Below, piece after piece: positions 1-46,668 of a stretch of DNA of 46,668 nt (its first letter is position 1; every line of letters starts with the position of its first letter). Source of the DNA: Candidatus Methanoperedens nitratireducens. Its GTDB lineage: Archaea > Halobacteriota > Methanosarcinia > Methanosarcinales > Methanoperedenaceae. The stretch is from positions 8,938-55,605 of the forward strand of contig NZ_JMIY01000005.1 of NCBI RefSeq assembly GCF_000685155.1, in the 5' to 3' direction. The translations under genes were made by a program, and so were the position numbers. Under the pieces are notes generated by a model that had not been told where the DNA came from, did no database searches, and was given only the letters and a program-made list of their open reading frames with translations.

Positions 1-60
1 CATGGTTGGCATAAAATATATTATGTTTTTACACATATTTATGTGTTTGTTTAAGAAATA

Positions 61-262
61 AACCATCCCTGCCATGACCACCCCATCGCCTATATTCTGC
101 TCAAGTTTCCGCCGTGACCGGGGGCGTAACATCGCGATAAGGCCACTTCTGTTTCACCTGCTGTTTCGGGCTGTGGTTGCCGATACGGAAACTTCGCACA
201 GTGTTTCAATACCGCACCCCGTTCTCTTTAAGCAGGAGCAGACCAACGCAGCGGGATTCTAA
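61..262 (+). repeat. Dispersed repeat family A, copy 1 (5' part)
   Basis: This stretch matches 3073-3270 almost base for base, beginning with AACCATCCCTGCCATGACCA and including CGCCTATATTCTGCTCAAGT and TTTCGGGCTGTGGTTGCCGAT. A shorter relative starts at about 10345. The match fades after the GCGGGATTCTAACCC segment near 258, just before the toxin-antitoxin pair. The part of family A that normally follows (TTTCTCT..TGTTTCGAGGCACGC) reappears only after that pair, at about 1074. This suggests the pair sits inside a split repeat. I see no convincing reading frame shared by all copies. Confidence 0.8.
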
Positions 263-375
263 CCCGGTGGACACGAAAAATTACAACACCAGTGCTCTTT
301 TTCAGTTCACATAGAGCAATAGGTAATTATTTTATATCGTGCTCACCATTACAATATTATAATTAAGGTGCAAGA

Positions 376-579
376 ATGGAAAATACTATACAGACTCTTA
401 AGAGCAGGATAGATGCCCTTGAAACAGAACTGAATGCCATGCGTAGGACGTTTGGTGCAACTATGGAGAAAAAAGATCCAAAAGCTTGGGACAGGTTGCA
501 TGTCATAGGCAAGGAAATAGCCCGTGACTGGAAGAGCAAAAAACCAAGCTGGCAGTTAGTATCTGAGGCAAGAAGATAA
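376..579 (+). CDS. Antitoxin, small coiled-coil VapB-like protein
   Basis: This is a 67-residue charged protein. Its N-terminal half is a predicted coiled coil (MENTIQTLKSRIDALETEL), and its C-terminal half (KDPKAWDRLHVIGKEIARDW, then KKPSWQLVSE) would be the part that wraps a PIN toxin. ATG is preceded by AAGGTG at a normal distance and by an AT-rich TATA-like stretch near 330. The stop is one base before the start of the PIN gene, the usual antitoxin-then-toxin order with translational coupling. A decayed second copy lies at 9216-9361. The antitoxin role is inferred from size and position; I do not recognise a classical VapB DNA-binding fold. Confidence 0.8.
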   Translation: MENTIQTLKSRIDALETELNAMRRTFGATMEKKDPKAWDRLHVIGKEIARDWKSKKPSWQLVSEARR

Positions 580-580
580 T

Positions 581-1021
581 ATGTATTGTATAGATGCCAG
601 TGTATTCATAAACGCTGAAATTGAAGGTGAGGAGTTCCATGAACACAGTGCGAAGCTCATGCAAAACATCAGAGACCGAGGAATTACGATAATCGTCCCA
701 GAAATTGTATTACCTGAGATTTCATCAGCAATCGCAAGGGGCACTGATGATCCTGAAAATGCAATAGAATTTATAAAAGAGCTAAAACAGATCCCGAACA
801 TAGTGTTTGTTCCAATAGATCGGGAGCTTGCGGATAATGCTTCACAGCTTGCCGCTGAATATAGACTCAGAGGGTGTGATGCAATTTATGTGGCTGTTGC
901 ATCTTTGTTCAGAGCTAAATTAATCAGTCTTGATAAACAGCAGATAGAAAGGGCTGCAGAATGCATAGAGACTGCAAAGCCGCAAGAAGAAGTAAAAAAT
1001 TTTAACAAGCATATCCGATAA
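581..1021 (+). CDS. vapC: PIN-domain toxin, VapC-like ribonuclease
   Basis: This is a 146-residue single-domain PIN protein, normal length for VapC toxins. The acidic metal-binding residues are in place: D5 in the opening CIDAS motif, E46 in PEIVLPEIS, D100 in RGCDAIYVA and D118 in LISLD. VapC proteins are Mg-dependent endoribonucleases that cut tRNA or rRNA and arrest growth until held by the partner antitoxin. It starts one base after the stop of the upstream small protein, so the two are almost certainly co-translated. All catalytic acids are intact, so it should be active. Confidence 0.88.
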   Translation: MYCIDASVFINAEIEGEEFHEHSAKLMQNIRDRGITIIVPEIVLPEISSAIARGTDDPENAIEFIKELKQIPNIVFVPIDRELADNASQLAAEYRLRGCDAIYVAVASLFRAKLISLDKQQIERAAECIETAKPQEEVKNFNKHIR

Positions 1022-1049
1022 GTTTCACAAGTTGCCTTTTTGCTGTTTT

Positions 1050-1275
1050 ATCCGTGCCCCTGTTTTTAACATGCTTTCTCTACTATGTTTCGAGGCACGC
1101 GTCACAAACCCCGTACTTAAGGACGAGGCCTGTATATAGCGTTTTTTGCATAGTGCACATCCTGTGTCTCAAAATATCTCTCGACCACTTCCCAACCCTG
1201 CCCGACACTACCATGAAAGCAGCTCGGAGCCCAGAGATGGTATCCGCACCATTCTTTGAGATGCGGGAACTCCTC
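1050..1275 (+). repeat. Family A tail joined to family B repeat, copy 1
   Basis: Positions 1050-1110 carry the tail of repeat family A (CCCCTGTTTTTA, then TTTCTCTACTATGTTTCGAGG CACGC). From 1137 to about 1270 there is a family B copy, beginning TAGCGTTTTTTGCATAGTGC and including CCAACCCTGCCCGACACTAC. It is about 90% identical by eye to 7464-7594 and more distantly related to 12539-12680. On the minus strand all three B copies keep one frame open with related residues (ISG.., GR.G.W..DI). The segment fills most of the gap between the PIN toxin and the Mrr-type gene; I see no separate gene in it. Confidence 0.75.
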
Positions 1276-1429
1276 TCTCAAGATTCTGCTCGATCTTCCT
1301 TTTAATTTCTTCGCGATGAAGCTTAAAGAATACTTCGGAGGATAATAAGAAGGATGGGAAGGACAATTTACAAATGAAATATCGGTACAAGTAAAAACCT
1401 TTAAGAACTTTAAAAATATAGTTGTTTTT

Positions 1430-2461
1430 ATGGTTAGATATTGGGTTGTAAGAATGACATGCGGATTAGAAGAGGATGATGATTTAGAAGATTATGAAAT
1501 ACCAAAGAATTATTGTTTCGATACTGAGGACTGGGAAATAGCAGAGATTAGCAATTTTGTAGGGATTGGTTGGTCTGCAATGGGTGATTTAACAAAGTTT
1601 TCAGAGAAAAATAAAGATAAACTACAAGAAATATATGAAAATACTTATGATGTGCCTCCTAAAAAAACAGATATAAGTCAAATTTTAAGATTCGTGCATG
1701 ATATAAAAGCGGGACATATTATTATATTACCTACTTACCCAGAAGACGATAATGGCATAGTTTACAAAATAGGAAAAATAAAAAGTCCTGCTTATTATAT
1801 CAAAAAACCTTCTGATAAAGCATATACAAGAGTAAGAAGAGACGTTGATTGGATTAAAAATATTCCCAGAGATATGCTTTTAGAACCACTTAAAAATTCT
1901 CTAAATGGGCAATTAACAGTTTTCAATGTAGATGAGCATAAGGAAGAAATCGAAGCATTGGTATCTGGTAAGCAACTTAAAACAAAGCCTATTATAATAG
2001 AAAACAAAACAGATACAATTGGAAAGCTATTTGAGGTTCAGAAAAGACTTATGGAAATTAGCCCGAGTGATTTTGAGCAATTGGCGTGTAAAACATTAAA
2101 TTTGAAATATGACGTCAATACGATCAAAACTAGAGATGTTGCTGATGGAGGTGTCGATTTTGTTTGCCTTAACGATAAGGGTTATACAAAATATAGAGGG
2201 CAAATTAAAAGGGTCTCAAGAAATATATCCAACTCGGAGATACTTCAGCTTCGTGGTACTCTTATAGAAGGTGAAGAAGGTATTTTTGTAACTACATCTC
2301 ACTTTACTCCATCGGCTGTAGAAGAATCTACTTTTGCCCATAAGAAAAAAATTTATTTGATTAACGGTGCACAGCTATCCCAAGCAATTTTAGATGTTTA
2401 TGATGAATTAGATGACAAATATAAAAGTACTTTGAAAATAAAAAGTAAAGGAAACGAGTGA
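1430..2461 (+). CDS. Mrr-type (type IV) restriction endonuclease with N-terminal reader domain
   Basis: This 343-residue protein has two parts. Residues about 1-165 resemble the N-terminal domain found on many Mrr-like enzymes (IGWSAMGDLTKF, then DIKAGHIIILP, then RRDVDWIKNIPRDML), a PUA/EVE-like fold thought to read modified bases. Residues about 215-320 are the Mrr catalytic domain of the PD-(D/E)XK superfamily: FEQLACKTL, then GGVDFVCL with the metal-binding Asp, then QIKR as the QxK motif, and EGIFVTTSHFTPSA. Such enzymes cut DNA carrying foreign modifications. A TATA-like TTTAAAAATATAG lies about 10-22 bases before the ATG, so the message may be leaderless. Its stop is 6 bases before hicB. 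Confidence 0.85.
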   Translation: MVRYWVVRMTCGLEEDDDLEDYEIPKNYCFDTEDWEIAEISNFVGIGWSAMGDLTKFSEKNKDKLQEIYENTYDVPPKKTDISQILRFVHDIKAGHIIILPTYPEDDNGIVYKIGKIKSPAYYIKKPSDKAYTRVRRDVDWIKNIPRDMLLEPLKNSLNGQLTVFNVDEHKEEIEALVSGKQLKTKPIIIENKTDTIGKLFEVQKRLMEISPSDFEQLACKTLNLKYDVNTIKTRDVADGGVDFVCLNDKGYTKYRGQIKRVSRNISNSEILQLRGTLIEGEEGIFVTTSHFTPSAVEESTFAHKKKIYLINGAQLSQAILDVYDELDDKYKSTLKIKSKGNE

Positions 2462-2467
2462 TAAATT

Positions 2468-2689
2468 ATGGTAAAATCAAAAGTACTCACAGCAGTACTA
2501 CATAAGGAAGAAGATATGTATGTAGCAGAGTGTCCTGAAGTAGGTACTTTCAGTCAGGGAAAGACAATAGAAGAGGCTGTAAATAACCTCAAGGAAGCAA
2601 CTGAATTGTATCTAGAAGAGTTCCCGCTGGAGAGAGAGGTAAAATCCATTATAACCACTTTTGAGGTTGCTCCAGTTGCCGAAGCTTAG
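2468..2689 (+). CDS. hicB: HicB-family antitoxin
   Basis: This 73-residue protein has the HicB partial RNase H-like fold: LTAVLHKEEDMYVAECPEVG, then FSQGKTIEEAVNNLKEATEL and a C-terminal YLEEFP. It has no extra DNA-binding domain, so it is the short HicB form. HicB proteins bind and mask the HicA RNase. It follows the Mrr-type gene by 6 bases and overlaps hicA, so all three probably share one transcript. This order (antitoxin before toxin) is the reverse of the classical hicA-hicB but is common in archaea and cyanobacteria. Confidence 0.9.
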   Translation: MVKSKVLTAVLHKEEDMYVAECPEVGTFSQGKTIEEAVNNLKEATELYLEEFPLEREVKSIITTFEVAPVAEA

Positions 2690-2906
2690 GAAAGTATCAG
2701 GGAAAACTGCTATCAATATTCTCTGCAATAAATTTGGATTCAAAATTAGCGGCCAATCCGGTAGTCATGTTCGACTTTCAAAAATGACACCGGAAGGGAA
2801 AGTTGGTACTGTCGTGCCTCTGCATGAAGAATTGAAAATAGGCACGCTGCGTGGTATTCTAAAGCTGGCAAAGGTTGATCCAGATGAATTCAGAAAATAT
2901 ATTTAA
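2676..2906 (+). CDS. hicA: HicA-family mRNA interferase toxin
   Basis: This is a HicA dsRBD-like fold of about 76 residues. From the chosen start it reads MPKLRKVSGKTAINIL, then GSHVRLSK with the catalytic His, and a C-terminal LKIGTLRGILKLAKVDPDEF, the standard family end. A longer frame opens at TTG 2661, but the TTG at 2676 gives the canonical HicA N terminus (PKLRKVSGK), so I prefer it. This overlaps the hicB 3' end by 14 bases. HicA cleaves mRNA and tmRNA; HicB blocks it. All expected motifs are present. Confidence 0.88.
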   Translation: MPKLRKVSGKTAINILCNKFGFKISGQSGSHVRLSKMTPEGKVGTVVPLHEELKIGTLRGILKLAKVDPDEFRKYI

Positions 2907-3030
2907 AAATAGTTGATGTTTTTTCGATAAACCTTATCGTACCCCTGTTTTTAGCGTCACAATTGTTACATTGGGTACCCTTTCCGTTGGATTCAATGAT
3001 CCAGGAGCGTGTAGGATATTAACCCAACGT

Positions 3031-3495
3031 CAAGGAGGACATTATGAGACCTCCCCCGGTCGCACATGAGAGCATTCTAAACCATCCCTGCCATGACCAA
3101 CCCCATCGCCTATATTCTGCTCAAGTTTCCGCCGTGACCGGGGGCGTCACATCACGATAAGGCCACTTCTGGTTTGCTTGCTGTTTCGGGCTGTGGTTGC
3201 CGATAAGGGAACTCCGCACAGCATCTCACGATACTGCACTTCCCTTCTCTCCATGCGGGAGCAGCTCCGCATGGTGGGATTTTCACAAAGGCGGACATGG
3301 TGCTGTTGTTTTGCATTTTTCCAGCGTTTTCTTCAGGTGTCCTGTTGTTTGGGCTTTCTCTCTTGTGTTCCGAGGCACGCTGTGTCACGGATTCCACACT
3401 GGAATGTGCAGGGCATCGGGATGGATGCTCATGAATTCATATATACTTCGTTTAACATGCTTTCTGTGTTTCCGTTCAGGCGATTGGCAAATATA
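3031..3495 (+). repeat. Dispersed repeat family A, copy 2 (most complete)
   Basis: This is the longest family A copy. It starts with CAAGGAGGACATTATGAGAC, runs through the segment shared with 61-262, then CATGCGGGAGCAGCTCCGCA (shared with 9498 onward), GGCGGACATGGTGCTG, and the tail TTGTGTTCCGAGGCACGCTG (shared with 10509 onward and with 1085). It fills the gap between hicA and the three-gene operon. No ORF in it is conserved between copies, so I treat it as a degenerate mobile or non-coding repeat. Confidence 0.8.
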
Positions 3496-3503
3496 GTACA
3501 GAT

Positions 3504-4706
3504 TTATACGTAATCCCTCAATATATCTTCAAAATCAAGAAAATTATCATGATTTATATTAAAATCAATATTCTGAGGTATAGTATTAGAATTATGAAAA
3601 TTCGTCATTAATCCAATAACGACATCCTTATCGTTGTATTTTTCTTGGAACAATTCCTTGTCTTTGTTTAATTTCTTTATTGCACCTCTAAAATCGTTGT
3701 TTTCGTTATAAATGCGTTTACACTCCATTAGAATAATAAGATCATCATTAAACCCGATAGCGTCGCTATGTATTTCAGTTGAATCATTAAATATTATATC
3801 TGTGTTCCATAAAGTATTATCCAAACCAGCGCTTTCAATCTTTTTTGATGCATACCATTCAGAAAAAACACCGTTTATAAAATCTTTTTTTATTCTTTCA
3901 GATTTAAGTTGAGTAACTTTAAAAGATACGTCTCGACCACAATAACATCTACTATTTTTCAATCTCTTTGAGTTATTCAAGTAATCTTCTGATCTAACGG
4001 GAGAATTTTTATGCAGTTCTCCGGCTTCTGTTATACAATATTCATTATAGCTGCAGATTGATAGAGGATAAATTGTATTCAAAAATTTATACAAAGTATC
4101 ATCTACATTAAAACTCGAATCATAATCAGTTAAAAATCTATTAATATGAGCACGTGTCTCTTCGTATTTACCATAAGCGGATGGTTTTGATATATTTGAA
4201 TTTATTTCAAATATTATAGTTTCATCATCATCTTGATAGAGTGGCAAAAATAGCTCAAAAATCTTACTATTAACAGGTATCGTAAACAAGGCACCTAAAT
4301 CCGGCGTATTAGGAATTAGTGGTGCTATTTTTGCCATATCTGGTGAATAACGAGGTTGAAGTTTGACAATATCTCCGCAAAAAGTATAAGCTGATCCTTT
4401 GTAAATGTTTAAAGCTTTGAATTCTTTTTTATATGTCAATTCTATTGGGTTCGATATTTTACTTTTACAGCGCTGATTTATAGTAAGTAGACCCTTATCG
4501 TTTTCTGTTATGCAATCGTCTTTTGTTATTATATCGTCCAAAATTTTAGATTTTAATTGTCCACGTTCGATTTCAAGTGGAACCAAATTTTGTCCGCAAA
4601 TACAATGATTATATAAATATAGTAATAAATCATTCTTTGTCAGGTGTTGAGACAATAATATTTGTCTGATGATTTTTTTGCTGCGCTGGTATATTTCATT
4701 AACCAA
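3504..4706 (-). CDS. Unrecognised protein with C-terminal PD-(D/E)XK nuclease-like domain (third gene of operon)
   Basis: This 400-residue protein matches no family I can name. Residues about 275-370 look like a restriction-type nuclease core: E283 in a helix (FSEWYASKKI), D315 in EIHSDAIGF, then E328-C-K330 in LIILMECKRI, with QEKYNDKDVVIGLMTNF as the next strand. Two CxC pairs (C35/C37 and C254/C256 in RCYCGRD) could hold a metal. The TTG start at 4706 is backed by an AGAGG site 8 bases upstream. It follows the middle gene by 11 bases. Being the only likely enzyme in the operon, it is the probable effector. The nuclease call rests on motif spacing only. Confidence 0.6.
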   Translation of the reverse strand: MVNEIYQRSKKIIRQILLSQHLTKNDLLLYLYNHCICGQNLVPLEIERGQLKSKILDDIITKDDCITENDKGLLTINQRCKSKISNPIELTYKKEFKALNIYKGSAYTFCGDIVKLQPRYSPDMAKIAPLIPNTPDLGALFTIPVNSKIFELFLPLYQDDDETIIFEINSNISKPSAYGKYEETRAHINRFLTDYDSSFNVDDTLYKFLNTIYPLSICSYNEYCITEAGELHKNSPVRSEDYLNNSKRLKNSRCYCGRDVSFKVTQLKSERIKKDFINGVFSEWYASKKIESAGLDNTLWNTDIIFNDSTEIHSDAIGFNDDLIILMECKRIYNENNDFRGAIKKLNKDKELFQEKYNDKDVVIGLMTNFHNSNTIPQNIDFNINHDNFLDFEDILRDYV

Positions 4707-4717
4707 AAGCGAACCTC

Positions 4718-6103
4718 TTATTTATATTCCTTGAATTTCTCCAAATCTTTAGCCGTATATCGATCTGCAATTTCAGAGTGAATCTCTTTGGAAGCATTTT
4801 CTAAGTCAATTGCCATATTTTCATAAGTTGGTTTTCCATTGACAAACTCCATCCAAAGATCCGCTTCACCGGATATCTTCAAAATGTCTGGAATAATTTT
4901 TAAAACATTTACTGTTTCACTATTTACTGAGAATGTATTTGTATCTTTATCAAAACCAAGAATACCATTAGATAAGAATGAAATTAGAAGAGGTTTTAAG
5001 CGATTATCTATCTCTAATATTTCTTTAAAAGTAATGTCTTTTCCTGCTCCAAGTACATTTAAGGATTCTTTTACATTATCAAGGAAAATTGGATATTCAT
5101 TTAAATCATCTATACTCTGCCACAACATCCCACATGACCTTATAGCATTTCTTACCATATCGGATTCAACTCTAGTTGGATGGATTTTAAGGATGGAATT
5201 TCTTAACCAAACAGGAACTATGTAAAAATAATGGTCTACATTATTTTTAAAAACCTCAATAAGACCATTCCTCTGCATTCCATTAATAATTTTGCTTAGC
5301 GAATTTTTGACGGATTCTTTTTCATATGCTGGAAATTTTTCAAATGCAAGGCTTTCGATTTTTTCTGAAGAAATGCCGGGCATTTTTCTGCACCATTCAA
5401 AAATAGTGCGATTAAATTTATCCTCAAGCATATCATCGAGGCCTTCATTTATGCGATCCCCATATATTTCAAATGACAAATAGGGTATCATACAATTGGA
5501 TTCAGTCACCTTGATGATACCAAATGTTTGCATTAATGAAATTAATGACACATACTTTCCCTTATTGAGACCAAAATCTACTGGATTTATATCTTCAAAA
5601 AGTGGTTTATCCTGGTTGATGCAATCAAGCATAACAATTCCATCAGTGCTAATAATCTTTCTACTCATCCAGGGTTCAGGATCATTCAACCAGGTTTTAA
5701 GTTCGCCTCCGCATTTTTGAAGAAGATCGGAAGGATTATCAAAAATTTTATAAATATTACCCATTTTATCATTGTTTATGAATTTCATCCGGCGTGCTTT
5801 GTCAAAGATTACATCGAATTTTTTTGATATGTCTGTATGGGAAGGGTCGCTTTCAGAAAACCAAAACCTAAGTTTTTCCATCCTTAAATCCTTATAAGGT
5901 GGGGAATAAATTGAGCAAATGGCAAGATCAATAATTCGTGCGTGTTGTATAGTGAAAGAAAATACCGATCTAGCTTCTAAAGCATTTTGACTTAAATCAT
6001 ATAATTGTGATCTATTCCCGATAATGGCAGCATTACTACCAACAATCTCATCATCAACTTGCTTGAAAGCCAATTTGCGGTTATTTGATAAATTAATGGT
6101 CAT
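4718..6103 (-). CDS. Unrecognised winged-helix-rich protein (second gene of operon)
   Basis: This is a 461-residue soluble protein, not recognised. At least two regions read like winged-helix units: about residues 232-305 (FNRTIFEWCRKMPGISSEKI, ending in NGLIEVF and a wing HYFYIVPVWLR) and about 360-410 (DITFKEILEIDNRLKPLLI, then GILGFDKDTNTFSV). I chose ATG 6103 over the longer GTG 6112. The AGGAG site lies 8 bases before ATG 6103, while GTG 6112 would overlap that site. The ATG overlaps the stop of the first gene as ATGA, a sign of tight coupling. A DNA- or protein-binding adaptor role is a guess from fold and context. Confidence 0.6.
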   Translation of the reverse strand: MTINLSNNRKLAFKQVDDEIVGSNAAIIGNRSQLYDLSQNALEARSVFSFTIQHARIIDLAICSIYSPPYKDLRMEKLRFWFSESDPSHTDISKKFDVIFDKARRMKFINNDKMGNIYKIFDNPSDLLQKCGGELKTWLNDPEPWMSRKIISTDGIVMLDCINQDKPLFEDINPVDFGLNKGKYVSLISLMQTFGIIKVTESNCMIPYLSFEIYGDRINEGLDDMLEDKFNRTIFEWCRKMPGISSEKIESLAFEKFPAYEKESVKNSLSKIINGMQRNGLIEVFKNNVDHYFYIVPVWLRNSILKIHPTRVESDMVRNAIRSCGMLWQSIDDLNEYPIFLDNVKESLNVLGAGKDITFKEILEIDNRLKPLLISFLSNGILGFDKDTNTFSVNSETVNVLKIIPDILKISGEADLWMEFVNGKPTYENMAIDLENASKEIHSEIADRYTAKDLEKFKEYK

Positions 6104-7239
6104 TTGTTCCACTCCTTATTTCGTCTCCTTAGCAAGTCATTCTTTATTACTATTAATTTTTCATTATTATAATCAACGGTTTTGACTACTTCGTTATTAG
6201 AAAAATCCCAAATCACGTCTTCAAATTCTTCACGTTTAGACCTTAAAAAGTCCAAAGTCGGATTTAAAGAAAAAAATATCAGTATTCTTCTGAAGTTTGA
6301 AAAATAAGAAATTTTTTTATAACTATAATATTCTACTAAATTTTCTAGTACAAATTGAAAATAATCAGTAATAAAACTCCTTGAACTTAAATATAAATTA
6401 GATAAGGCAGTATTCCTCCTATCTTCAATAAAACCATGATGAATAGTTGCATAGCCTTGCTGATTTACCCATTCTGAAGCATTATTCCATCTTGCAATTA
6501 TTTTTAAAAGAATGGAATCTGCTAAAATTGATCCTCTTTTAGTCAATGAATAATTTCCATTAACATTTCTAAGTATTTTATCTTGCCGCAGTTCTTCTAA
6601 ATTTCTTTTAATATCATTTTCATTATTAGGTAAATATTGTAATATGTCACGAAGATTGAAAATTGCTCCATCTCCGCCCATCCATAAAGTTAAACATAAT
6701 ATATATTCTTTTAATTCATTATCTTCTTTTTGGACTTGAGATAATTCAGATTTTTTTTCCTTGTAATTTAAATCATTTTTTGGAAAATCATTGATATTAT
6801 TCTTAAAAATTTCTGTTTGTTTAAATCTCATTTCCTCGATAAGTTCATTTGATGTTGATGTGTTAGGTTTATTTTCAACTGGTACATTTAGAAATTCTAT
6901 TGCTTTTTGTTTTATTTCGTCATCATCTGTTTTCAATAGTAGTCTACTTATATCACGACGAACTTCGATTGGAATATTTTTTCCTAAAATGCCATTAAAT
7001 GAAGTCAATATCCATAATCGTACTGGTTTTGACTCATCTTTTGCAGCTTTTGTCAGAATATTAATTGCTTCATTCTTAGGCAGATCAGTGTAATTTTTGA
7101 AAGCTAGCTTTAAACCATCAATTCTATCATTATGATTAATGCTATTTAGTTTCTTATTTATTATCTCTATGCGCAAGATATTTTTATTATTGAAAATGTC
7201 CTTAACATTCTCAACTTTCTCATCTTGTTGTATAACCAT
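6100..7239 (-). CDS. HEAT-like repeat and winged-helix protein (first gene of operon)
   Basis: This 379-residue protein is not recognised as a named family. Residues about 35-115 look like two HEAT-type helical repeats (NEAINILTKAAKDESKPVRL, then PIEVRRDISRLLLKTDDDEI). A polar linker follows. Residues about 175-250 form a winged helix (FNLRDILQYL, EELRQDKILRNVNGNYSLTK). The C-terminal 120 residues are helical and aromatic-rich, ending in a basic RRRNKEWNK. It leads a three-gene minus-strand operon with ATGA overlap to the next gene, and its promoter carries a long palindrome over the TATA box (7283-7311). A sensor or scaffold role is inferred only from architecture and neighbours. Confidence 0.6.
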   Translation of the reverse strand: MVIQQDEKVENVKDIFNNKNILRIEIINKKLNSINHNDRIDGLKLAFKNYTDLPKNEAINILTKAAKDESKPVRLWILTSFNGILGKNIPIEVRRDISRLLLKTDDDEIKQKAIEFLNVPVENKPNTSTSNELIEEMRFKQTEIFKNNINDFPKNDLNYKEKKSELSQVQKEDNELKEYILCLTLWMGGDGAIFNLRDILQYLPNNENDIKRNLEELRQDKILRNVNGNYSLTKRGSILADSILLKIIARWNNASEWVNQQGYATIHHGFIEDRRNTALSNLYLSSRSFITDYFQFVLENLVEYYSYKKISYFSNFRRILIFFSLNPTLDFLRSKREEFEDVIWDFSNNEVVKTVDYNNEKLIVIKNDLLRRRNKEWNK

Positions 7240-7282
7240 AACTTTTTTCTCATTAACTGATATACTTTATTCGTTATAAAAT

Positions 7283-7311
7283 CTTTCGGCTATTTATATA
7301 TAGCCTGAAAG
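7283..7311 (-). promoter_or_regulatory. Palindrome overlapping TATA box of the three-gene operon
   Basis: The arms CTTTC-GGCTAT and ATAGCC-T-GAAAG pair over 11 bp with one extra base and enclose TTATAT. On the minus strand the centre reads CTATATATAAATAG, a good archaeal TATA box about 50-60 bases before the ATG at 7239. A dyad centred on the TATA box is what an autorepressor would use. The first or second gene product, both winged-helix proteins, could bind it. Confidence 0.55.
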
Positions 7312-7463
7312 CTAAAAGAGATTTCCAATTGAGTAAACAGGTTAAGTGAAAAACATTATAATTCAAAACATTAGTCACGGCGAAAATGTTCGGAAATTTG
7401 TTTGTCGCTGCTTATGATATTTTGGGGATAAACTTAGCTCGTCCAATAGTCCTTATCTCTTCA

Positions 7464-7594
7464 TAGCGTTTTTTGCATGGTGCACATCCTGTGTCTCAAT
7501 ATATCTCTCGACCACCTCCCAACCCTGCCCGACACTACCATGGAAACAGCTCGGCGCCCAGAGATGGTCTCTGCATCATTCTTTGAGATGCGGA
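7464..7594 (+). repeat. Dispersed repeat family B, copy 2
   Basis: This copy is nearly the same as 1137-1270 over 130 bases: TAGCGTTTTTTGCATGGTGC, CATCCTGTGTCTCAATATAT, CAACCCTGCCCGACACTACC, then CATTCTTTGAGATGCGG. It separates the three-gene operon from the ArsR-type module. Read on the minus strand it keeps the same open frame as copy 1 (NDAETISGRRAVSMVVSGRV against NGADTISGLRAAFMVVSGRV). Confidence 0.8.
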
Positions 7595-7611
7595 AAGTGC
7601 TATTGTATTTG

Positions 7612-7824
7612 TTATTTCTTACTGAGCGCTTTTGATAGAAAATACAACCCGACCAGGATTAAACCAAGCTTAATTAATTCATCTATGGAACTATCTTTAG
7701 CCGAGGGCTGCTCTTTTGTGATTAAATAGCGTAATTCCTCTTCCTCTTTATTAGTAAGATAGCTAAGTCTGGATTTGCCCAGGAGATATTCCATCCTTCC
7801 GGCTTCTTGAGGCGTCAGGTTCAT
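7612..7824 (-). CDS. Small single-pass membrane protein, unknown function
   Basis: This is a 70-residue protein with a charged N-terminal part (MNLTPQEAGRMEYLLGKSRL, then KEEEELRYLI) and one C-terminal transmembrane helix (IKLGLILVGLYFLSKALSKK). It is a tail-anchored type with the bulk in the cytoplasm. Its ATG overlaps the stop of the ArsR-type gene by four bases (ATGA), so the two are co-translated. No family is recognised. A role as membrane partner or immunity-like protein of the regulator would be speculation. Confidence 0.6.
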   Translation of the reverse strand: MNLTPQEAGRMEYLLGKSRLSYLTNKEEEELRYLITKEQPSAKDSSIDELIKLGLILVGLYFLSKALSKK

Positions 7825-8255
7825 TTGTTCCCTCTCTTGAAAGCTTTTTCAGCTTGGGTTAATCCCACCCGATATAGAAGTTCTTTAAGCGGTTCGATTG
7901 GTTCATTGTCTAAATGAGGCACAGCAAGCGTATGCATCAAACCTTTAAGCACATCCTCTCCAAATTCTGTAAGGTCATAAAAGGAATGGCTATCTATACC
8001 TTCTTTTTTGGCATATTCGTTTTCGATAAGTGCTCCCTTCTCAAGTATCTTCAGGTGATGAGATAGAATACTGCTGTCTTTACGGGGTATTTCTAATTCA
8101 GTCATTATTTGAGAGAAAGACAATTCACCATATTTGAAAAGCACAAAAAAAATGGCCAGTCTAAAATCATCATTTAAAGCTTCTATTGCTCGCTTAAGCT
8201 CTAAAGGCATTTCATTTGCATACTCTTCTATTTTTTTGTTAGTATATATTCCCAT
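7821..8255 (-). CDS. ArsR-type winged-helix transcriptional regulator
   Basis: This 144-residue regulator has a winged-helix DNA-binding domain at about residues 20-100: ALNDDFRLAIFFVLFKYGEL, then SFSQIMTELEIPRKDSSILS, then HHLKILEKGALIEN and the wing HSFYDLTEFGEDVL. No metal-binding CxC is present in the recognition helix, so it is not a classical arsenic sensor. It is divergent from the gene at 8364, and the 108-bp gap holds a 24-bp palindrome (8288-8311) that is its likely operator. Its own message continues into the small membrane protein. Confidence 0.82.
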   Translation of the reverse strand: MGIYTNKKIEEYANEMPLELKRAIEALNDDFRLAIFFVLFKYGELSFSQIMTELEIPRKDSSILSHHLKILEKGALIENEYAKKEGIDSHSFYDLTEFGEDVLKGLMHTLAVPHLDNEPIEPLKELLYRVGLTQAEKAFKRGNK

Positions 8256-8287
8256 AGCATACCTCTCTTAGAGGCTCCTTTTATAAG

Positions 8288-8311
8288 TATACTCAGGTTT
8301 ACTTGAGTATA
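8288..8311. promoter_or_regulatory. 24-bp palindromic operator between divergent genes
   Basis: TATACTCAGGT-TT-ACTTGAGTATA has 11-bp arms with one mismatch and a 2-bp centre. It lies between the ArsR-type gene (minus, starts 8255) and the gene at 8364 (plus). A TATA-like TTATAA lies at 8281-8286 for the minus-strand gene, and GAGTATATTTG at about 8305 could serve the plus-strand gene. A bound dimer would cover both promoters. Confidence 0.7.
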
Positions 8312-8363
8312 TTTGTTTGTACTAACGTAAAAGCTTTATCCATTAAGTCTATCTTAAAAGAGC

Positions 8364-8942
8364 GTGAATCTAAACGTAAAGAGGATTCAAAAAAGATTCG
8401 ATGAATTTCAAAGGAAGAAAAAAGAATCTATCCTTGCATATAAGGATAAAATTCACATAGTCATCTATGGTGCTTATAATCCTCCATCTGATGAGAAGCA
8501 TTTAGGGGAAAAAGAACGGCTAATAAAACTTCGTGATCGCTTGAGAGAAGATGGATATACAAATACTGCCATAGTTGAAGATTTTACTAGTTCTGAAGCA
8601 TCAGATACTCCGAACTTAGAAAAGAGTTTAGATTGCCTGGAATGGGCTGATTTAAACATCCTTGTATTTACATGCAGAGGGAAAACAGGTAGTGTAGCAA
8701 GAGAGTTGATTCATGCTATAGACGATCCAAAGATACTCTGGAAATGCAGGATATTTGAGGAAATAGACAGAGGAATACCAGCAATGGAAACTCTTTTAAA
8801 AGAAGAACTTTCATTACAAAGATATACAGTTACTCAAGTAAAAAGAGAAGACGATGGTGACTTATATGAGCATGTTTCCAGCGATGTGTTTAAGTTCTTG
8901 AGAAAAAACATTCAAAGATTTGTATCCCGCGTGAATACCTAG
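8364..8942 (+). CDS. Rossmann-like TIR/deoxyribosyltransferase-like protein
   Basis: This 192-residue protein starts with a basic helix, then a Rossmann-like core: IHIVIYGAYNPPSDEKHLGE, KLRDRLREDGYTNTAIVEDF, ADLNILVFTCRGKTGSVARE. This order (strand with IYG, a helix ending in DGY, strand with AD.NILVF, then a glycine turn and R-E helix) is like nucleoside deoxyribosyltransferase and TIR-type folds found in archaeal proteins of unknown function. A catalytic Glu could be E in SVARELIHAI. The start is GTG. It is divergent from the ArsR-type regulator across a palindrome, so it is likely the regulated gene. The family call is tentative. Confidence 0.6.
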   Translation: MNLNVKRIQKRFDEFQRKKKESILAYKDKIHIVIYGAYNPPSDEKHLGEKERLIKLRDRLREDGYTNTAIVEDFTSSEASDTPNLEKSLDCLEWADLNILVFTCRGKTGSVARELIHAIDDPKILWKCRIFEEIDRGIPAMETLLKEELSLQRYTVTQVKREDDGDLYEHVSSDVFKFLRKNIQRFVSRVNT

Positions 8943-8980
8943 GCTTAATAACCTGAGATTCAGGGTTTTATAGACTACGT

Positions 8981-9212
8981 TCAAAAAAGAATCTTATCCT
9001 CTAAACCCACTTTTCCAATAATCTCTTTTTGTTCATTCGTAAGAACAGTGATTTTATCCATTCTCTCTCCGCCTAGGGTGAGAGTTGTTTTTCTAATCCT
9101 TCCCAGTTCATCCAAACTCTCTTTGACTCTTTCCCACCCATTAACACCAAGATGATGTTTATACAGAGCAAGTGTCAGATATGCAAATAATCAGAAACCC
9201 TTGTTTCCTCAC
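8981..9212 (-). pseudogene. 3' fragment of a DDE transposase gene (IS4/IS1634-like)
   Basis: On the minus strand an open frame from 9190 to a TGA at 8981 reads FAYLTLALYKHHLG, then GWERVKESLDELGRIRKTTL and DKITVLTNEQKEIIGKVGLE. This resembles the C terminus of IS1634/IS4-group transposases, which end in an aliphatic LALxLYR helix, a 'LxELxRIR' segment and a 'LTxEQKxIxxxLGL' tail. Everything upstream is missing: the match stops where the antitoxin relic begins at about 9216. A stop at 9191 and a frame change just before it show decay. Family assignment is from pattern memory only. Confidence 0.45.
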
Positions 9213-9215
9213 TTG

Positions 9216-9361
9216 ACAATGCCATGCGTAGGACTCTTGGTGCAACGATGGAAAAAAAGATCCAAAAGCTTGGGACAGGTTGCATGTCATAGGCAAGGAA
9301 ATAGCCCGTGACTGGAAGAGCAAAAACCAAGCTGGCAGTTAGTATCTGAGACAAGAAGATA
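9216..9361 (+). pseudogene. Decayed duplicate of the antitoxin at 376-579
   Basis: Positions 9218-9361 match 433-586 with about 95% identity by eye, for example TGCCATGCGTAGGAC and GGTTGCATGTCATAGGCAAG. Two single-base losses in A-runs (GAAAAAAAG for GAGAAAAAAG, and GCAAAAACC for GCAAAAAACC) break the frame. The 5' part of the gene is lost at the junction with the transposase scrap. On the other side identity stops within the first codons of the PIN gene, so the toxin is deleted. Confidence 0.85.
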
Positions 9362-9467
9362 ATATGTATTATGAAGAAAGAGAAACCAGCCCATTTTCCT
9401 CAACTCAGGCTCAGGAAGTGTATATAGAATAGTTCTCCAAGTACGCTTTTTAGCCTCAAAACTCCTC

Positions 9468-9597
9468 AAGCCTGCACTTTCCTTCTCTTCATGCGGGAGC
9501 AGCTCCGCATGGTGAGATTTTCACCCCGGCGGACATGGTGCTGTAGCTTTTTATGTCCTGTTGTTTGTTCTTTCTCTCTTCTATTCAGGCGTAAATA
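9468..9597 (+). repeat. Dispersed repeat family A, copy 3 (internal fragment)
   Basis: The fragment carries CATGCGGGAGCAGCTCCGCA followed by TGGTGAGATTTTCACC and GGCGGACATGGTGCTGTAG, then TGTCCTGTTGTTTG and TTTCTCTCTT. It corresponds to 3235-3365 of copy 2 with an internal deletion after GTGCTGT. It sits between the antitoxin relic and the next toxin-antitoxin pair. Confidence 0.72.
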
Positions 9598-9639
9598 TTA
9601 CTTTGCGATGCTGCCTATATAATTGAGTACATTGTAAGC

Positions 9640-9930
9640 TTATGCTGTTGCCTTGGATATTATTATCTTTTTATCTTGTACAGAGAAATTTACTTCGGTT
9701 CCTTCTCGTATGGAAAGGGCATCGGCTATTTCCTTGGGTATTCTGACTGCGATACTGCCTCCAAGGTTGAAAGTTTTGCGCTTGAACAGATCTACAAGCC
9801 TATCATGTTCTTTTTCATCTATCCATTCATCTTTGCATTGAGGACAGACCTCAACAGTAGCCCATACGCCTTTTTCTATCTCCTTACGTTCCTTTCTCAT
9901 CTCTGTTTCGCATAGGGGGCATTTTGTCAT
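9640..9930 (-). CDS. Zinc-ribbon plus AbrB-type antitoxin/regulator
   Basis: This 96-residue protein has a YgiT/MqsA-like zinc ribbon at residues 1-40 (KCPLCETEM and VCPQCKDEW) followed by an AbrB/SpoVT swapped-hairpin DNA-binding domain (FNLGGSIAVRIPKEIADALS, then VNFSVQDKKIIIS). Such two-domain proteins are antitoxins that bind both the toxin and the operator. It follows the toxin-like gene by 3 bases, and the palindrome at 10178-10202 is a likely target. Zinc ligands and the AbrB core are intact. Confidence 0.8.
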   Translation of the reverse strand: MTKCPLCETEMRKERKEIEKGVWATVEVCPQCKDEWIDEKEHDRLVDLFKRKTFNLGGSIAVRIPKEIADALSIREGTEVNFSVQDKKIIISKATA

Positions 9931-9933
9931 ATT

Positions 9934-10173
9934 TTATTCCTCTATTGTCAATATATAAATCGTCCCGCTTCTAACGGTGTAAACGAAACGTATTCTTGCG
10001 TCTCCAATTTCACTCTGAATGATTCCAATCTCTCCATCTTTATTGCACTTTTTTATATGTCTACCGGTTTTCAGGTAATGCCGTACTTCATCAGTTTTCA
10101 TCTGGAAACGTTCTTTTAACCGATTGGAAGCATGTATTCTGTATTTTATTGGAGCTTTATGAAAGTCGGTCAA
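9934..10173 (-). CDS. DUF4258-type toxin (RelE-like fold)
   Basis: This 79-residue protein shows the DUF4258 pattern: RIHASNRLKERF near the N terminus, TDEVRHYLKTGRHI, DARIRFVYTV and a C-terminal YILTIEE. The family adopts a RelE/BrnT-like fold and is usually found beside YgiT-type zinc-ribbon antitoxins, as here. The frame starts at TTG 10173; no in-frame ATG is available near the conserved HA..R..ER motif. It is the first gene of a two-gene operon, with the toxin upstream of the antitoxin. Confidence 0.75.
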   Translation of the reverse strand: MTDFHKAPIKYRIHASNRLKERFQMKTDEVRHYLKTGRHIKKCNKDGEIGIIQSEIGDARIRFVYTVRSGTIYILTIEE

Positions 10174-10177
10174 TGAG

Positions 10178-10202
10178 TATCAGTATTACTTAGATACTGA
10201 TA
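10178..10202. promoter_or_regulatory. Inverted repeat before the DUF4258 toxin-antitoxin pair
   Basis: TATCAGTA, 9 bases, then TACTGATA: perfect 8-bp arms starting 5 bases upstream of the toxin start. A minus-strand TATA-like TAATATACT lies next to it at about 10202-10210. The position fits an operator at which the AbrB-domain antitoxin would repress its own operon. Confidence 0.6.
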
Positions 10203-10291
10203 GTATATTAATTTATTCCACCGATTCACCAACCATATTTTCACCAAAATCAGAGGGATGCTCAATATTAGCTTTCGTCTGGCGTATCCCT

Positions 10292-10590
10292 TACCATAGG
10301 AGGACGTTATGAGACCTCCCTCGGTCGCATAAGAGAGCTTTCGTAACCATCCCGACCATGACCACCCCAGTACTCACTATCCGCACGGTCTCTCATGATA
10401 TCGAGCTACCAGTTCTCTTCATTCGAGAGCAGATTCAAATGGCGGGATTTCAACCCAAGAGACATTTTGTTATTATTTTCTGATGTCTTGTCTGTTATAC
10501 TTTCTCTCTTATGCTTCGAGGCACGCTGCGTCACGCACCATGTCTTGAAGAACAGAGCATCGGTAAGTATGCTCATGGATTCGTGTTCCT
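10292..10590 (+). repeat. Dispersed repeat family A, copy 4
   Basis: This copy starts with AGGAGGACGTTATGAGACCT (as at 3033), then CGGTCGCATAAGAGAGC, AACCATCCCGACCATGACCA, GGCGGGATTTCAACCC, and the tail ATGCTTCGAGGCACGCTGCG with GAGCATCGGTAAGTATGCTC ATG. It is shorter than copy 2 in the middle. It fills the gap between the toxin-antitoxin pair and the PIN/ATPase module; I see no gene in it. Confidence 0.75.
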
Positions 10591-10629
10591 ATTAATTTGC
10601 TTTGTCTCTATAGAAAAATTGTATTTTAG

Positions 10630-11085
10630 CTAATGATCTATGTATTCCAAAGCTTCTATTTCATTAAACATACGAATATTATTTTTTTCTAAACAATTTC
10701 TTACATTTTGAAAATGGGTTTCTTCTGCAACAAGAAGTTTATCGTTGTTAGAAAGCGCAAGTCTTACGTATATGCAATCTTCGTTTTTAAATTTATTATC
10801 TAGTTGTCTTATTATACATAAGGGGAGATCAGGCAAATTTTTGGAAGAGACACCAAATTTTCTTCTAAGTTCTATAATCCATTGCTGTAAAAATTCTTTA
10901 TCTTTTTGCTCACACATTAGATTCTTTCTACCGGGCATGGGTTTATATTCATTTATGACATCTAAATTTACTACAACATAATGATTCTTCTTAACCTGGT
11001 CTAAGAATTCACGCGTAATATCATTGTTGTTCTTTTTACATACATTGCCTAATATACTAGCATCAATCACCCATCTTAGTTTCAT
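10630..11085 (-). CDS. PIN-like nuclease paired with an OLD-like ATPase
   Basis: This 151-residue protein has a PIN-like layout: D8 in WVIDASILGN, E46 in DVINEYKPMPGRKN, D103 in NEDCIYVRLA and acidic E121/E122 in LLVAEETHF, in the order expected for the metal site. I start at ATG 11085 because GGAG lies 7 bases before it; an in-frame TTG at 11103 gives six more residues but no better site. It follows the ATPase by about 20 bases and is surely co-transcribed. An ATPase-plus-nuclease pair in a defence island is likely an abortive-infection type module; that role is inferred. Confidence 0.7.
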   Translation of the reverse strand: MKLRWVIDASILGNVCKKNNNDITREFLDQVKKNHYVVVNLDVINEYKPMPGRKNLMCEQKDKEFLQQWIIELRRKFGVSSKNLPDLPLCIIRQLDNKFKNEDCIYVRLALSNNDKLLVAEETHFQNVRNCLEKNNIRMFNEIEALEYIDH

Positions 11086-11104
11086 TATAAGTCTCCAATC
11101 CAAT

Positions 11105-12427
11105 TCAAAATATCATGTTTGCGCTCATTAGAGCCTCTTCATATCGTTCTTCAAAGAAACCTTCAGGAAAATTTTGAAATTGCCCTTTTTTATTAATAGT
11201 CACATCGATCACTTCTGTGCCATCTTTTGTTGGGTTAAAATAATAAACCGCAACATCATCATTGTTTAATTTACCTTGTGCAATTCTGGTACAAACTCTT
11301 GAAATTATTAGGTCACTATGAGTTTCAACAATAACGCTATTTTGTCCATTCTTAGCGATGTCGACAAGGAGATCTCCCATTGTAGCTTGTGCTTTCGGAT
11401 GAAGGTGAATTTCTGGCTGTTCAACAAGGATTGTGGAATCTTTGGTGATAAATCCTTCAACGATTATTGGTAAAATTTGAGATGCACCAAAACCAACGTC
11501 TGCAATATTAATCCATATCCCTGTATTGAATTCTTTAATAATTATTTCGTATCTTTTTGAGCCTCTTCTCAGTTCTTGAACTTTAAAATCTGAAGCTATA
11601 CAAAATTCTTTAAACCATTTATTCACTCTTTCTTTAGTTTCAGGATTTGATATTAATTCATCAACTACCCACTCTCCACTTTTCCCAACTTCAAGAGGGA
11701 CGGCACCACTGGCTGTATATATTCTTTGTGGCTCTCGCCGCAAAGGGCCTATATGGAAAATATGATCAAATAATTTTATTAACTTTTTTTCCTGATTTTC
11801 AACAAAAAGAATTAGATATATATCATCTATGTTTTTATATAATTTATTTTTTAATTTTTTAGTATGTTTATTTTTTTCAGTTTTAATTATTTCTTCTTCG
11901 ACCTTTATTAACTCATTATCACCTAAAACTATATTTTTAATTTTAAAAAATTTAAAAAAATCAATTTCATACTTTTTCCCCATATGGTTTTTTAAATTTG
12001 ATATATTTAAAAAATAACTTCCATTTCTGTTTCTAACAACTTCGTAATCAAAATTATCAAAATAGATTGTATCAGAATGAACTCCAAAATTTCTAAATCT
12101 TTTCAAAAAAATAGATTCATTAGACTTTTGAAAAGCAAATTCAACTTCGAACTTATTTTTTGTATCTGCTAATTTTATTGTAATGTTATTTTTAAGGTTA
12201 TGTTCCCAAACAATATCTTTGAAGGAACCCAAATCAATATAATCTTGTAAGATTAATGCGCTTTTCATATCTCTATTTTGGATGGTTTGTCGTAATGTTA
12301 AAATTGCTTGAAAAATACTTGTTTTACCAGAACTATTTGGTCCAACTAAAAAAGTAATTGGTTTAATTTCCAATTTTCCTGTATCCCTCAATGATTTAAA
12401 ATTATGTATGTACAACTCTTTCAGCAT
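11105..12427 (-). CDS. OLD/RecF-like AAA ATPase (DUF3696-type)
   Basis: This 440-residue ABC-class ATPase begins MLKELYIHNFKSLRDTG and has Walker A in LVGPNSSGKTSIFQAI at about residues 27-42. Near the C terminus come the signature/Walker B region VEQPEIHLHPKAQATM and the switch SVIVETHSDLIISR, followed by a DUF3696-like end (GTEVIDVTINKKGQ). The middle is a low-complexity, Lys- and Asn-rich coiled section. No Toprim domain is fused; the nuclease is supplied by the next gene. A TATA-like TTTATAAA about 30 bases upstream suggests a leaderless message. Such ATPases act as sensors in phage defence pairs. Confidence 0.8.
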   Translation of the reverse strand: MLKELYIHNFKSLRDTGKLEIKPITFLVGPNSSGKTSIFQAILTLRQTIQNRDMKSALILQDYIDLGSFKDIVWEHNLKNNITIKLADTKNKFEVEFAFQKSNESIFLKRFRNFGVHSDTIYFDNFDYEVVRNRNGSYFLNISNLKNHMGKKYEIDFFKFFKIKNIVLGDNELIKVEEEIIKTEKNKHTKKLKNKLYKNIDDIYLILFVENQEKKLIKLFDHIFHIGPLRREPQRIYTASGAVPLEVGKSGEWVVDELISNPETKERVNKWFKEFCIASDFKVQELRRGSKRYEIIIKEFNTGIWINIADVGFGASQILPIIVEGFITKDSTILVEQPEIHLHPKAQATMGDLLVDIAKNGQNSVIVETHSDLIISRVCTRIAQGKLNNDDVAVYYFNPTKDGTEVIDVTINKKGQFQNFPEGFFEERYEEALMSANMIF

Positions 12428-12538
12428 ATTTATATATACATTTTATACGTTTATAAAAACCTATCGATTTTTGAGACCTTTTAATTAGCATGAGAGCATG
12501 AGAAACGCCTACACCATACTTGAAGGGTACAGGGCTTG

Positions 12539-12680
12539 TTAGCGTTTTTTGCCGATTAAGCTTTTTCACCGCTAGTACAGCTCCGGGCAGAAATATATCT
12601 TTCCACCACTTCCCAGCCCTGCCCAACTGAGCCATGATAGCAACCAGGAGTCCAGAAATGACCTTCGCATCTTTAAAGTC
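12539..12680 (+). repeat. Dispersed repeat family B, copy 3 (divergent)
   Basis: This copy shares AGCGTTTTTTGC, then CCACTTCCCAGCCCTGCCCA, GAGCCATGATAGCA and CCAGAAATG with copies 1 and 2, but with more changes. It marks the right end of the accessory island, just before the 3' end of the ATP synthase operon. The minus-strand frame in this copy reads VISGLLVAIMAQLGRAGKWW, matching the frame kept open in the other two copies. Confidence 0.65.
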
Positions 12681-12770
12681 GGTGCAGGGCTCCAATGTGG
12701 GGCGACTCTAAAGGTGCGCTGCAAGCCTTACCCACATGGCTTGCCATTTCCTCCGAAGTCACCTGCACCG
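12680..12770. other. Possible structured RNA or 3' UTR element downstream of atpD
   Basis: CGGTGCAGG (12680-12688) pairs with CCTGCACCG (12762-12770), and the flanking GTC/GAC extends the stem past a one-base bulge. Inside, GCAAGCC (12721-12727) pairs with GGCTTGC (12738-12744). The element lies about 70-160 bases past the atpD stop and holds no ORF. It could be the 3' end structure of the ATP synthase message or an independent small RNA. Confidence 0.4.
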
Positions 12771-12837
12771 GACGATACTCAGTTTCCGTATTACTTTAAT
12801 CTTACGGTCTCATCCTTTTCCTGTCAAATAAAAACGC

Positions 12838-13458
12838 CTACCCCTTTATCTTCTTCAGCCTGAACGTGTTCTCTCGTTCCATCTCCTCAAGCCTTAATAC
12901 GATAAAGTCCCTGGCCTCTGTAAGCTCGGGTATGACCTTGAACTCAAGGGCATTCACCCTGCGCTTTGTCTTCTCTATATCCTCAAGCAGTTTCTTCATT
13001 GTTGTCTCGATCTCAGCAGCGAGTATGACCTTCTCAACCAGGATCTCATAGGCATCAACAGCCTCATCAATACGTGAACTTGTACCGATTATGCCGTAGC
13101 CGTGCTCATCAAGCCTCTTGTGCACACTTGATGCATCGATCTTGGGGACAACTACGCCCATCACGTTCCTGCTCTCAAGCTCAAGTTTCGGGGTATCCTT
13201 GAGGGCAAAGGCCGTGGACTTCACCACAACTATACCTTCCACGGATTTTGCTATAGCAAGCTTAAGCGAGGCGATAGCGAACTGCTTCTCAACTTCGGCT
13301 CTCACATCCCTGGCCTTCTCAAGTATGGCAAATAATTCAAGGATCAGGCCGTCGCGCTTCATTTTAAGAAGCTTGTGCCCGCTCTGGCTGAGCTTGATCT
13401 TCTTTTTAAGCTCGATAAGCTCTGAGCGTGTGGGCTTTATATTGTCCTTGATAGCCAT
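12838..13458 (-). CDS. atpD: A1Ao ATP synthase subunit D (central stalk)
   Basis: This 206-residue subunit forms the rotating central stalk with F inside the A3B3 head. Two long antiparallel helices are evident: N-terminal MAIKDNIKPTRSELIELKKK and LSQSGHKLLKMKRDGLI, which is the family hallmark, and C-terminal NALEFKVIPELTEARDFIVL with RLEEMERENTFRLKKIK. The frame is open further upstream inside atpB, but ATG 13458 gives the canonical start and lies one base after the atpB stop. It is the last gene of the operon; no ahaG-like ORF follows. Confidence 0.95.
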   Translation of the reverse strand: MAIKDNIKPTRSELIELKKKIKLSQSGHKLLKMKRDGLILELFAILEKARDVRAEVEKQFAIASLKLAIAKSVEGIVVVKSTAFALKDTPKLELESRNVMGVVVPKIDASSVHKRLDEHGYGIIGTSSRIDEAVDAYEILVEKVILAAEIETTMKKLLEDIEKTKRRVNALEFKVIPELTEARDFIVLRLEEMERENTFRLKKIKG

Positions 13459-13459
13459 A

Positions 13460-14845
13460 CTACTCTTTCTTCCCCTTATAGGTAGGGTGATATTTCTGGA
13501 TATACTTATTATCGATCCTTGTGAGCTGTGCCTCAGGAAGCTCAGAGAGAAGTTCCCATCCAAGGTCAAGCGTCGCTTCGATATCCCTGTTCTCATCAGC
13601 TCCCTGGCGCACGAACCGGTCCTCGAACATATCTGCAAACTCAAGGAGCTTCTTATCCCTGTCAGACAGTGCATCCTTGCCCACTATGGCAACAAGTCCT
13701 CTCAGGTCCTTACCTTCAGCATATCCAGCGTACAGCTGGTCAGATACTGGCTTGTGATCGTCCCTTGTCCTGGTCGCGCCTATGCCTGAGTTCATCAGTC
13801 TTGAGAGCGAGGGCAGGACATTGACAGGAGGATAGATACCTTTCCTGTGCAGTTCTCTTGAAATAACGATCTGCCCTTCTGTGATATACCCTGAGAGATC
13901 AGGGATCGGGTGCGTGATATCATCGCCAGGCATTGATAATATGGAGAACTGGGTAACAGATCCCTTTCTTCCCTTGACGACACCTGCGCGCTCATACAGA
14001 GAGGCAAGGTCTGTGTACATGTATCCTGGATATCCGCGCCTGCCGGGCACTTCTTCCCTGGCGGCGCCCATCTGGCGCAGCGCCTCGCAGTAGTTCGTGA
14101 TATCGGTCAGGATAACGAGCACATGCATATCATGTTCATATGCAAGGTACTCTGCCGCAGTGAGTGCAAGTCTTGGTGTGATAAGCCGCTCCACAGCCGG
14201 GTCATCAGCTAAATTGAGAAATACCACTGCGCGCTCAAGTGCGCCTGTTCTCTCAAAGTCGCGCATGAAATACTGCGCCTCTTCATTGGTGATGCCCATA
14301 GCTGCAAACACCACTGCGAACTGCTCATCAGACCCCCTCACCTTTGATTGTCTTGCTATCTGAAGGGCGATCTCATTGTGCGGGAGACCCGATCCAGAGA
14401 AGATTGGAAGCTTTTGTCCCCTGACAAGTGTGTTCATCCCGTCTATCGTTGATATGCCTGTCTGGATAAAGTCCTTTGGTGGAAGGCGGGCGTATGGATT
14501 TATTGCAGCACCTGTTATCTCAAGCCTGTCCTCTGGTATGATCCTTGGTCCTCCATCAAGAGGCTCGCCAGATCCTGACAGGATTCTGCCCAGAAGATCA
14601 ATCGAGACCGGAAGTTTAATGGTCTCACCCGTGAATCTCACGCTTGATTCTTTACTAAGTCCTCCCGCACCTTCGAATACCTGGATAACAACTATATCCT
14701 CAGAGGTATCAAGCACCTGTCCTCTCTTGCTTGTACCGTCAGGAAGTGTGATATTGACAAGTTCATTGTATCCTACAGGTTCTGTCTTCTCGACAAAGAT
14801 GAGCGGACCTGCGATTTCCCTGATAGTCTTGTATTCTTTAGTCAT
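13460..14845 (-). CDS. atpB: A1Ao ATP synthase subunit B (non-catalytic)
   Basis: This 461-residue subunit alternates with the catalytic A subunit in the cytoplasmic head. The beta-barrel start is [17 protein letters not shown]; the nucleotide-binding region has the degenerate P-loop typical of B ([20 protein letters not shown]) in place of a GxxGxGKT motif. Further motifs are [29 protein letters not shown] and [16 protein letters not shown]. Length and order match the family. It starts one base after the atpA stop and ends one base before atpD. Confidence 0.97.
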
Positions 14846-14846
14846 G

Positions 14847-16583
14847 TTACTTCCCCTTCAGTTTACTGAATTCTTCTTCCATGTTCTTTGTGACCGTGCC
14901 AAGTGCTCCGTCAAAATCCTTCTCGAATTTGATCTTTGCAAGTTCGTCTTTTGATTTTAATTTCATGATATCTTCGATAGGGGCTCCGGTTTCAAGTGCT
15001 GACTGGGCCCTGTTGCCCCATGTTGTGATGGCTTTTAGCAGCTTGTACTGTTTATCCATTGGACAGAATGTATCCACATCATGGTATGCATTCTGCTGCA
15101 GGAAGAATTCTCTTATCATCCTTGCGATCTCAAGCGTAAGTTGCTGGTCTTCAGGTAGTGCATCTGAGCCCACCAGTTGAACGATCTCCTGAAGCTCTGC
15201 CTCTTTTTGCAATAACTCCATCGCATCGTCCCTGAGCTTTGACCACTCAGTAGATACGCTCTCATTATACCAGTCTCCCAGTGCCTTTGTGTATAATGAA
15301 TAACTGTTGAGCCAGTTTATTGCAGGGAAATGCCTTCTCTGGGCAAGTTTTGCATCAAGTGCCCAGAATACCTTGGCAATACGGAGCGTGTTCTGGGTAA
15401 CAGGCTCTGAGAAGTCCCCGCCCGGAGGTGAGACTGCCCCTATGACCGTGATCGACCCCTCTCTTCCGCAGAGCGCCTTCACCTTACCTGCACGCTCATA
15501 GAACTCTGATAATCTTGCTGCAAGATAGGCAGGATATCCCTCCTCGCCAGGCATCTCCTCAAGCCGTGATGAGATCTCTCTCATTGCCTCTGCCCATCTT
15601 GAGGTCGAATCTGCCATCAGGGACACATCATACCCCATATCCCTGTAATACTCGGCAATAGTGATCCCTGTGTAAACAGAGGCTTCCCTTGCTGCCACAG
15701 GCATATTAGATGTATTCGCGATCAGCACCGTCCTCTCCATTAAAGGCCGACCGGTCTTTGGATCCTCAAGCTCAGGGAATTCGTTCAGGACATCTGCCAT
15801 CTCGTTGCCGCGCTCACCGCACCCGATATATACCACTATCTCGGTATCGCTCCATTTTGCAAGCTGCTGCTGGGTAACTGTTTTTCCGCTTCCAAAGGGA
15901 CCAGGGATTGCTGCTGTTCCTCCCTTTGCCACAGGGAAAAGACCGTCAAGTATCCTCTGGCCTGTAATCAGGGGTGTATTCGGCATTAATTTCTTATTCA
16001 CAGGTCTTGGCTTTCTGACAGGCCACTTCTGCATCATCATGAGTTCTTTTCCATCGCCAAGTGTGCATATCACATCATCGACCTTGAATTTACCCTTCTT
16101 TATATCACTGACAGTGCCCGATACATTGGGGGGAACCATGATCCTGTGTTCGATGTTCTCTGTCTCCTGAACCGTTCCTATTACATCGCCCCCGTTCACT
16201 TTATCGCCTTTGCTTACCGTGGGTACAAAATCCCATTCTTTCTCACGCGAGAGACCATCTGCAAAGACGCCGCGTTTTATAAAATCGCCCATGCTGCCCT
16301 TTAAGACCGGAAGAGGACGCTGGATTCCATCATAGATACTCTCAAGCAATCCGGGCCCGAGCTCGACCGAGAGCGGCATACCCGTATTCTCAACAGGCTC
16401 ACCAGGTCTTATACCGGATGTCTCTTCATAGACCTGTACAGTGGATTTGTCGCCTTCTATACCTATCACTTCACCCATCAATCCTTCATCTCCGACCTTG
16501 ACCACATCGTACATTCTGGTACTTAAACCGCTTATGATGACAACTGGTCCTGATATTCTATAAATTTTACCTTTTGCTTTCAT
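14847..16583 (-). CDS. atpA: A1Ao ATP synthase subunit A (catalytic)
   Basis: This 578-residue subunit is the catalytic part of the A1 head. Walker A is GPFGSGKT at residues 228-235, preceded by [18 protein letters not shown]; the archaeal/vacuolar bulge domain lies at about 115-190. Other motifs are [35 protein letters not shown] and [21 protein letters not shown] use ATG 16583 because AGGTG lies 9 bases ahead; an in-frame GTG at 16595 overlaps that site. It lies between atpF and atpB on the same message. No intein is present. Confidence 0.97.
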
Positions 16584-16619
16584 TTTGCAAGACACCTACT
16601 GTTTATTTTGATTAGCATA

Positions 16620-16919
16620 TTATTTCCAGAGATCAACACCCACTGCCTGTTTTATCTTCTCCCTGAGGTTTGTGCTCTCGCCCTTTCCACCAATGGTTAT
16701 CACCGTGGGCTCTACAGAGTCATCAAGTATTTTCTGCATCTGGGGAGACAATTTCCCCATATCATTATTATGAATCACAAGGATCCCGACAGTCCTGTCA
16801 TTCAGTATGCCCTGGATCCTGGATTCGATGTTATCAGGCGTCGCATCATAGGTCTTCCTGATACCCGCAAGTCGAAACCCTAATACAAAATCGCTATTTC
16901 CTATAACTGCAATCTCCAT
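16620..16919 (-). CDS. atpF: A1Ao ATP synthase subunit F
   Basis: This 99-residue subunit binds subunit D in the central stalk and helps couple rotation. It shows the family pattern: [20 protein letters not shown] at the start, a middle [15 protein letters not shown], and [11 protein letters not shown] before a C-terminal helix [14 protein letters not shown]. The ATG directly follows the stop of atpC, with no gap. It is normal in length. The gap of 36 bases to atpA holds only the ribosome binding site. Confidence 0.95.
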
Positions 16920-17939
16920 CTACATCACCAGGTGGGCTTTAATTATCTCTTCTGGAAGAGACGTCTCTTTTCCGCGCACGATTATTCTAAGGTTATCCAC
17001 CTCGATCTTCTTGCTCAATATATAGTCGAGAATAGGCAGAATCGAAAGCGGATAATAGTAGGATATGCGGGAGGCATACACAAGTCCGTATTTATCAAGA
17101 CGGGGCTCAATATTCACAAGAGAGGTAAGATCACCGCTGACATCCGATATCGCATTCCAGTAAGAGTACTCCTCAAGAGCGCGTACGAATTCATTAAGTG
17201 GCATGGATGCAAGTCTTGTAAGGTCGCTATCCTTTAATTCCATGCCGCCCGGGATAAGAAGCTTGATTATGTCATCGCGCTCCATACCTGCCCGCTTCAT
17301 CCTGAAGAGCATCTTCAGATTCTTGAGGTCGATCTCCGTTCGGAGGAATTTCAGGAATAACTTATTGCCTGTGGCTGACACAGCTTTAATGAGGTTTGTA
17401 TAATACATTCTGTCAAGAGCGTTCTCGATCTGTGCCAGATCACCCTTGTATCCTTCAAGCGCAGGATAATAAGGTGTTCTGGCGAATGCTCCGATCACAC
17501 CCTCAAGCGTACCGATCCTGACGATCTCGGACAGATCCCTGTACCTTAACTGGCCTCCTGAGACCACGTCCTCAAGGATCTCATCCTCGCTTGCGCCTGA
17601 GAATTTCCCTCTCAGGATGGTCTTTATATTCCAGATATCCCATAAGCGAAGATACTCTGTTATCAAAATGTTGGCTTCGTTCTGCGATACTTCTATTAAT
17701 TTGCGGTATGTCAGTGCAAGGTTCTGGTTCAGAGCATGTTCAAAAAGGTCAGTACCACTATATTTTTTACTGAGTTCATCAACATCTTTTTTATACTCAG
17801 ATTCACCGATAAAACGGGTTATCTCTGGTATCTCCATGTTGAGGAACTTGGGATACATCTCCCTGGGGATGAGCTTGCTTTTCATAGCCCGAACCCTGGC
17901 TACCATGTATGCGTATTTTGTACCGTCTGAGGCTGCCAT
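16920..17939 (-). CDS. atpC: A1Ao ATP synthase subunit C (V-ATPase d/AC39 family)
   Basis: This 339-residue subunit sits as a cap between the central stalk and the c ring. Three homologous helical units are expected; visible family motifs are YAYMVARVRAMKSKLIPREM at the N terminus, then WDIWNIKTILRGKFSGASED and DLKNLKMLFRMKRAGMERDD, which recur as related 'N.K...R.K..G' repeats, and the C-terminal ILSKKIEVDNLRIIVRGKE. It is entirely soluble. It follows atpE by 9 bases and abuts atpF. Confidence 0.95.
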   Translation of the reverse strand: MAASDGTKYAYMVARVRAMKSKLIPREMYPKFLNMEIPEITRFIGESEYKKDVDELSKKYSGTDLFEHALNQNLALTYRKLIEVSQNEANILITEYLRLWDIWNIKTILRGKFSGASEDEILEDVVSGGQLRYRDLSEIVRIGTLEGVIGAFARTPYYPALEGYKGDLAQIENALDRMYYTNLIKAVSATGNKLFLKFLRTEIDLKNLKMLFRMKRAGMERDDIIKLLIPGGMELKDSDLTRLASMPLNEFVRALEEYSYWNAISDVSGDLTSLVNIEPRLDKYGLVYASRISYYYPLSILPILDYILSKKIEVDNLRIIVRGKETSLPEEIIKAHLVM

Positions 17940-17948
17940 ATCTTTCTT

Positions 17949-18500
17949 TCACCTGAACAGGATATCAGAGACTTCCTTCAAGGAGCGTTCACTGGCATTT
18001 TTTAAGATCGTCTCGTACCGAAGATCCAGAAACTCTGTTCCAGCCTCGTTCTCTATAACAACGCCTCCGATACAGTCTATCTCACCCGCATAATTTAGCT
18101 TTGTAAGTTTTTGAACTGCGGATCTATCCTTTGCTCTTGAGTATATTTTGGTATTGCTATCTTCATTTTTAACTATAATCAGTTTAAGAAGCTTCTGGTT
18201 CCTCTCAGCCGGGAATTTATTGATGGTATCTTTTGCATTTGCATATACTTCATCAAGAAGCTCCTTGCGTGCGTTAAGCATCGCCCTTTTGACCTCAAGA
18301 TTTGCGCTTGATAATTCCTGCTGCCTCATCCGGTCGATCTCTTTCCTGACAGCTTCCTGTCTTGCAGCTTTGATCCGAGCTGCCTGGGATTGGGCATCTG
18401 CAATAATCTTCGACGCTTCTTGATAAGTCTCTCCGCTGATCCTGTCAGCTTCTGCTTTGCCTTTGGCCCTGATCTCTTCAACTATCGCATCAAGTCCCAT
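17949..18500 (-). CDS. atpE: A1Ao ATP synthase subunit E (peripheral stalk)
   Basis: This 183-residue subunit pairs with subunit H to form the peripheral stalks. The N-terminal half is a long charged helix (MGLDAIVEEIRAKGKAEADR, then ASKIIADAQSQAARIKAARQ) and the C-terminal half a compact domain (EIDCIGGVVIENEAGTEFLD, LRYETILKNASERSLKEVSD). This is the standard E layout and length. It follows atpK by 10 bases and precedes atpC by 9. Confidence 0.95.
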   Translation of the reverse strand: MGLDAIVEEIRAKGKAEADRISGETYQEASKIIADAQSQAARIKAARQEAVRKEIDRMRQQELSSANLEVKRAMLNARKELLDEVYANAKDTINKFPAERNQKLLKLIIVKNEDSNTKIYSRAKDRSAVQKLTKLNYAGEIDCIGGVVIENEAGTEFLDLRYETILKNASERSLKEVSDILFR

Positions 18501-18510
18501 GTCTTTAGCC

Positions 18511-18738
18511 CTAGAACACGAACAATAATATCAATGATACTACCAGTCCGAATATGACGATAGATTCTGGGATTACAGTCATCAGCAAGCCCTTACCAAA
18601 GAACTTCTCGTCCTCTGCCATTGCGCCTACTGCTGCTGCTCCTATTGCCTGTTCTCCGAGGCCCGCGCCTATGCCTGCGAGTCCTACTGCCAATCCTGCT
18701 CCAACTGCTACCATTCCAGCTTGTGATGGATCTACCAT
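18511..18738 (-). CDS. atpK: A1Ao ATP synthase subunit K (c-ring proteolipid)
   Basis: This 75-residue proteolipid has two membrane helices, a single hairpin rather than the duplicated form of some methanogens. Helix 1 is Gly/Ala-rich (AVGLAGIGAGLGEQAIGAAA); helix 2 carries the ion-binding Glu in VIPESIVIFGLVV. The polar loop is AEDEKFFGKG. Subunit K forms the rotor ring that carries H+ or Na+. Helix 1 has an adjacent Glu-Gln pair (GLGEQ) and helix 2 a Glu-Ser pair, both worth comparing with known Na+ rings. It lies just after atpI. Confidence 0.96.
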   Translation of the reverse strand: MVDPSQAGMVAVGAGLAVGLAGIGAGLGEQAIGAAAVGAMAEDEKFFGKGLLMTVIPESIVIFGLVVSLILLFVF

Positions 18739-18741
18739 TTT

Positions 18742-20712
18742 TTATTCCTCCGTATATTTTCTATTATATCCAAAGGGGATGTATTTTCTACCTCCACCTT
18801 CATAAAACTTAGTGAAGAATTCAACGTACTGAAGCCTCAATGAGTGAAGCCCAGGACCCAGAACTCCCAGTATCAGGTTTATTAAGTGCCCGATAAACAG
18901 AACTACTACACCCACAAGTGCAAGGCCGATCCCTCCTCCAAGCAATACATGATCGGGCTTTATGAACAAATCCATGGAGAGCGTGTTCACTGCAAGAGCT
19001 ATCCCTGCTGAGGACAGACCTATTGCAAGAATCCTTGCGTATGACAGAACATTGCTTAAGAGTGTGGGTATCTCCATTATGGAAATAAATCCTTCACCTT
19101 TTATCAAAAGGATTATTCCTATCAGGGCAAGTCCCATTCCTGCCATAATAGCAGGGTCATTTAACCTGATCGATGACCCTGACATCAGGGACGGCATTAA
19201 TTTAGCTATAGCAACAACGCCGCCGATCAATATCAACATCCAGCTTCCCTTCGCGTAAATCGCATGACCTAATCCATGCCCTATTGTAACATTGCGGAAG
19301 CCAATAATAAGTCCAAGAGAAATATGCAAAATACCAATTATTAAAGTTATCATAAGCAGCGACTGCACAGAATCGAACCTGTGAATGGGTAGATGAAGCC
19401 CTGCAATCGCGGGGGCAGCAATTCCAAGGATTCCCTCCTCTATGTGCCCTTTGATCTCTATATTGAAGAGCGGGAAGCCAAATAATTCCCCGTAGATAAC
19501 ACCGAGTATCACAGATAATACTGCTGAGAGCAACAGTATCGATGCAAGTGCATTGAGTCCTCCTGTTTTGAATTTATTTTTAATTACAAGAGCTAAACCT
19601 GCAAGGATAATACCGTACCCAACATCCCCCAGCATAATGGCATAAAACAGCGGAAATGTTATGAAGAGCATGACCGCAGGGTCTATCTCCCTATATTTGG
19701 GGGTTGCAAAGGTATTGATTAAGAGTTCAAATGGTTTTGCAGGCGTAGGATTCTCAAGCTCGATAGGTATCTCTTCTTCATTCACCTCTTCGAGTCTTGT
19801 TAGATATGCCTTTCCATTCGTACTCTCCTGTAATCTGGATTCTAATTCGTTGTATTTTTTTGATGGCACCCATCCATCTATAATAAACGCATTTGCACTC
19901 GTAGCAAACCTGAGCGGGGCTTCAGCCTTCTGGGTCTCTATCGAGAGGAATTCATCAGATGCCATTATAAAATCAGAATACTCTTTCTTGATGGTATCAA
20001 GTTCTGATCTTATGGAGGCATGATTCTCTTTAAGAGTAGAGACCTCGTTTGTGAGTTGGTCGAGTATAACCGGTGGGTTGCCTTTTAGCTCAGGCACCTT
20101 TAATTCAACATACGAGCGCTCATCCTGTAAGAGCTTCTGAATCTCATCCTCATATGTTTTTGGAATAAAGAGCGCAAATATCTTTCTTTTCTCGTACTCT
20201 CCTGTGAATAATTCATAATTATTTGTTATCTTCAAGAGCTTTGGTTCTATGTCATCTGAGATAAAACCAGTATATACTTTTATAGTCTCATAACCCTGAT
20301 AGGCTTCTAAAGATAACGGAAGTCCGAAGAAGGGCTTAACAGCCGATATGAGGTCTTCTTTTTCTTTTATCTTGAATTCAATACCTCTTAGTTCATCAAA
20401 GCGTGATGAGACCTCTTTCTGAAGTTCTGTGATCTTCTCATCGATCCGGGAAGGTAATTCCTTTGAACTCTGCTTTGATGCAGGCTCTTTTCCTGTTATC
20501 CCGAGCTGGCTTGATATCGCCCGCAACGAGAGAAGATACTCCGAGAGCTTAGATGCTGGTTTCAGGGGCCTTCCTATCTTGAAATCCTCATTCTCCTCTG
20601 TATAGTCGGTTATATGCAGCATGTTCAAGCTGTGAAGCGTGGAAATGACTGGCTCAATTGTATCTTTCGTGCCTGCAATAACGACACGGGTCATTTTTGT
20701 TGGTTTAAGCAT
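18742..20712 (-). CDS. atpI: A1Ao ATP synthase subunit I (a-subunit)
   Basis: This 656-residue subunit has a cytoplasmic N-terminal half (MTRVVIAGTKDTIEPVISTL, coiled segments at about 95-130 and 200-250) and a C-terminal membrane half with about seven or eight helices starting near residue 340 (PAVMLFITFPLFYAIMLGDV). The ion-path helix has the conserved Arg in SYARILAIGLSSAGIALA, and the C terminus has LGPGLHSLRLQYVEFFTKFY. It forms the stator half-channels next to the K ring. ATG 20712 has GAGAGGG just ahead and overlaps the atpH end by 8 bases. Confidence 0.96.
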   Translation of the reverse strand: MLKPTKMTRVVIAGTKDTIEPVISTLHSLNMLHITDYTEENEDFKIGRPLKPASKLSEYLLSLRAISSQLGITGKEPASKQSSKELPSRIDEKITELQKEVSSRFDELRGIEFKIKEKEDLISAVKPFFGLPLSLEAYQGYETIKVYTGFISDDIEPKLLKITNNYELFTGEYEKRKIFALFIPKTYEDEIQKLLQDERSYVELKVPELKGNPPVILDQLTNEVSTLKENHASIRSELDTIKKEYSDFIMASDEFLSIETQKAEAPLRFATSANAFIIDGWVPSKKYNELESRLQESTNGKAYLTRLEEVNEEEIPIELENPTPAKPFELLINTFATPKYREIDPAVMLFITFPLFYAIMLGDVGYGIILAGLALVIKNKFKTGGLNALASILLLSAVLSVILGVIYGELFGFPLFNIEIKGHIEEGILGIAAPAIAGLHLPIHRFDSVQSLLMITLIIGILHISLGLIIGFRNVTIGHGLGHAIYAKGSWMLILIGGVVAIAKLMPSLMSGSSIRLNDPAIMAGMGLALIGIILLIKGEGFISIMEIPTLLSNVLSYARILAIGLSSAGIALAVNTLSMDLFIKPDHVLLGGGIGLALVGVVVLFIGHLINLILGVLGPGLHSLRLQYVEFFTKFYEGGGRKYIPFGYNRKYTEE

Positions 20713-21031
20713 TCGCTGCCCTCTCGAATTCAGTTAAAATAAATTTTGTGGCATCTGGTATGTTCTTCTTTGATTTCATTTTGATCATTTCAGCTTCTTC
20801 AATGCCCTTCCTTATGATATTCTCTCTTTCCTCTTTAATGATCTTTCTTGCTTTACTTATCTCTGATTCGGCATATTCCCGGGCCTCCTCCTCAGCTTTT
20901 CTGATAATCTCTTTGGATTGCGCCAGAGCTTCAGAGATCTTTTTATTCCTCATCTCGTTTGCACTGGTAACTAAAGATTTCGCCTCCTCCTCGGCCCGCT
21001 TAATCTCAGATAAAATCTCATCTCGTGCCAT
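20705..21031 (-). CDS. ahaH: A1Ao ATP synthase subunit H (peripheral stalk)
   Basis: This 108-residue protein is nearly all charged coiled coil (MARDEILSEIKRAEEEAKSL, then AEEEAREYAESEISKARKII), as expected for subunit H, which pairs with E in the two peripheral stalks. It is the first gene of the H-I-K-E-C-F-A-B-D operon. The start has AGAGGA 5 bases ahead. It overlaps atpI by 8 bases. The identification rests on position and coiled-coil form as much as sequence. Confidence 0.92.
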   Translation of the reverse strand: MARDEILSEIKRAEEEAKSLVTSANEMRNKKISEALAQSKEIIRKAEEEAREYAESEISKARKIIKEERENIIRKGIEEAEMIKMKSKKNIPDATKFILTEFERAANA

Positions 21032-21035
21032 TGAA

Positions 21036-21103
21036 ATCCTCTAAATTCGAAGTAATAAGGTTCATTTTAAACCTCAAATATGGGAGCAACTACTTAAATT
21101 ATT
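21036..21103 (-). promoter_or_regulatory. Promoter region of the ATP synthase operon
   Basis: On the minus strand, AGAGGA at 21037-21042 is the ribosome binding site of ahaH. Two TATA-like boxes lie upstream: GTTTAAAA at 21065-21072 and AATAATTTAAGT at 21092-21103. The 128-bp gap to the R15P isomerase stop is the only sizeable space before the operon, so it should hold its main promoter. Confidence 0.5.
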
Positions 21104-21159
21104 CGGTTTCAGGCAGGTTTTTTTGTTACGCGCAGCACGATTCTTAATGAAAAATCATT

Positions 21160-22101
21160 TTATTTCGTTGTATTAGAATTTATTTCCTCTATCCCCCAGC
21201 CCAGAAAATCCTTGATGATGATATACGCCATCTCAGGAGGGATTGTCCCTATCTCAGTGCAGATCAGGTCAATATACTCACGAGGGGTCACATCAAAAAC
21301 CGGGTTTCTCACCCTGATGTTTTGAAATTCATTCAGTCTCTCAATGCTGATCACCTCACTGCTATCCCGCTCCTCTATTTCAACAAGCTCACCCAGTATT
21401 GTTCTGGGGCTGAACTTATAGGTCTCAGCAGCTATAATCACATTCGTTCCGACCTCATTGGCGGCCAGTGCAAGCTGGGAAGTCCCTATCTTGTTGATAA
21501 CAGATCCATTAACCGCTACTGCATCTGCCCCCATGACCACAAGATCAACCTCCTTCATGAAAAAGCGCACAGCAGAATCCACGATAAATGATGTATTTAT
21601 CCCGAGTTCATCAAGCCGTTTGATGGTCAGGTATCCCTGGCACCTTGGCCTTGACTCGGTGGCGATTACGTTGATCTCCTTGCCCTGTGCATGCGCTGTT
21701 GCCATTATGGAGATGGCTGCAGATGAATTACAGTGCGTCATTATAGTATCGCCATCGCGCACTCGCTTTGATCCCATCTCCCCGATCCTCCTGACCGCGT
21801 TCTTTGAATTTGTGATAAACTCATCCGCAAGTGCTTTAATATTCACCCTGGCCTCATCTACTGTATCTCCTCTGTACCGCATCACCCACCTCACCGCATT
21901 GGGCAGGGATACAGCAGTGGGGCGCGTGTTTATAAGCAGATCTGCGGCGTATCTCATCTTCTCATTAAAATCATCCAGGTCATCTGACACAACGCGAGCA
22001 GCATAATCTCGAAGCTCTGCCGCCGCAGCCCGCGCTATCCTGCCAGCGCCCCGTATTTCCATTGATCTTATCTTCTGTGCAGTTTCTAAAAGCTCTCTCA
22101 T
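21160..22101 (-). CDS. Ribose-1,5-bisphosphate isomerase (eIF2B-like family)
   Basis: This 313-residue protein converts ribose 1,5-bisphosphate to ribulose 1,5-bisphosphate in the archaeal AMP (pentose bisphosphate) pathway that feeds type III RuBisCO. Family motifs: EIRGAGRIARAAA near residue 15, THCNSSAAIS, VIATESRPRCQGYLT, VVMGADAVAVNGSVINKIGT with the catalytic Asp, and NPVFDVTPREYIDLI at the C terminus. The Cys in HCNSS and Asp in GADAV are the expected active-site pair. It follows cobQ by 3 bases and so is probably in its operon. It could be a related methylthioribose-phosphate isomerase, but the motifs favour R15Pi. Confidence 0.88.
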   Translation of the reverse strand: MRELLETAQKIRSMEIRGAGRIARAAAAELRDYAARVVSDDLDDFNEKMRYAADLLINTRPTAVSLPNAVRWVMRYRGDTVDEARVNIKALADEFITNSKNAVRRIGEMGSKRVRDGDTIMTHCNSSAAISIMATAHAQGKEINVIATESRPRCQGYLTIKRLDELGINTSFIVDSAVRFFMKEVDLVVMGADAVAVNGSVINKIGTSQLALAANEVGTNVIIAAETYKFSPRTILGELVEIEERDSSEVISIERLNEFQNIRVRNPVFDVTPREYIDLICTEIGTIPPEMAYIIIKDFLGWGIEEINSNTTK

Positions 22102-22104
22102 TCC

Positions 22105-23553
22105 CTATTGCCCCTCCAGTATACGGTATATTAACCTCATATTAACATGGTTTTCAATAAATCCTGACAATTCTTCTATGCTATCGCCGTGCTTCCCGCA
22201 TGTATAGGTTATACCTCTGCGCTTATATAGATAGCCAAGGAATGAGTTTCTTATATTCTCGTTCTCGAACAGCCCGTGAAGATATGTTCCAATAACAAGT
22301 CCATTCTCGCTCACGCATCCATCATCCTCAAAGGCAGGTTCTCCACCTTCTGTCCTGCCCATATGGATCTCGTATCCCCGTACTTTTTCGCCTCTTATCG
22401 GTCCGAGGATACAGCCATCTCCTGTAACCAGCTTTTCTGCCTGCCTGGTCTGCTTCTTATAATCAAGAAAGCGTGTGGAGACATCAAGAAGTCCCAGACC
22501 CTTTATCGAGACTGCGCCACATGTCCCTTCAATTCCGCTGTCCGTTATCTCCTTACCGAGCATCTGGTAGCCACCGCATATCCCTATGATCGGTATCCCT
22601 TTTTTCATTTCTGCTATTATTTTTTTATCCATTCCTTTTGACCGAAGCTCCTCCAGGTCATCCACGGTATTTTTTGTACCAGGGAGTATAATCGCATCAG
22701 GCTCACCAGGATCACCTGCTGGCTCGATGTATCTGATATCAGCATACCTCTCAAGGGGTTCAAGATCAGTGAAGTTGGATATATGGGGCAATCGTATTAC
22801 TGCTATCCTGACAGGATGGTTGTTAGGGACCCTGTCCTGTATTGAGACCGAATCTTCGGATGGGATTTTTATATCCATGTACGGGATTACCCCAAGAACA
22901 GGAAGTCCTGTGAGCTCTTCAAGCTGTTTTATCCCTGGCTCAAGCAGTCCCATATCCCCACGGAATTTGTTTATTATTAGTCCAAAGACACGGCATCTTA
23001 TATCCTCTGGCAGCAGTTGCAGTGTGCCGTATATACTTGCGAACACGCCCCCGCGTTCAATGTCCCCGATGAGTATTATGTGGGGCGAGACCGCCCTTGC
23101 GATCCCGATATTCACTATGTCGCGATGGTAGAGGTTTATCTCTGCTGCCCCGCCTGCTCCCTCTATTATGATCACATCGTGCTCTGATGCAAGCCGCTTA
23201 TATGCGCCTGCGGCGATCGACATCATCTCATCGGTTGAGTCATAGTAATCGCCTGCTCTTTTGTCCTTGTAAGGCCTTCCCAGGATGATTATCTGCGAGA
23301 TATTATTGCCTTTAGGCTTTAATAACACGGGGTTCATGTCAGCAGTGGGCTCAATCCCTGCTGCTTTTGCCTGGATTGCCTGTGCTATCCCTATCTCTTC
23401 ACCAGAGCGGGTGATCCATGAGTTAAGGCTCATATTCTGTGCCTTGAATGGAGCTACGCTGTACCTTTTTGAAAGGCTCCTGCAAAGAGCTGTCACCAGT
23501 ACACTTTTCCCGACATGGGAGCTTGTTCCTATTACCATAAGATTTTTTGCCAT
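22105..23553 (-). CDS. cobQ: Cobyric acid synthase
   Basis: This 482-residue enzyme amidates four side chains of adenosylcobyrinate a,c-diamide in cobamide synthesis. The N-terminal ATP-binding domain has MVIGTSSHVGKSVLVTALCR and APFKAQNMSLNSW; the C-terminal glutamine amidotransferase domain has the nucleophile Cys in IGICGGYQMLGKEI and the His in IGTYLHGLFEN. The frame extends 38 codons upstream, but ATG 23553 gives the canonical start and overlaps the previous stop as TAATG. Length is normal. Cobamides serve methyl transfer in this kind of archaeon. Confidence 0.95.
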   Translation of the reverse strand: MAKNLMVIGTSSHVGKSVLVTALCRSLSKRYSVAPFKAQNMSLNSWITRSGEEIGIAQAIQAKAAGIEPTADMNPVLLKPKGNNISQIIILGRPYKDKRAGDYYDSTDEMMSIAAGAYKRLASEHDVIIIEGAGGAAEINLYHRDIVNIGIARAVSPHIILIGDIERGGVFASIYGTLQLLPEDIRCRVFGLIINKFRGDMGLLEPGIKQLEELTGLPVLGVIPYMDIKIPSEDSVSIQDRVPNNHPVRIAVIRLPHISNFTDLEPLERYADIRYIEPAGDPGEPDAIILPGTKNTVDDLEELRSKGMDKKIIAEMKKGIPIIGICGGYQMLGKEITDSGIEGTCGAVSIKGLGLLDVSTRFLDYKKQTRQAEKLVTGDGCILGPIRGEKVRGYEIHMGRTEGGEPAFEDDGCVSENGLVIGTYLHGLFENENIRNSFLGYLYKRRGITYTCGKHGDSIEELSGFIENHVNMRLIYRILEGQ

Positions 23554-24062
23554 TAATGCTCCCGCTTTATCCATCTCCTGCAGGCAACACACACACCTGC
23601 CAGAAGTATAAATGTTAAAGCACCTGTACCTATGCTGTCTGAGATATAACCGTATGCGCTCATCCATTCTGTGCTATACTCTTCAAAGCCGTAGTTAAAC
23701 GTCCATGTTAATTCATTCATCCTGCTTATCCTGAGACCTGCATCCACAAATGCCATCTGGTTATAGAATGGATAGAAGAGCACCACCCCGCCATCAAACA
23801 TATCCATAAAGACATGAGATGCGGTATATACTGCACCAATATTGAACATGGTTCTTTTTTCTTTTAGCAACAGGCCAAAAAGAAGCAGGATCAGAGGAAT
23901 AAAGATATTATGCAGCAGTGCCCTGTGAAGGGTCAGGAAAGTATCAAGATCAGGAATGACTGCCAGGGGTAAGAGCAGAAGGATATATCTATGATCCTCC
24001 TTCTTGCTCACTATTAACAGGGCAAGTAGAGGAACAATTAAATGTATCGCCCAATTTGGCAT
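23553..24062 (-). CDS. Membrane-bound metal-dependent hydrolase (DUF457/YdjM-like)
   Basis: This 169-residue protein has about four membrane helices. The DUF457-type motifs are MPNWAIHLIVPLLAL at the start, AVIPDLDTFLTLHRALLHNI with Asp and His candidates for a metal site, and YTASHVFMDMFDGGVVLFYP with a further His and Asp. The family is described as inner-membrane metal-dependent hydrolase, but the substrate is unknown. It lies 7 bases after the gfcR-like stop and overlaps cobQ by one base, so it is in the same operon. Confidence 0.8.
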   Translation of the reverse strand: MPNWAIHLIVPLLALLIVSKKEDHRYILLLLPLAVIPDLDTFLTLHRALLHNIFIPLILLLFGLLLKEKRTMFNIGAVYTASHVFMDMFDGGVVLFYPFYNQMAFVDAGLRISRMNELTWTFNYGFEEYSTEWMSAYGYISDSIGTGALTFILLAGVCVACRRWIKREH

Positions 24063-24069
24063 CTATCTC

Positions 24070-24696
24070 TTATTCTATTCTATCTACCCTGGTTACACGC
24101 AGTAATGCATTGACCGGCACACCCTGGATATCATCTATACCCTTCTTATCGATCAGTACCGCTATAGCTACAGGTTTTGCTTTCATCCCCTCAAGTACTG
24201 TGACTGCTTCTGTAAGAGTTGCGCCTGATGTGACCACGTCATCGATCAGAACGCAGTTCTTTCCCTCTACCTGTGCAAAGTTCTGGCTGATAGTACCTCT
24301 TATTTCTTTTGATTCAGGCTCCCAGTGCTGTTTATTCGGGTGATATGTGGAAAATTCGCATCCAAGTTCATCGGCTACCAGGTTGGCAAGCGGTATTCCG
24401 CTCAGGGCAACACCGACGACTACATCCACACCCTGCCCTACCCGATCAAGGCACTCAAAGATCATGTCTGCCAGTGCACCTGCTATAAGCCTCTGCCTGT
24501 TTGAGCTTCGGCCTATATTGCTCCAGTCGATGTAGATATCCTTTGGTGCCTGCGTTGTATCTCTCTTTTTTGCATGAACCAGAAGCCATGTTGCAGTCTC
24601 ACGGGAGATATTCAATTCATCCGCAATCTGTCCTGTAGAAAGTCCACCAGTCTGAAGTTCAACAGCTTTTTGAGTTAGTTCATCGATCGTTTTCAT
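24070..24696 (-). CDS. gfcR: PRPP-binding transcriptional regulator, GfcR / PyrE-like
   Basis: This 208-residue protein has an N-terminal helix-turn-helix (ELTQKAVELQTGGLSTGQIA, DELNISRETATWLL) fused to a phosphoribosyltransferase fold. The PRPP-binding loop is intact in CVLIDDVVTSGATLTEAVTV, and DVVVGVALSGIPLANLVADE is also typical. This archaeal orotate-PRTase-like family includes GfcR, which controls sugar metabolism genes in haloarchaea; it is a regulator rather than a de novo OPRT. ATG 24696 gives the usual start; a longer frame runs across the divergent promoter. It leads the operon ending with R15P isomerase, whose product is linked to PRPP metabolism. Confidence 0.85.
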   Translation of the reverse strand: MKTIDELTQKAVELQTGGLSTGQIADELNISRETATWLLVHAKKRDTTQAPKDIYIDWSNIGRSSNRQRLIAGALADMIFECLDRVGQGVDVVVGVALSGIPLANLVADELGCEFSTYHPNKQHWEPESKEIRGTISQNFAQVEGKNCVLIDDVVTSGATLTEAVTVLEGMKAKPVAIAVLIDKKGIDDIQGVPVNALLRVTRVDRIE

Positions 24697-24802
24697 AAGA
24701 ATCACCGGGATAGCAATACTACTTTTTCTTTGTATATAATAGGTTGTCTTGTTAGGTGAGAAGCATAACATACTTAAACAGGCCGGCATATCCTGTTCGT
24801 GT

Positions 24803-25354
24803 ATGCGAGAATTCATCCTCTATTCCAGAACTGGAAGAACAGATTCAAGATTCAGAAGCCTGAGGGAAGCCGGGAGACTGGATGTGGTTTACCAGTGCAT
24901 ACTGATGTCGCTTTTTACCTCTCATGCGATCCGCAGGGATGTTACCTTCCATGCGATCCTGGGAGGATCGCCATCTCCACCACTTGAACTTGTGGTGAAT
25001 GGTAAGACGCTAAGAGATATTCATCTCGACGAACGTACATGGGAGGACATTCTCAGAAAAGTTCTCTCAGGCAAAACACATCCAGGGATAAGCATTAAAA
25101 AGAACAGCCTGCAGCAATTAGTAAAGGATAAGAACAACATCTTCGTTCTCGAGGAATCTGGTGAGAGTATAAAGACCATTGATCTCGGCGCAGACCCTGT
25201 GTTTGTACTGGGTGACCAGATCGGTCTCCCGAAGAAGGATGAGGAGTTCGTGCTCAGGTATGGTAAAAAAGTCTCAATCGGAGGAAGGGCGTACCTGGCT
25301 TCTGCATGCATCTGTATAATCAACTACATCCTCGATCAAAGAGAGGTATTTTAG
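24803..25354 (+). CDS. trmY: tRNA (pseudouridine-54 N1)-methyltransferase TrmY
   Basis: This 183-residue SPOUT-type enzyme makes N1-methylpseudouridine at position 54 in the T-loop of archaeal tRNAs. Family landmarks: REFILYSRTGRTDSRFRSLR, FTSHAIRRDVTFHAILGG, then the SAM-binding knot with VFVLGDQIGLPKKDEEFVL and GGRAYLASACICIINYILD. The longer frame from 24749 has no support; ATG 24803 gives the canonical MREF start, with a TATA-like CTTAAA about 30 bases upstream, so the message may be leaderless. It is the only plus-strand gene in this core region. Confidence 0.92.
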   Translation: MREFILYSRTGRTDSRFRSLREAGRLDVVYQCILMSLFTSHAIRRDVTFHAILGGSPSPPLELVVNGKTLRDIHLDERTWEDILRKVLSGKTHPGISIKKNSLQQLVKDKNNIFVLEESGESIKTIDLGADPVFVLGDQIGLPKKDEEFVLRYGKKVSIGGRAYLASACICIINYILDQREVF

Positions 25355-25368
25355 AATTCATTATTACC

Positions 25369-26052
25369 TCATTTCCTCTCCATTTCATCGCTGATAATAT
25401 TTCCATCTTTGAGAGTAATTACTCTATCCACATACTTTGTATGCCATTGCTCATGAGTAACCATTACAATTGTTTGACCATATTTCTCGTTTAGTTCTTT
25501 GAACACCTCCAGTACCTGCCTGGAGTTAGTAGTGTCAAGATTTGCACATGGTTCATCAGCAAAGAGTATGTCTGGCTTTTTTGCTATGGCTCTTGCTATA
25601 GCCACTCTTTGCTTTTCTCCACCAGATAACTCATCGGGAACCCTGGCATGCTTATCCTTCAGGCCGACTTTATCCAGTGCTTCAAGAGCAATGTCATAAG
25701 AGTCTTTTTTTGATTTTCCTTCCATCATGGAAAGCACGTAAACATTTTCAGCAGCGCTCATCTCATTAATAAGTGCATAATCCTGGAAGACATAACCCAC
25801 CTTGGTCAGACGATAGTAGCTTCTCTCGGATTCAGGCAAGCTGGAAACTTCTAATCCCTGAATAGTGTATTCTCCTTCTGTTGCGTCGTCTAATAATGCA
25901 AGTATCCTTAACAGAGTGGTTTTCCCGCTTCCAGATGCGCCCATTATTGCCACGATCTCTCCTTTATTAATTTCAAAGGTAACTCCATTGAGGGCTTTTA
26001 CAATGGTCGCTCCTGTTCCATAATACCTTTTTAGATTTTTTACTATGATCAT
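25369..26052 (-). CDS. ABC transporter ATP-binding protein (MacB/LolD-type)
   Basis: This 227-residue ATPase has Walker A in MGASGSGKTTLLRILALLDD, signature in PDELSGGEKQRVAIARAIAK, Walker B in ILFADEPCANLD and the H-loop in VMVTHEQWH. It belongs to the MacB/LolD/FtsE class that drives export or membrane extraction. Its start is one base after the permease stop, and the permease in turn follows a secreted protein gene, giving a three-gene export operon. All catalytic residues are present. Confidence 0.92.
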   Translation of the reverse strand: MIIVKNLKRYYGTGATIVKALNGVTFEINKGEIVAIMGASGSGKTTLLRILALLDDATEGEYTIQGLEVSSLPESERSYYRLTKVGYVFQDYALINEMSAAENVYVLSMMEGKSKKDSYDIALEALDKVGLKDKHARVPDELSGGEKQRVAIARAIAKKPDILFADEPCANLDTTNSRQVLEVFKELNEKYGQTIVMVTHEQWHTKYVDRVITLKDGNIISDEMERK

Positions 26053-26053
26053 T

Positions 26054-27262
26054 TTATCGTCCCCATATTGCTTTCAGGATGCTTTCTCTTGAAACCATCC
26101 AGGCGGGCAATATCCCTGCTATCACAGACATTACAAGCATGGTGAATATGTTCTGGACAACCAGCAAATAATCTATTTCAGGCCTGATTTCCATGGTTTC
26201 ATACATTACAAAAGGATTTGCCTGGAAATAGCCCATAAGTAAAAAATACAAAATTAATCCTGCAAGTATTCCTGATGAAACATAAAACATGCTCAGGAAT
26301 GCATAAGACAATACAATCGATCCTGGAGTGATACCCACGGCCTTCAAAATCCCTATCTCTTTTTTTCTATTGAGGATATTAATGTAAATGATGATCAGGA
26401 TCAGCGCAGCTCCCACAACCAAGCTGACGAACTTAGACATAACATCTATTGCTCCAATGCTTTGCATTGCCTGTCTTAATAGTGATTCTGATTTCTCTGC
26501 CCATGTAAAAGCAGGTTCCTTGACGCCTGCGCTGATAATTTTCTCCTTAACATTGTCTTCCGTCCCTTGCTTATCTATTCTTACAACCACACTTGTAGCC
26601 TTGCTGCCTTCAAGACCAAAAACATCTTCGATCTCTTTGTAATGAACCAGAGCATTAAGATCTACAAGTTCAAATGTCCCTTCCATGATCCCTTTGACTT
26701 TATATGTCCTTTTTACACCATTGCTGTATGTTACATCTACAAGTGAACCTGCTCTTACTTCTCCCAGATTATCATAAATTTCTGAGCCAAACCCCGTGCC
26801 TGCAATCATTGCACCAATGATTATTTCATCTCTTGAAAGCTCTCCTAAGAAATCGCCATCAATGATAATATAAGGATATCTTGATATGTCATACTCTTCA
26901 GTTGGTAATACTCCGGTTATAGTTGATCCTACAACTTTTGATTTATGCTCAATGGACGCTCCAGCATCCAGACGTTTGGTTGCAGCTCTAACACCATTGA
27001 CCGCTCTAACTTTCTGCAATACATTATCAGCATTGTTAATGTAGGTGTTGTCCCTGCCGGGCTCAATAACAATATCTCCGTAAGGATAGTCCTGCATAAA
27101 ACCTGTAAACAGAACAGAAAGTCCCCCAATCATCGATGGCAGGAACACCAGATTCATAAAAATAAGGGAGAGAACAAACACTATGAATGCCAGTGTTTTT
27201 TTGTTCCCTCTTCTTATACTGCTATATGCAATGAGGGCTCCTACTTTGATGTCATTTATCAT
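26054..27262 (-). CDS. ABC transporter permease (MacB/FtsX family)
   Basis: This 402-residue permease has one N-terminal helix (TLAFIVFVLSLIFMNLVFLP), a large outer domain at about 55-265 (MacB-PCD-like, VRAVNGVRAATKRLDAGA), then three C-terminal helices (VVGAALILIIIYINILNRKK, VLSYAFLSMFYVSSGILAGL, NIFTMLVMSVIAGILPAWMV) ending in SRESILKAIWGR. The motif KKEIGILKAVGITPGSI between helices 2 and 3 is the FtsX-type coupling segment. It lies between a secreted Ig-like protein gene and the ATPase gene. Confidence 0.9.
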   Translation of the reverse strand: MINDIKVGALIAYSSIRRGNKKTLAFIVFVLSLIFMNLVFLPSMIGGLSVLFTGFMQDYPYGDIVIEPGRDNTYINNADNVLQKVRAVNGVRAATKRLDAGASIEHKSKVVGSTITGVLPTEEYDISRYPYIIIDGDFLGELSRDEIIIGAMIAGTGFGSEIYDNLGEVRAGSLVDVTYSNGVKRTYKVKGIMEGTFELVDLNALVHYKEIEDVFGLEGSKATSVVVRIDKQGTEDNVKEKIISAGVKEPAFTWAEKSESLLRQAMQSIGAIDVMSKFVSLVVGAALILIIIYINILNRKKEIGILKAVGITPGSIVLSYAFLSMFYVSSGILAGLILYFLLMGYFQANPFVMYETMEIRPEIDYLLVVQNIFTMLVMSVIAGILPAWMVSRESILKAIWGR

Positions 27263-27277
27263 TTTGGAATCCTATCA

Positions 27278-28495
27278 TTATTTTTTCTTTTCAGTAGAGT
27301 CGCCTTTCATTAATTGCCTTATGATTTTGTCTTTTGATTTCTTTGTTTTGTAGTTGTAATATACTAATCCTCCGATAACTGCCAGGACAAGCAGAACTAC
27401 CACTGCTCTTCCTGCTCCCCCATCAGTTTCTAAAATGATAAGATTGACTCTGGTTTTGATTTGCTCTTCTCCAAAGTCATCGATATAAGTTATTGTTATT
27501 GGAAACTCGAATTCTCCTGTTTGATCTGCGATGAAAGTAACCACTGCAGGTCCGTCTTCGTTTGGATCAAGTGTTCCAATAAATGATTCTTTCAGCCCTT
27601 TGAAAGGATGGTCTGTATACACTCTGATTGAATTTACCGTTCTCTCACCAGAGTTCTCAACTCTCATTGTTAATTCTACTGTATCACCCATGTATGGAAG
27701 AACTGGATCGACTTTTACGGATGCAATATTTAGACTGCCTTTTTTATCAAGCACAGTTAGTTTAATCTCGTATTCATCTTTTTGCCTGCCGAAATCATCT
27801 TCATACTCAATGAAAACGGGTATTTTAAATTCTCCGGCTTTGCTTGCCTTAAACTTGAACAATGCAGTTTGACTGCCATTAATATTAACTGTTCCAAGCG
27901 TAGTATCCTTAATACCCATAAACTCATGACCAAGACTGACCACTACTGATTTTGCTATTGCTTTACCATAATTTTCTATGCCCAGCCTTAGATCAACTGA
28001 ATCTCCTTCATAAATATATTCAGGAACAGTTTTAACAGAAGAAATTCTTGGTTCAGCATCTTCACCGATCACTATCACTTCAACTTCGTAATGCTTCGTT
28101 GTACTGATATCTTTGCCATAGGTCAGCTCCATCTTGATAACATGAGGGCCAGGATTTGCATCCGGGGTTGTTCTCATGTGATATCTGACATATCTCTCAC
28201 TTGTGCTATAATATAATTTAGGAATCCTGGTGACCAGGTCTTCTGTAACGATGATATCCGGAGGGATACTGGTGATTGCAAAGGTTACATCTTCAGGAAT
28301 TGCGCCTCCGCAGACCTCAAGATTGATGCCCAGGGTGAATTCATCACCAATTCTGACTGAACTGGGGTTTATTCCCTGCACCACTGCTGTAACACATTCT
28401 TCAGGTACAAATCCTGCTTCTGCATCTGGAAGTCCGGTTAATATTATCGCAAGAACGAATATGAACATGCATGCTTGTGTTATACTCTTATTCAT
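27278..28495 (-). CDS. Secreted, membrane-anchored Ig-like (COG1361/CARDB-type) repeat protein
   Basis: This 405-residue protein has a signal peptide (ACMFIFVLAIILTGLPDAEA) and a C-terminal anchor (AVVVLLVLAVIGGLVYYNYK) with a basic tail. Between them are three Ig-like units of about 100 residues; two are clear repeats: VKTVPEYIYEGDSVDLRLGI with NYGKAIAKSVVVSLGHEFMG, and VKVDPVLPYMGDTVELTMRV with NSGERTVNSIRVYTDHPFKG. Such proteins are common partners of MacB-type transporters in methanogen relatives. The ATG has AGAGGTG ahead and a TATA box about 75 bases upstream beside a 17-bp tandem repeat. Confidence 0.85.
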   Translation of the reverse strand: MNKSITQACMFIFVLAIILTGLPDAEAGFVPEECVTAVVQGINPSSVRIGDEFTLGINLEVCGGAIPEDVTFAITSIPPDIIVTEDLVTRIPKLYYSTSERYVRYHMRTTPDANPGPHVIKMELTYGKDISTTKHYEVEVIVIGEDAEPRISSVKTVPEYIYEGDSVDLRLGIENYGKAIAKSVVVSLGHEFMGIKDTTLGTVNINGSQTALFKFKASKAGEFKIPVFIEYEDDFGRQKDEYEIKLTVLDKKGSLNIASVKVDPVLPYMGDTVELTMRVENSGERTVNSIRVYTDHPFKGLKESFIGTLDPNEDGPAVVTFIADQTGEFEFPITITYIDDFGEEQIKTRVNLIILETDGGAGRAVVVLLVLAVIGGLVYYNYKTKKSKDKIIRQLMKGDSTEKKK

Positions 28496-28581
28496 TTTGT
28501 ATTCACCTCTTTTTGAACCTTTTCTGTGATTTCAGCTAGATTTTTCAAGAATTAATGCAAATTTCAAAAATATATAGTATT

Positions 28582-28615
28582 GCTATAAGCTTAGAATGGC
28601 TATAAGCTTAGAATG
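28582..28615. repeat. Two tandem 17-bp repeats upstream of the ABC export operon
   Basis: GCTATAAGCTTAGAATG occurs twice head to tail (28582-28598 and 28599-28615) with no mismatch. On the minus strand the repeats stand directly upstream of the TATA-like box CTATATAT (about 28570-28580) of the exporter operon. The position suits an activator or regulator site. Confidence 0.7.
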
Positions 28616-28692
28616 CGGTTGGTCAAGCCCCTGAGGCTTTTATACTTACTTAAAAATCGGAGCATGATAACGGGCATGGATGCAGTGAACTA

Positions 28693-28712
28693 CCATCCAA
28701 CAAGTTGGATGG
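28693..28712. other. Perfect 9-bp hairpin near the tfb 3' end
   Basis: CCATCCAACAAGTTGGATGG: 9-bp arms with a 2-base loop, about 60 bases past the tfb stop. It could be a 3' processing or termination element for the tfb message. The rest of the gap 28616-28772 shows nothing I can name. Confidence 0.4.
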
Positions 28713-28772
28713 CTTCCTGCTTCATCGTGTCCCTGCTAAGACATATTTCCGTGGATTCGCTCGTATTCTTTT

Positions 28773-29786
28773 CTAAAGTATTATTTCTATGTCAAGCTCT
28801 TCTGCCAGTTCCTTGTACCTGTTACGGATCGTCACTTCAGTGATACCCGCTACCTCAGCAACCTCACGCTGCGTTCTTCTATCGCCGCACAGGATTGAAG
28901 CGATATATATCGCCGCTGCGGCCACACCTGTTGGGCCTCTTCCGCTTGTGAGTTCCTTCTCTGAGGCCTGCCTGAGTATCTCAACAGCCTTTGACTGTAC
29001 CTCTCCGCGCAGGTTCAATCCTGAGCAGAAACGCGGTACGTAATCGATGGGTGATGTGGGTATCAGTTTCAGGCCAAGTTCTCTTGAGATAAACCTGTAT
29101 GTTCTTCCAATTTCCTTTCTGCTCACTCTTGAGACTTCACCTATCTCATCCAGCGTTCTTGGTACATTGCACTGCCTGCATGCGGCATATAATGCAGCGG
29201 CAGCTACACCCTCGATGCTTCGCCCTCTGATCAGGTTCTTCTCAACAGCTTTGCGATACACGACAGCGGCGGTTTCCCTTACGTTCCTTGATAACCCAAG
29301 CGCTGATGCCATTCTGTCAAGTTCAGAAAGAGCAAATGCCAGGTTTCTCTCTGTCGCATTACTTACACGTATGCGGCGCTGCCATTTTCTCAGGCGATAG
29401 AGCTGTGCTCTGCTCTTTGATGAGATTGATTTACCGTATGAGTCACGGTTTCGCCAGTCTATCATTGTAGATAGTCCTTTATCATGGATAGTATAGGTCA
29501 TGGGAGCACCGACGCGTGAGCGCTTCATCCTCTGGTCGTGATCAAAGGCCCTCCACTCAGGTCCCTGGTCTATAAAGTCAGCATCAACAACAAGTCCACA
29601 CTCGTTACAGACCAGTTCAGCCCGTTCATAATCGTGGACAAGTGTATGACTTCCGCACTCTGGACACTCCACAGTAGCTTTCTCAAACTGGCCCAGTTTC
29701 TGTTTCTCTTTTCTTGCTCGAATACTTTCCTTTATTTTTTCGCGTTCTGTCTTCTCAACTTCTCTAACTTTCTCAACTTCTGTCAT
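28773..29786 (-). CDS. tfb: Transcription initiation factor TFB
   Basis: This 337-residue factor recruits RNA polymerase to TBP-bound promoters. N-terminal zinc ribbon: [14 protein letters not shown] and [13 protein letters not shown]. The B-finger region follows ([37 protein letters not shown]). Then come two cyclin repeats ([20 protein letters not shown] and [20 protein letters not shown]), with a C-terminal recognition helix ([20 protein letters not shown]) for the BRE. It is complete. It lies 20 bases after gar1 and is probably co-transcribed. Confidence 0.97.
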
Positions 29787-29806
29787 TTATGAACCATCCT
29801 TGTAAA

Positions 29807-30052
29807 TTATTGCAAATAGACTCTTTCGTTCCTCAGAGCCATGATTTCAGAGGCTGTAATCTCTTTGAACATCTTGATGGAAATATAGGGAGCATCTACC
29901 GGACCGAAAAGTTCCTTTACCTTCCCGATCTTCTTCATTTTTTTTGTGAATACTACTGAACTCTGACGTAGATCGCCCAGTTTAATGGTTTTATCAGCAC
30001 GTACTATCAGCAAATTATCCACGGTATGAAGAATAGCTCCCAGTCTTTTCAA
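29807..30052 (-). CDS. gar1: H/ACA RNP protein Gar1
   Basis: This 81-residue protein has the Gar1/Naf1 six-stranded barrel: MKRLGAILHTVDNLLIV, KLGDLRQSSVVFTKKMKKIG and KVKELFGPVDAPYISIKMFK, the last being the most conserved. Gar1 aids substrate release by the H/ACA pseudouridine synthase complex. The start is TTG with AGAGGT 6 bases ahead. gar1-tfb adjacency is common in methanogen genomes and supports both calls. Confidence 0.92.
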   Translation of the reverse strand: MKRLGAILHTVDNLLIVRADKTIKLGDLRQSSVVFTKKMKKIGKVKELFGPVDAPYISIKMFKEITASEIMALRNERVYLQ

Positions 30053-30122
30053 ATTTCGACCTCTAAAAAGATATTTAATAATTAATGTACTAATGACATA
30101 TATACTTTTCGTAAGGGTTTTA

Positions 30123-30767
30123 TTAAATAGCTCTTATTAGACTTAAAGGTTGCGAGAGAGTTGCATCTCTTGCACCCTTCTCATCCAGGCCAGCTCCCAT
30201 AGCAATCTTTAATGCAAGCTCATCTGTGATCAGATCATGCGGTGAATGAGAATCTGTATTTACAACCAGACCTGAGCCTGCTTTTTCTGCGATCCTGACC
30301 ACATGGCCGTTGGTTCGATTGTGCCCGTTACGTGAGGTTATCTCAAGGTATACATCATTCTCCCTTGCAAGTTCGGCATCCTCCACAGTAATAAAACCTG
30401 GATGTGCCAGGATATCAACATCAAGTGTTACAGCGGCATGATTGGTGCCCGGTGGAACCGGTTCGACAGTTGTCTCGCCATGTACAACCACTATCTCAGC
30501 CCCCAGGTCTCTTGCCCTCTTAACAAGTGTGGGCAATCTTCGTGGCGGAACATGGGTTAACTCCACTCCTGTAAAGACTCTGATGTTATAATCCTCCTCC
30601 ATAAGTTTTATGTTACTCATACATGATAAAATATGCTCTATATTCGTAAAATCAGCATGATCGGTTATTGCGATTGCTGTATAACCCTGCATAACAGCAC
30701 GGCGCACAAGTTCACTCGGGAGCAGCTCTCCATCGCTAAAGATGGAATGCGTATGAAGGTCTATCAC
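30123..30767 (-). CDS. PHP-domain phosphoesterase (histidinol-phosphatase-like)
   Basis: This 214-residue PHP protein starts MIDLHTHSIFSDGELLPSEL with the first metal-binding HxH; then AIAITDHADFTN (DH), VELTHV, EIVVVHGETT, ILAHPGFIT (HPG) and LVVNTDSHSPHDLI (DSH). These are the metal ligands of a trinuclear site, all present. The true substrate is unknown; histidinol phosphate or small nucleotides are possible. Its ATG overlaps the SRP19 stop by four bases. Confidence 0.85.
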   Translation of the reverse strand: MIDLHTHSIFSDGELLPSELVRRAVMQGYTAIAITDHADFTNIEHILSCMSNIKLMEEDYNIRVFTGVELTHVPPRRLPTLVKRARDLGAEIVVVHGETTVEPVPPGTNHAAVTLDVDILAHPGFITVEDAELARENDVYLEITSRNGHNRTNGHVVRIAEKAGSGLVVNTDSHSPHDLITDELALKIAMGAGLDEKGARDATLSQPLSLIRAI

Positions 30768-31066
30768 TTCTGCCCCCGTGTTTTGTTTATCCTCTGCGCA
30801 ATCTGTTTTACTGTAATGGATTTTGGGCCTTTTTTATCAACCAGCACTCTTCCGCCTGTAGTCCACCATGATTTGGGGTAGGCCTTATCTGTTTCGACTA
30901 CAGGGCCAAGATTCAATTCCGCAGCAGCTTTTTCAATCTCCTTCAGGGTGGGTGATTTTATAGATTCCTTCATGGGAAGAATCCTGCCTTCCGCTCTTGA
31001 TTTAGTGGCATCAAGATACACCGGCCAGATGATAAGTTTGTTTTTATCTTTTAACATTATATCCAT
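30764..31066 (-). CDS. srp19: Signal recognition particle 19 kDa protein
   Basis: This 100-residue protein binds the tips of helices 6 and 8 of 7S RNA and prepares it for SRP54. The family start is KNKLIIWPVYLDATKSRAEG followed by RILPMKESIKSPTLKEI, with PKSWWTTGGRVLVDKKG in the middle and ITVKQIAQRINKTRG at the end. Length is normal. AAAGGT lies before ATG 31066. It overlaps the PHP gene by four bases. Confidence 0.95.
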   Translation of the reverse strand: MDIMLKDKNKLIIWPVYLDATKSRAEGRILPMKESIKSPTLKEIEKAAAELNLGPVVETDKAYPKSWWTTGGRVLVDKKGPKSITVKQIAQRINKTRGQK

Positions 31067-31100
31067 GTTTACCTTTTAGAACTAATAATACTTTCCAAAA

Positions 31101-32111
31101 TCAGACCACGATATTCAAAAGGTTGAAGATTTTATAGACAACAAAGCCACCGAACGTGGTTACAGGGATTGTTAAAATCCATGCAGCAACAATATTGCGT
31201 GCAAAACCCCAGCGAACACTGGTCATGCGTTTTGCCGCACCTACCCCCATTATTGAGCCAGCGATAACATGCGTGGTACTTACCGGGATCCCGATGAATG
31301 CGGTCAGTACAAGAAGCAATCCTCCACCCGATTCTGCACTGAACCCATCCACGGGCCTTAATTTTGTTAGCCTCATACCCATGGATCTTATGACCTTCCA
31401 TCCGCCTATTAAAGTTCCAAGTGCGATCGATGCATGCGCTGATAGAATTACCCATGCGGGAATGGCCGCGTCTGGATCCATATAACCCACAGAGATCAAC
31501 AATGCAGTGATAATGCCTGCTGTCTTCAGGGCATCATTAGAGCCATGGCCAAGCGAATACCAGCTCACAGAGACCAATTGAAGTTTTCCGAATACCTTAT
31601 TAATGGCGGATGGCCGATACCTTCGGACCGATCGGAATAATCCAATAGCAAATATATTTGAGAATATAAAGCCTATAATCGGGGCGAGTACAAGAAATCC
31701 TATAATTAGAATTATTCCTCCTGAAATAAGCACTTTAAAACCACCGGCTGCAATACCTGCGCCTATAAAACCTCCTATCAGCGTATGGCTCATCGAGATG
31801 GGCATGCCAAAATTCGTCATAAACATACCCCAGAAAATGGATGCGACCAGCCCTGCCAGGATCAATGTCGGTGTAACGATAGAAACATCAACGATCCCCT
31901 TTCCCACCAATTTTGCCACTGCCTGCGGCATAATTAAAAAGGCGATGAAATTCATTAGCGCAGCTAAACCTACGGCTTTTATCGGTGTCAGTACCCTTGT
32001 TGATACTATGGTCGCCACGGAGTTTGCCGCATCGTTCCAGCCGTTCACAAAATCATAGAACAATGCTATGATTATTATCAAAATGACCGTTATACTCAGA
32101 GCCTCAACCAT
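31101..32111 (-). CDS. pit: Inorganic phosphate permease PiT
   Basis: This 336-residue membrane protein has about ten helices. The duplicated PiT signature is clear: FYDFVNGWNDAANSVATIVS near the N terminus and YSLGHGSNDALKTAGIITAL in the second half, with MSHTLIGGFIGAGIAAGG and VSTTHVIAGSIMGVGAAKRM as the paired 'TH' segments. PiT symports phosphate with H+ or Na+ and works at high phosphate. It follows its DUF47 partner by 35 bases, a widespread pairing. Confidence 0.95.
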   Translation of the reverse strand: MVEALSITVILIIIIALFYDFVNGWNDAANSVATIVSTRVLTPIKAVGLAALMNFIAFLIMPQAVAKLVGKGIVDVSIVTPTLILAGLVASIFWGMFMTNFGMPISMSHTLIGGFIGAGIAAGGFKVLISGGIILIIGFLVLAPIIGFIFSNIFAIGLFRSVRRYRPSAINKVFGKLQLVSVSWYSLGHGSNDALKTAGIITALLISVGYMDPDAAIPAWVILSAHASIALGTLIGGWKVIRSMGMRLTKLRPVDGFSAESGGGLLLVLTAFIGIPVSTTHVIAGSIMGVGAAKRMTSVRWGFARNIVAAWILTIPVTTFGGFVVYKIFNLLNIVV

Positions 32112-32146
32112 TTATTACCTATCCTATAAAATCCAAAAATACCGCC

Positions 32147-32776
32147 TTAGCTATTTTTAACGACTATATCGCTGATAACGTTTGCAGCATCCTCGCATTT
32201 GTCCGTTGCAAACTCAAGGCGCTCATACACCTCTTTCAGTTTCATAATCTCAATGGCATCCGTTCGTTTAAAAAGTTCTGCAACAGACATCTTATAGATA
32301 TCATCTGCAATATTCTCAAGTCTGTTGACCTCAATACACTTTTTTTCTATTTCCTTCGGGTTCTTGATGTTACGTAAACTGGAAATTGCATTATCCAGTT
32401 CAGTGGTCTGCCTGACAAGCACCTCGGCCAGCTTTATCATGTTCTCTTCAGGTTTTTTGATATCGTACAGAACAAGGCGAGTTGCAGTGCCGTCGATATA
32501 ATCCAGAACATCATCAAATGCCGAGGCAAGTGCAGATATATCCTCATGATCGATTGGAGTTATGAAGGCTTTATTTAGCTCTTCAAAGATCTCATGAACA
32601 AAATCATCTCCCTGGTGCTCGATATCTTTTATGGTCTGCTGTTTTTCTCTTATGTTCTCATAATTTTTAAGCATTTCAAGGAAAGCAATTGAGCCATCTA
32701 GTACGTTTTTTGATTCATTCTCCAGCATATTAAAAAAGTGTTTATCCCGGGGAAGAATCCATTCTTTAAATCCCAT
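32147..32776 (-). CDS. DUF47/PhoU-like phosphate transport accessory protein
   Basis: This 209-residue, all-helical DUF47 protein (TIGR00153 type) starts MGFKEWILPRDKHFFNML and has the two metal-cluster helices DIEHQGDDFVHEIFEELNKA and VNRLENIADDIYKMSVAELF plus a PhoU-like DHEDISALASAFDDVLDYID. The family partners PiT transporters and is thought to control them. I chose ATG 32776 with GGAG about 10 bases ahead; the longer frame runs into the phoU gene and is not supported. Confidence 0.9.
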   Translation of the reverse strand: MGFKEWILPRDKHFFNMLENESKNVLDGSIAFLEMLKNYENIREKQQTIKDIEHQGDDFVHEIFEELNKAFITPIDHEDISALASAFDDVLDYIDGTATRLVLYDIKKPEENMIKLAEVLVRQTTELDNAISSLRNIKNPKEIEKKCIEVNRLENIADDIYKMSVAELFKRTDAIEIMKLKEVYERLEFATDKCEDAANVISDIVVKNS

Positions 32777-32871
32777 GTTTTTCAATCTCCGTTGCTCTAA
32801 TGTTCTAATCAGGTTACAGTAACTTCTGGTTTTTATGTCTTTCTGTTTTTTTGTCAAACTATAATTAATAA

Positions 32872-33525
32872 TTAATTTAATTCCACCCTCTCGCCTGCTG
32901 CCATGAAAACCGTACTTTCGCATAGATTATTTGCATGGTCCCCTATCCGCTCAAGATATCTCGCCACGAACGTGAGATGTGAGGCGTTAGTTATTTTCTT
33001 CGGGTCTTCTATCATATAAGTTATAAGTTCGCGCCTTATCTGGTCAAAGAGGGCATCTACTTCATCATCCCTCCTAGCGATTCTTCGTGCAAGCTCAGCA
33101 TCACAGGTCTCAAAAGCTCTCATCGCGCCTTCGATCATCTCCTGGCATATGCTGGACATCCTTGGTATATCCACAAGCGGCTTGATATGGGGCTCTCTTG
33201 CAGTAGCCTTTGTTATCACTGCTATCTCAAGGGCAAGATCCCCTATTCTCTCAAGGTCGATGATAATTCTGAGCACAGCGGCTATCATCCTAAGATCCCT
33301 GGCCATGGGCTGCTGGAGGGCAAGCAGGGCAAGACAGGAATCCTCTATCTGATGCTCCAGGGAATCAATATCTTTATCCATTGCTATTACCTTCTCAGCA
33401 AGCTTGACATTTCGTTCTTTTAATGCTACTACAGAATCCCTTACCGCTATCTTTGCGAGTTCTCCCATTCTCAGTGTGCCATCCTTTACTTTATTTAATT
33501 CCCTGTGATACTGCTCTCTGGCCAT
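32872..33525 (-). CDS. phoU: PhoU phosphate signalling protein
   Basis: This 217-residue protein has two PhoU three-helix units with the metal-binding E(x)3D motifs: ALQQPMARDLRMIAAVLRII with DLERIGDLALEIA, and ITNASHLTFVARYLERIGDH with ANNLCESTVF. PhoU reports phosphate status through PstB and, in bacteria, a histidine kinase; none is encoded here. Its ATG overlaps the pstB stop as TAATG, so it closes the pst operon. Length and start ([15 protein letters not shown]) are normal. Confidence 0.95.
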   Translation of the reverse strand: MAREQYHRELNKVKDGTLRMGELAKIAVRDSVVALKERNVKLAEKVIAMDKDIDSLEHQIEDSCLALLALQQPMARDLRMIAAVLRIIIDLERIGDLALEIAVITKATAREPHIKPLVDIPRMSSICQEMIEGAMRAFETCDAELARRIARRDDEVDALFDQIRRELITYMIEDPKKITNASHLTFVARYLERIGDHANNLCESTVFMAAGERVELN

Positions 33526-34271
33526 TATCCAAACCTCCCTGTTATATAATCCTCAGTGCTTTTTTCCCTGGGCTTTTTGAATATCTGTTTGGTATCACCG
33601 AATTCTATCATTTCACCCATCAAGAAAAATGCAGTAGAATCAGAGACCCTTGCTGCCTGCTGCATATTATGCGTCACAATAACGATTGTATATTTTTCCT
33701 TAAGATCGATCATTAGATCCTCTATCTTGCTCGCAGAAATAGGATCTAAAGCTGAGCATGGTTCATCAAACAGGATAATCTCAGGTCCCACGGCCAATGC
33801 TCTGGCTATGCAGAGGCGCTGCTGCTGTCCACCGCTTAATTCCATGGCATTATCATTGAGCCTGTCCTTGACTTCATTCCAGAGCGCCGCTTTTTTGAGG
33901 CTGGATTCTACAATTGAATCGAGTTCTCTCTTATTTATCCCGTGTATCCTCGGCCCGTAGGCTATATTCTCGTATATGCTTTTGGGGAACGGGTTTGGCT
34001 TCTGAAAGACCATACCAATCTTTTTTCGAAGCGCTACAGGATCTGTATCCTTTATATCTTTGCCGCGGATCAGGATCTCGCCCTCGGTACTGAAACCATC
34101 TATCAGATCGTTCATCCTGTTAAGGCAGCGTATGAATGTGGATTTTCCGCAGCCACTGGGGCCTATTATTGCCGTTATTTTGTTGTTCTCCACGGTCATG
34201 TCAATGTTCTTCAAAGCATGAGTTTTTCCGTACCATGCGTTCAAGTTAGTTGTATGTATGGCTTCTGTCAT
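33525..34271 (-). CDS. pstB: Phosphate ABC transporter ATP-binding protein PstB
   Basis: This 248-residue ATPase has Walker A in [20 protein letters not shown], the PstB-specific [20 protein letters not shown], signature in [20 protein letters not shown], Walker B in [15 protein letters not shown] and H-loop in [15 protein letters not shown]. It powers high-affinity phosphate import with PstA and PstC. It lies 4 bases after pstA and one base into phoU. Confidence 0.97.
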
Positions 34272-34275
34272 TTAA

Positions 34276-35118
34276 TTACCACTTAATGTACCTCTGGTAT
34301 TTATTCCGTATGATTATGGCAGCAGCATTCATGGCAAGGAGCAGTGCAAGGAGCACTAGAATCCCTGCTGCTGCAAGGAACTGGAATTCTGCTTTTGGTC
34401 TTGATGCCCAGTTGAATATCTGTATGGGCAGTGCTGTAAACGGATCAAATGGACCTGCAGGAGTGAAGGCTATGAATGTGAGGGCGCCGATCATGATCAG
34501 CGGGGCAGCTTCGCCCATGGCTCTTGATAGGGAAAGGATATTGCCTGTGAGTATTCCTGGCAATGCGGCAGGAAGCACATGGTGTCTTACGGTCTGCCAT
34601 TTTGTAGAACCAAGAGCATATGAGGCCTCGCGTATGGATTTAGGCACTGCTCTAATTGCTTCCTGGCTTGAAATAATAATTATTGGCAGGATAAGGAGTG
34701 CCATTGTGAGTGCACCAGCCAGCAGGCTTCTTCCAAGCATTAATCCCCTGACAAACAGGGCAAGACCAAGAATGCCGTAAACAATGCTGGGTACACCTGC
34801 AAGATTGGAGATATTGATCTCTATTATCCTTGTAAGCCACGTTCTCCTTGCATACTCTTCAAGGTAAATTGCAGCGCCTACACCAAGAGGTATTGAGATT
34901 ATGGCCGTGAGAATCATAAGCCAGATAGAGCCCCAGAGAGCTGATTTTATCCCTGCCTGCTCAGGAAAACGCGACGGAAAGCTGTTAAGGAATTTCAAGC
35001 TGAGCCAGCCTGCGCCTTTATCCCATGCATCCCACATGAGCAGGGCTAAGAGCATAAGGGCAATTACCGTGGCTGCCATGCAGAGATATTTAAAGGCCTC
35101 TCCTTTAATATACCTCAT
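34276..35118 (-). CDS. pstA: Phosphate ABC transporter permease PstA
   Basis: This 280-residue permease has six predicted helices. The PstA coupling motif is [20 protein letters not shown] followed by [23 protein letters not shown] 35118 is preceded by GGAGGTG and overlaps the pstC stop as ATGA; the longer frame from 35151 starts with GTG inside pstC and is not favoured. It sits between pstC and pstB as usual. Confidence 0.95.
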
Positions 35119-36074
35119 GAGTACACCTCCCTGTACCTCTCTTTTATCCACATGCTTACAATGTTCATGAGCAGCGTCATTATAAAAAGTACCATTCCGA
35201 CAGCGAATATGGTTTGATATTCTATACTGCCGTGGGGCGTATCTCCCAGGCTCACCTGGACTATGTAAGCGGTCATGGTCTGGATGCTCTCAAAGAAATT
35301 CAGCGTCATCTTGGGTGTAGCACCTGCGGCTAAGGTGACAGCCATAGTCTCGCCTACTGCTCTTGATATGGCAAGTACAAAAGAGGCAAGGATGCCAGAG
35401 AGTGCAGCCGGGACTACAATCTTTGTGGATACATCAAACCGGGTTGAACCTAAAGCATACGCACCTTCGCGCAGGCTTCGCGGCACCGAACGCATGGCAT
35501 CCTCACTTAAGCTTGAGACCATTGGCAGTATCATTATGCCTACTACAATGGAAGCAGATGCGGCATTGAATATATTGGCATCAGGTATGAACTCACGAAT
35601 GAGCGGGGTTATGAAGCTTATAGCAAAGTAACCATACACAACCGTGGGTATGCCAGCCAGGATCTCAAGCACAGGTTTCACTGTCTGGCGAACTTTTGCA
35701 CTGGCATATTCGCTGAGGTATACGGAGCTGGCTATGCCTAAAGGAATAGCAATTACCGCAGCACCTGCCGCAATCATAATAGTGCCGTTTATCAGAGGAA
35801 GCACGCCGAAATGCTGGGGGCGGTACGTGGGTGCCCAGGTTGTACCTGTGAGAAACTCAAGTATAGGGACTTCTTCAAAAAAGGATAAGGTCTCAAAAAT
35901 GAGAACAAGCACGATCCCTATGGTGGTTAAAACCGAGACAAGGGCGCAGAGAAAGAGAGCTTTCTCGATGGCAAGTTCCCTGATTCTCTGCATCCTCAGT
36001 CTATCTAACTTTATACTGTGAAAAAATTCAGAGAGATATGGTATATGACCCCTCTGTATCCTCAGTCTATCCAA
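35115..36074 (-). CDS. pstC: Phosphate ABC transporter permease PstC
   Basis: This permease has six helices. The coupling motif is [20 protein letters not shown] with [20 protein letters not shown]. The open frame starts at TTG 36074 (319 residues), but its first 27 residues come from a duplicated DNA segment (LDRLRIQRG then LDRLRMQRI). A more natural start is ATG 35993 (292 residues, [15 protein letters not shown]), with a TATAAAG box about 25 bases ahead, which suggests a leaderless message. The gene lies 52 bases after pstS. The function is sure; the start is not. Confidence 0.93.
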
Positions 36075-36083
36075 CTTTATACC
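35986..36083. repeat. Duplicated 32-bp promoter-like segment at the pstC 5' end
   Basis: The two copies are 35986-36017 and 36052-36083, each reading CTCTG(C/T)ATCCTCAGTCTAT then C(T/C)AACTTTATAC, with only about three differences. On the minus strand each has TATAAAGTT(A/G)GATAGACTGAGG, that is a TATA box about 25 bases before a possible start. Copy 1 holds the likely pstC ATG; copy 2 lies in the pstS-pstC gap. Confidence 0.75.
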
Positions 36084-36126
36084 TCATAGAACTAACTGAA
36101 CACTCTGCTTATATTTTTTACGTTTT

Positions 36127-37050
36127 TTATCCGAGCCTGTTCAATCCTTCCTCATACACCGATTCAGGCATCTTCACATAGCCCACCTGAGATACAAGCT
36201 CCTTTCCCTCGGTGAGGTAGTATTTTACGAATTCCTTTACCTCAGGGCGCTTCAGGGATTCTTTATTGACATAAATGAACAGCGGTCTTGATAGTGGGTT
36301 ATAGGTGCCGTCATTGATTGTCTGCTCAGATGGAAGAACTGGTCCTTTACCGCCATCTATTGCTACCAGCTTCAGCTTGCCGGGATTTTCAACATAGTAT
36401 GCATAGCCAAAGTATCCGAGAGCATTTTTCTCTCCTGCAATAGCCTGAACGAGGATATTATCATCCGCACTTGCAGTGTAATCAGACCTGCTGGCTTTCT
36501 CCTCGCCCACTATTGCCTCAGTGAAGTAATCAAAAGTACCTGAATCAGTATCTGCCCCTACAAGGATTATCTTCTCATCGGGCCATTCGGAGCGCACGTC
36601 CTTCCATGTCTTCACAGTGCTGCCGGGCTCCCATATCTTCTTGAGCTCGTCTACTGTAAGATAATCCACCCATGTATTCTGGGGGTTTACCATCACGGAG
36701 AGTCCATCGAAGGCGACTTTGAATTCCTCATAGGTTATGCCGTTCTTGGCACAGAGTTCTTTTTCAGTATCCTTTATTGGTCTTGAGGCATCGCTTATAT
36801 CCGTCTCTCCCGGGCAGAACTTCTTAAAACCACCGCCTGTACCGCTGATACCTACTGTGACCCTTGTATCGGGATATCTATTCTGGAACTCCTCCCCCAC
36901 GGCTTCGCTTATGGGAAATACCGTGCTTGAGCCGTCTGCCTTAATGGTACCAGAGAGCTGGGAGGAGATAGTATCAGCAGGCCTGTCTATGCATCCGGCT
37001 AAGAACACGCCTGCAAGAATCAGAATTATAGTTATTTTAAATCGATTCAT
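36127..37050 (-). CDS. pstS: Phosphate-binding lipoprotein PstS
   Basis: This 307-residue periplasmic-type binding protein has a lipobox ([17 protein letters not shown]) and the PstS ligand motifs [34 protein letters not shown] and [18 protein letters not shown] 37050 gives the natural lipoprotein start, with GGTGAT ahead; the longer frame from 37080 adds only [10 protein letters not shown]. The TATA box lies at about 37084-37096, with the palindromic element 37108-37136 behind it. It leads the pstSCAB-phoU operon. Confidence 0.96.
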
Positions 37051-37107
37051 ACTTGTTATCACCGGCAGCGGATTTATCACCAGATATTATATATCTTCTC
37101 ACAAGAA

Positions 37108-37136
37108 TCTATAGATACTATAGAAAATCAGTAAAA
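37108..37136. promoter_or_regulatory. Candidate Pho-type operator before pstS
   Basis: TCTATAG-ATA-CTATAGA (37108-37124) is a perfect 7-bp inverted repeat. It runs on into AAATCAGTAAAA. The 21 bases 37116-37136 are identical to 38516-38536 before the TIM-barrel gene. It stands about 12 bp upstream of the pstS TATA-like box GATATATAATATC, a suitable place for an activator or repressor. Confidence 0.6.
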
Positions 37137-37267
37137 ATAGCGTAAAAAAATTAAAATTCTGTGTTTTGCAGGGGGCAATTTGATTTATTTAAAAGCACAG
37201 CAACTTGCTGTAGCTGAAATGAAGGCTGTGAAGCAATTTAAAACATACGAAAGTTCTGTCATGAGTT

Positions 37268-37546
37268 TCATCCTCTTATAAATGCAATCTCTATAGAGGT
37301 GAACAGGATATTATTCTGTTCGTCTCTGCCGATTATTCTACCGCTAACTATGAGCTTTTCTGAAGCTATATTTATTCGGTCTCCTATTTTGAAATCTGAT
37401 ATATCTCCCGTAACATGAACTATGCCGTTGTTCAGAGGCTTTAGCCTGATTTCCTGCAGCGTGACATTACTGAGTCTATTATTTAAATAGATTAGAATCC
37501 TTTCAGTTTCTTGGTTAAACATGAGTTTCCCGTACGTAAGACTCAT
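37268..37546 (-). CDS. Small beta-rich protein, unknown function
   Basis: This 92-residue soluble protein looks beta-rich: KLMFNQETERILIYLNNRLS, VTLQEIRLKPLNNGIVHVTG, DFKIGDRINIASEKLIVSGR and a final ILFTSIEIAFI. This could be a PilZ-like or OB/SH3-like barrel, but no family is recognised. GAGGAAGT precedes the ATG. It follows the TIM-barrel gene by 26 bases on the same strand and is likely in its operon. Confidence 0.6.
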   Translation of the reverse strand: MSLTYGKLMFNQETERILIYLNNRLSNVTLQEIRLKPLNNGIVHVTGDISDFKIGDRINIASEKLIVSGRIIGRDEQNNILFTSIEIAFIRG

Positions 37547-37572
37547 AGTACTTCCTCTTTTAGGCTGAAATT

Positions 37573-38463
37573 CTAACGAGCAGATTCAACAGTCTGTTCT
37601 GGATAATATGCTATTACAGGCGTTAACCACTGTAATCCCTTAGTAAATTCTCTGATCTGTGCAAGGCTTTTCAGGGTATCCTCTTTACCTGAATTTTTAA
37701 GTTCAAGGATCAAATTTCTTGCATCGGTCTTTCGGATATTTTTAAATACTTCCCTGAAATTTATCTTTCCAAGTCCTAGAGGAAGGTGGCGGTCCCAAAA
37801 CATTGATTCTTCTGGTTTCATAATACCGAAGTTATCGTGCAGATGGAACTGGTTTATGTATTCACCCAGTTCAAAATAATCATCCAGAGATACCCCATAG
37901 GCATTGGAAGTAATAAATGCATGGCCGATGTCCAGATTTATCTTCAAATGCTCTGAACCTACCGCCTCGATTATATACAAAATTTCCCCCGGAAGCACGC
38001 CAATTTTATTTCTTCCAGCCCTGTCAAACAGGTTCTCTAAGAGAAGAGTGGCGCCATATTCCTCCGCAAGAGCAGATAGGCGAATTAAATTAATAATGCT
38101 CAGATTCCGGCATTTTCTTGAGTCTGTCAGATTGCCCGGATGTATAACTATGTATCTCACTTCTATTTTTGCTGCGATCTTGAGGACCTTTTCCATAACA
38201 GCAAAATTTTTCCTGTCATTCGTTGAGAAATCTACTCTTATTCTCTCGATTTCAGAGTCGCTGTGTGGAGCATGGATCGTAAATCCAACACCAAAAGCAG
38301 AAATAAGCTCTGTAGCTTTTGATAATAGTTCTTTCTCTTTTTCCTCTTCTAAAAAATTCTCATCCAGACCCAGTTCAATAATCTCAACTTCACTGGCGTC
38401 GATTATTCCTCCAAATTCTCTTATTTTTAGGGAGTTGATGCCTATTTTTGGACATTTTTCCAT
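37573..38463 (-). CDS. Sugar-phosphate isomerase/epimerase-like TIM barrel
   Basis: This 296-residue protein belongs to the xylose isomerase-like (AP endonuclease 2) barrels. Metal and substrate motifs in strand order: FTIHAPHSDSEIER, YIVIHPGNLTDS, ATLLLENLFDRAG, INLDIGHAFITSNAYG, INQFHLHDNFG, HLPLGLGKINFREVF and NLILELKNSGKED. The His, Glu and Asp ligands for a divalent-metal site are all present. Actual substrate unknown. The promoter shares a 21-bp element with pstS, which suggests control by phosphate, so a phosphorylated sugar or an endonuclease role is worth considering. Confidence 0.8.
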   Translation of the reverse strand: MEKCPKIGINSLKIREFGGIIDASEVEIIELGLDENFLEEEKEKELLSKATELISAFGVGFTIHAPHSDSEIERIRVDFSTNDRKNFAVMEKVLKIAAKIEVRYIVIHPGNLTDSRKCRNLSIINLIRLSALAEEYGATLLLENLFDRAGRNKIGVLPGEILYIIEAVGSEHLKINLDIGHAFITSNAYGVSLDDYFELGEYINQFHLHDNFGIMKPEESMFWDRHLPLGLGKINFREVFKNIRKTDARNLILELKNSGKEDTLKSLAQIREFTKGLQWLTPVIAYYPEQTVESAR

Positions 38464-38509
38464 AGATTTAAATTGGAGTATATATTCTATATACTTTTTC
38501 CAAATAATT

Positions 38510-38536
38510 TCTATATACTATAGAAAATCAGTAAAA
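38510..38536. promoter_or_regulatory. Candidate Pho-type operator before the TIM-barrel gene
   Basis: TCTATA-TAC-TATAGA (38510-38524) is followed by AAATCAGTAAAA; bases 38516-38536 are identical to those at 37116-37136. A second TTCTATATAC half-element lies at about 38485. The TATA-like AGAATATATACT next to it is 25-35 bases before ATG 38463. Confidence 0.6.
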
Positions 38537-38637
38537 TCTATGCGATTTATTTAATGGGGCATTCCAGTGATGAAAGATCAATTGAAAAATTTAGAGAAAC
38601 CAGGGATATTATTGAATAAAGAAATTGATTTCTGAAC

Positions 38638-39045
38638 TCAAACCTTCTCTGGCGAGTACCTGACAGCCAGAACCCTTATCACTCCAAGCACCAGCAGCAG
38701 CGCCGAAAGTGAGAATACCGTCTCATATCCAAATGACCTTGAGTAAAGCCCGACCGTAATCTCGCGCATGACAATTAAAATCGTGGCATCGGTTATCAGG
38801 GTGAGCTTGATTCTCTCGTGTCTGGAATAGTCAGCAAAGGTCTTGAAAAACTCGATTACAATAAAAAGCGTGAGAACATTTGTAACTATTTTGTGAAAGC
38901 CTCCTTCAATTGAGTCAACCGCAACAAAGCGCATGTCCAGTAAAATCCGCAGCATACCTGCTATGAGCGCAAGTAGCAGTACATACAGGATAACGGTAAC
39001 AATGGAATCAGTGATCTTTTTGAAAAATTTTGCATGGTCTATCAT
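38638..39045 (-). CDS. PsiE-family (phosphate-starvation-inducible) membrane protein
   Basis: This 135-residue protein has four predicted helices: IVTVILYVLLLALIAGMLRI, KIVTNVLTLFIVIEFFKTFA, a middle segment LTLITDATILIVMREITVGL, and VFSLSALLLVLGVIRVLAVR. This is the PsiE layout, including the FFKTFADYSRHERIKL loop typical of the family. Function unknown; in E. coli psiE is induced by phosphate limitation. Its ATG overlaps the stop of a 27-residue membrane peptide (ATGA). It lies beside the phosphate transport block. Confidence 0.85.
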   Translation of the reverse strand: MIDHAKFFKKITDSIVTVILYVLLLALIAGMLRILLDMRFVAVDSIEGGFHKIVTNVLTLFIVIEFFKTFADYSRHERIKLTLITDATILIVMREITVGLYSRSFGYETVFSLSALLLVLGVIRVLAVRYSPEKV

Positions 39046-39125
39046 TTAAATACCATCATAAGAGCAAGTAAGATCAGAAGAACTATCAGAAGAATTTCGA
39101 TTTTGTTAAGGCTTTGCATTCTCAT
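39042..39125 (-). CDS. 27-residue membrane microprotein upstream of psiE
   Basis: MRMQSLNKIEILLIVLLILL followed by ALMMVFK: a basic N terminus and one hydrophobic helix. Its TGA overlaps the psiE-like ATG in the form ATGA, so it would be translated just before psiE. There is no strong ribosome binding site. It is either a true small membrane partner of the PsiE protein or a leader peptide. The evidence is position and composition only. Confidence 0.45.
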   Translation of the reverse strand: MRMQSLNKIEILLIVLLILLALMMVFK

Positions 39126-39141
39126 TCTTTACTCTGCTTTA

Positions 39142-39300
39142 TCACGAGGTAATCAGTTTGGTTATTGATGCAGAGCATATATGGTATTCCTCAGCTATCG
39201 CATGCTTTGCTTTTGTTAAGGCATCCTGCGCATTAAATCCCTTTGCTATAAACTCCTCTCTTTTTTCACAAATATATACGAGGATATCAAGTGCATTCAT
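39142..39300 (-). CDS. Small protein of 52 residues, unknown function
   Basis: It reads MNALDILVYICEKREEFIAK followed by GFNAQDALTKAKHAIAEEYH and ends ASITKLITS. The helix pattern is even and charged, with no stop-rich drift, so it is likely coding. The segment EEFIAKGFNAQDAL resembles ELYIFMRGGFTAK at the end of the neighbouring 46-residue ORF, suggesting related or split copies. The ribosome binding site is weak (GAGATC next to the ATG). Confidence 0.4.
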   Translation of the reverse strand: MNALDILVYICEKREEFIAKGFNAQDALTKAKHAIAEEYHICSASITKLITS

Positions 39301-39314
39301 GATCTCAGCCCACT

Positions 39315-39455
39315 TTACTTGGCAGTAAACCCGCCGCGCATGAATATATACAGCTCCTTATCCTCTTTACCCATTTCCTGAAATTCCTCTTTGGGTGAGT
39401 GACGTTTTGCCCCACAGGGTAACATTTTTTCTAAAATTTCCTCCGTCTCTTTCAT
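39315..39455 (-). CDS. Small 46-residue ORF overlapping the glycosyltransferase 3' end
   Basis: It starts MKETEEILEKMLPCGAKRHS and ends KELYIFMRGGFTAK. It overlaps the last 30 codons of the glycosyltransferase ORF in another frame. Its C terminus resembles the start of the next small ORF (39142-39300). It may be the real coding frame here, the glycosyltransferase having been cut short by a deletion that joined it to this gene. Confidence 0.35.
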   Translation of the reverse strand: MKETEEILEKMLPCGAKRHSPKEEFQEMGKEDKELYIFMRGGFTAK

Positions 39456-40203
39456 TTCTGTCAAGCTTTTTTTCAAAATTGTCGTGAGGACGTCCGAGAA
39501 GCACCATCTTTTCACCAGGGAGCTTCTGCACCTGACACAGCAGTATTTCCTCAAGCTTGCTTCGCTGAGGTTCAGGACCTGAAATACTGATCAGGAAATC
39601 AAGGTCTTCGGGTACATTCATTTTGTGAGAAGGACATAGAATCCCCGTATAGTATGCCTTCATGTTCGTCGTTCTCCGCGTTGAGTGACATAACTTCCCA
39701 CTAAGACAAACAGTATTAGGGTTATTATCTGAAATGATTACACGCTCGAATTTTTTATGGAAATATTCATTAATATACAAGGAAAACGTTTCAACAGGTT
39801 TAATGTAATAAGGAAGGCTGAAGCGTAGCTGGTGCGATATAAAAAAAGAAGGAATTTTATCTGAATACACACCGAGGCGGCTATCACTTATCACCATGTC
39901 GTACTTATTGTTTGATAGCAGGCGATTAGTAATTTTCTTTTCATCGGAGAGTGCCTTTGTTAAATTCGGAATGCTCAGAGTAAATTTTGGCAAAAAAAAT
40001 CTCGTTGAACTATATGGAGCTGGATAGTCCTGGAAGAAGATAAAGTGACAACCGGGGAACTCTTTTTTCAACATTTCAAGTGCACCGCCGCTAGTTGCAA
40101 TGGTTACCTCATGACCGTGACCTAGCAGTTCTCTGATTATCGGGGTAACCCGGGCGGCATGACCCAATCCCCAGCTAAGCGGACTTATAAACACATGCGC
40201 CAT
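39367..40203 (-). pseudogene. GT-B glycosyltransferase (MurG-like), C-terminally truncated
   Basis: This is a 278-residue ORF. The N-terminal Rossmann half is intact: VFISPLSWGLGHAARVTPII, RELLGHGHEVTIATSGGALE, YDMVISDSRLGVYSD. The second half begins well (EDLDFLISISGPEPQRSKLE, GEKMVLLGRPHD) but the donor-sugar site (the usual 'GG..T..E...G.P' stretch) is missing. Family members are about 340-380 residues. After NFEKKLDRN the sequence (ERDGGNFRKNVTLWG) is unlike the family and overlaps a small ORF in another frame, so a deletion has probably removed the catalytic end. Likely inactive. Confidence 0.6.
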
Positions 40204-40213
40204 ATTTCAGCAC

Positions 40214-41110
40214 TCAATCCGTGTTCTCAATCCATTTTCTTTTACCTTTGACGTTCAGGATGATATCTCCCGATACTCCGAAAAAATACGACAGCTGTAA
40301 CCCGATATACAGTCCGGCACCTATCAACCCAAGGGCTTTTGTCTTTTTTGTGGTTTTATCTATTGCCGAGTACAATATGTCCTGGCTTTTCTCGCCCTTC
40401 AGGGAATTATATATCATCTTGATGCTTTCCACTGCTACTTCCCTGCTCCATGACATGCATTCTGACAGGGGAGTTCTGCTTCCGCCGAAGGAGGTTTTTC
40501 TTTTAAGGATGGATCTGCGAAGTTCCTCGGAAGTTCTCCCCTCAAAAATCGTGTACCCGTTACCTATCATAGCTATTGAATGGGCGTCGCTGCTCCCCAG
40601 CCTTGCCAGTTTTCCGGGAGAGAAGGTCTGTGCCATTAAATTAGAGTAGGCATCACGATGGTATGCATTAAATACTTCCACGCCATCCAGTTTTAAATAG
40701 CATATCTTCTTTCCGAGAGATGGACAATGCGGGCTGAAAGGATGAGCTGCTACGGCAACACCTCCCTGGTCGTGTATAAGGTCTATAGTCTCAGGCGCGC
40801 CAAGCATGGGTTTGATTTCTTCCTGGATAAACAATGCTAGGATTTCACCATCTGCGCTTGATATTTCTTCGCCAATTACAACGTCGATGCCCGCTGCGCA
40901 TTTTTTAGCGATGATGGCGCCCCGGATTGTATTATGGTCTGTTATGCACAGGACATCAAGTTTTTTTCTTCGGGCAGCCTCGACTGCTTTGGCGGGCTCA
41001 GTAACGGATTCAGGGAAATGGAGAAACGAATATCTCCCGAAGCCCGAACACCTGGTATGAGTATGTATGTCTGCTATACCCTGCTGGTTTTCCTGGTTTA
41101 TTGCTTCCAT
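40214..41110 (-). CDS. PHP-domain metal-dependent phosphoesterase with C-terminal membrane segment
   Basis: This 298-residue protein has the PHP motifs IADIHTHTRCSGFG, LDVLCITDHNTIRGA, VVIGEEISSADGEILAL, VAVAAHPFSPHCPS, LDGVEVFNAYHRDAYSN and LARLGSSDAHSIAMIGNGYT, so the metal site is complete. The last 60 residues add a hydrophobic stretch (ALGLIGAGLYIGLQLSYFFG) that may be membrane-bound, unusual for this family. I prefer ATG 41110 over TTG 41119. No clear ribosome site; the AT-rich upstream region could support a leaderless message. Confidence 0.82.
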   Translation of the reverse strand: MEAINQENQQGIADIHTHTRCSGFGRYSFLHFPESVTEPAKAVEAARRKKLDVLCITDHNTIRGAIIAKKCAAGIDVVIGEEISSADGEILALFIQEEIKPMLGAPETIDLIHDQGGVAVAAHPFSPHCPSLGKKICYLKLDGVEVFNAYHRDAYSNLMAQTFSPGKLARLGSSDAHSIAMIGNGYTIFEGRTSEELRRSILKRKTSFGGSRTPLSECMSWSREVAVESIKMIYNSLKGEKSQDILYSAIDKTTKKTKALGLIGAGLYIGLQLSYFFGVSGDIILNVKGKRKWIENTD

Positions 41111-41139
41111 GCAGTACAATTATTGCATTGAGAAAATAA

Positions 41140-41275
41140 AGATAACTTGATAAAATATATAATCTATATAGAGTTTTGAGTTATTGTATCAAGATAAAAT
41201 AAAAAGTCTATATATTCTATAGTCTAATTCTATAAATATTATTTAGAGTATATAGTTAAAAGTAGAATTAAAAGC
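41140..41275. promoter_or_regulatory. AT-rich intergenic promoter region with repeated CTATA boxes
   Basis: This 183-bp gap between the PHP gene and the TraB relic holds several CTATA elements: AATCTATATAGAG, GTCTATATATTCTATAGTCT (41207-41226) and TTCTATAAATATT. They resemble the TCTATA...TATAGA dyads before pstS and the TIM-barrel gene but lack the shared AAATCAGTAAAA. No gene is seen here. Confidence 0.4.
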
Positions 41276-41303
41276 CATGAAATAAAAGAAGTATTGAAAT
41301 GAC

Positions 41304-41759
41304 ATGAATAATATAGCTTCTGCAATAAGTTACAGGAATCCTGCCTCCTCTGGCAGTGGTAGAATTATCCTGGTCGGAACCGCTCACGTTTCTGACAGGA
41401 GCGTAGCCGAGGTCAATGAAGTTACAGAAAAAAATCGGCGCAGATCAGGGTACCAAGCCTGGTACCGAAATGCTGTCTGCCATTGAAAAAGCCGAGAAAA
41501 CCGGGGCGCATGTTGCGCTTATCGACAGGGATTTCCAGGTCACGCTCGAGCGCTTCTGGAATAAAATGTCCTTTTTTGAGAAACTGAAACAATGAAAGAA
41601 TTAATGCAGAATAACCTTTTTCGCATAATACTTGTAGCGGGTCTTGCCAGTCTCGGCAGTATAGTCGGGACTTTTGTGGCTATACCCGTAATGGTTCATT
41701 ATCTGGGTATTTCCGATCCGCTTGAAATACTTCAGATGGCGCTGAAGACAGGCTCTTAG
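41304..41759 (+). pseudogene. TraB-family membrane protein gene with internal deletions
   Basis: Three pieces of a TraB/PrgY-like protein are found in order but in different frames. The N terminus is [19 protein letters not shown] (about 41359-41420). The middle is [20 protein letters not shown] with [20 protein letters not shown] and FFEKLKQ, ending in TGA at about 41595. The membrane end is NNLFRIILVAGLASLGSIVG with TFVAIPVMVHYLG, ending at 41759. The parts that normally lie between them, about 60 and 90 residues, are missing. The gene is dead. Confidence 0.75.
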
Positions 41760-41868
41760 TCATATACGTCAATAACTGAAACCTTGCATTGTAATAGTCA
41801 CAAAAGTTTATTGCTTTCTTATCCATGTGATGGTTTGGGATTCATATATGTATGTCATCAAGCGGCAT

Positions 41869-42474
41869 CTACAGACGAGCGATGGAGGACAGCCATGCCT
41901 TCACGCCCTCTGCACCAAACGTTGTTTCAAGCTCCGCTTCCCTGATATAATCAATCTTCCAACCTTTGCTGAATGTTGCCCGTATCTCAGCCTGAGTTAC
42001 TCTCCTTGGCCCATAAGATCCCGGCTCATGCTCACTGAAACAGAGCATGAAATACTTACCGCCAGGATAAAGTACAGAAGATAGACTTGCAGCGAAAATT
42101 GGGCGTTCCTCATCCGGGAATACATGGAACAGGCCGCAGTCGATCACAGTATCGAACTTATTCTGAAGTAATTGAAGTTTAAGAGCATCGGAAACGAGAA
42201 AGTTTACAGTTATTCCACGTTTTTTGGCTTTCTCTTTTGCTTTCTTGATGGCAGATGGTGCAGCATCTATGCCCCATACTTCAAAACCCAGACTGGCAAG
42301 ATACAATGCGTTCTCTCCTGTTCCACAACCCACATCAAGCACTCTTCCTCTTATTTCCCCTTCCTCCACAAGCCGGATGAATTCTTTCTGGGGACGCCCG
42401 ATGTCCCACGGTGGAATACCCTCGTATGCGGAATCGAAAAAATCATGACTTTCCAAATGTTCTATCAATACCAT
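41869..42474 (-). CDS. Class I SAM-dependent methyltransferase
   Basis: This 201-residue enzyme has the SAM-binding motif I in GRVLDVGCGTGENALYLASL, then GFEVWGIDAAPSAIKKAKEK (acidic end of strand 2), KFDTVIDCGLFHVFPDEERP and LYPGGKYFMLCFSEHEPG. It resembles the thiopurine/tellurite methyltransferase group. The N terminus SAYEGIPPWDIGRPQKEFIR is typical of these. ATG 42474 is chosen; the longer frame crosses the promoter. Substrate is unknown. Confidence 0.85.
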   Translation of the reverse strand: MVLIEHLESHDFFDSAYEGIPPWDIGRPQKEFIRLVEEGEIRGRVLDVGCGTGENALYLASLGFEVWGIDAAPSAIKKAKEKAKKRGITVNFLVSDALKLQLLQNKFDTVIDCGLFHVFPDEERPIFAASLSSVLYPGGKYFMLCFSEHEPGSYGPRRVTQAEIRATFSKGWKIDYIREAELETTFGAEGVKAWLSSIARL

Positions 42475-42528
42475 GGATAAAAACTCCAAAATATTGCGGA
42501 TATCATAATGAACATATGAAGCGGAACG

Positions 42529-42679
42529 TATAAATAATGAAGGCTCAAAGAGTATGACGGTGATGGTTAGTTTCCAGGGAGGATAAATGTCAAAAGCTAT
42601 TGAACAGTTGAAATCAGGCATTACAGTAGGCTATGCAGCGCTCGGTCTTCGCGGAGTCTGCTATGAACGCTGTTCATAA
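42529..42679 (+). CDS. Truncated ORF of 30 residues with full promoter and ribosome binding site
   Basis: TATAAATA at 42529-42536, GGGAGGAT just before ATG 42587, and an ORF reading MSKAIEQLKSGITVGYAALG then LRGVCYERCS to TAA 42679. It has a strong start but stops just before the long inverted repeat at 42701. It looks like the 5' end of a gene whose body was lost when the block to the right was joined. Coordinates here include the promoter; the ORF itself is 42587-42679. Confidence 0.4.
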
Positions 42680-42700
42680 ATGAACATGAAAAAGACGATT

Positions 42701-42774
42701 AACAACGAACTCAAAACGAACTTAAACGAACTCATCAGCCCGAGTTCGTATCGAGTTCGTACCAGTTCGTTGTT
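42701..42774. repeat. 74-bp imperfect inverted repeat built of six ACGAACT heptamers
   Basis: The left arm holds ACGAACT three times at 11- and 10-base steps (AACAACGAACTCAAAACGAA, then CTTAAACGAACTC). The right arm holds AGTTCGT three times at the same steps (CGAGTTCGTATCGAGTTCGT, then ACCAGTTCGTTGTT). The arms are about 34 bases with mismatches only in the spacers. To the right, the DNA changes to bacterial-style genes. It could be a transposon end, an attachment or integration site, or a regulator array. Confidence 0.8.
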
Positions 42775-43104
42775 TTATATTAGCTGAACCACATCGGAAT
42801 CTAAGATACGATATTTCTGATAATCTGTGATGAAACCCGCTGGGCTAACTTGGAGTTCGGCGACGAACCTTCCGCCCGCACTCTCGTACCGATAGGTCGC
42901 TACATCAGTGCGGCGGTAGAGCTGATCGAGCGAGTTGAACTTTTTCATACCAGGCGTATCAGGTAGTGTCCGACAGCAGGTCCATGCTCGAGGGTGAAAC
43001 TTGGGAAGCGAAGCCAGGCCGCCTGTACCTTTGCCTCCTGGCCAATGGCCAGACCTAGGCGGCGAATCGGAAGCAGGTTTGTGGACGGGCTAAAGTTAAG
43101 ATCA
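42775..43104 (-). pseudogene. Fragment of a putative glycolipid-binding (PF06475-like) protein gene
   Basis: The minus strand reads DLNFSPSTNLLPIRRLGLAI, then VQAAWLRFPSFTLEHG in one frame; after a frame change come KKFNSLDQLYRRTDVATYRY, GGRFVAELQVSPAGFITDYQ and a stop next to the inverted repeat. This is the C-terminal half of the family (sTNtLPIRRL, AWl.FPs, Q.Y.R....YrY, F.AeL.V...G...dY). The N-terminal half is missing because the DUF1772-type gene ends directly before it. Broken by truncation and a frameshift. Confidence 0.65.
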
Positions 43105-43107
43105 AGA

Positions 43108-43566
43108 CTAACTCTGCATCGAGAACGCCTTCAGCGCTGCCACCCATGCTGCCAGATCGATGGCTAGGCGCACGTAGTTCAGATGCGCCCACTGCGACGT
43201 CATGGCCTTGAGTTTCGATTCGGAAATGGTCTCATCGCGGCGCTGCAGTTTGAGACCTGTGGGAATGAAGTACATGAAAGTCATGATCCTCTCCACGACA
43301 ACAGCCGCGACCGCACCCAGCCACCATGCACGCATTGCACCCTGGGCCTGCCAGACAGCTACCAGATTAGCTATTGTGAGCAGAGTAAGTGGTACCGTTG
43401 TTACGAAAGCCCAGAATTTCGGCCCTGTATCAGGCCAGCGATATGTGGACGGAGAGCTGACCCACTGGGGGACAATAATTCTGGCTTCATAAAGCCCGGC
43501 GCCGAACGCAATGCCGAGGTTGATGACAAACAGCCACAACAAGATCTCTGTGATGTATTGCGTCAT
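43108..43566 (-). CDS. DUF1772-like four-helix membrane protein
   Basis: This 152-residue protein has four predicted membrane helices (ITEILLWLFVINLGIAFGAG, AFVTTVPLTLLTIANLVAVW, WWLGAVAAVVVERIMTFMYF, YVRLAIDLAAWVAALKAFSM). The pattern, with YEARIIVPQW after helix 1 and TMFMYFIP-like end of helix 3, is that of DUF1772 (anthrone-oxygenase-like) proteins of bacteria. Function unknown. ATG 43566 follows a GGGGGACA site. It is part of the bacterial-style block. Confidence 0.7.
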   Translation of the reverse strand: MTQYITEILLWLFVINLGIAFGAGLYEARIIVPQWVSSPSTYRWPDTGPKFWAFVTTVPLTLLTIANLVAVWQAQGAMRAWWLGAVAAVVVERIMTFMYFIPTGLKLQRRDETISESKLKAMTSQWAHLNYVRLAIDLAAWVAALKAFSMQS

Positions 43567-43593
43567 TTGTCTGTCCCCCTTATTCTTTGGTTC

Positions 43594-44073
43594 TTACAGT
43601 AACTGCCGAAGCTCTTCAGTCAGCTGCTGGGCTAACTCCGGTCTTCCCACAAACTGAGCCCTGCTATTTTGAAAAGCAGTGAAGCGCCATTCAGCATTGC
43701 GTTTTATGGCAACAATAGTATGGATTGAGTTTCGGTCTGGCTCAAGGTCTGACCGCCCGGGCATAACTGTCCCGCCAACTGCATGCATGATAGCAACGTC
43801 GGGTGTCAGGAAACGCACGCTTCTGACCTTCCCCACAAGACGGCTGCCTCTGAGATACTTGTCAAAGAGCATCTGATGGAACGAAGCGATTTCCCGGCGC
43901 CCCTTGAGATGAGTGCCATCGAACCCGATAAAATCGGCATCCTCGGTGTACGGAGCAGCAAAGGCATCGCCATCGCCCCTGTTCCATCCGTCCAGCTGTT
44001 GCTGATAAAGGGCTCGGATGGCAGCCTCATCAGCGGGATTCGATGTTTGTGGTCGAGATGTTTGTAAACTCAT
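43594..44073 (-). CDS. SgcJ/EcaC-family (SnoaL/NTF2-like fold) protein
   Basis: This 159-residue protein has an NTF2-like fold: ADEAAIRALYQQQLDGWNRG, DGDAFAAPYTEDADFIGFDG, REIASFHQMLFDKYLRGSRL and NSRAQFVGRPELAQQLTEEL. It fits the SgcJ/EcaC oxidoreductase-like family, whose substrates are mostly unknown. I chose ATG 44073, which has AAGGAGG 8 bases ahead; the frame is open to 44148 but has no site there. The strong Shine-Dalgarno is bacterial in style. It lies 27 bases before the DUF1772-like gene, so both may be one operon. Confidence 0.8.
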   Translation of the reverse strand: MSLQTSRPQTSNPADEAAIRALYQQQLDGWNRGDGDAFAAPYTEDADFIGFDGTHLKGRREIASFHQMLFDKYLRGSRLVGKVRSVRFLTPDVAIMHAVGGTVMPGRSDLEPDRNSIHTIVAIKRNAEWRFTAFQNSRAQFVGRPELAQQLTEELRQLL

Positions 44074-44336
44074 AATGCATTCCTCCTTAAGCGAGTTATC
44101 TAAAGGCTTGTTCCTGAACTGCCTCGGTTTCCCCAAAAGTTTTCTCACATTCTGTTCATATGTTTTTAAATCTTCTAAACTCTTCCCAATGGATCAACTA
44201 TTACTAACTCCTCGTAATAGGAAGTAGGGTGCGATGGTATTTAAAATTACTTAAATCTGAGCTGTAAAGTTAGCATCATTTAAACCTGGGATACATTTAT
44301 TAACTTACTAATAACACTTCTAGTATGGGGAAATAA

Positions 44337-45231
44337 ATGAAAATCGGGTTAACCAGTATCTTTGTAGGCTACCAAAAAATGAAAAAATTAATCATCATTT
44401 CGTTGGGCGTAATATTGCTTATCTCTCTTTGCGGTTTTCGGACTACGCAATACACCGGTGAAGAGCGGTTATGCCGACGTGAACGGCCTCAATATGTATT
44501 ACGAAGTTCACGGTGAAGGTGAGCCGCTGGTTTTGCTTCATGGAGCGTATATGACGATCAATCTCAATTTCGGAAAGATGCTGCCGACTCTTGCCAAGAA
44601 CCGGCAAGTTATCGCTGTTGAGCTGCAGGGACATGGACACACGGAAGACATTGATCGCCCGCTGAGCTTTGAGCAGATGGCTGATGATACGGCGGAACTC
44701 CTTCGACAACTGGGGATCGAGAAGGCTGATATTTTGGGATATAGCATGGGTGGCACCGTTGCCGTGGAGCTCGGCATCCGCCATTCAGATCTCGTACGTA
44801 AGCTGGTGGTTATTTCGTCACCATATAAGAGAGATGGTTGGTATCCTGAAGTGTATGCGACAATTGAGCATATCACACCCGAAGTGTTCACCGGTTCAGG
44901 ATTGCCGGAAGCGTATGCCGAAGTTGCGCCAAATCCGGACGGCTGGGCGACATTAGTTGAAAAAGTGAAGAAGCTTGACTTGGAATATATCGGCAGAACA
45001 CCTGAGGAGTTTCGGTCAATCAAGGCGCCTACCCTGATTGTTATTGGAGATTCCGATGGTGTTCCTCCCGAAAGTGCGGTTGAGATGTTTAAATTGCTCG
45101 GTGGTGGGGTATTCGGAGATGTTGATGGTCTTCCACAGTCTCGACTTGCGGTGCTTCCCGGCACCACACACGTTGGCGTGATAGAACGTACTGATTGGTT
45201 AGTGCCGATGATTACAGAGTTTCTTGATTAA
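44337..45231 (+). pseudogene. Alpha/beta hydrolase with signal peptide, frameshifted
   Basis: From 44379 one frame gives a signal peptide (MKKLIIISLGVILLISLCGF) and runs on to about TTQYTGEE. From GTG 44458, in a different frame, 257 residues give an intact alpha/beta hydrolase: SGYADVNGLNMYYEVHGEGE, PLVLLHGAYM, the nucleophile in DILGYSMGGTVAVELG, an Asp in LIVIGDSDGVPPES and the His in PGTTHVGVIE. The two are joined by a frame change near 44455, so the secreted form is broken unless this is a sequencing error. The internal GTG could still yield a cytoplasmic enzyme. Confidence 0.7.
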
Positions 45232-45249
45232 TCTATAGAGGTGAGGAAC

Positions 45250-45735
45250 ATGAACATAAAAAGCATTCAGAAAAAGAACCTCATTATTACCCGCGTCTTT
45301 GACGCATCAGTCAAGCGGGTTTGGAAGGCATGGACGGAGTCGGAGCGCATGATGCGCTGGTGGGGACCGAAAGGCTTTACTTCACCGCTTGCCAAGATTG
45401 ATTTTCGTGAGGGTGGAGCATCTCTTATCTGCATGCGTTCACCAGAGGGCAAAGACATCTACAACACCTGGGAATACCGGAAAATCGTGCCGATGCAGCA
45501 GACAGAATTCATCCAAAACTTGGCCGACAAAGACGGCAAGAGGATCGACCCTGTCAAGGCGAGCATGCCTCCGGATTTCCCTCAGGATGTGCGTTCTGTT
45601 GTAACCTTGAAAGCCAAAGGCGGAAAGACGGAGATGACTGTCACGGAATATGACTATACATCGGATCAAATATTCGACTTATCCGAAGCCGGCTTGGAGC
45701 AATGCCTCGATAAGATGGCAGAAAGCTTAAAGTAG
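45250..45735 (+). CDS. AHSA1/SRPBCC-domain protein
   Basis: This 161-residue protein shows the AHSA1 (CalC-like) pattern: LIITRVFDASVKRVWKAWTE, SERMMRWWGPKGFTSPLAKI, DFREGGASLICMRSPEGKDI, and the C-terminal LSEAGLEQCLDKMAESL. The helix-grip fold binds hydrophobic ligands; the exact role is unknown. I chose ATG 45250, which has GAGGTGAGG just ahead; GTG 45241 overlaps that site. It is close behind the hydrolase and probably part of the same bacterial-style cluster. Confidence 0.85.
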   Translation: MNIKSIQKKNLIITRVFDASVKRVWKAWTESERMMRWWGPKGFTSPLAKIDFREGGASLICMRSPEGKDIYNTWEYRKIVPMQQTEFIQNLADKDGKRIDPVKASMPPDFPQDVRSVVTLKAKGGKTEMTVTEYDYTSDQIFDLSEAGLEQCLDKMAESLK

Positions 45736-45782
45736 TGAATAGTTAATAAAAATATAGTAATCAGTTTTAAGGGGGAATCATT

Positions 45783-46259
45783 TTGTCAGGCAACAACTCG
45801 AACGCACAGCAGCCACCTAAACCTGATCCCGCGCTCAAGCGCCTGGAAAAATTTGTTGGCACTTGGAATATAAAAGGTCGTACGCTTGACTCTAAAGTCG
45901 ACAACGTATCTGCACGGACTACTTTTGAGTGGCTACCGGGCGGATTCTTTCTAAAACAGAGCTTCGAGGCTGACTTTATGGGCATGAAAATCCAGAGCCT
46001 GGAACTCATCGGCTATGACCCGTCGAGCGATACCTTCCCTTCACTTGTCTATTCCAATCTGGCGGGGGTCCCGATTCCATACCGATATGATGTTCGGGGC
46101 AAAGACGTAACGATCACGACGGATTTCGGTGGAGGGGCCAGGATGACGGGTAAAATCAGCGAGGACGACAATACCTTCTCGGGCGGTTGGAGGCCGAACC
46201 CGGGCAAGGAGGGCCCCGGAAACGTAGCGTACGACTTTGTCGGGACTCGGGTGAGGTAG
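45783..46259 (+). CDS. DUF1579-like protein
   Basis: This 158-residue protein has the DUF1579 form: LKRLEKFVGTWNIKGRTL at the N terminus, FEWLPGGFFLKQSFEADFMG, ELIGYDPSSDTFPSLVYSNL and the C-terminal GNVAYDFVGTRVR. It is likely a lipocalin-like beta barrel of unknown function, mostly bacterial. The start is TTG with GGGGGAA about 5 bases ahead. It lies about 47 bases after the AHSA1 gene on the same strand. Confidence 0.8.
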   Translation: MSGNNSNAQQPPKPDPALKRLEKFVGTWNIKGRTLDSKVDNVSARTTFEWLPGGFFLKQSFEADFMGMKIQSLELIGYDPSSDTFPSLVYSNLAGVPIPYRYDVRGKDVTITTDFGGGARMTGKISEDDNTFSGGWRPNPGKEGPGNVAYDFVGTRVR

Positions 46260-46380
46260 ATGTTCTCTCCAGTCTTTTCCTCTTTTAGGAACCGATTCGA
46301 GATCGTTGCTGGTGTGACTGTTAATGCGCAGTCAAGTTCTGATATTGTTGTCCAAAGTCAGCTCTTGAAGGGAGAAGGAT

Positions 46381-46590
46381 ATGTCACAAGTAATATCAAA
46401 AGACGGCACCTCAATTGCATATGATAAAACTGACAAGGGACTGGCGGTCATCCTGGTGGACGGCACGATGTGCTATCGCCAACATTGGGAAGACGAGGCT
46501 GGGGCCATGCCAGAAAGAAATGCTTTTGCTGACAGAATGAACAATATCCCCAAGTTCGCTATTTCAAAAACCCTGGAAGAGCTTGAATGA
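46381..46590 (+). pseudogene. Chimeric ORF: alpha/beta hydrolase start joined to a DHFR-family middle
   Basis: The first half (MSQVISKDGTSIAYDKTDKG, LAVILVDGTMCYR) is the N terminus of an alpha/beta hydrolase. The second half (DEAGAMPERNAFADRMNNIP, KFAISKTLEELE) is the middle of a bacterial RibD-C/dihydrofolate-reductase-like protein, where the expected continuation is 'W.N'. The junction lies near codon 36. GGGAGAAGGAT precedes the ATG. A deletion has fused two neighbours, and the product is only 69 residues. Confidence 0.6.
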
Positions 46591-46621
46591 GGAAAATATA
46601 CATAACAGGAGAATTCGAATC

Positions 46622-46668
46622 ATGACAACTTCAACTCATGGACATGTTCAGTACATCAATCCCGATAA
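46622..46668 (+). CDS. Start of a further gene, cut by the window end
   Basis: ATG 46622 with AGGAGA 10 bases ahead reads MTTSTHGHVQYINPD up to the window end, with no stop. The INPD end is like the start of RidA-family proteins, but 15 residues are too few to be sure. Confidence 0.35.
   Translation, partial: MTTSTHGHVQYINPD

Follow-up and report, generated by a model that had tools for sequence, protein, structure and literature searches.

In Candidatus Methanoperedens (ANME-2d), to which the named records closest to the present genome belong, pstS and a neighbouring TIM-barrel gene are preceded by a common composite promoter element of about 46 bp, TACTGATWTTHTATAGTATMTATAGATTMTTGGGANAAANTATATA (minus strand). 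This element is likely to be the Pho operator/promoter of Methanoperedens, with a SpoVT/AbrB-PhoU fusion protein as its likely binder, that would switch phosphate-scavenging genes on and repress its own gene.

The composite promoter element

A first-pass annotation of the window (the whole stretch of 46,668 nt analysed here) had reported a 21-bp identity before pstS and the TIM-barrel gene, with a TATA-like box near both copies, and had proposed a candidate Pho operator common to the two genes. The identity is exact (TACTATAGAAAATCAGTAAAA, at 37116-37136 and 38516-38536) and forms the 5' part of the element, the similarity between both copies extending to 49 nt with 82% identity (37088-37136 versus 38488-38536). 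It had been judged unlikely to arise by chance, in agreement with which none of 100 dinucleotide shuffles matched the 21-mer, and the window holds no further match at up to three mismatches. Both genes lie on the minus strand, where the element reads TTTTACTGATTTTCTATAGTA..., and its position 1 (the T of TACTGAT) stands 83 nt before the ATG of pstS (37050) and 70 nt before that of the TIM-barrel gene (38463). The TATA-like box is indeed present at a fixed distance in both copies:

37088-37136, minus strand: candidate Pho operator/promoter element of pstS, core TACTGATTTTCTATAGTATCTATAGATTCTTGTGAGAAGATATATA from 37133 down to 37088, 69.9 bits
37088-37093, minus strand: TATA box of the pstS element, at the fixed distance
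38488-38536, minus strand: candidate Pho operator/promoter element of the TIM-barrel gene, core from 38533 down to 38488, 54.7 bits
38488-38493, minus strand: TATA box of the TIM-barrel element, at the fixed distance

The scores derive from a 46-bp weight matrix whose training set excluded this genome and its nearest relative; with this matrix, the third site of the genome (see below) reaches 67.3 bits, the next-best position of the window -4.4 bits, and the maximum of Markov-simulated windows -11.2 bits. When the family sites are aligned, the TATATA box occupies positions 41-46, with every base at a frequency of at least 0.91. Positions 29-46, which played no part in site selection, are conserved without insertions or deletions and with a fixed TATA spacing, and conservation is weak downstream of the TATA box. 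This pattern is best explained by an operator of about 35 bp, TACTGATWTTHTATAGTATMTATAGATTMTTGGGA, placed directly against the BRE/TATA box at fixed spacing. The TCTATA..TATAGA dyad that the annotation had singled out is visible at pstS and is not conserved, position 11 being C in 21% of sites. The CTATA boxes upstream of the PHP gene (41165-41226), once viewed as weaker relatives, score -12 bits, i.e. at chance level, and were dropped.

Distribution and target genes

The scans show the reverse of a broadly scattered motif with no tie to phosphate: the element is almost confined to phosphate genes. The 3.2-Mb genome contains exactly three sites: those of pstS and the TIM-barrel gene, and one at C2:472324, on another contig, with at most three mismatches, between an ORF of about 45 aa and a divergent gene encoding the AbrB-PhoU fusion protein. 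Each of three search patterns returned only three sites, and positions 21-46 alone gave the same three, with the places found in the family mostly unchanged. The family was sampled with 34 genomes, 31 of which contained matches to the 21-mer (few matches with the reversed control); a 28-mer consensus found 107 places spread over 32 genomes (none with the reversed control), essentially all at phosphate genes; a 14-mer allowing two mismatches was discarded as too unspecific (48 matches versus 30 in the control). The element is nearly unchanged across about 30 Methanoperedens species, although sites drawn from related genomes are not independent. Outside the family, the order is represented by 152 genomes, in which the 28-mer produced a single weak match, at the three-mismatch limit, so that the element is specific to Methanoperedenaceae within the order.

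The surrounding DNA was retrieved and 104 distinct sites were classified by their downstream gene, 96 of which adjoin phosphate genes or the fusion gene, in support of a Pho operator. The downstream gene is pstS at 31 sites, the small ORF (about 45 aa) at 25, the TIM-barrel gene at 12, a paralog of the fusion gene (AbrB-PhoU2) at 10, PhoU_div before PiT at five and psiE at one, while another 12 sites lack a recognised downstream gene but adjoin the divergent AbrB-PhoU gene. The eight remaining sites include a variant site before an alkaline phosphatase gene (PF00245) in genome G005, three of a TATTGAT subclass (genomes G016 and G027) and two without a recognised target; in our reading, two more stand at the position of the small ORF, whose frame has decayed or diverged. 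The 28-mer matches outside the retrieved loci adjoin, by coordinate, AbrB-PhoU or TIM-barrel genes. The TATTGAT subclass was seen at L249:5508, L250:717 and L251:4126 and 7426, with an alkaline phosphatase behind the L249 site, and in G027 it precedes two related ORFs near an arsC-like low-molecular-weight phosphatase gene. The sites L255:2687 and L157:7751 (G011:C11 and G004:C20:40750) have no recognised gene behind them.

In the window, the following genes are concerned, all on the minus strand:

36127-37050, minus strand: pstS, phosphate-binding lipoprotein (type A; TIGR02136, 329 bits; PF12849)
35115-36074, minus strand: pstC permease (ORF, true start probably internal; homologues in syntenic clusters)
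34276-35151, minus strand: pstA permease (ORF; syntenic clusters)
33525-34271, minus strand: pstB ATPase (ORF; syntenic clusters)
32872-33525, minus strand: stand-alone phoU (TIGR02135, 230.7 bits)
32147-32923, minus strand: PhoU_div (DUF47) accessory protein (PF01865)
31101-32111, minus strand: PiT low-affinity phosphate transporter (PF01384)
37573-38463, minus strand: TIM-barrel protein of the xylose isomerase/endonuclease IV superfamily (PF01261, 110 bits), target of the second element
37268-37546, minus strand: beta protein of 92 aa, encoded next after the TIM-barrel gene
38638-39045, minus strand: PsiE-family membrane protein (PF06146)
39315-39455, minus strand: 46-aa small protein, of a family that normally bears the element; promoter missing here

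The 31 pstS promoters belong to high-affinity phosphate transporter operons of two types. These transporters are non-orthologous (20-30% identity) and share a promoter, with 86% identity across types over 46 bp; directly behind the lipoprotein signal peptide, the identity of the DNA is down to about 0.3. The same promoter on two non-orthologous pst operons makes shared function likelier than shared descent alone. Relatives also carry a pstS promoter with a broken pstS start beside an intact gene (L155:9190-9385 and L155:10389-11442; L174:6714); like the promoter and signal peptide common to both operon types, this hints that operons were exchanged while the promoter stayed in place. In G002 the pstS promoter is duplicated, with a broken pstS start. 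PhoU_div has an element copy of its own in some relatives (G003, G007, G013 and G031).

The TIM-barrel gene, suggested earlier as a possible member of a phosphate regulon, carries an element of its own in 12 genomes, the present one among them, and mostly stands one gene ahead of pstS, which makes it a candidate target that may respond to phosphate. Ten His, Glu and Asp residues of its product are invariant in four orthologues (H64, H67, H108, E143, D178, H181, H209, D210, H226 and E254) and their placement resembles that of the superfamily's metal ligands. Its sole solved sequence relative is the uncharacterised MJ1311 (3wqo), and its predicted structure (mean pLDDT 43) is too poor for use. 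The NCBIfam matches, headed by the phosphodiesterase CbiR, all fall far short of their cut-offs, and a role in phosphate-ester recycling is therefore a mere guess. The 92-aa beta protein is probably co-transcribed with the TIM-barrel gene; it is absent at the corresponding position in relatives, and resembles the middle segment of an HTH-CBS protein of about 295 aa, itself found in nearly all sampled genomes.

In relatives, psiE lies behind the small ORF, whose promoter carries the element, and the small protein encoded by this ORF has a conserved C-terminus (e.g. EDKELYLFLRGGFAAK). In the window, the 5' side of the 46-aa protein gene (39315-39455) joins the end of a glycosyltransferase gene, shortened to 278 aa versus 361 aa in relatives, and its own promoter is lost (compared with L155:7335-7558 and L004:8004-8215); a second copy on contig C2 has its promoter intact.

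The AbrB-PhoU fusion protein and the proposed switch

Which protein reads the element? The gene divergent from the small ORF at the third site encodes a protein of 344 aa that combines an N-terminal SpoVT/AbrB (MazE-like) domain (PF04014, 40.2 bits for a cut-off of 24.7) and a C-terminal PhoU domain (PF01895, 81.4 bits), so that a regulator-like protein with a phosphate-signalling domain adjoins this copy. The E/D motifs of the PhoU domain are kept, with D175, E217 and D221 invariant. The AlphaFold model comprises an N-terminal strand-strand-helix-strand-strand unit, a middle part of alpha/beta type and a PhoU portion built of helices, the latter matching the solved PhoU folds 1t8b and 1t72 (Foldseek, E 1.4e-6 for 1t8b), and an extra alpha/beta segment (about residues 55-130) links the two domains. 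The AbrB part has a pLDDT of about 30-50, a low confidence that is expected because a monomer was modelled and this domain folds as a dimer.

The fusion gene adjoins the element at 24 sampled loci, where the sites are themselves distinctive: position 8 is A at 21 of these 24, against three of 75 others (Fisher P 2e-15, overstated since the species are related). Read from the other strand, this A yields TATAAAATA / TACTATAAAATATCAGTA, which in nearly all cases lies 13-18 nt ahead of the AbrB-PhoU ATG, so that one sequence looks like an operator for one gene and the TATA region for the other. Such a systematic difference again makes shared function likelier than shared descent alone.

These features suggest the following mechanism, in which the element, its spacing, the make-up of the regulon and the neighbouring fusion gene are observed, and binding by the fusion protein, the direction of control and Pi as the signal are inferred. 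The element precedes pstSCAB-phoU, the TIM-barrel gene, the gene of the ~45-aa protein with psiE, in some species the PhoU-like/PiT genes, and also the regulator gene and that of its paralog. The likeliest binder is the SpoVT/AbrB-PhoU protein, whose gene begins 13-18 nt from an element copy on the opposite strand; its PhoU part would sense phosphate status, directly or via the Pst transporter, like bacterial PhoU. When Pi is scarce, the AbrB part, positioned upstream of the TATA box, would aid the loading of TBP/TFB, and the scavenging genes would be switched on. The copy beside the regulator gene overlaps the opposite-strand TATA box; a protein bound there would block the start and so repress the regulator, a negative feedback.

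The sign of this control may be reversed, the fusion protein acting as a repressor at sufficient phosphate that is released as Pi drops, a serious reading that we nevertheless consider somewhat improbable. Conservation is continuous into the BRE/TATA region, so that a bound protein could block TBP/TFB, and PhoU of bacteria acts negatively. Against repression, the operator lies upstream of BRE/TATA with a rigid spacing and nothing strongly conserved past the TATA box, which is where archaeal activators usually sit; moreover, the pho-boxes of Halobacterium salinarum are needed for upregulation, according to PMC6560208. The sequence does not decide between activator and repressor action.

It is unlikely, though less so than the two readings that close this section, that the Pho operator is bound by another transcription factor (e.g. 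one of the winged-helix type, with its gene at another locus), for which the AbrB-PhoU gene would be just one more target. Genes of non-regulators, such as the small ORF and the TIM-barrel gene, adjoin the element too. The fusion protein is spread through the order (present in 144 of 150 genomes, with about 35% identity beyond Methanoperedenaceae) and does not bring the element with it in the other families, so that its specificity must have diverged. One genome (G006, 99% complete) has sites and lacks a close AbrB-PhoU orthologue, but it keeps a 31% identical paralog, which has its own site. The fusion protein also couples a recognised DNA-binding domain to one for phosphate signalling. At the 24 loci mentioned above, its gene lies next to the element, with a site variant shaped for both strands. 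By eye, the AbrB-PhoU upstream regions in other families of the order contain some CTATATAG words near the TATA box, with no shared element established. At one locus from another family (L285:4989-9565), the fusion gene and pstSCA diverge directly from each other across an interval with CTATAG-like words, an arrangement that supports an older connection of the fusion protein to Pst.

If promoter DNA had recently been duplicated on the spot, with no regulatory significance, this would account for an identical 21-mer in copies 1.4 kb apart, with a parallel in the duplicated promoter of G002. Such a duplication is very improbable and was ruled out by the whole-genome and family scans, since 32 genomes carry the element at numerous non-homologous genes and on further contigs (C2 in the present genome), with a fixed TATA spacing and no control matches. 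Even less credible is a general promoter type of the lineage, as could be imagined from the TATA box within the element and from AT-rich CTATATAG-like words near other promoters: the genome scans exclude it, with three sites per pattern in 3.2 Mb and sites confined to phosphate genes.

Relation to known phosphate systems

The closest known system is the haloarchaeal pho-box/PhoU system, likened here by description: pho-boxes upstream of the pst operons of H. salinarum are needed for induction under Pi limitation, and PhoU-family regulators are named (PMC6560208, citing Furtwangler et al. 2010). A conserved upstream box is shared by Pst promoters in both; that of Methanoperedens is AT-rich, spans about 46 bp and is found, within the order, only in Methanoperedenaceae. 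Its candidate binder is a fusion of AbrB and PhoU, encoded by a gene that carries the box itself, in contrast to the haloarchaeal PhoU as described there. Methanosarcina mazei responds to Pi starvation by inducing phoA as well as its two pstSCAB-phoU operons (PMC6864096), with no regulator or operator named for these genes in the available part of that source. This species belongs to the same order (from the genome search), in which AbrB-PhoU homologues are general, whereas the element was not found in the sampled other families.

The bacterial Pho regulon (PhoB/PhoR with Pst-PhoU and the Pho box) follows the same logic, with overlapping targets (pstSCAB-phoU, a psiE-family gene and alkaline phosphatase) and an autoregulated regulator gene, as proposed here. 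It relies on a two-component pair, unlike the one-component fusion that may operate in Methanoperedens, and the element does not resemble the bacterial Pho box when judged by eye. With both domains in one protein of 344 aa, the fusion is neither a classical AbrB regulator nor a classical PhoU. The literature search, whose limited coverage is no proof of absence, returned no paper naming an AbrB-PhoU fusion as a regulator and no operator paper for Methanoperedens Pho genes; nor was a phosphate-response transcription factor of methanogens and anaerobic methane oxidisers named in the literature searched.

The present analysis yields a precise operator, a target list and one candidate regulator, and places the TIM-barrel enzyme and the ~45-aa protein, both hitherto without an assigned function, in a likely phosphate-starvation programme. 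A wider proposal, finely balanced and slightly short of probable, is that Methanoperedens, and on the strength of homology also further families of its order, would control phosphate scavenging through a one-component AbrB-PhoU regulator, a 46-bp element and self-repression via an overlapping TATA box, with a regulon including a new phosphate-starvation protein of about 45 aa and a TIM-barrel enzyme recycling phosphate esters. As a conserved switch stands at phosphate genes, including the gene of the probable regulator itself, phosphate control in Methanoperedens is now directly testable.
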